20,016 nt of DNA, taken from a virus. Of the stretch, positions 1 through 20,016 are shown piece by piece. Position 1 is the first letter of the stretch. The number at the start of each line of letters is the position of its first letter. The stretch spans positions 1-20,016 of the IMG/VR virus record IMGVR_UViG_3300039412_000175; one strand, given 5' to 3'. The position numbers and the translations under genes were made by a program. Under the pieces are notes generated by a model. That model made no database searches. It was not told the origin of the DNA and worked only from the letters and a program-made list of their open reading frames with translations.

Positions 1-2
1 TC

Positions 3-302
3 TCCGAAACCCGGAGGCTGCAAAAGGCCTATCTCGCCGTCTTCGGCCCGGAGTTGACGCGCACCTCCGACCAGCAGCTCGTGTGGCGCGACCTCGAATC
101 CTTCTGCCACGCCTACCGGCCCTGCGCCGAGGCGGCGCGCACCGGCGAGTACCCCGAAAACAATCTGCTTTACAACGATGGGCGGCGTACGGTATGGCTG
201 AGAGCGCGAGGCCAGATTCTCGCCGCGCTCGCCCCCGAGCCGGCGCCGTTGAAGATTTCCCGCAAACGCAAGTCACAACCCCCAACCCCTGAATCAAGAT
301 GA
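3..302 (+). CDS. Bbp19-like phage head-region protein, 5' end missing
   Basis: The frame is open to the window edge, so the true start lies upstream; the TTG at 54 is probably internal. The visible 99 residues contain a run resembling RLQKAYLAVFG, then an aromatic/charged block VWRDLESFCHAYRP, and a conserved-looking NDGRRTVWLRARGQIL segment near the C-terminus. This pattern (tyrosine-phenylalanine helix, LxxFC, then EGRR.VWLRI) matches small Bbp19-type proteins that sit beside the portal gene in Bordetella phage BPP-1-like podoviruses. That resemblance is from memory of the family. Its exact virion role is not known to me. The tail after residue 80 is basic and proline-rich and overlaps the next gene by four bases (ATGA), which implies translational coupling. 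Confidence is moderate on the family and high that it is a real gene. Confidence 0.65.
   Translation, partial: SETRRLQKAYLAVFGPELTRTSDQQLVWRDLESFCHAYRPCAEAARTGEYPENNLLYNDGRRTVWLRARGQILAALAPEPAPLKISRKRKSQPPTPESR
276..292 (+). repeat. 17-bp direct repeat, copy 1
   Basis: The sequence CAACCCCCAACCCCTGA occurs here and again, identical in all 17 positions, at 507-523. This copy lies inside the last codons of the Bbp19-like gene and ends six bases before the ATG at 299. Together the two copies bracket the small gene 299-523. Being C-rich, the sequence does not look like a Shine-Dalgarno site although it occupies that position. Confidence 0.85.
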
Positions 303-523
303 GATTTACGGCTAAACCATACCCCGAAATCGGAAGTAAAAGAACCGTCCGCCGGTTTCTTTTGTTTCCAGTTACAATTAACGATGAAACCCGCTGGCTT
401 GAATGGGTCACACTCTTGCAGGTGCGTGAAGGCGCCCACTACTGCGACGGGGAATATTGTCCTGTTTGGACGAATATAGAATTTCTTCCCGACGCAGTTA
501 CCGAATCAACCCCCAACCCCTGA
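299..523 (+). CDS. small hypothetical phage protein (74 aa)
   Basis: A 74-residue protein whose ATG overlaps the upstream stop (ATGA). It reads as a compact, probably beta-rich protein: a basic N-terminus with KPYPEIG, then RTVRRFLLFPVTI, DETRWLEWVTLLQV and a short WTNIEFL end. A pattern of R-F-L-x-F-P followed by TRWLEW recurs, as I remember it, in small uncharacterised proteins of phages and proteobacteria, so I think it is real rather than a chance ORF; I know no function. Its DNA looks clearly AT-richer than its neighbours (codons such as AAA, AGA, TTT, GTT, ACA), and it is bracketed by a perfect 17-bp direct repeat. Both suggest a separately acquired cargo gene. Its stop codon lies inside the second repeat copy. 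Confidence 0.6.
   Translation: MRFTAKPYPEIGSKRTVRRFLLFPVTINDETRWLEWVTLLQVREGAHYCDGEYCPVWTNIEFLPDAVTESTPNP
507..523 (+). repeat. 17-bp direct repeat, copy 2
   Basis: Identical to 276-292. Its last three bases are the TGA stop of the 74-aa gene, and it ends five bases before the ATG at 529. The spacing to the following start codon (five versus six bases) is nearly the same for both copies, which points either to a duplicated gene-junction sequence or to a functional element in front of starts. Confidence 0.85.
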
Positions 524-528
524 TTATC

Positions 529-1221
529 ATGGAAGACCGCCGCAACGTCGTTCTGGACATCAACGAAAAAGACGAGATCGTCCACATCCGCCGCAACCGC
601 GCCGAGCCGCTGGCCCGGCTCGACCGCGAGAAGAAAACCCTCTACTGGAAGGATCAGGACTTCTGGGAGAAGTTCCACAAGTCGGTCGAGGGCTTCCTTG
701 AGGCCGAGAAAGTCACCATCGACACCGTGCTCATGGAGGGCCAGAGCCCCGACGTGGTGCCGAAGAATGCCCCGGCCTGCCCCGAGATTCACTTCTTGCA
801 GGGCGACTGCACGCCCGCCTTTGTCGAGTGGCTGCTCAAGTACAAGCCCATCGACTTCCAGAACCGCTTCGGCGTGTACTTGGTTCCGCTGGAGGATGGC
901 GCGGAGGAGCCCAAGGACCCGCGTGACCGCTGGCTGCGCGCCGATGTCATCCGCACCGACTCACGGGCGGTCGAGGGCACGCACGGAGGCGAGTACCGCT
1001 CGACGCGCTTCAAGATGAAGTCGCAGGTCATCGCCCGCCGGGCCACCCACATCACCTTCACGAAGAAGGAAATCTTCAAGGGCGACAAGGCCACCGATCA
1101 GGTCATCCCCTATGACGACCCGTACAAGCCGGAGAAGCTGGCGGCGATGGAGAAGCGGGGGGAGATCGAGGTGGTCTATCGCGGCAAGCACGCGGCAGGC
1201 AGCGCGGGCGCGAACTTCTAG
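529..1221 (+). CDS. hypothetical phage protein (230 aa)
   Basis: I do not recognise this family. The frame can be extended back to a TTG at 457, but that would overlap most of the 74-aa gene; the ATG at 529 follows that gene's stop by five bases and is the better start (MEDRRNVVLDIN). The protein is soluble, strongly charged and lysine/aspartate-rich, without signal peptide or membrane segment. Recognisable stretches are an early DREKKTLYWKDQDFWEKFHKS, a central FVEWLLKYKPIDFQNRFGVY and a basic C-terminal half with KMKSQVIARR and TFTKKEIFKGDKATDQ, ending in a flexible Gly/Ala tail. It is well supported by position, length and consistent codon use. Lying between a Bbp19-like gene and the fibre gene, it is probably a head, connector or assembly protein, but that is inference from neighbours only. 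Confidence 0.7.
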   Translation: MEDRRNVVLDINEKDEIVHIRRNRAEPLARLDREKKTLYWKDQDFWEKFHKSVEGFLEAEKVTIDTVLMEGQSPDVVPKNAPACPEIHFLQGDCTPAFVEWLLKYKPIDFQNRFGVYLVPLEDGAEEPKDPRDRWLRADVIRTDSRAVEGTHGGEYRSTRFKMKSQVIARRATHITFTKKEIFKGDKATDQVIPYDDPYKPEKLAAMEKRGEIEVVYRGKHAAGSAGANF

Positions 1222-1224
1222 GCC

Positions 1225-2778
1225 ATGCGCAAGGTCGCGTCATCGGGCACGGGTGCGAACGTCCGCAGCCAGGCGGTGGTGCAGCCATCGCAGGCGGCGG
1301 CAGGCGTCTCGCAGATTGTGGCCGGGACGAACATCACGATCAGCCCCCAGCCGGGCACCGGCATCGTCAAGATCAACGCGGCGGGCGGGGGCACCGGCAA
1401 CGTCAGTGGTCCGGGCAGTTCCACCTCGGGCGACTTTGCCTCGTTTGCCGACACGACCGGAAAGGTGCTGGCCGACAGCGGCAAAAGTTCCTCCTCTTTT
1501 CTGGGCGCCACGGCGGCAGCGGGCGGAGGTCTGGGGGGAAATTATCCCAATCCTTCGGTGACTCCGGCGGCGGGGCTTGACACCACGGCCATCCATTCCG
1601 GGGCTGGTGCGGGCGGCGATCTCACGGGAACTTATCCCAGTCCAACTCTCAAGAACACCGGCCCCGGTGCCACTGGACCCATCGGTGACTCGACCCATGT
1701 GGCTCAGGTCACGATTGACGCGCAGGGACGCGTGACGGCGCTCGCCTCCGTGGGAATTTCCGCAGCGGCAGCCCCCTTCATCAACGTCGCCAGCTACGCG
1801 AACCTCAATGCCGCCATCGCTGCGCTGAACGCGGCGGGCGGGGGCACGCTCTATTTCCCGGCGGGAACGTACAACGTCACGGGAACTCCCACAGTCATCA
1901 CCGTGCCCTGCACAATTCTGGGCGACGGCTTTGACTGCACCAAGATTGTTCAGCAGACCAACACCGCCGACTGCCTCGACATCAACACATCCTACGCGGT
2001 CAACATTATTGGCATTACCTTCAACGGGGCAGGCGGAGGCACGACCAGCGGCAACTGTGTCCATCTATATAGCGCCGGGTATTTCAACGCCGGATCGGTC
2101 ATCCGCGAGTGCAAGTTCATCGGTGCGGCCATCGGGATCAATGCTAGCGCATCGGGCATCACCATTAGGGATAATGCGTTTGGCTGCACCACTAGTATCC
2201 GAGCCGACAACACCTACAACCTTGACCAAGGATTTGGACTCATCCAAGGCAACAAATTCACGCCGACAACCGCCGCTGTGCTGGTTATTGCGGACGGAGT
2301 GCTGATTGCCGACAACGACATGGTGGGCGGCTCCTACGGCATCGAGGTGGTCACACCCAACACCGCCACGCTCGTTGACCTGCTGGTTTCAGGCAACCAT
2401 ATCGAGAACCAGTCCGTTGCGGGCATCAGCCTTCAGGGACCCTCTGGTTCGGGAAGCTGGTCGAATGTCACGATTGCCGGCAATGAAATCTCCGCTTCGT
2501 CGGACACGCAGATAGACGTGTCCGCCTCCGCTTATGGCGCATGGCTGCATGTGGTGGCAATCACCGGCAATGTGTTTCAGGATTTCGGCAACTACGGCAT
2601 CAACCTTTACCGGAGCACGCTGGTTTCCATCACGGGGAACGTGTTCTCGACCGGTAACGGCACCGGCACGGCGGTCTATGTGGATTCATCCTGTGCCAAC
2701 GGCACCTGCGGCTCGACCAACCTTTACTACGGCGGCCTGCATGGCCTCGTCAACAACGGCGGCTTCGTCACGACCTGA
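1225..2778 (+). CDS. tail fibre / tailspike with right-handed beta-helix domain
   Basis: A 517-residue receptor-binding protein candidate starting three bases after the previous stop. The N-terminal third is low-complexity and Gly/Ser/Thr-rich and carries two copies of a fibre repeat (GG-x-L-x-G-x-YP-x-P) at about residues 101-110 and 130-140; the second runs into TGPIGDSTHVAQVTIDAQGR, wording typical of phage tail fibres. From about residue 185 a pectate-lyase-superfamily domain begins, with the diagnostic AAGGGTLYFPAGTYNVTG, followed by many short turns ending in G-N-x-F/I/V (GNKF, DNDM, GNHI, GNEI, GNVF), the rungs of a parallel beta-helix. Such domains bind or cleave capsule or O-antigen; no catalytic residues can be named from sequence alone. 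It lacks an obvious T7 gp17-type N-terminal anchor. Its place upstream of the scaffold rather than after the tail genes is unusual. The DNA near 1980-2330 looks AT-richer than the flanks. Confidence 0.8.
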   Translation: MRKVASSGTGANVRSQAVVQPSQAAAGVSQIVAGTNITISPQPGTGIVKINAAGGGTGNVSGPGSSTSGDFASFADTTGKVLADSGKSSSSFLGATAAAGGGLGGNYPNPSVTPAAGLDTTAIHSGAGAGGDLTGTYPSPTLKNTGPGATGPIGDSTHVAQVTIDAQGRVTALASVGISAAAAPFINVASYANLNAAIAALNAAGGGTLYFPAGTYNVTGTPTVITVPCTILGDGFDCTKIVQQTNTADCLDINTSYAVNIIGITFNGAGGGTTSGNCVHLYSAGYFNAGSVIRECKFIGAAIGINASASGITIRDNAFGCTTSIRADNTYNLDQGFGLIQGNKFTPTTAAVLVIADGVLIADNDMVGGSYGIEVVTPNTATLVDLLVSGNHIENQSVAGISLQGPSGSGSWSNVTIAGNEISASSDTQIDVSASAYGAWLHVVAITGNVFQDFGNYGINLYRSTLVSITGNVFSTGNGTGTAVYVDSSCANGTCGSTNLYYGGLHGLVNNGGFVTT

Positions 2779-2954
2779 TGCAGAGGCCCCCCTTCCAGCT
2801 TTTCAGCAAGACCACCCGCTTTGCGGATGGCCGAATCCAGATCGAAAACTTCGCTCCCAAACCCCCAACCATTCCACCCGATGCCCGACCCCACCAGCCC
2901 GTCACCCGACCCCAACCTCACCGCCCAAGCCCCGGACCCCAACGCGGCACCTAG
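2778..2954 (+). CDS. possible small overlapping ORF (58 aa)
   Basis: An ATG overlaps the fibre stop (TGATG), the coupling used elsewhere in this operon, and opens a 58-codon frame ending with TAG at 2952. The first half, MQRPPFQLFSKTTRFADGR then IQIENFAP, is of ordinary composition. The second half is proline/arginine/histidine-rich and is the out-of-frame shadow of the scaffold N-terminus from 2881. If real it accounts for most of the otherwise empty 102 bases between fibre and scaffold and would be a short coupled protein overlapping the scaffold start. It could equally be chance. I know no homologue. Confidence 0.3.
   Translation: MQRPPFQLFSKTTRFADGRIQIENFAPKPPTIPPDARPHQPVTRPQPHRPSPGPQRGT
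2859..2875 (+). repeat. C-rich pre-start element (scaffold gene)
   Basis: The 17 bases AAACCCCCAACCATTCC here match 11635-11651 at 16 of 17 positions. The first part (AACCCCCAACC) is also shared with the 17-bp repeats at 276 and 507. This copy ends five bases before the preferred scaffold ATG at 2881, repeating the arrangement seen before the starts at 299 and 529. Confidence 0.6.
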
Positions 2955-3849
2955 CGGCGGCGCACCCGCCCCGACCGAGCATTGGGAGAAGGGCTGGGTC
3001 AAGGAGGACGGCACCTTCGACCACACCCGCCTCGACAAGGCCCCCGACGACATCAAGGCGCTGGCCAAGGAACTGTCCGTCTATAAGACGCCCGGCGACT
3101 TCATCAAGAGTTTCAAGGAGAAGGCGAGCTTCGCCTCCAAGAAGGGCATCGTCGAGCCGCTGCCCGCCAATGCCACGCCCGAGATGGTGGCGGAGAGGCA
3201 GGCGCTCTTGCGCAGGGTGAACGGTGCCCCTGAGAAGCCCGAGGGCTACGGCCTCAAGCGACCCGACGACATTCCCGAGGGGCAGTGGAGTCAGGAGTTT
3301 GCCGACGCGGCGGCGAAGCTGGCCTTTGAAAACGGCCTGTCCCCGCAGGCATTGCAGGGCTTGGCCAAGCTCCAGATCGACATGGCGAAGAAGGCCGGGG
3401 CGGCGCAGCAGCAGGCCGAGGTGGAATTTCTCGCCAAGCAGGACCAGCTCATCCGCGAGCACATCCAGAAGGAACTCGGCGTCAGCTACGAGAAGGCGCA
3501 GGACTTGGCGCAGCGGGCCGGGCGGCGCTGGGGCGTCGATGCCAAGAGCATGTACATGAAGGACGCCACGATTTTCATGATGCTGGCCCGGCTGGGCGGC
3601 CTAATGAGCGAGTCGAAGCTCGTGACGGGCGACATGGGCAACATCGCCTTGGCGGGCAACCTTTCACCCGCGCAGGCGGAGGCGGCGGCAGTGGACATCC
3701 AGTCCAACAAGAACAACCCCGACTGGGCGGCCTACTGGAACCAGGGAACGATTTCGGCGGAGGCACACGAGGCGGCGGTGGAGAAGGTCAACAGCCTGCG
3801 GAGGATGGCGCACGCCAACCGGGCGCAGCGTGAGCAACGGGGGGTCTAA
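2881..3849 (+). CDS. capsid assembly scaffolding protein
   Basis: Preferred start is the ATG at 2881, giving 322 residues; upstream in-frame starts at 2821 (TTG) and 2827 (ATG) would add about 18-20 residues of unlikely composition. The protein is as expected for podovirus scaffolds: a disordered N-terminus rich in Pro/Asp/Ala, HWEKGWVKEDGTFD with TRLDKAPDDIKALAKEL, a VYKTPGDFIKSFKEK motif, a central KPEGYGLKRPDDIPEG segment (the PE-x-Y-x-L-x-x-P pattern common in T7 gp9-type and related scaffolds), then long charged helices and a basic C-terminus (LRRMAHANRAQREQR) suited to binding capsid protein inside the procapsid. It acts in the cytoplasm with the major capsid protein at 10071 and is normally lost from the mature head. 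Unusually, about 6.2 kb separate it from that capsid gene. Confidence 0.8.
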   Translation: MPDPTSPSPDPNLTAQAPDPNAAPSGGAPAPTEHWEKGWVKEDGTFDHTRLDKAPDDIKALAKELSVYKTPGDFIKSFKEKASFASKKGIVEPLPANATPEMVAERQALLRRVNGAPEKPEGYGLKRPDDIPEGQWSQEFADAAAKLAFENGLSPQALQGLAKLQIDMAKKAGAAQQQAEVEFLAKQDQLIREHIQKELGVSYEKAQDLAQRAGRRWGVDAKSMYMKDATIFMMLARLGGLMSESKLVTGDMGNIALAGNLSPAQAEAAAVDIQSNKNNPDWAAYWNQGTISAEAHEAAVEKVNSLRRMAHANRAQREQRGV

Positions 3850-3853
3850 AGCC

Positions 3854-4186
3854 ATGCCTAGCGACGAAGACCTTTACGAGGAAATCCGCCAGCTGGAGCA
3901 GACGGACGACCAGCTTTACCGGCAGTCCCTTGCCGCCCGAGAACTGGAGAAGGTGAAGCGCAAGGAGGTCGATACCGACGAGGCGCTGTTCCGCTTCCGG
4001 CGCGACATCGCCCCCGTCTTGGAAACGCGCAAGCGGATTCAGGCCGGGCAACCCATTACCAGCAGCCCGCTCAAGAACGCGCTTCTCTGGCTCACACGGC
4101 GCAACCGCATCATCGAGCGTCCCGGCTTTGAAATCATCGAGCCGACGCGGGGCATGGAGATGATTCCGCCCAAGGAGAAGCCATGA
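3854..4186 (+). CDS. small charged hypothetical protein (110 aa)
   Basis: Start chosen at ATG 3854, four bases after the scaffold stop; a GTG at 3830 in the same frame would overlap the scaffold. The protein is short and highly charged, with an acidic helical N-terminus (SDEDLYEEIRQLEQTDDQLY) of coiled-coil character, a basic middle (LEKVKRKEVDTDEALFRFRR) and a more hydrophobic ALLWLTRRNRIIERPGFEII end. No family is recognised. Position between scaffold and the GroES-like gene, with the ATGA overlap to the latter, suggests a head-assembly accessory role. That is inference only. Confidence 0.65.
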   Translation: MPSDEDLYEEIRQLEQTDDQLYRQSLAARELEKVKRKEVDTDEALFRFRRDIAPVLETRKRIQAGQPITSSPLKNALLWLTRRNRIIERPGFEIIEPTRGMEMIPPKEKP

Positions 4187-4461
4187 TCCACCCCATCGGC
4201 AACCGCGTGCTCGTGGAGAAGGACGCTCCCAAGGTGCTCAAGGTGGGGTCCATCCTCGTGCCGGAGTGCCTTGAGAAAACGACCCGCTACGCCCCGACCG
4301 TGCTGGCCACGGTGGTGGGGGTGGGGGCTCGGGTGGAATGGGCCAAGGTGGGCGACCGCGTGGCCCTCAAGGACTACGCGGGCGACCACTACCATTGGGA
4401 CAACCGCACCTTCACTTTGCTCCGAGAACAAGACCTCGTTGGCCTCGCCCATGAAACATAA
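4183..4461 (+). CDS. GroES-like co-chaperonin (Cpn10 fold)
   Basis: A 92-residue protein of the size and pattern of GroES. It opens with PIGNRVLVEKDAP (compare PLHDRVIVKR in GroES), has a short loop and GSILVPE in the place of the GIVL mobile-loop anchor, then a beta strand VLATVVGVGARVEWAKVGDRVALKDYAG matching the GEVLAVG...VKVGDIVIFNDGYG core, and closes with REQDLVGLA like ESDILAIV. GroES caps the GroEL folding chamber. Phage versions such as T4 gp31 replace host GroES so that the capsid protein can be folded. No GroEL is seen here, so it would work with the host chaperonin. It is coupled by ATGA to the upstream gene, and its 3' end overlaps the next start by eleven bases. Likely client is the capsid protein; the adjoining glycan enzymes are another possibility. 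Confidence 0.82.
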   Translation: MIHPIGNRVLVEKDAPKVLKVGSILVPECLEKTTRYAPTVLATVVGVGARVEWAKVGDRVALKDYAGDHYHWDNRTFTLLREQDLVGLAHET

Positions 4462-5215
4462 AAAGCACCCCCCGAAGATACAGGTGATGGTTGCAACTCC
4501 GCTGAAGGACTTGCACACCCTGAAGCAGCTCAACCCCCAGTACGCCTCGCAACTGGAGGACCTGCGGCTGCTTTCCCGCGACCCGGACTGCCCCTACGAG
4601 TTTGTGCTGGCCATCTGCGACCAAGGGCTCATCCCCGCCCGCAATCGCCTCGTGGGAAATTTCCTGCGCAGCAAGTGCAAGTGGCTCCTTTTCCGCGACT
4701 ATGACGTAGAGTCCAACGCGGCTCATGTCCTGCAACTTTTGTCCAAGAAGCTTCCGGTCATCGGCGGGATGTACACGACGCAGGAGGAGCGCCCGCATTG
4801 GGCGGCGACCTTCCTCTTTGAGGCGGAGTTGCAGAAGCAAACCGTCTTGCAGGTCATGGAGTGCGGGGCGGGGCTCAAGCTATTTCACCGCCAGTTGTTT
4901 GAAAACCTCATCAAGATTTACCCGCAGATCGCCTACACCGACCGGGACACGGGCCGGGTGGAGCACGGGTTCTTCCAGAACCTTGTCGTTTTTCACGACC
5001 TCCAGAAGGCGGGCGATCTGCTGCCCGAGGACTATTTCTGCGACTACCTCTGCCGCATGTGCCGCATCTCCGTCTGGGTGGACACGGCGGTCAGGCTGAA
5101 GCACCGCGACGGGGAGGGCACGCTCTATCCCACGGGAGACTGGCCGCCGATACCGGGTCAGGAGCCCAGCGGGGAGAAGGTGATTCATCTTAAAACCCCA
5201 AAGAAGAAGCCATGA
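4451..5215 (+). CDS. GT-A-type glycosyltransferase
   Basis: Start at ATG 4451, overlapping the groES-like stop; the frame is open further upstream but only as a shadow of that gene. The 254-residue product looks like the phage GT-A glycosyltransferases of GT2-like type: a VMVATP first strand, GLIPARNRLVGNFLRS at residues 59-74, then WLLFRDYDVE with a D-x-D motif at D83-x-D85 expected to hold a metal and nucleotide-sugar, LPVIGGMY as the next strand, a GAGLKLFHRQLFENL acceptor-side segment, and EDYFCDYLCRMCRISVWVD with a later KHRDGEG, typical of the C-terminal half of this group. It is a soluble protein with no membrane helix. Donor and acceptor are unknown. It opens a cassette of eight sugar-type enzymes. 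Confidence 0.78.
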   Translation: MKHKKHPPKIQVMVATPLKDLHTLKQLNPQYASQLEDLRLLSRDPDCPYEFVLAICDQGLIPARNRLVGNFLRSKCKWLLFRDYDVESNAAHVLQLLSKKLPVIGGMYTTQEERPHWAATFLFEAELQKQTVLQVMECGAGLKLFHRQLFENLIKIYPQIAYTDRDTGRVEHGFFQNLVVFHDLQKAGDLLPEDYFCDYLCRMCRISVWVDTAVRLKHRDGEGTLYPTGDWPPIPGQEPSGEKVIHLKTPKKKP

Positions 5216-5805
5216 AACATACCTTGTTCGAGCGATACGGCATGATGTTCGAGGAGGACTGCGACGTGATGGACGCCGCGCTGTCCGAACTCTGCAAAAA
5301 GGCCGAGGTGCGGGTCTGCGAGATCGGCACCTACAGCGGGCACACGGCTCGGGGCATGAAGAAGTTTCTGGAGGACCGGGGAAGCACCATCCGCTACTGG
5401 GGGGTGGAGCCCAGCCTCCTCCTGCATGATGAATGTCCCGACCCGTTCCCCGGTGCCGTGATGATCCGCGCCAAGTCCGAGGAGGGGTTCTACCTCGTCC
5501 CCGGCCAGCTCGACCTCGTGTTCGTGGACGGCAACCACTCGCGCAATGGAGTCATTCTGGACACCTACAATTTCTTCACCAAGGTGGTGAAGGGCGGCTT
5601 CATGCTGTACCACGACACGAACCCGCAGTCGCAGCGCACGGGTTACGAGTACAGCGGCCCGGAAATCCCCGAGTTTGGCATCTGCGTCAACGAGGCGCTG
5701 GAACTCATCGGGTTCCCGTGGGACCCGTGGTTCCTTTTCATGGAGAAGTATCCCCTCGACCATCACCAGAACGGGATGCGGGCCTACCGCAACGGCAAGC
5801 CATGA
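5212..5805 (+). CDS. class I SAM-dependent methyltransferase (Methyltransf_24-like)
   Basis: A 197-residue enzyme coupled by ATGA to the previous gene. The SAM-binding motif I is VCEIGTYSGHT (E37, G39, G43), followed by YWGVEP as the second strand, with E as the ribose-binding acid, and DLVFVDGNHSRNGVILD at residues 101-117 with the V-D-G-N-H motif usual in Methyltransf_24/CmcI-type enzymes. Then comes VVKGGFMLYHDTN, where HD is a likely metal or catalytic site in this group. Members often O-methylate sugars or small molecules. Flanked by glycosyltransferases, it most likely methylates a sugar of the glycan made by this cassette; the substrate is inference. The first four codons (MKHT) copy the start of the preceding gene (MKHK), including 12 identical bases around the ATG. 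Confidence 0.78.
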   Translation: MKHTLFERYGMMFEEDCDVMDAALSELCKKAEVRVCEIGTYSGHTARGMKKFLEDRGSTIRYWGVEPSLLLHDECPDPFPGAVMIRAKSEEGFYLVPGQLDLVFVDGNHSRNGVILDTYNFFTKVVKGGFMLYHDTNPQSQRTGYEYSGPEIPEFGICVNEALELIGFPWDPWFLFMEKYPLDHHQNGMRAYRNGKP

Positions 5806-6470
5806 AGATAACCGCCGTCACTGCGACGTGGAAGCGCCCCGAGGCAATGGCGCTGTCCCACAAGTATATCAAGCGGCAGACCAGGCTGCCCGACCAATGG
5901 CTCGTCTTGGACGGGCCGGAGAAGATGGGTTTCAAGCTGCTCAAGGCGTTCGAGGGCGGCAAGGTCAAGGGCGACGGTCTGGTCATCTGGGAGGACGACG
6001 ACTGGTACGATCCGACATGGCTGGAGTGGTGCGAGGAGTGGCTCTCCAAGGGCTATGACATCGTGGGCGAGGGGCAGGCCATCTATTACAATGTGCGCTG
6101 GAGGTGGTGGAGCAACTGCGAGAACGCCCGCCACGCCTCGCTCTGCCAGACCGCCCTCTCCTCCGACCTCATTCCTACCTTCTGCTCCATCATCACCGCC
6201 TTTGACAACCAGTGGTTCGACACGCGCCTCTGGCGGCTGGAGCGCAACCGCCACCTGCGACTGCCGGGCGACGGCCCGCGCCGGGTGATCGGCATGAAGT
6301 CCCTGCCGGGCACGACGGGGTATTCGGGCGAGCATGTCGCCATGCTGCCCAACCACGCCCATGCCGACCCGGACCTGAAGAAGCTGCGCGAACTGATCGG
6401 CAAGGACGCGAAGGCGTATGCCCCGTTTTTCAAGGCCGAGGAGGATTTGACGAAACTGGCGGGTGCCTAA
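5802..6470 (+). CDS. GT2-like glycosyltransferase
   Basis: The true start is the ATG at 5802, overlapping the methyltransferase stop; the open frame upstream is a shadow of that gene. The 222-residue protein opens with ITAVTATWKRPEAM, a classic GT-A first strand with the T-x-x-R-P nucleotide contact, followed by a Q-x-x-x-P-D-Q-W-L-V-L-D strand and then LVIWEDDDWYDPTWLEW, where D65-D66-D67-W68 is the metal-binding DxD equivalent. After about residue 90 the sequence is aromatic-rich (RWRWWSNCENARH), then SIITAFDNQWFD, and TGYSGEHVAMLPNHAH near the end. No membrane segments are seen. Probably a cytoplasmic transferase using a nucleotide sugar. Sugar and acceptor are unknown. Confidence 0.75.
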   Translation: MKITAVTATWKRPEAMALSHKYIKRQTRLPDQWLVLDGPEKMGFKLLKAFEGGKVKGDGLVIWEDDDWYDPTWLEWCEEWLSKGYDIVGEGQAIYYNVRWRWWSNCENARHASLCQTALSSDLIPTFCSIITAFDNQWFDTRLWRLERNRHLRLPGDGPRRVIGMKSLPGTTGYSGEHVAMLPNHAHADPDLKKLRELIGKDAKAYAPFFKAEEDLTKLAGA

Positions 6471-7219
6471 TGAAAATCAAGGTCGAGGTCCACGTTCTCT
6501 ACTACTACGAGCACTGGCTGCTGCCGTACATCATCCGGCACTACCGGACGTTCGCGCAAAAGGTGGTCATCCACAACGCGGGGCAGCCCTTGAAGCTGCG
6601 CCCGGCCAAGGGCGTCGTCATTGTGCCGTGGGACTGCCCCGAGGTGAGCAATTCGCGGTACATGGAGCTGTGCAATTCCTGCTGGAAGGGCACGAACGCC
6701 GACTGGGTGATCGTGGTGGATGCCGACGAGTTCATCTGGTTCCCCGAGGGCGCGGCGAAGACGCTGGCGGCGTACATGAAGAAAGGGGCCGCCGTCATCA
6801 AGACGCACGGATTTGAGATGTTTTCGGGGCGGCTCCCGACCGGCCCCGGCCAGATTTACGACGAGATCAAGTTTGGCGCGCCCGACGACAAGTGGTACGC
6901 GAAGCCCTGCCTGTTCAACCCCAAGCTCGTCAGGGACTCGGCCCTCGGCATCGGCCAGCACGAGGCGGACCCGGTGCTGCACGACGGGCGCAAGCTGCGC
7001 GTCGGGCACGACTGGCCCTTCGCCACGCCGCCCGCCTACTTCCTGCACTACCACCAGATCGGACCGGCGGAGGAGATTGCCCGGCGGTACGAGGGCAACA
7101 TCGAGCGCATGTGCGCCGAGAACCGGGAGAAGGGCTGGGGCAACCTCAAGAAGGGGATGGTGCATGTGAGGGAGAAGCGCGACTATATCTTCCCCCTGCT
7201 GGACCAAGTGGTGCCGTGA
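6470..7219 (+). CDS. glycosyltransferase (Glyco_tranf_2_4 / GT92-like)
   Basis: ATG at 6470 overlaps the preceding TAA (TAATG). The 249-residue protein shows features of the group in which acceptors are elongated by GT-A enzymes with a D-x-D-E-F signature: an N-terminal YYYEHWLLPYIIRHYRTF (compare the hNE..~L~~wl.yh pattern), KVVIHNAGQP strand, SNSRYMELCNSCWKG, and DWVIVVDADEFIWFPEG with D84-x-D86-E87-F88. Later landmarks are KTHGFEMFSGRLP, KPCLFNPK and a conserved-looking GIGQHEAD ... FLHYHQIG with histidines in the positions typical of the family. It appears soluble and complete. Coupled by TGATG to the next methyltransferase gene, suggesting consecutive use in one pathway. Confidence 0.77.
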   Translation: MKIKVEVHVLYYYEHWLLPYIIRHYRTFAQKVVIHNAGQPLKLRPAKGVVIVPWDCPEVSNSRYMELCNSCWKGTNADWVIVVDADEFIWFPEGAAKTLAAYMKKGAAVIKTHGFEMFSGRLPTGPGQIYDEIKFGAPDDKWYAKPCLFNPKLVRDSALGIGQHEADPVLHDGRKLRVGHDWPFATPPAYFLHYHQIGPAEEIARRYEGNIERMCAENREKGWGNLKKGMVHVREKRDYIFPLLDQVVP

Positions 7220-7779
7220 TGGAAACCCTCACCCAACTCGCCAAGCGGTTTCCTACGACCGACAAGGGGACCATCCACTCCTACCTTGAGGTGTACGAGG
7301 AGCTGTTTGCGCGGTGGCGCCTCTTGCCCATCAAGCTGCTGGAAATCGGCGTGGACACGGGCGACTCGCTCAGGCTGTGGGACGCCTATTTCCCGAATGG
7401 CAGGGTCTTTGGCTGCGACAACAACCCCAAGGCGTACAAGGATGACCGGGTGAAGATCATGGACGCCACCAACTGCTACGAGGTGGAGACGGCGTTTGGC
7501 GGTATCTTTTTCGACATCATCATTGACGATGCGAGCCACCGCATCTGGGACCAGATCGCCATCTACCGGAACCTCTCCCCGCACCTGTTCAAGGACGGCA
7601 TCTACGTCATCGAGGACGTGGCCGACTTGGACAGCCCGCCGCGCATCGGCACGCGACCCAACCGCGACGTGTACTTGAACCTTGACCCCACCCGGCAGGT
7701 CGAACTCATCGACCGCCGGCACATCAACCACCGGTTTGACGACGTGCTGCTTGTCATCCGGGATTTTTTCTACTCATGA
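7219..7779 (+). CDS. class I SAM-dependent methyltransferase (macrocin/mycinamicin-O-MT-like)
   Basis: A 186-residue enzyme starting at the TGATG overlap. It begins with the TDKGTIHSYLEVYEELF block characteristic of CmcI/MycE-type sugar O-methyltransferases, then KLLEIGVDTGDSLRLWDAYF (motif I at E42-x-G44 and G48), VFGCDNNP (D67 as ribose-binding acid), and FDIIIDDASHRIWDQ with D103, D104 and H107 in the expected metal/catalytic positions. LFKDGIYVIEDV follows, as usual in the group. It is only distantly like the methyltransferase at 5212, so the two are probably not a recent duplication but two different activities. Because relatives methylate sugar hydroxyls on glycosylated natural products, sugar O-methylation fits the neighbours; the real substrate is unknown. 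Confidence 0.8.
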   Translation: METLTQLAKRFPTTDKGTIHSYLEVYEELFARWRLLPIKLLEIGVDTGDSLRLWDAYFPNGRVFGCDNNPKAYKDDRVKIMDATNCYEVETAFGGIFFDIIIDDASHRIWDQIAIYRNLSPHLFKDGIYVIEDVADLDSPPRIGTRPNRDVYLNLDPTRQVELIDRRHINHRFDDVLLVIRDFFYS

Positions 7780-8603
7780 ACTTCGTCCAAGTAAGACTGG
7801 CCGGCGGCCTCGGCAACCAGATGTTCGAGTACAGCTTCGCCCGCGCCTACGCTGAAAAGCACGGCTTCGAGCTGCGCTGCCTGACCGGCATCCTGCACAA
7901 GTTTTTTGTCCTCCCGCCCAACGCCCCGGCGGACCAAGACCTGCCCGAGAGGCCCAACACCGAGTGCGAGAAGTGGGACGGCGAGAGCAGCGTCACCATC
8001 ATCGGCATGGGGCAGATGCAGAAGAACCTCGACTATTACTCGAAGGCCAAGGTACGGGAGTGGTTCACGCTGCGCCCGGAGTACGCGGAACTCGTCAAGG
8101 ACGTGCCCGCGATGGAGCTGGTCGCCAACGTGCGGGAGGGGGACTATACCTATTCCTGCAACCCGCTGGTGCTGATTGACCGCAATTCCTTCTTGGATGC
8201 CTGCGACCAGTACGGCCTCGACAAGTCGAAGCTCTATTTCCTCGACGGTGAGACGCACTATCGCATCCCGCAGATCGAGGTCGGAAAGCCGTGGAACGAA
8301 CTTGACGACTACGAAAAGGGCAAGCTGGAGGGAGACAAGTGCCGCCTCGACTGGCTGCCCGACTGGGCGGTGCTCCTGCGCGCCAAGGTGCTCCTGCGGC
8401 CCAACTCGACCTTCTCGTGGTGGGGCGCGGAACTGGGAACGCACGAGCGCGTGTTCTGCCCCGACCTGTCGGGGGTGGACCCGGACGCCGGCATCGCCGG
8501 CCTCCTGCGCAAGCCGCAGAAGGTGCCCTTTGTCGAGGGCAACCACACGCCGATGGCTCGGGGCTACTGGTTCTGCACGGAACTCCGCCTCAAGGAAACA
8601 TGA
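7776..8603 (+). CDS. GT11 family glycosyltransferase (alpha-1,2-fucosyltransferase-like)
   Basis: The 275-residue product starts at an ATGA overlap and opens with VQVRLAGGLGNQMFEYSFAR (G10-G11-L12-G13-N14-Q15), the hallmark of GT11, a GT-B family that transfers fucose from GDP-fucose to galactose or related acceptors. Near the C-terminus, LRPNSTFSWWGAELG (R208 to G221) is the second family hallmark. The middle motif, normally HxRRGDY and contacting the GDP part, is NVREGDY here (residues 118-124): first His is Asn and the second Arg is Glu, while the first Arg and GDY remain. Activity may therefore be altered, or use another donor. Length is slightly short for the family (about 280-300). It implies a host with a GDP-sugar such as GDP-fucose available, since no synthesis genes are in the window. 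Confidence 0.85.
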   Translation: MNFVQVRLAGGLGNQMFEYSFARAYAEKHGFELRCLTGILHKFFVLPPNAPADQDLPERPNTECEKWDGESSVTIIGMGQMQKNLDYYSKAKVREWFTLRPEYAELVKDVPAMELVANVREGDYTYSCNPLVLIDRNSFLDACDQYGLDKSKLYFLDGETHYRIPQIEVGKPWNELDDYEKGKLEGDKCRLDWLPDWAVLLRAKVLLRPNSTFSWWGAELGTHERVFCPDLSGVDPDAGIAGLLRKPQKVPFVEGNHTPMARGYWFCTELRLKET

Positions 8604-9220
8604 GCATCGAGGTTTGCATCGCCCGCTTCAAGGAGCGGCTGGGCTGGACGCGGTTCCTGCGCCCTGATGCCAAGCTCACCATCTACAACATGGGACCGGA
8701 TGAGGTGACGGGCTCGCTGTTCCTGCCCGACATCGGCAAGGCGTCCGATCCCTACGCCCACCTGCATCACATCCTCAGCCGCTATGACTGGCTGGCTGAC
8801 TGGAACTTCTTCATCCAAGGCGATCCCTTCGACCACGAGCCCAACATCGTCGCCATCATCAACCGGTGGCCCTCGCCGCAGGGCTTCCTAGAGTATTCCC
8901 CCGAGCCGGGGCTGCATTTTCTCGGCCCCACCTCGACCATGGATGTGGAGCGGACCTGCTGGACCGGCAAGCCCATGACGGTCAATGACCGCGTAACGCT
9001 CCTATGGCGGGAACTCTACGACTGCGACCCGCCCGACCCCATGCGGTTTCATCCGGGGTTCCACTTTGCCGCAACGCGGGAACTGCTCCGCACGCGCAGC
9101 CGGGCCTTTTACGAGCGGCTGCTGGCCCTCATTCAGGCCAGTGACATGGGGCCGTGGGAGTGCGAGCGTCTGCTGGGATCACTTTGGCTCCATCAGTACA
9201 CCAATCAAACGAGGATTTGA
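8600..9220 (+). CDS. DUF3431 family protein, copy 1
   Basis: A 206-residue protein coupled to the GT11 gene by ATGA; the frame upstream of 8600 is a shadow. It has the DUF3431 pattern: an early VCIARFKERLGWTRFL, LTIYNMGP strand, an LHHILSRYDWLADWNFFIQGDPFDH core (L55 to H79), and RFHPGFHFAATRELLRTRSRAFYERL, then a WECERLLGSLW end. DUF3431 proteins lie in polysaccharide and glycosylation loci and resemble glycosyltransferases in layout, but I know of no proven reaction. The family is about this length, so the gene looks complete. With its tandem partner at 9224 it closes the cassette. A sugar-transfer role is an inference from context. Confidence 0.78.
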   Translation: MSIEVCIARFKERLGWTRFLRPDAKLTIYNMGPDEVTGSLFLPDIGKASDPYAHLHHILSRYDWLADWNFFIQGDPFDHEPNIVAIINRWPSPQGFLEYSPEPGLHFLGPTSTMDVERTCWTGKPMTVNDRVTLLWRELYDCDPPDPMRFHPGFHFAATRELLRTRSRAFYERLLALIQASDMGPWECERLLGSLWLHQYTNQTRI

Positions 9221-9223
9221 CCC

Positions 9224-9889
9224 ATGAACGAACTGGTTATTGCCCGCTACCGGGAGGGTGCCGAGCTGCTGGGGTGGCTTGGCCGCCTCCGTCCTGGCAT
9301 CAAGATCACCATCTACAACAAGGGAGGGCTGGGGGTGCCGGGAGAGATTCCGCTGCCCAACGTGGGGCTGGAGGACCACACCTTCCTGCACCACATCATC
9401 ACCAACTACGACCACCTCGCGGACTGGACGTGGTTTTCGCAGGCCAACCCGTTTGACGGGTGTCAAAACGCGCCGGAGGTCATCAACATCTTCCCGGTCT
9501 CGGCGGTCGCGGCCTGCCTCACCCCCGTGACCGGGGTTTATTTCTTCGCCTCGTGCGAACCCCACCGCGTCGAGGGGCTGTGCTACGGGCATGTCTGGGA
9601 CCGGGCGGTGTGGGAAATCTTCGTGCAGCTGTTCCATTGCCCGGCGCCGCCCATCATGTACTTTTCGCCGCACCCCTTCTTCGTCGCCTCACGGAAGGCG
9701 CTGCTCACGCGCAGCAAGGCTTTCTACGAGAAGTGCCAGGAAATCCTGCTGACCCGCCCGATTGTGCCGGGCGCCACCTTCTATGGCCCGAGCCATCCGG
9801 GGTCCGAGGTCTCGGCAGGGGCGTGGGAGTGGGAGCGGTTCTGGGACCAGCTGTGGAAGCGGGAACACACCCCGTATGTGAAGTATTGA
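9224..9889 (+). CDS. DUF3431 family protein, copy 2
   Basis: A 221-residue paralogue of the preceding gene, starting three bases after its stop, with a GAGG site 13 bases upstream of the ATG. Shared landmarks line up almost residue for residue: VIARYREG, RPGIKITIYNKG, LHHIITNYDHLADWTWFSQANPFDG (F54 to G79), SPHPFFVASRKALLTRSKAFYEK, and WEWERFWDQLW at the end. The Q-G-D-P-F-D-H motif of copy 1 is Q-A-N-P-F-D-G here at the same residue numbers (73-79), so the acidic residue is lost. Copy 2 also carries an extra PGATFYGPSHPG loop before the C-terminal helix. This pattern fits an old tandem duplication with divergence in specificity or loss of activity in one copy. Last gene before the non-coding leader. 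Confidence 0.78.
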   Translation: MNELVIARYREGAELLGWLGRLRPGIKITIYNKGGLGVPGEIPLPNVGLEDHTFLHHIITNYDHLADWTWFSQANPFDGCQNAPEVINIFPVSAVAACLTPVTGVYFFASCEPHRVEGLCYGHVWDRAVWEIFVQLFHCPAPPIMYFSPHPFFVASRKALLTRSKAFYEKCQEILLTRPIVPGATFYGPSHPGSEVSAGAWEWERFWDQLWKREHTPYVKY

Positions 9890-10070
9890 TTTTGGGGCTT
9901 GACTTTGGTGGGAAAAGACTTTTTCCCTTCCAGTTAGAGGACAACTGAGGGATACCCCCGCCTAGCGGGGACCGGAGGCGCCTCGGACTTGAGATGCCGA
10001 GAACCGGACCGGGATTTCCCCGACACTCCGGGGGCAGGCTAACCGCCATTTTTGCAGGGAAAGTTTTACC
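9890..10070 (+). promoter_or_regulatory. structured non-coding leader upstream of the capsid gene
   Basis: The longest stretch without a gene in the window (181 bases). Several potential hairpins follow one another: 9910-9916 with 9921-9927 (7 bp, loop GACT); 9924-9928 with 9948-9952 enclosing 9931-9935 with 9943-9947; 9956-9961 with 9965-9970 (6 G-C pairs, 3-base loop); 9982-9986 with 9997-10001; and 10018-10022 with 10029-10033. The first two share bases 9924-9927 and so cannot form together. No convincing sigma-70 promoter is seen. A purine-rich CAGGGA lies 11-16 bases before the ATG at 10071. Likely role: leader and possible promoter or processing region that sets high expression of the capsid gene apart from the glycan cassette. 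That is inference. Confidence 0.5.
9910..9952 (+). promoter_or_regulatory. two mutually exclusive hairpins
   Basis: Hairpin A pairs GGGAAAA (9910-9916) with TTTTCCC (9921-9927) around GACT. Hairpin B pairs TCCCT (9924-9928) with AGGGA (9948-9952) and CAGTT (9931-9935) with AACTG (9943-9947), with a two-base bulge at 9929-9930 and a seven-base loop. Bases 9924-9927 are needed by both. Forming A is favoured first during transcription; B could replace it later. This is a direct reading of base complementarity, without energy calculation. Confidence 0.45.
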
Positions 10071-10982
10071 ATGCCTTCAGGTGTAATGACGCTGCCCCCC
10101 CATTACGAGCCGACGTTCAACACGAACTGGCTCATGATTATGGCGCAGCAGATCGACCATCGCTTGGCCGGTCACTATGTTTCCGACACGATTGTCGGCA
10201 ACGAAAAGCGGTATGACCAGATGGGTTCGCAGTCCTACGGGATGTCCCAGATTACGGCGCGGGCCGCAGTCACGGAACCGTCCGACGTGCCGAGCTCCAT
10301 CCGCTGGGTCATTCCGACCGGCTTCCAGAAAGCCTCATGGATCGACGAGCATGACCCCATCCTCCTCGGTTCATTGCCTGATCCGCAGAGCCCGATTGCG
10401 ATGAATCACGCCATCGCGGTCAACCGGCTCAAGGACCAGTTACTCATCAACGCGGCGCTGGGCACGAACCAGACCGGGGCGCAGGGCAACCTGAACCCCA
10501 CGCCGCTGCCTAGCGCGCAGCAGATCGGCGTACAGTATCCCGGCTCATCGAATACGGGCATGACGCTCGCCAAGATGATCCAAGGGCTGTACCTCCTCGA
10601 CAGCAATGACGTGCCGGAAACGGATCGCGTCATGGTCTATGCGGCCAAGCAGCTGTACGACCTGCTGCTCAACGTGGATCAGGTGGACAACGTGCTCTAC
10701 AACGACGTGCGCGCCCTCATGCAGGGCCGGCTGACCGAGTTCCTTGGCTTCCATTGGATTCGGACGCAGCTCCTGCCCACCGTGGGCACCCCGTCGATCC
10801 GGAGCTGCCTGCTCTACCAGAAGAAATTCCTGCTCCTTGGCACCACCAAGGACATGACGACCCGCATGGACATCCTGCCCATGCAGAGTCACGCGATTCA
10901 GGTGCGGACCACCTACTTCGCCGGGGGCACCCGGCTGGAGGAGGCCGGGGTCGTGCTGATCGCCTGCGACGAAACGCAGTAA
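10071..10982 (+). CDS. major capsid protein
   Basis: A 303-residue protein with the features of the podovirus capsid family sometimes called Phage_capsid_2 (HK97-like fold): a short N-terminal part with TNWLMIMAQQIDHRLAGHY, a glycine/serine turn region with AVTEPSDVPSSIRWVIPTG, then ASWIDEHDPIL (W90, D92, D95), the D-P spacing usual before the spine helix, and NHAIAVNRLKDQLLINAALG (from N118) as that helix. The C-terminal half holds DRVMVYAAKQLYDLLL, MQGRLTEFLGFHWIRTQLLP and ends in beta strands with RTTYFAGGTRLEEAGVVLIAC. It forms the icosahedral shell with the scaffold at 2881, probably folded with help of the GroES-like protein. The start is clear because the frame begins right after the non-coding leader. 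Length is compact for the family, and no protease or cleavage site is evident. Confidence 0.82.
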   Translation: MPSGVMTLPPHYEPTFNTNWLMIMAQQIDHRLAGHYVSDTIVGNEKRYDQMGSQSYGMSQITARAAVTEPSDVPSSIRWVIPTGFQKASWIDEHDPILLGSLPDPQSPIAMNHAIAVNRLKDQLLINAALGTNQTGAQGNLNPTPLPSAQQIGVQYPGSSNTGMTLAKMIQGLYLLDSNDVPETDRVMVYAAKQLYDLLLNVDQVDNVLYNDVRALMQGRLTEFLGFHWIRTQLLPTVGTPSIRSCLLYQKKFLLLGTTKDMTTRMDILPMQSHAIQVRTTYFAGGTRLEEAGVVLIACDETQ

Positions 10983-10983
10983 C

Positions 10984-10989
10984 AGGAGG
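10984..10989 (+). promoter_or_regulatory. strong Shine-Dalgarno site
   Basis: AGGAGG followed by an A-rich spacer of 11 bases (AGAAAATTACC) before the ATG at 11001. It is the clearest ribosome binding site in the window and shows the 18-base gap between capsid and the next gene serves initiation. The TTACC just before the ATG is shared with the capsid gene start at 10071. Confidence 0.8.
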
Positions 10990-11000
10990 AGAAAATTACC

Positions 11001-11636
11001 ATGGCTACACCTATTACACGTTACGCGCAGATCGCGTTTGAGCAGATTCCCTTCGCCAACTATCCCGGCGGCGGCCCGATTGCACAGGGCACCACCCCGT
11101 TCGGGAATGTCGGCTTCAACGATCCGGGTCTGGAGATCGGCAATGTCCGCGAGGTCACGGCCATCTACCAGATGTACGGCAATGAGGCTTCCTCGGACAT
11201 CATCAACCTCTATCTGGCGCAGCCGGGCACGATGGTCAGTCCGGTGGGCACGGTGTCCGGCAGCGGTGCTTCCGGTGGCAATCCCACCGTGAGCGGCGTG
11301 GCCGCCACCCTGGTCCTGTCAGTCGGTGACGATGATGTCACGGGCTCCGGCCTCGTGTCGAATCCTACCCAGAACCCGGCGGTCACGGACGGGGCCTCCC
11401 CCGTTCGTTATTCGGCCCCCATCACCGTCTCCACGGGCGTGACCAATCCGGTCAGCTTCGCGGGCGGCACGGCCCAGATCAATCCCTACCAGATTGGTGC
11501 CACGGCGGTGGAGCCGCAGGGCGCCAATCCGCTGACTGGCGTGGGCGGCTCTTGGATTCAGGCTTACCTCAACAAGGTCGCCACCCCGACGGCGGGCGCG
11601 GCACTCGTGTTCCGGCTCAAGATCATCAAGCCCTAA
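11001..11636 (+). CDS. probable head decoration or head-fibre protein
   Basis: A 211-residue protein directly after the capsid gene with its own strong Shine-Dalgarno site, so probably made in high amount. The N-terminal 75 residues are globular-looking (RYAQIAFEQIPFANYPGGG, FNDPGLEIGNVREVTAIYQMYG). The remainder is strongly Gly/Ser/Thr/Val/Pro-rich with alternating beta pattern (SPVGTVSGSGASGGNPTVSG, YSAPITVSTGVTNPV), ending in the strand VFRLKIIKP. No cysteine, signal peptide or membrane helix is seen. Proteins in this place in related phages are often decoration or head-stabilising proteins; I do not recognise the family, so this is from position and composition. Its many exposed Ser/Thr residues make it a plausible glycan acceptor for the cassette at 4451-9889, which is speculation. 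Confidence 0.6.
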   Translation: MATPITRYAQIAFEQIPFANYPGGGPIAQGTTPFGNVGFNDPGLEIGNVREVTAIYQMYGNEASSDIINLYLAQPGTMVSPVGTVSGSGASGGNPTVSGVAATLVLSVGDDDVTGSGLVSNPTQNPAVTDGASPVRYSAPITVSTGVTNPVSFAGGTAQINPYQIGATAVEPQGANPLTGVGGSWIQAYLNKVATPTAGAALVFRLKIIKP

Positions 11637-11651
11637 ACCACCAACCATTCC
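11635..11651 (+). repeat. C-rich element, fourth copy
   Basis: AAACCACCAACCATTCC matches 2859-2875 at 16 of 17 positions and begins at the stop codon of the decoration-like gene. Unlike the other copies it is not next to a start codon: 26 bases separate it from the 7-codon ORF and 73 from the tail gene. Just downstream, 11656-11668 (AGGGGTTAGGGGG) is close to the reverse complement of the shared core. Confidence 0.5.
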
Positions 11652-11676
11652 CCACAGGGGTTAGGGGGACTTAGAC

Positions 11677-11716
11677 AATGGCCCGCTCATTCTATCGCTA
11701 GGGTGGGCGGGTCATT
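11677..11716 (+). terminator. hairpin with T-run between head and tail genes
   Basis: AATGGCCCGC (11677-11686) can pair with GCGGGTCATT (11707-11716) over ten positions, one a G-T wobble, with a 20-base loop, followed by C-A-TTTT-A-T at 11717-11724. The stem is good but the loop is long and the T-run short, so it would be a leaky terminator at best. The position, after the capsid block and before tail tubular A, equals that of Tphi in T7. It lies against the tail gene ATG at 11725, so an effect on translation is equally possible. Confidence 0.45.
11678..11701 (+). CDS. possible 7-codon leader ORF (MARSFYR)
   Basis: An ATG ten bases after a purine-rich AGGGGG (11663-11668) opens a reading frame of seven codons ending with TAG at 11699-11701. 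It covers the left arm and most of the loop of the hairpin at 11677-11716, so a translating ribosome would prevent the stem from forming. The tail gene at 11725 has only a distant G-rich site upstream and might be coupled to this minigene. The ORF is short enough to be chance. Confidence 0.25.
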   Translation: MARSFYR

Positions 11717-11724
11717 CATTTTAT

Positions 11725-12570
11725 ATGCAGCTTCTCTCCGTCACCGACATTTGCAACCTCGCCCTGCTGCGCCTCGGGCAGCGCAAGATCGCCGCCATCA
11801 CCGACCAGACGGACGGCAACGCCATCGCCTGCAATGTCGGGTACGGGCAGGCCCTTGGCGAGGTCTCGCGGGCGCAGCCGTGGAGCTGCCTGAAGAAGCG
11901 GGCCTTCTTGGGCCAGCTGCCGGCGAACCTGACCGCCTCGCCCGCCATCTACCCGCCCGTCCCCTCGACCGCCACCACGTGGGTGCCGGGGACGGCCTAC
12001 GCGGTCAACGCCTACGTCATCTACGCGGGATACCTTTACCAGTGCCTCATCGCCAACACGGCCAGCACGAGCTTTGCCTACGACCTGACGCGGGGGTGCT
12101 GGTTCCAAACTGACACCTATTCGCCCAACTACCTTGGGCCGCCGCAGGGCAATGCCGGCTCGCTCTACGAGTGGACCTACGGCTACGAGCTGCCGGGCGA
12201 TTTCGTCCTGCTCGTGGAACTCAACGGGGTCTGCCAGTGGGGCAGCCACGTTGGGCGCACCTGCGAAATCTACCAGAAGGGGCTCTACACGAACGCGGCC
12301 TCCGCCAACATCAAGTACAGCCGGTGGGAGCCGGACCCGACGAACTACGACCCGCTTTTCACCGGGGCCTTGGTCCTCAACCTCGCCTGCATCATCGCCA
12401 CGTCCCTGCGCAAGGACGACGCCCGGCTTTCCCTCACGCTCCGTCAGGAGTACAAGGATTACTTGTGTGAAGCGCGGCAAAAAGACGGGGCGGAGATCAA
12501 GCCGCGCCGTTACAATCCCGTCAGCGAGTCGCGCTTCGTGCGCTCGCGCTGGAACTCGACCAACGGCTGA
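11725..12570 (+). CDS. tail tubular protein A-like (T7 gp11-like adaptor) with carbohydrate-binding insert
   Basis: The 281-residue product begins VTDICNLALLRLGQRKIAAI and continues with QALGEVSRAQPWSCLKKRA, the two helices typical of gp11/gp4-like head-tail adaptors that bind the portal. The C-terminal half has YEWTYGYELPGDFVLLVELNG, the usual Y-x-Y-x-L-P pattern, then ALVLNLACIIATSLRKDD and an EYKDYLCEARQKDG helix with a basic end. Between these, residues 86-126 form an inserted module: W-V-P-G-T-A-Y, VIYAGYLYQCLIANT and a closing GCWF. This is the pattern of CBM5/12-type (chitin-binding-like) repeats. Similar modules occur three times in the next gene. The usual proteins are near 200 residues; the insert and its linkers account for much of the excess. 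Coupled by TGATG to the next gene. Confidence 0.8.
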   Translation: MQLLSVTDICNLALLRLGQRKIAAITDQTDGNAIACNVGYGQALGEVSRAQPWSCLKKRAFLGQLPANLTASPAIYPPVPSTATTWVPGTAYAVNAYVIYAGYLYQCLIANTASTSFAYDLTRGCWFQTDTYSPNYLGPPQGNAGSLYEWTYGYELPGDFVLLVELNGVCQWGSHVGRTCEIYQKGLYTNAASANIKYSRWEPDPTNYDPLFTGALVLNLACIIATSLRKDDARLSLTLRQEYKDYLCEARQKDGAEIKPRRYNPVSESRFVRSRWNSTNG

Positions 12571-15464
12571 TGCCTCACTCCCTCCAGCCCCTCGTCTGCT
12601 TCAACTCGGGCGAGCTGTCTCCCACCCTTGACAGCCGCCTCGACCTGCCTGCCTACCGCAAGGGCTGCCGCCTGCTGCGCAACATGATCCCGCTGAAGAC
12701 CGGCGGCGCCACCCGCCGGCCCGGCACGCAATGGATCGCCCTCGGCAAGCAGAACATCACCGGCCTGCCCTCCGTCTCGCGGCTCCAGAAGTTCCAGTAC
12801 GCGCCCGGCACGACCTTCATGCTGGAGTTTTGCGACAAGGGCATCCGCTTCTACTCGAACGGGGCGCAGGTGCAGGTCACGACCGCCCCCGACTGGGTGA
12901 CGGGCACCTCCTACCCGGCGGGCGCCTTCGTGCGCTACCCGGCGGTGACGGGCGGCATCTACTACCTCTACAACGGGCCGCTCGTCAACTCGACCAGTTC
13001 GCCCAACACCGACACCACACACTGGACGGGGGGCGCCTCTAGCCTGCCCTACGAGGTGCCCTCGCCCTACCTGGCCACCAACTTCACCCCGCCCAACTAC
13101 TGGACCTCGGACGTGTTCACGCTCGCGTGCTGCCAGATCAACGACGTGGTGTACATCGTCCACCCGAGCTATCCCGTTTACAAGCTCATCAGCTATTCCA
13201 ACACGAACTGGGTCATGCAGGCGGTGCAGTTCATGACGCCGGCCCTGCTCGACCAGAACGCGACGGACACGACCCTCACGGCCTCGGCGCTCACGGGCGC
13301 GATCACCCTCACGGCCTCGGCTGCCGCGTGGGTCACGGCCACCTACTACACGCCGGGTAACAGCGTCACCTCGGGCGGCCTCATCTACAACTGCGTGCAG
13401 GTGCATGTCAGCGGCACCTTCGCCGCCGACCTCGCCAAGGGCCTGTGGACCCTCGTGACAATTTTTCAGGAGGGCCACAAGGGCTCCTACTGGCAGCTCG
13501 CCTACAACCGCCCCGCCTCCTTCATCGAGTTCGACGCCACGCCCTCGGTCGGCAACTACACCTTCGCGGGCGGCTCGTGGTACAACTCGGTTTCCACCCT
13601 CTTCATCATCGGCACGTGGGAGTTCATCACCTATGGCACATGGCAGGGGGACGTGTCGGTGCAGGCCAGCTATGACAACGGCGTGACGTGGCAGGTCATC
13701 ACCACCGTCTCCAGCCGGGCGGATGCCAACTTCAATGTTTCGGGGCAGGACATCGTGGGCGGCCTCTACCGCCTCGTGGTGACGAACGCCGTCGCCACGG
13801 CCTCGGCCTCGGTGCCGCGCCTCAGCCTCACCGCCGACAACCAGTTCGTGTACGGGCTCGTGCAGATCACCGAGCTTTGGGCGGCGTGGGTGTCGGGCAA
13901 TTCCTACGTGGTGGGCAATGTCGTCAACTACGGGGCGCACAGCTACACGTGCCTCGTGAACACCTCGGGCACCACCATCCCGCCCAGCGACCCGGTGCAT
14001 TGGATGCTGGGCAGCCCCTACATCCAGACCGCCCAAGTCATCACCCCGCTTTATGCGACTTCCGCCACGATCTACTGGTCCGAGGGCGCGTGGTCGGACG
14101 TGCGCGGCTACCCGCAGGCGGCTGCGGTCTTCCAGGAACGGCTCTGGTACGGCGGCACCACCGCCCAGCCGCAGCGGGTGTGGGGCACGCAGACGGACGA
14201 CATCGAGAACTTCGCCCTCCTCGACCAGTCCCAAGCCACCTACGGACTGGCCTTCGATCTCAATGCGCCGGGACGCGGCCCCATCCAGTGGCTCGCCGCG
14301 CAGACCGACCTCATGATCGGGCTGGCGGGGGCGGAATGGATCATGAACAGCGGGACCGGCACCAACACGGCCATCACGCCCTCTGCCGTGCTGGCGATGG
14401 AGCACTCCGCCAACGGCTCCGCCCCCAGCCTGCCGGGGCTCATCATCAGCAATGCCGCCTTCTACGTCACCCGCAAGGGCACGCGCTTCCAGCAGATGCT
14501 TTTCAGCGTGTTCACCAACAAGTACATGTCGCAGGACATGCAGGTCCTCTCCCAGCATCTCACGGCGGCGCGGGTCAAGCAGTTCGACTTCCAGCAGGAG
14601 TTTCAGAACCACTCGCTGCTGTGGGCGGTGTGCGGCGACGGCTCGCTCATCTCCATGACCTACGCGATGGAGCAGGAGGTGTTCGGGTGGGCCAAGCACC
14701 TGACCGGTCAGGACCGGGGGGACCTGTTCCTGTCGGCGCAGGTCATCTACGGCTCGGAGGGCAATGACGACGAGGTGTGGGTGAGCGTGCTGCGCCAGCC
14801 GGGCAGCAGCTTTCTATGCCAGATTGAGCGGCTTTGGCCGGTGGACTGGCAGACCGCCAACGAGGGCCTGCCCGATCTCACGCAGGCGTTCTACGCCGAC
14901 TGGGGACTGCGCTTGGTGCAGGGCACGGACATCAGCCCCGCCAGCGCCACCTTTGGGGCGGGATTTGCGGGCCTGACAGGGCGCCAGCTTGTGGTTTCGA
15001 TCAATGGCCGGGTGGCCGCCAGCGGCCTCGTGGGCTCGACCCTTCCCCCTTACGGGGTGGTGACGGTGCCCAACTACGTGCCGGTGGCGGGCGATGTCAT
15101 CGTGGTGGGCCTGCCGATCAACTGGTACGTGCAGCCCATGCGCCTCGACTTGGACGCCCGCGCCAGACCCATCCCGGCAGTCAACAAGTCGATTGCGAAG
15201 CTCTACCCCCGACTGCTCAACTCCATCGGCGGCAACTGGGCCACGCGGCAGAACGACATCATTCCGCTCCCGACCTATCAAGCCACCGCCGTCCCCGGCC
15301 AGCCCCCGCCCTTCATGCCCAACGTGCCGCAGGAGGTGGAGGTCGATTGCGGTTCCTTCATGCAGAACGAGGTGGACCCGCAGTTCATCTTGCAGGGCTC
15401 CGACCCTTTGCCCTTTACGGTCTTGGGCATAACTGTTAAGTACGACATTTCCGGCTCCGCATGA
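12570..15464 (+). CDS. tail tubular protein B-like / tail hub protein with three carbohydrate-binding repeats
   Basis: A 964-residue tail tube protein. The N-terminus shows the family start: CFNSGELSPTLDSRLDLPAY, KGCRLLRNMIPLKTGGATRRPGTQW and then FQYAPGTTFMLEF. Mid and late landmarks include NDVVYIVHPSYPVYKLI, FQERLWYGGTTAQPQRVWGTQ, FDLNAPGRGPIQWLAAQTDL, ISNAAFYVTRKGTRFQQM and FDFQQEFQNHSLLWAVCGDGSL, as in the gp12-like/nozzle proteins of short-tailed phages. Three inserts at about residues 109-152, 254-293 and 440-478 share the pattern W-V-x-G/A-x-x-Y ... G-x-x-V ... Y-x-C/Y ... W of CBM5/12-like modules, matching the one in tail tubular A. The protein assembles below the adaptor at the tail tip. 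It is somewhat longer than T7 gp12 (about 790), consistent with the extra modules. A long antisense ORF across it is a composition artefact. Confidence 0.8.
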   Translation: MPHSLQPLVCFNSGELSPTLDSRLDLPAYRKGCRLLRNMIPLKTGGATRRPGTQWIALGKQNITGLPSVSRLQKFQYAPGTTFMLEFCDKGIRFYSNGAQVQVTTAPDWVTGTSYPAGAFVRYPAVTGGIYYLYNGPLVNSTSSPNTDTTHWTGGASSLPYEVPSPYLATNFTPPNYWTSDVFTLACCQINDVVYIVHPSYPVYKLISYSNTNWVMQAVQFMTPALLDQNATDTTLTASALTGAITLTASAAAWVTATYYTPGNSVTSGGLIYNCVQVHVSGTFAADLAKGLWTLVTIFQEGHKGSYWQLAYNRPASFIEFDATPSVGNYTFAGGSWYNSVSTLFIIGTWEFITYGTWQGDVSVQASYDNGVTWQVITTVSSRADANFNVSGQDIVGGLYRLVVTNAVATASASVPRLSLTADNQFVYGLVQITELWAAWVSGNSYVVGNVVNYGAHSYTCLVNTSGTTIPPSDPVHWMLGSPYIQTAQVITPLYATSATIYWSEGAWSDVRGYPQAAAVFQERLWYGGTTAQPQRVWGTQTDDIENFALLDQSQATYGLAFDLNAPGRGPIQWLAAQTDLMIGLAGAEWIMNSGTGTNTAITPSAVLAMEHSANGSAPSLPGLIISNAAFYVTRKGTRFQQMLFSVFTNKYMSQDMQVLSQHLTAARVKQFDFQQEFQNHSLLWAVCGDGSLISMTYAMEQEVFGWAKHLTGQDRGDLFLSAQVIYGSEGNDDEVWVSVLRQPGSSFLCQIERLWPVDWQTANEGLPDLTQAFYADWGLRLVQGTDISPASATFGAGFAGLTGRQLVVSINGRVAASGLVGSTLPPYGVVTVPNYVPVAGDVIVVGLPINWYVQPMRLDLDARARPIPAVNKSIAKLYPRLLNSIGGNWATRQNDIIPLPTYQATAVPGQPPPFMPNVPQEVEVDCGSFMQNEVDPQFILQGSDPLPFTVLGITVKYDISGSA

Positions 15465-15877
15465 AAATCCGCGCCCTCGACCTTGAAAAGGAGTACGACG
15501 CCTTCGCCGCATGGTGGACGAAGCGGGAGCTGACGCCGCCCTCGAAGATCATCTTGCAGGGGGCGACCGGCTTCGCCGTCAAGGCGGGCGAGGTGGACGT
15601 GACCGCCGGCTGGCTCTACGTCGCCAACAAGGGCGTCATTGGCATCGTGGAGTGGATGGTCGTGAACCCATCCGTTGTTGACTTGGTGGCGATCAGCGCC
15701 TCGGTCAACCTGCTCTATGACTTTCTGGAGAAGTTCGCCCGCGAGGCGGGCTGCTCCGTGCTGTTCACCTCCACGCAGCTCGACGGCTCCATCCGCCGGT
15801 TCCTGCAAAAGCGCGACTGGACCCTCTGCGAGGGCAAGCCGCATGTGCATTTGCTGAAGGTCTTGCAAAAGGAGTAA
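15461..15877 (+). CDS. GNAT-like N-acetyltransferase family protein
   Basis: A 138-residue protein with the ATGA coupling. The layout resembles a short GNAT fold: LDLEKEYDAFAAWWTKREL as first strand and helix, ATGFAVKAGEVDVTAGWLYVANKGVIGIVEWMVVNP as the beta sheet, then a helix LLYDFLEKFAREAGCSVLF and a final QKRDWTLCEGKPHVHLLKVL. The standard acetyl-CoA loop (Q/R-x-x-G-x-G/A) cannot be seen clearly, so binding of the cofactor may be lost. Proteins of this kind occur between tail tubular B and the ejection proteins in many podoviruses, where the fold may have a structural role in the virion. I favour that reading over a free acetyltransferase, but cannot prove it. Confidence 0.6.
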   Translation: MKIRALDLEKEYDAFAAWWTKRELTPPSKIILQGATGFAVKAGEVDVTAGWLYVANKGVIGIVEWMVVNPSVVDLVAISASVNLLYDFLEKFAREAGCSVLFTSTQLDGSIRRFLQKRDWTLCEGKPHVHLLKVLQKE

Positions 15878-15878
15878 C

Positions 15879-16370
15879 ATGGTTGCCGCCCTCGTTGTTT
15901 CCGCCGTCGCCTCGGTCGCTGCCGCCGCCGAGAGCGCGAGCATGGCCTCGAAGCAGGCCACCGTCGCCAGCAAGGTCGCCAACTACAACGCCAACGTGGA
16001 CATCGCCAACGCGAACCAGCAGGCGATGGACGCCAACGCCAACATCGCCAAGCAGCGGCAGGCGGACGCGACCTACATGTCCAGCCAGCGGGCGGCCCTT
16101 GCCGCCTCGGGCGTCTTGGAAAATACCGGCTCCCCCCTCTCGCTGGAGGCCACGACCGCCGGTCGCATGGAGCAGAACATCCAGCAGTACTGGACGACCG
16201 TGCAGGAGAAGGAGGACACCGAGTTCACCGCCGCCCGCATGGGCATCTACGAGGGGCAGGAGGAGGCCAGCATCTACCACTTGGAGGGAGCGGCGGACAT
16301 CTTCAAGGGCATCGGTGAGGCGTCCAAGTCTATCGGCGGAATCGCCCAATATGAGAAAGGACTTGGCTAA
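15879..16370 (+). CDS. internal virion / ejection protein, gp14-like
   Basis: The start ATG follows an AGGAG five bases upstream. The 163-residue product has a hydrophobic Ala/Val-rich N-terminus (residues 2-18), then a long helical Ala/Asn/Gln-rich region with VANYNANVDIANANQQAMDANANIA, the SQRAALAASGVLENTGSPLSL motif (A-S-G-V ... G-S-P), and a second helical stretch with RMEQNIQQYW and EFTAARMGIYEG. This order, helix then A-S-G-V-x-x-x-x-G-S then helix then Gly-rich end, is that of T7 gp14-like proteins which form the outer-membrane part of the ejected channel. Size is slightly below gp14 (about 196). It is the first of three successive ejection-type genes. Confidence 0.7.
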   Translation: MVAALVVSAVASVAAAAESASMASKQATVASKVANYNANVDIANANQQAMDANANIAKQRQADATYMSSQRAALAASGVLENTGSPLSLEATTAGRMEQNIQQYWTTVQEKEDTEFTAARMGIYEGQEEASIYHLEGAADIFKGIGEASKSIGGIAQYEKGLG

Positions 16371-17959
16371 TGGCCTCCATCCCCACCATCCCCGGCAGCG
16401 AGCAGGTCCAGTCCGTCCAGCGCGGTGTCAAGCGAAATCTTTCCGTTGAGGAAGGCCCCTTGCAGGCCGCACGCGGGGCCATCTCCGCCGCCAACCAGTC
16501 CATCCAAGGCATGACCGCCGTGGTGGAGGACTACGAGGAGAAGAAGCGACGGGCCAAGGAGGCGGCGTTCTTCAACGAGACCACCCTCCACCAGATCAAT
16601 GCGCAGACGGAGTTCACCAAGACCCTGCGGCAGCAGCCCTACGAGAAGATTCCCGAGAACTGGTCGAAGGCGTCACAGGACACGATGGATGCCCTGCGTG
16701 ACAGCGACCAGTACCGCGCCATGTCGCCCGCCGCCAAGCGCGTGTGGAACCAGAAGTCGGCCATCTGGCAGGCCAGCACCACGAGCGATTTTCAGGTCAC
16801 GTCCGACCACCTCGGCATCACCGTGCGCAACGGGAACCTGAACGCGCTCATGGACAAGGGGGCCACGACCGGCGACGAGTCGGTGGTGCCCGCCGTGCAG
16901 CAGGCCATCGGCATGTCGGTCAAGACGGGCGACCTCACGCCGGAGCAGGGGGAGGACAAGTGGCGGCAGTTCCAGACCAAGTTTGCAGTCGGGCAGGCGT
17001 CCAACCTCATCGAGACGAAGCCGCAGCGGGTGAAGGAAAAGCTCGTGGCGGGAGACTGGAAGGAAATCCCCGAGAATATCCGCAACCACCTCACCACGCT
17101 GGCCACGACGCAGGAGCGGGCCAACCTTTCGCTGCTGCCCGTCAACCCGCTCACCATGCAGGTGGACGACAAGACGATTGACGACGCCATCGCGGGCGGC
17201 ACCATCGACCGCCAGCAGGGCGATCTCCTCAAGAAGACGCAAAAGCTGGAATCAAGCCGGGCCGACCGGGAAGTGTCGAACCGCATCATGGCGGGTGTGC
17301 ATGACAGCGTGGCGTGGAAGGGCGCGGACAACCCCGACAACTACGCGAACGACCTCGCCAAGGACCTGCCGCTCATCCGCGATGCCACCACCCGCAAGGA
17401 CACCGCCGACCGCATCGACCGGCAGCTCGCGGCGGTGAAGAAGACGGGGCAGACCGAGGAGAAGCCGGTGGAGCAGCAGATTTACAAGCTCATCAATGAC
17501 GACTTGCGCTCGCAGGGGGCGATGATTCCGGTCGCGCTGGAGGACATCCCGGCCAAGGAGCGCGGTCTGTTCCATTGGGGTGCGGCCACGCCCGCGACCA
17601 CGGCGATGCACTACGCGGTGGGCGGCTTGACCGAACTGGAGAAGCTGGACGAGAAAGATTCGCATTGGCCGCTTCCCGGCATCAGCAAGGAGAAGGCCAC
17701 CCAGGCGGCGCAGGTCCACGCCGAGGAAATCCACAGCCAGATGTCGCAATGGTTCAAGACCGAGGAGGGGCAGCACGCGGACTTTGACAAGGCCAAGGAT
17801 CACCTGCACGCGATTGAGCGTCCCTTTGTCGAGGAAGCGGTGAAGCAGACCTTGCAGCGCCGCGCCCCCGTGCAGTTCACCTCGCCCGAGGACGTGAAGA
17901 ACCTTCCCTCGGGGATGCCGTTCCTCGACCCGCAGGGCAATCTTAGACATGCCAAGTGA
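16370..17959 (+). CDS. internal virion / ejection protein, gp15-like
   Basis: A 529-residue, mostly helical, charged protein that begins at a TAATG overlap. Early residues include VQRGVKRNLSVEEGP and a likely coiled coil (SIQGMTAVVEDYEEKKRRAKEAAFF). Later come repeated small helical units resembling the region of gp15-like proteins where AIGMSVKTGDLTPEQGEDKWRQF precedes IETKPQRVKEKLVAGDW and IPENIRNHLTTLA. This G-x-L-T-P-E-Q then P-x-x-V-x-x-x-L arrangement recurs in podovirus internal core proteins and suits a protein that is unfolded, ejected and reassembled in the periplasm. No membrane segment. Length is below T7 gp15 (747). The assignment rests on position and pattern; no enzymatic motif is visible. 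Confidence 0.65.
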   Translation: MASIPTIPGSEQVQSVQRGVKRNLSVEEGPLQAARGAISAANQSIQGMTAVVEDYEEKKRRAKEAAFFNETTLHQINAQTEFTKTLRQQPYEKIPENWSKASQDTMDALRDSDQYRAMSPAAKRVWNQKSAIWQASTTSDFQVTSDHLGITVRNGNLNALMDKGATTGDESVVPAVQQAIGMSVKTGDLTPEQGEDKWRQFQTKFAVGQASNLIETKPQRVKEKLVAGDWKEIPENIRNHLTTLATTQERANLSLLPVNPLTMQVDDKTIDDAIAGGTIDRQQGDLLKKTQKLESSRADREVSNRIMAGVHDSVAWKGADNPDNYANDLAKDLPLIRDATTRKDTADRIDRQLAAVKKTGQTEEKPVEQQIYKLINDDLRSQGAMIPVALEDIPAKERGLFHWGAATPATTAMHYAVGGLTELEKLDEKDSHWPLPGISKEKATQAAQVHAEEIHSQMSQWFKTEEGQHADFDKAKDHLHAIERPFVEEAVKQTLQRRAPVQFTSPEDVKNLPSGMPFLDPQGNLRHAK

Positions 17960-20016
17960 TGCCTGCCACCGCCACAGAATGGGATGCGGTTTCCACGAAG
18001 GCCACCACCCCGCCGCCCCAACCGGCGGCCAAGCAGTCGTGGGATGACGTGAGCGGACCCGCCGCGCCCAAGGCGGAGCCCCCGGTGGAGTTTGAGCGGC
18101 TGTTCCAAGGGATCGACGCACTCAAGGGGCCGCAGTGGGATGCGCTGGACCGGGTTTCCGCCAAGCCCAAGGAGGCGCGGGCGCAGGCCGTCAACCAAGC
18201 CTACTGGCAGACCCAAGGAGTGCCCACCGCCAACTGGCCCGCCGCAAGGCTCGCCATCGCCAAGCAGAAGTACGGCTACGTGGGCGACGACATCACCGAT
18301 GAAAAGCTCTACCAGCTAAGGCAGGGGGAGATTCAGAAGCAGTCGGGGGAGGCGGAACCGAGCTACCAGAAGCAGTGGCAGCAGGCGGTCAAGGACGGGA
18401 GCTGGCAGGAGGCCCTGCGCGTTTATGGGCGGTACTTTTCGTCCCCATGGAAGCGGTATGAGCAGAGCGTCGACCAGTCGTTCGATTCCCCCGCTGTCGA
18501 GATTCCCCAAGTCAAGGAGCCCAAGGGCCTGCCGGTCGGATTGCAGGAGGCGGGCGAGGTCGGGGCCAAGCTCGTCAACGCCGCGAGCGGGCTGCTCACC
18601 TCCGCCACTTCGTCGGGCGGCGCGTCCATGCTGGCCCTGCCCGGAACGATGGCCTATGCCGTGCCCTTCTTTGCCGCCAAGACATGGGACGCCGCCAAGC
18701 AGGCTGGCGAGGACTTCATCGGCGCATTTCGCGGGAAGCCCACCACGGCGGGGCAGCTGGCGGGCGACGAACTCAATTTTTACATCAATGCGCTCGGGGC
18801 CTTTGTGGGCACCAAGACCTTGGCAGGCGTGTCAGGCATCAAGGCCATCAAGTCCGCCGCCATCCGCGACGATGCAGGCCAAGTCCATGAGGGACTTCAT
18901 CACCGCGACATTGCCGCCGAGGGCAAGGAGGGCTTTACCACCACGGCGGGCAAGTTCGTGGACCGCAAGCAGGGCATGGCCATCGCCAAGGCGGCGGGGC
19001 AGGTTGACCCAGACACGCCGGGCGGCGAGCTTCATTCCGAGCATGTCGTGCCTCCGGGGGACACCGCCGTCCTGAAGCCGGGCGATGCCGAGCCCGTGGA
19101 CATCGGCCCCCGCGACGAGAGCGTTTCGACCGGCACGGGAAAGCCCACCGCCAAGGAGAAGGTCATCCCGCCGAGCGACTACGGCATTGCGGCCCGCGTC
19201 AGCGGACTGCGCGCCAAGCAGGGCAAGATCGAGGAGGTCGTGCCCGGCGAAGGCATCTCATGGGAGGAGTCGGTGGCGCGGGGGCGGGAAATGCTCCAGT
19301 CGGGAAAGAACCCCTTTGCCGTCCTGCAACAGTTCACCGAGACGGGCAAGCTCTCCAGCGACGACCTAGCCCTTGTGCGGGCGCACGGCGAGCAGCTGGC
19401 CGCCGCCGCCAACCTTGCCGCCGACCAGCACGGGCTGGGCTCGCCCGAGTACACTGCCGCCGCCAAGGCCGATAGCGACTGGATTCAGGCCATCAAGCCC
19501 ATGCAGACGGAGTGGCACCGCATGGGCGAGGCGCAGCAGGGAGAGCAGGAAATCGACACGGGCAGCTTCCACGGCCTCCGCCGCAGCTACCAGCAGGCGA
19601 CGGGGCAGGATTTCAACGTGGAGCAGGCCAAGGCGGCGAAGGAGATTGCGGGTCGAGTGCGCAAGGCGACGAATGAAGCGGAGTCAGCTTCACAGATGGT
19701 CTTTGATGAACTTCTCAAGGAGGTTGGAAGGTCTATCAAAGACGAGAGCGACATCAAGGCATCTAAACTAGAGAAGTCGCTCACCACCCAAATTGAAAGG
19801 CTTGAGGATCAGGTTCGCAATTATGCGCCGTTTTCAAAGCTGCCAGAACAGCAACCCACGAATGTCAACATCGAGGCGTTGCGCCAGCGAATTGAGGCGC
19901 TAAAAGAACGACGCGGATACATACGCGAGGAATTACAGCCCAAGCCGGAAAAGGAAACCAAGCCACGGAAGACCGACGAGGAAAAGAGGATTACCGCGCT
20001 CGACCGACAGATCGAG
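17959..20016 (+). CDS. large ejection / polyvalent-type protein, gp16-like position, 3' end missing
   Basis: The ATG at 17959 overlaps the previous stop (TGATG), and the frame is open for 686 codons to the window end. The N-terminus holds repeated short units: E-W-D-A-V-S (residues 7-12), S-W-D-D-V-S (27-32) and Q-W-D-A-L-D-R-V-S (59-67). A basic/aromatic region up to about residue 170 follows (AYWQTQGVP, WPAARLAIAKQKYG, ALRVYGRYFSSPW). Residues 204-241 are hydrophobic and Gly/Ala/Ser-rich, a possible membrane-interacting segment. The rest is helical with linkers, ending in strongly charged coiled coil (IEALRQRIEALKERRGYI). No transglycosylase motif is seen in the visible part. By order it corresponds to T7 gp16, but the sequence looks more like large polyvalent phage proteins, which may add domains further on. 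DNA from about 19660 looks AT-richer with different codon choice. Confidence 0.7.
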   Translation, partial: MPATATEWDAVSTKATTPPPQPAAKQSWDDVSGPAAPKAEPPVEFERLFQGIDALKGPQWDALDRVSAKPKEARAQAVNQAYWQTQGVPTANWPAARLAIAKQKYGYVGDDITDEKLYQLRQGEIQKQSGEAEPSYQKQWQQAVKDGSWQEALRVYGRYFSSPWKRYEQSVDQSFDSPAVEIPQVKEPKGLPVGLQEAGEVGAKLVNAASGLLTSATSSGGASMLALPGTMAYAVPFFAAKTWDAAKQAGEDFIGAFRGKPTTAGQLAGDELNFYINALGAFVGTKTLAGVSGIKAIKSAAIRDDAGQVHEGLHHRDIAAEGKEGFTTTAGKFVDRKQGMAIAKAAGQVDPDTPGGELHSEHVVPPGDTAVLKPGDAEPVDIGPRDESVSTGTGKPTAKEKVIPPSDYGIAARVSGLRAKQGKIEEVVPGEGISWEESVARGREMLQSGKNPFAVLQQFTETGKLSSDDLALVRAHGEQLAAAANLAADQHGLGSPEYTAAAKADSDWIQAIKPMQTEWHRMGEAQQGEQEIDTGSFHGLRRSYQQATGQDFNVEQAKAAKEIAGRVRKATNEAESASQMVFDELLKEVGRSIKDESDIKASKLEKSLTTQIERLEDQVRNYAPFSKLPEQQPTNVNIEALRQRIEALKERRGYIREELQPKPEKETKPRKTDEEKRITALDRQIE

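Follow-up and report, generated by a model that had tools for sequence, protein, structure and literature searches.

A CBM5/12-type module inserted repeatedly in the nozzle, adaptor and other virion proteins of podoviruses

The two tail tubular proteins encoded by the podovirus DNA analysed here contain four genuine CBM5/12-type modules, one in the adaptor (tail tubular protein A, TTA) and three in the nozzle (tail tubular protein B, TTB). As judged by alignment with relatives, in which they are absent at clean joints, all four are in-frame inserts, and in the wider group the same module family is found in four virion genes. Each ingredient of this arrangement is already known, namely the fold, the decoration of virions with CBMs and the use of the fold in tailspike anchors; in the literature searched (most subscription papers lay outside it) we found no description of CBM5/12 inserts in a nozzle and adaptor, or of one module family in four virion genes.

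The sequence is that of IMG/VR record IMGVR_UViG_3300039412_000175, positions 1 to 20,016, and "the window" refers to this whole 20,016-nt stretch. It carries a podovirus structural block in which the genes for a head protein, a small protein, TTA and TTB follow one another as they do in isolates. One contig that is nearly identical to the window has been assigned to an Armatimonadetes MAG from a fen, perhaps through a binning error. TTA (281 amino acids; positions 11725..12570, + strand) matches the tail protein family phrog_394 (E 8.3e-29), is weakly similar to the connector protein of 8ck1 and, judging by its sequence, is a member of the podovirus adaptor family, whose gene adjoins that of the nozzle. 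TTB (964 amino acids; 12570..15464, + strand) matches phrog_376 (E 8.1e-120), and its structure was modelled from 62 relatives with a mean pLDDT of 86.5; an earlier model built on 8 sequences was poor (pLDDT 46.7) and was set aside. The best solved relatives of the TTB model are the podovirus nozzles of Carin 1 (8ck1_A, Z 40.2 over 653 residues), LME-1 (Z 36.6) and T7 (gp12, Z ~26), and TTB is by homology and predicted fold the podovirus nozzle. An earlier note on this DNA had called it a "hub", which these matches to solved structures show to be inaccurate, since it is the hexameric nozzle of the podovirus tail. Carin 1 and T7 gp12/gp11 thus resemble the backbones of TTB and of TTA, but the profile alignment of the Carin 1 nozzle passes TTB module sites 1 and 3 with no room for a module. 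The fold search with the whole nozzle listed nozzles and propellers only, and the chitin-binding domain structure 1ed7 was absent from that list; having been run with the entire nozzle, this search is uninformative on the modules themselves.

The earlier note had placed CBM5/12-like modules at TTA residues 86–126 (nt 11980–12102) and at TTB residues 109–152, 254–293 and 440–478 (within 12570–14003), and the four stretches are found there, with boundaries moved slightly to 84–126, 107–152, 252–293 and 438–478, respectively. Their type is borne out by domain search, in that Pfam CBM_5_12 (PF02839, curated cutoff 26.2 bits) matches TTA with 30 bits and TTB with a whole-protein total of 31.8 bits over two stretches, and by the best solved homologue, which is the chitin-binding domain of ChiA1 (PDB 1ed7, E 1.3e-7 in a profile search with a full-length alignment); phmmer with a single module found no match among solved structures. 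A genome-wide scan with PF02839 recovered three of the four modules at 32.2, 24.5 and 20 bits, the latter two being TTB modules 3 and 2, which taken singly fall below the cutoff, and TTB module 1 has no Pfam match in the window. Profiles were also made from which a module's own site and every window module were excluded before scoring, and with these the TTA module scored 42.7 bits and TTB sites 1, 2 and 3 scored 16.7, 30.6 and 43.5 bits. The best of 1000 shuffled proteins reached 7.8 bits and no reversed-ORF decoy reached 10 bits in the 842 kb scanned (see below), so the modules are far above chance.

The four modules share with the CBM5/12 superfamily (PF02839; ChiA1, 1ed7) both their length and a W...Y..G..V...G..Y.C...W frame. 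They differ from the ChiA1 domain in that they are not on a chitinase, lie inside structural proteins rather than at the end of an enzyme, and have Phe or nothing in place of its Trp687. After a common first half they split into two C-terminal subtypes: in subtype F the closing part is F-x-x-D-L-x-x-G-x-W, and in subtype P it is P-x-S-D-x-T-H-W. The TTA module (11974..12102, + strand) and TTB module 2 (13323..13448, + strand) are of subtype F; TTB module 1 (12888..13025, + strand) and TTB module 3 (13881..14003, + strand) are of subtype P. The small beta fold that structure prediction was expected to reveal is confidently modelled at two of the three nozzle sites, as four short strands at site 1 (pLDDT 86–94) and as two paired strands with a short helix and a last strand at site 2 (pLDDT ~95, up to 96); at site 3 the prediction gives only a beta hairpin of low pLDDT (36–41).

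The modules are not an identical core element of all TTA and TTB families, the outcome that the earlier note had named as contrary to its proposal. In a census of 74 non-redundant related TTBs, 39 have between one and six modules and 35 have none, and among 72 TTAs, 30 have one or two (the two sometimes in tandem) and 42 have none. In close relatives of the window (51–84% identity) the TTA module and those of TTB sites 1 and 2 are present, and site 3 is filled only in the window and its nearest relative L004, a lineage-specific gain; in the six others the alignment has a clean joint there instead, which reads Q-I-T-A-V when empty versus Q-I-T-E-L-W-A-A-W ... H-W-M-L-G when filled. The more distant L018 has in its TTB the site-2 module alone, with none at site 1, and its TTA has none. 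When modules were stripped and the backbones then aligned, about ten TTB insertion points emerged, near window residues 106/154, 174, 240–251, 318–326, 434–437, 499, 718, 745, 839 and 895, positions that come from one alignment and may shift by a few residues; the weakest module calls (~10 bits, for example at site 6) are uncertain. Mapped on a tree of 48 TTB backbones, the occupancy of the ten sites requires a minimum of 24 state changes, a count that does not distinguish gain from loss. Five of these changes are needed at site 4, and site 3 was gained independently by the window/L004 pair and by another clade (L066/L068/L072). Each of the clade's 29 rows has kept at least one nozzle module.

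A scan of 842 kb, comprising the window and 24 related records that are often fragments, gave 107 module matches: 73 in TTB, 26 in TTA, 6 in a small virion protein and 2 in tailspike-type proteins. Endolysins and other enzymes were considered as a source of the spread and rejected, none of the 107 matches in these often fragmentary records lying outside those four kinds of protein. The record L067 has one further module, in a beta-helix tailspike-type protein, and in the 12 closer records Pfam modules occur in TTA and TTB frames only. The small virion protein is encoded between the major head protein and TTA (11001..11636, + strand), and its window copy has no module; in 7 of 23 homologues in related phages a module stands between I-G-D-x-D and R-Y-S, a clean insertion by alignment. 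Sequence searches link it to no solved structure, and a match to the head-and-packaging family phrog_8455 was obtained with a distant member alone, so we do not call it a cement protein. The module is thus an accessory insert that varies between relatives and is present in at least four virion proteins, the pattern of virion decoration. The "active spread" that had been suggested from insertion into the two tail tubular proteins is supported, and it extends further than first claimed, to about ten nozzle sites, the adaptor, the small virion protein and tailspikes.

Most of this distribution is inherited. Subtype F accounts for 31 of 32 TTA modules and 27 of 34 at TTB site 2; at TTB sites 1, 3, 4, 5 and 7, in the small protein and in tailspikes the modules are of subtype P. 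Of 138 modules, 119 have as their nearest neighbour a module from the corresponding site of a different phage and 19 one from a different site, which indicates that most copies were inherited in place and that movement has been occasional. Two events look recent: the L070 nozzle contains an internal module duplicate with 71% DNA identity over 125 nt, and in L068 and L072 about 180 nt around the site-3 module are 98–100% identical, while adjoining windows are 73–88% identical. It is possible, though we regard it as somewhat doubtful, that one domain lineage behaves in this single podovirus clade as a mobile element of the proteome, colonising exposed loops of the nozzle, adaptor, small virion protein and tailspike by module-length copying and exchange and giving each virion an adjustable number of adhesive pads, from ~12 to >48. 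Because this small lineage can be traced through about ten sites of one tail protein and three other virion genes, the rules by which structural proteins of viruses acquire domains become countable.

The earlier note had further suggested that the modules may bind chitin-like or peptidoglycan sugars, as such repeats usually do, and this is not supported by the known chitin-binding residues. Trp687 of ChiA1, the exposed aromatic binding residue of CBM12 and named as a chitin-binding residue in literature cited by PMC8449059, falls in alignment columns that are absent from the modules, and the window modules have no Trp counterpart to it. Subtype F has Phe at the Trp687 spacing (C+9/+10) in 39 of 42 cases, including the TTA module and TTB site 2; in 46 of 51 subtype P modules this position lacks an aromatic. 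CBM5 domains bind through a Tyr/Trp-Trp pair (PMC8449059), and this pair is absent from the stretch between strand 3 and the closing W of the modules; the phage precedents for the fold are, in addition, tailspike anchors. With the Trp687 counterpart missing and, as a rule, no aromatic at its spacing in subtype P, chitin binding is unproven and, from these sequence features, unlikely for subtype P. True binding of chitin or another GlcNAc polymer, which would hold virions on fungal or arthropod chitin in soil or on peptidoglycan, has in its favour that the ChiA1 domain is the nearest solved homologue, that the subtype F Phe in TTA is at C+10 as in ChiA1, and that C-V-Q-V-H in TTB module 2 has a Gln two residues past the Cys like ChiA1 Gln679 (whose role we take from a title cited in PMC8449059). 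Neither subtype, however, has Trp at the binding position as a rule and no window module has it, and we consider this explanation very improbable. The term "carbohydrate-binding module", when applied to tail proteins of phages, may denote the fold without its known sugar-binding residue and should be read with caution.

Wherever differences exist within the modules, dN/dS is 0.03–0.41, which indicates purifying selection at the codon level. Conservation within TTA is highest in the module (mean identity 79% vs 57%, and higher in 21 of 21 pairs), whereas TTB modules 1 and 2 (58.9% and 59.3%) evolve no more slowly than the nozzle backbone (61.8%), so the adaptor module, old and fixed, can be told from those of the nozzle, which evolve more freely. 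The gains and losses across many sites, the unexceptional rate of TTB modules 1 and 2 and the lost ligand residues would all agree with neutral or nearly neutral hitch-hiking, in which a small domain that folds well is tolerated in exposed loops and spreads by recombination with no selected function. The low dN/dS, the strong conservation of the TTA module and the retention of at least one nozzle module throughout the clade argue against this, and make it improbable.

The explanation we favour, and which may well be right although we hold it tentatively, is that the modules are inserted accessory pads giving weak multivalent binding to surfaces. They belong to a phage-borne branch of the CBM5/12 fold, made of independent beta units of 40–46 residues set in frame into adaptor and nozzle loops, and this branch spreads by repeated in-frame gain, its targets being about ten nozzle positions, the adaptor (at times two in tandem), the small virion protein and tailspikes. 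By analogy with T7, from which their exposure is deduced, the modules would serve as extra pads on the outside of the tail; if subunit numbers are as in T7 (12 for the adaptor, 6 for the nozzle), the tail encoded by the window would show ~30 pads, and that of a relative with five or six modules per nozzle >40. Individually weak contacts with glycans of the host surface or matrix could then add up and keep the tail near the envelope independently of the tailspike. Precedents for this reading are the modules of the 936 lactococcal phages, which bind as GFP fusions, and the tail tubular proteins of Vibrio phage OWB, which demonstrate tail-tube binding in general. The 936 virions are decorated with CBMs (NPS, MTP-TpeX and evolved Dit) that bind host cells in such fusions (PMC6669499), and TTPA and TTPB of OWB bind a host surface protein (PMC7241545). 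As in the podoviruses studied here, accessory binding domains have been added to several 936 virion proteins in varying combinations; the 936 phages differ in being siphophages of Gram-positive hosts whose host-cell binding was seen with GFP fusions, while the present modules are known from sequence. Accessory binding domains of virions have so far been best described for siphophages of Gram-positive hosts. The TTPA of Klebsiella phage KP32 was considered as a precedent and rejected; the 2017 paper reports a lytic activity and says that the carbohydrate-binding modules known from glycoside hydrolases are missing in tail proteins of phages (PMC5440376).

The main rival to surface pads, less probable in our view but a real possibility, is that the modules are docking or scaffold parts whose partners are tailspikes or adjacent subunits and not sugars; the CBM5/12 fold would then be a compact connector between proteins, with the Pro-rich part of subtype P as the contact. 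Residues 28–61 of the Milano tailspike match the module profile and lie inside a tail-binding domain with Pro-rich baseplate contacts (PMC10811340), and subdomain D2 of CBA120 TSP1, in its head-binding region, has the 1ED7 fold (PMC3966878), the authors remarking that polysaccharide binding by such domains had never been reported. CBA120 TSP1 D2 is therefore like the modules in carrying this fold on a phage tail, and the Milano gp124 N-terminal domain (8fqc_P1) in sequence, but both are fixed parts of tailspike anchors and not repeated inserts of a nozzle and adaptor. Docking is also consistent with the loss of the chitin-binding Trp, with the conservation of the TTA module and with the T7 fibre being seated between adaptor and nozzle (PMC6702177). 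It accords poorly with the gain and loss of nozzle sites between close relatives and with the presence of modules in a small virion protein whose gene neighbours that of the major head protein and in tailspike beta-helix regions, and a required connector would not range from one to six copies. Since the adaptor module is older in the clade and more conserved than the rest of TTA, it may hold a constant partner, for example the tailspike anchor, rather than a variable glycan, and the two modes may coexist, with docking by the TTA copy and decoration by those of the nozzle. We note that the TTA copy is too conserved for a receptor-variable domain, which speaks against the surface-pad reading.

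Among cultured phages, Caulobacter phage Jess A (MK942064) has a nozzle with one site-1 module, at residues 103–141 (23.7 bits). It differs from the window in having this single module, and its nozzle is 28% identical to TTB; its availability in culture makes the function of the module directly testable.

The nozzle (tail tubular protein B) genes of two related phages, L068 and L072, are nearly identical over the third module position (site 3), where the stretch from nt 3018+1141 to 3018+1320 of L068 and its counterpart in L072 share 98–100% DNA identity, against 73–88% in the adjoining windows of both nozzles, and this difference in nucleotide identity suggests a module-length exchange between the two. 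The CBM5/12-like module is also found outside the tail tubular proteins; an alignment of the small virion protein encoded between the major head protein and tail tubular protein A genes has a cleanly inserted subtype-P module in 7 of 23 related phages (L190, L221, L229, L199, L233, L196 and L191), and the window's own small protein (11001–11636) has no such insert. The module is likewise absent from the window's 517-amino-acid protein (1225–2778), which has a right-handed beta helix (PF13229) and a tailspike match (phrog_7458).

The nozzles of related phages L088, L128, L092 and L139 are 950–1160 amino acids long and carry few or no CBM modules, and their length must therefore be filled by other inserts; the L088 nozzle has a weak match to E1_FCCH. 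A single nozzle module (residues 103–141) is present in the cultured Caulobacter phage Jess A (MK942064; nozzle at 2474–4648 of record L239).

The gene following the window's nozzle (15461–15877) matches phrog_17252, and the corresponding position in isolates is occupied by genes that carry the annotation "putative acetyltransferase" or DUF2833. Finally, the nozzle DNA of contig L098 (PMZA01000513.1) is identical to that of L004, the window's nearest relative, and this contig is assigned to a fen MAG of Armatimonadetes, which may point to the host or may reflect a binning error.
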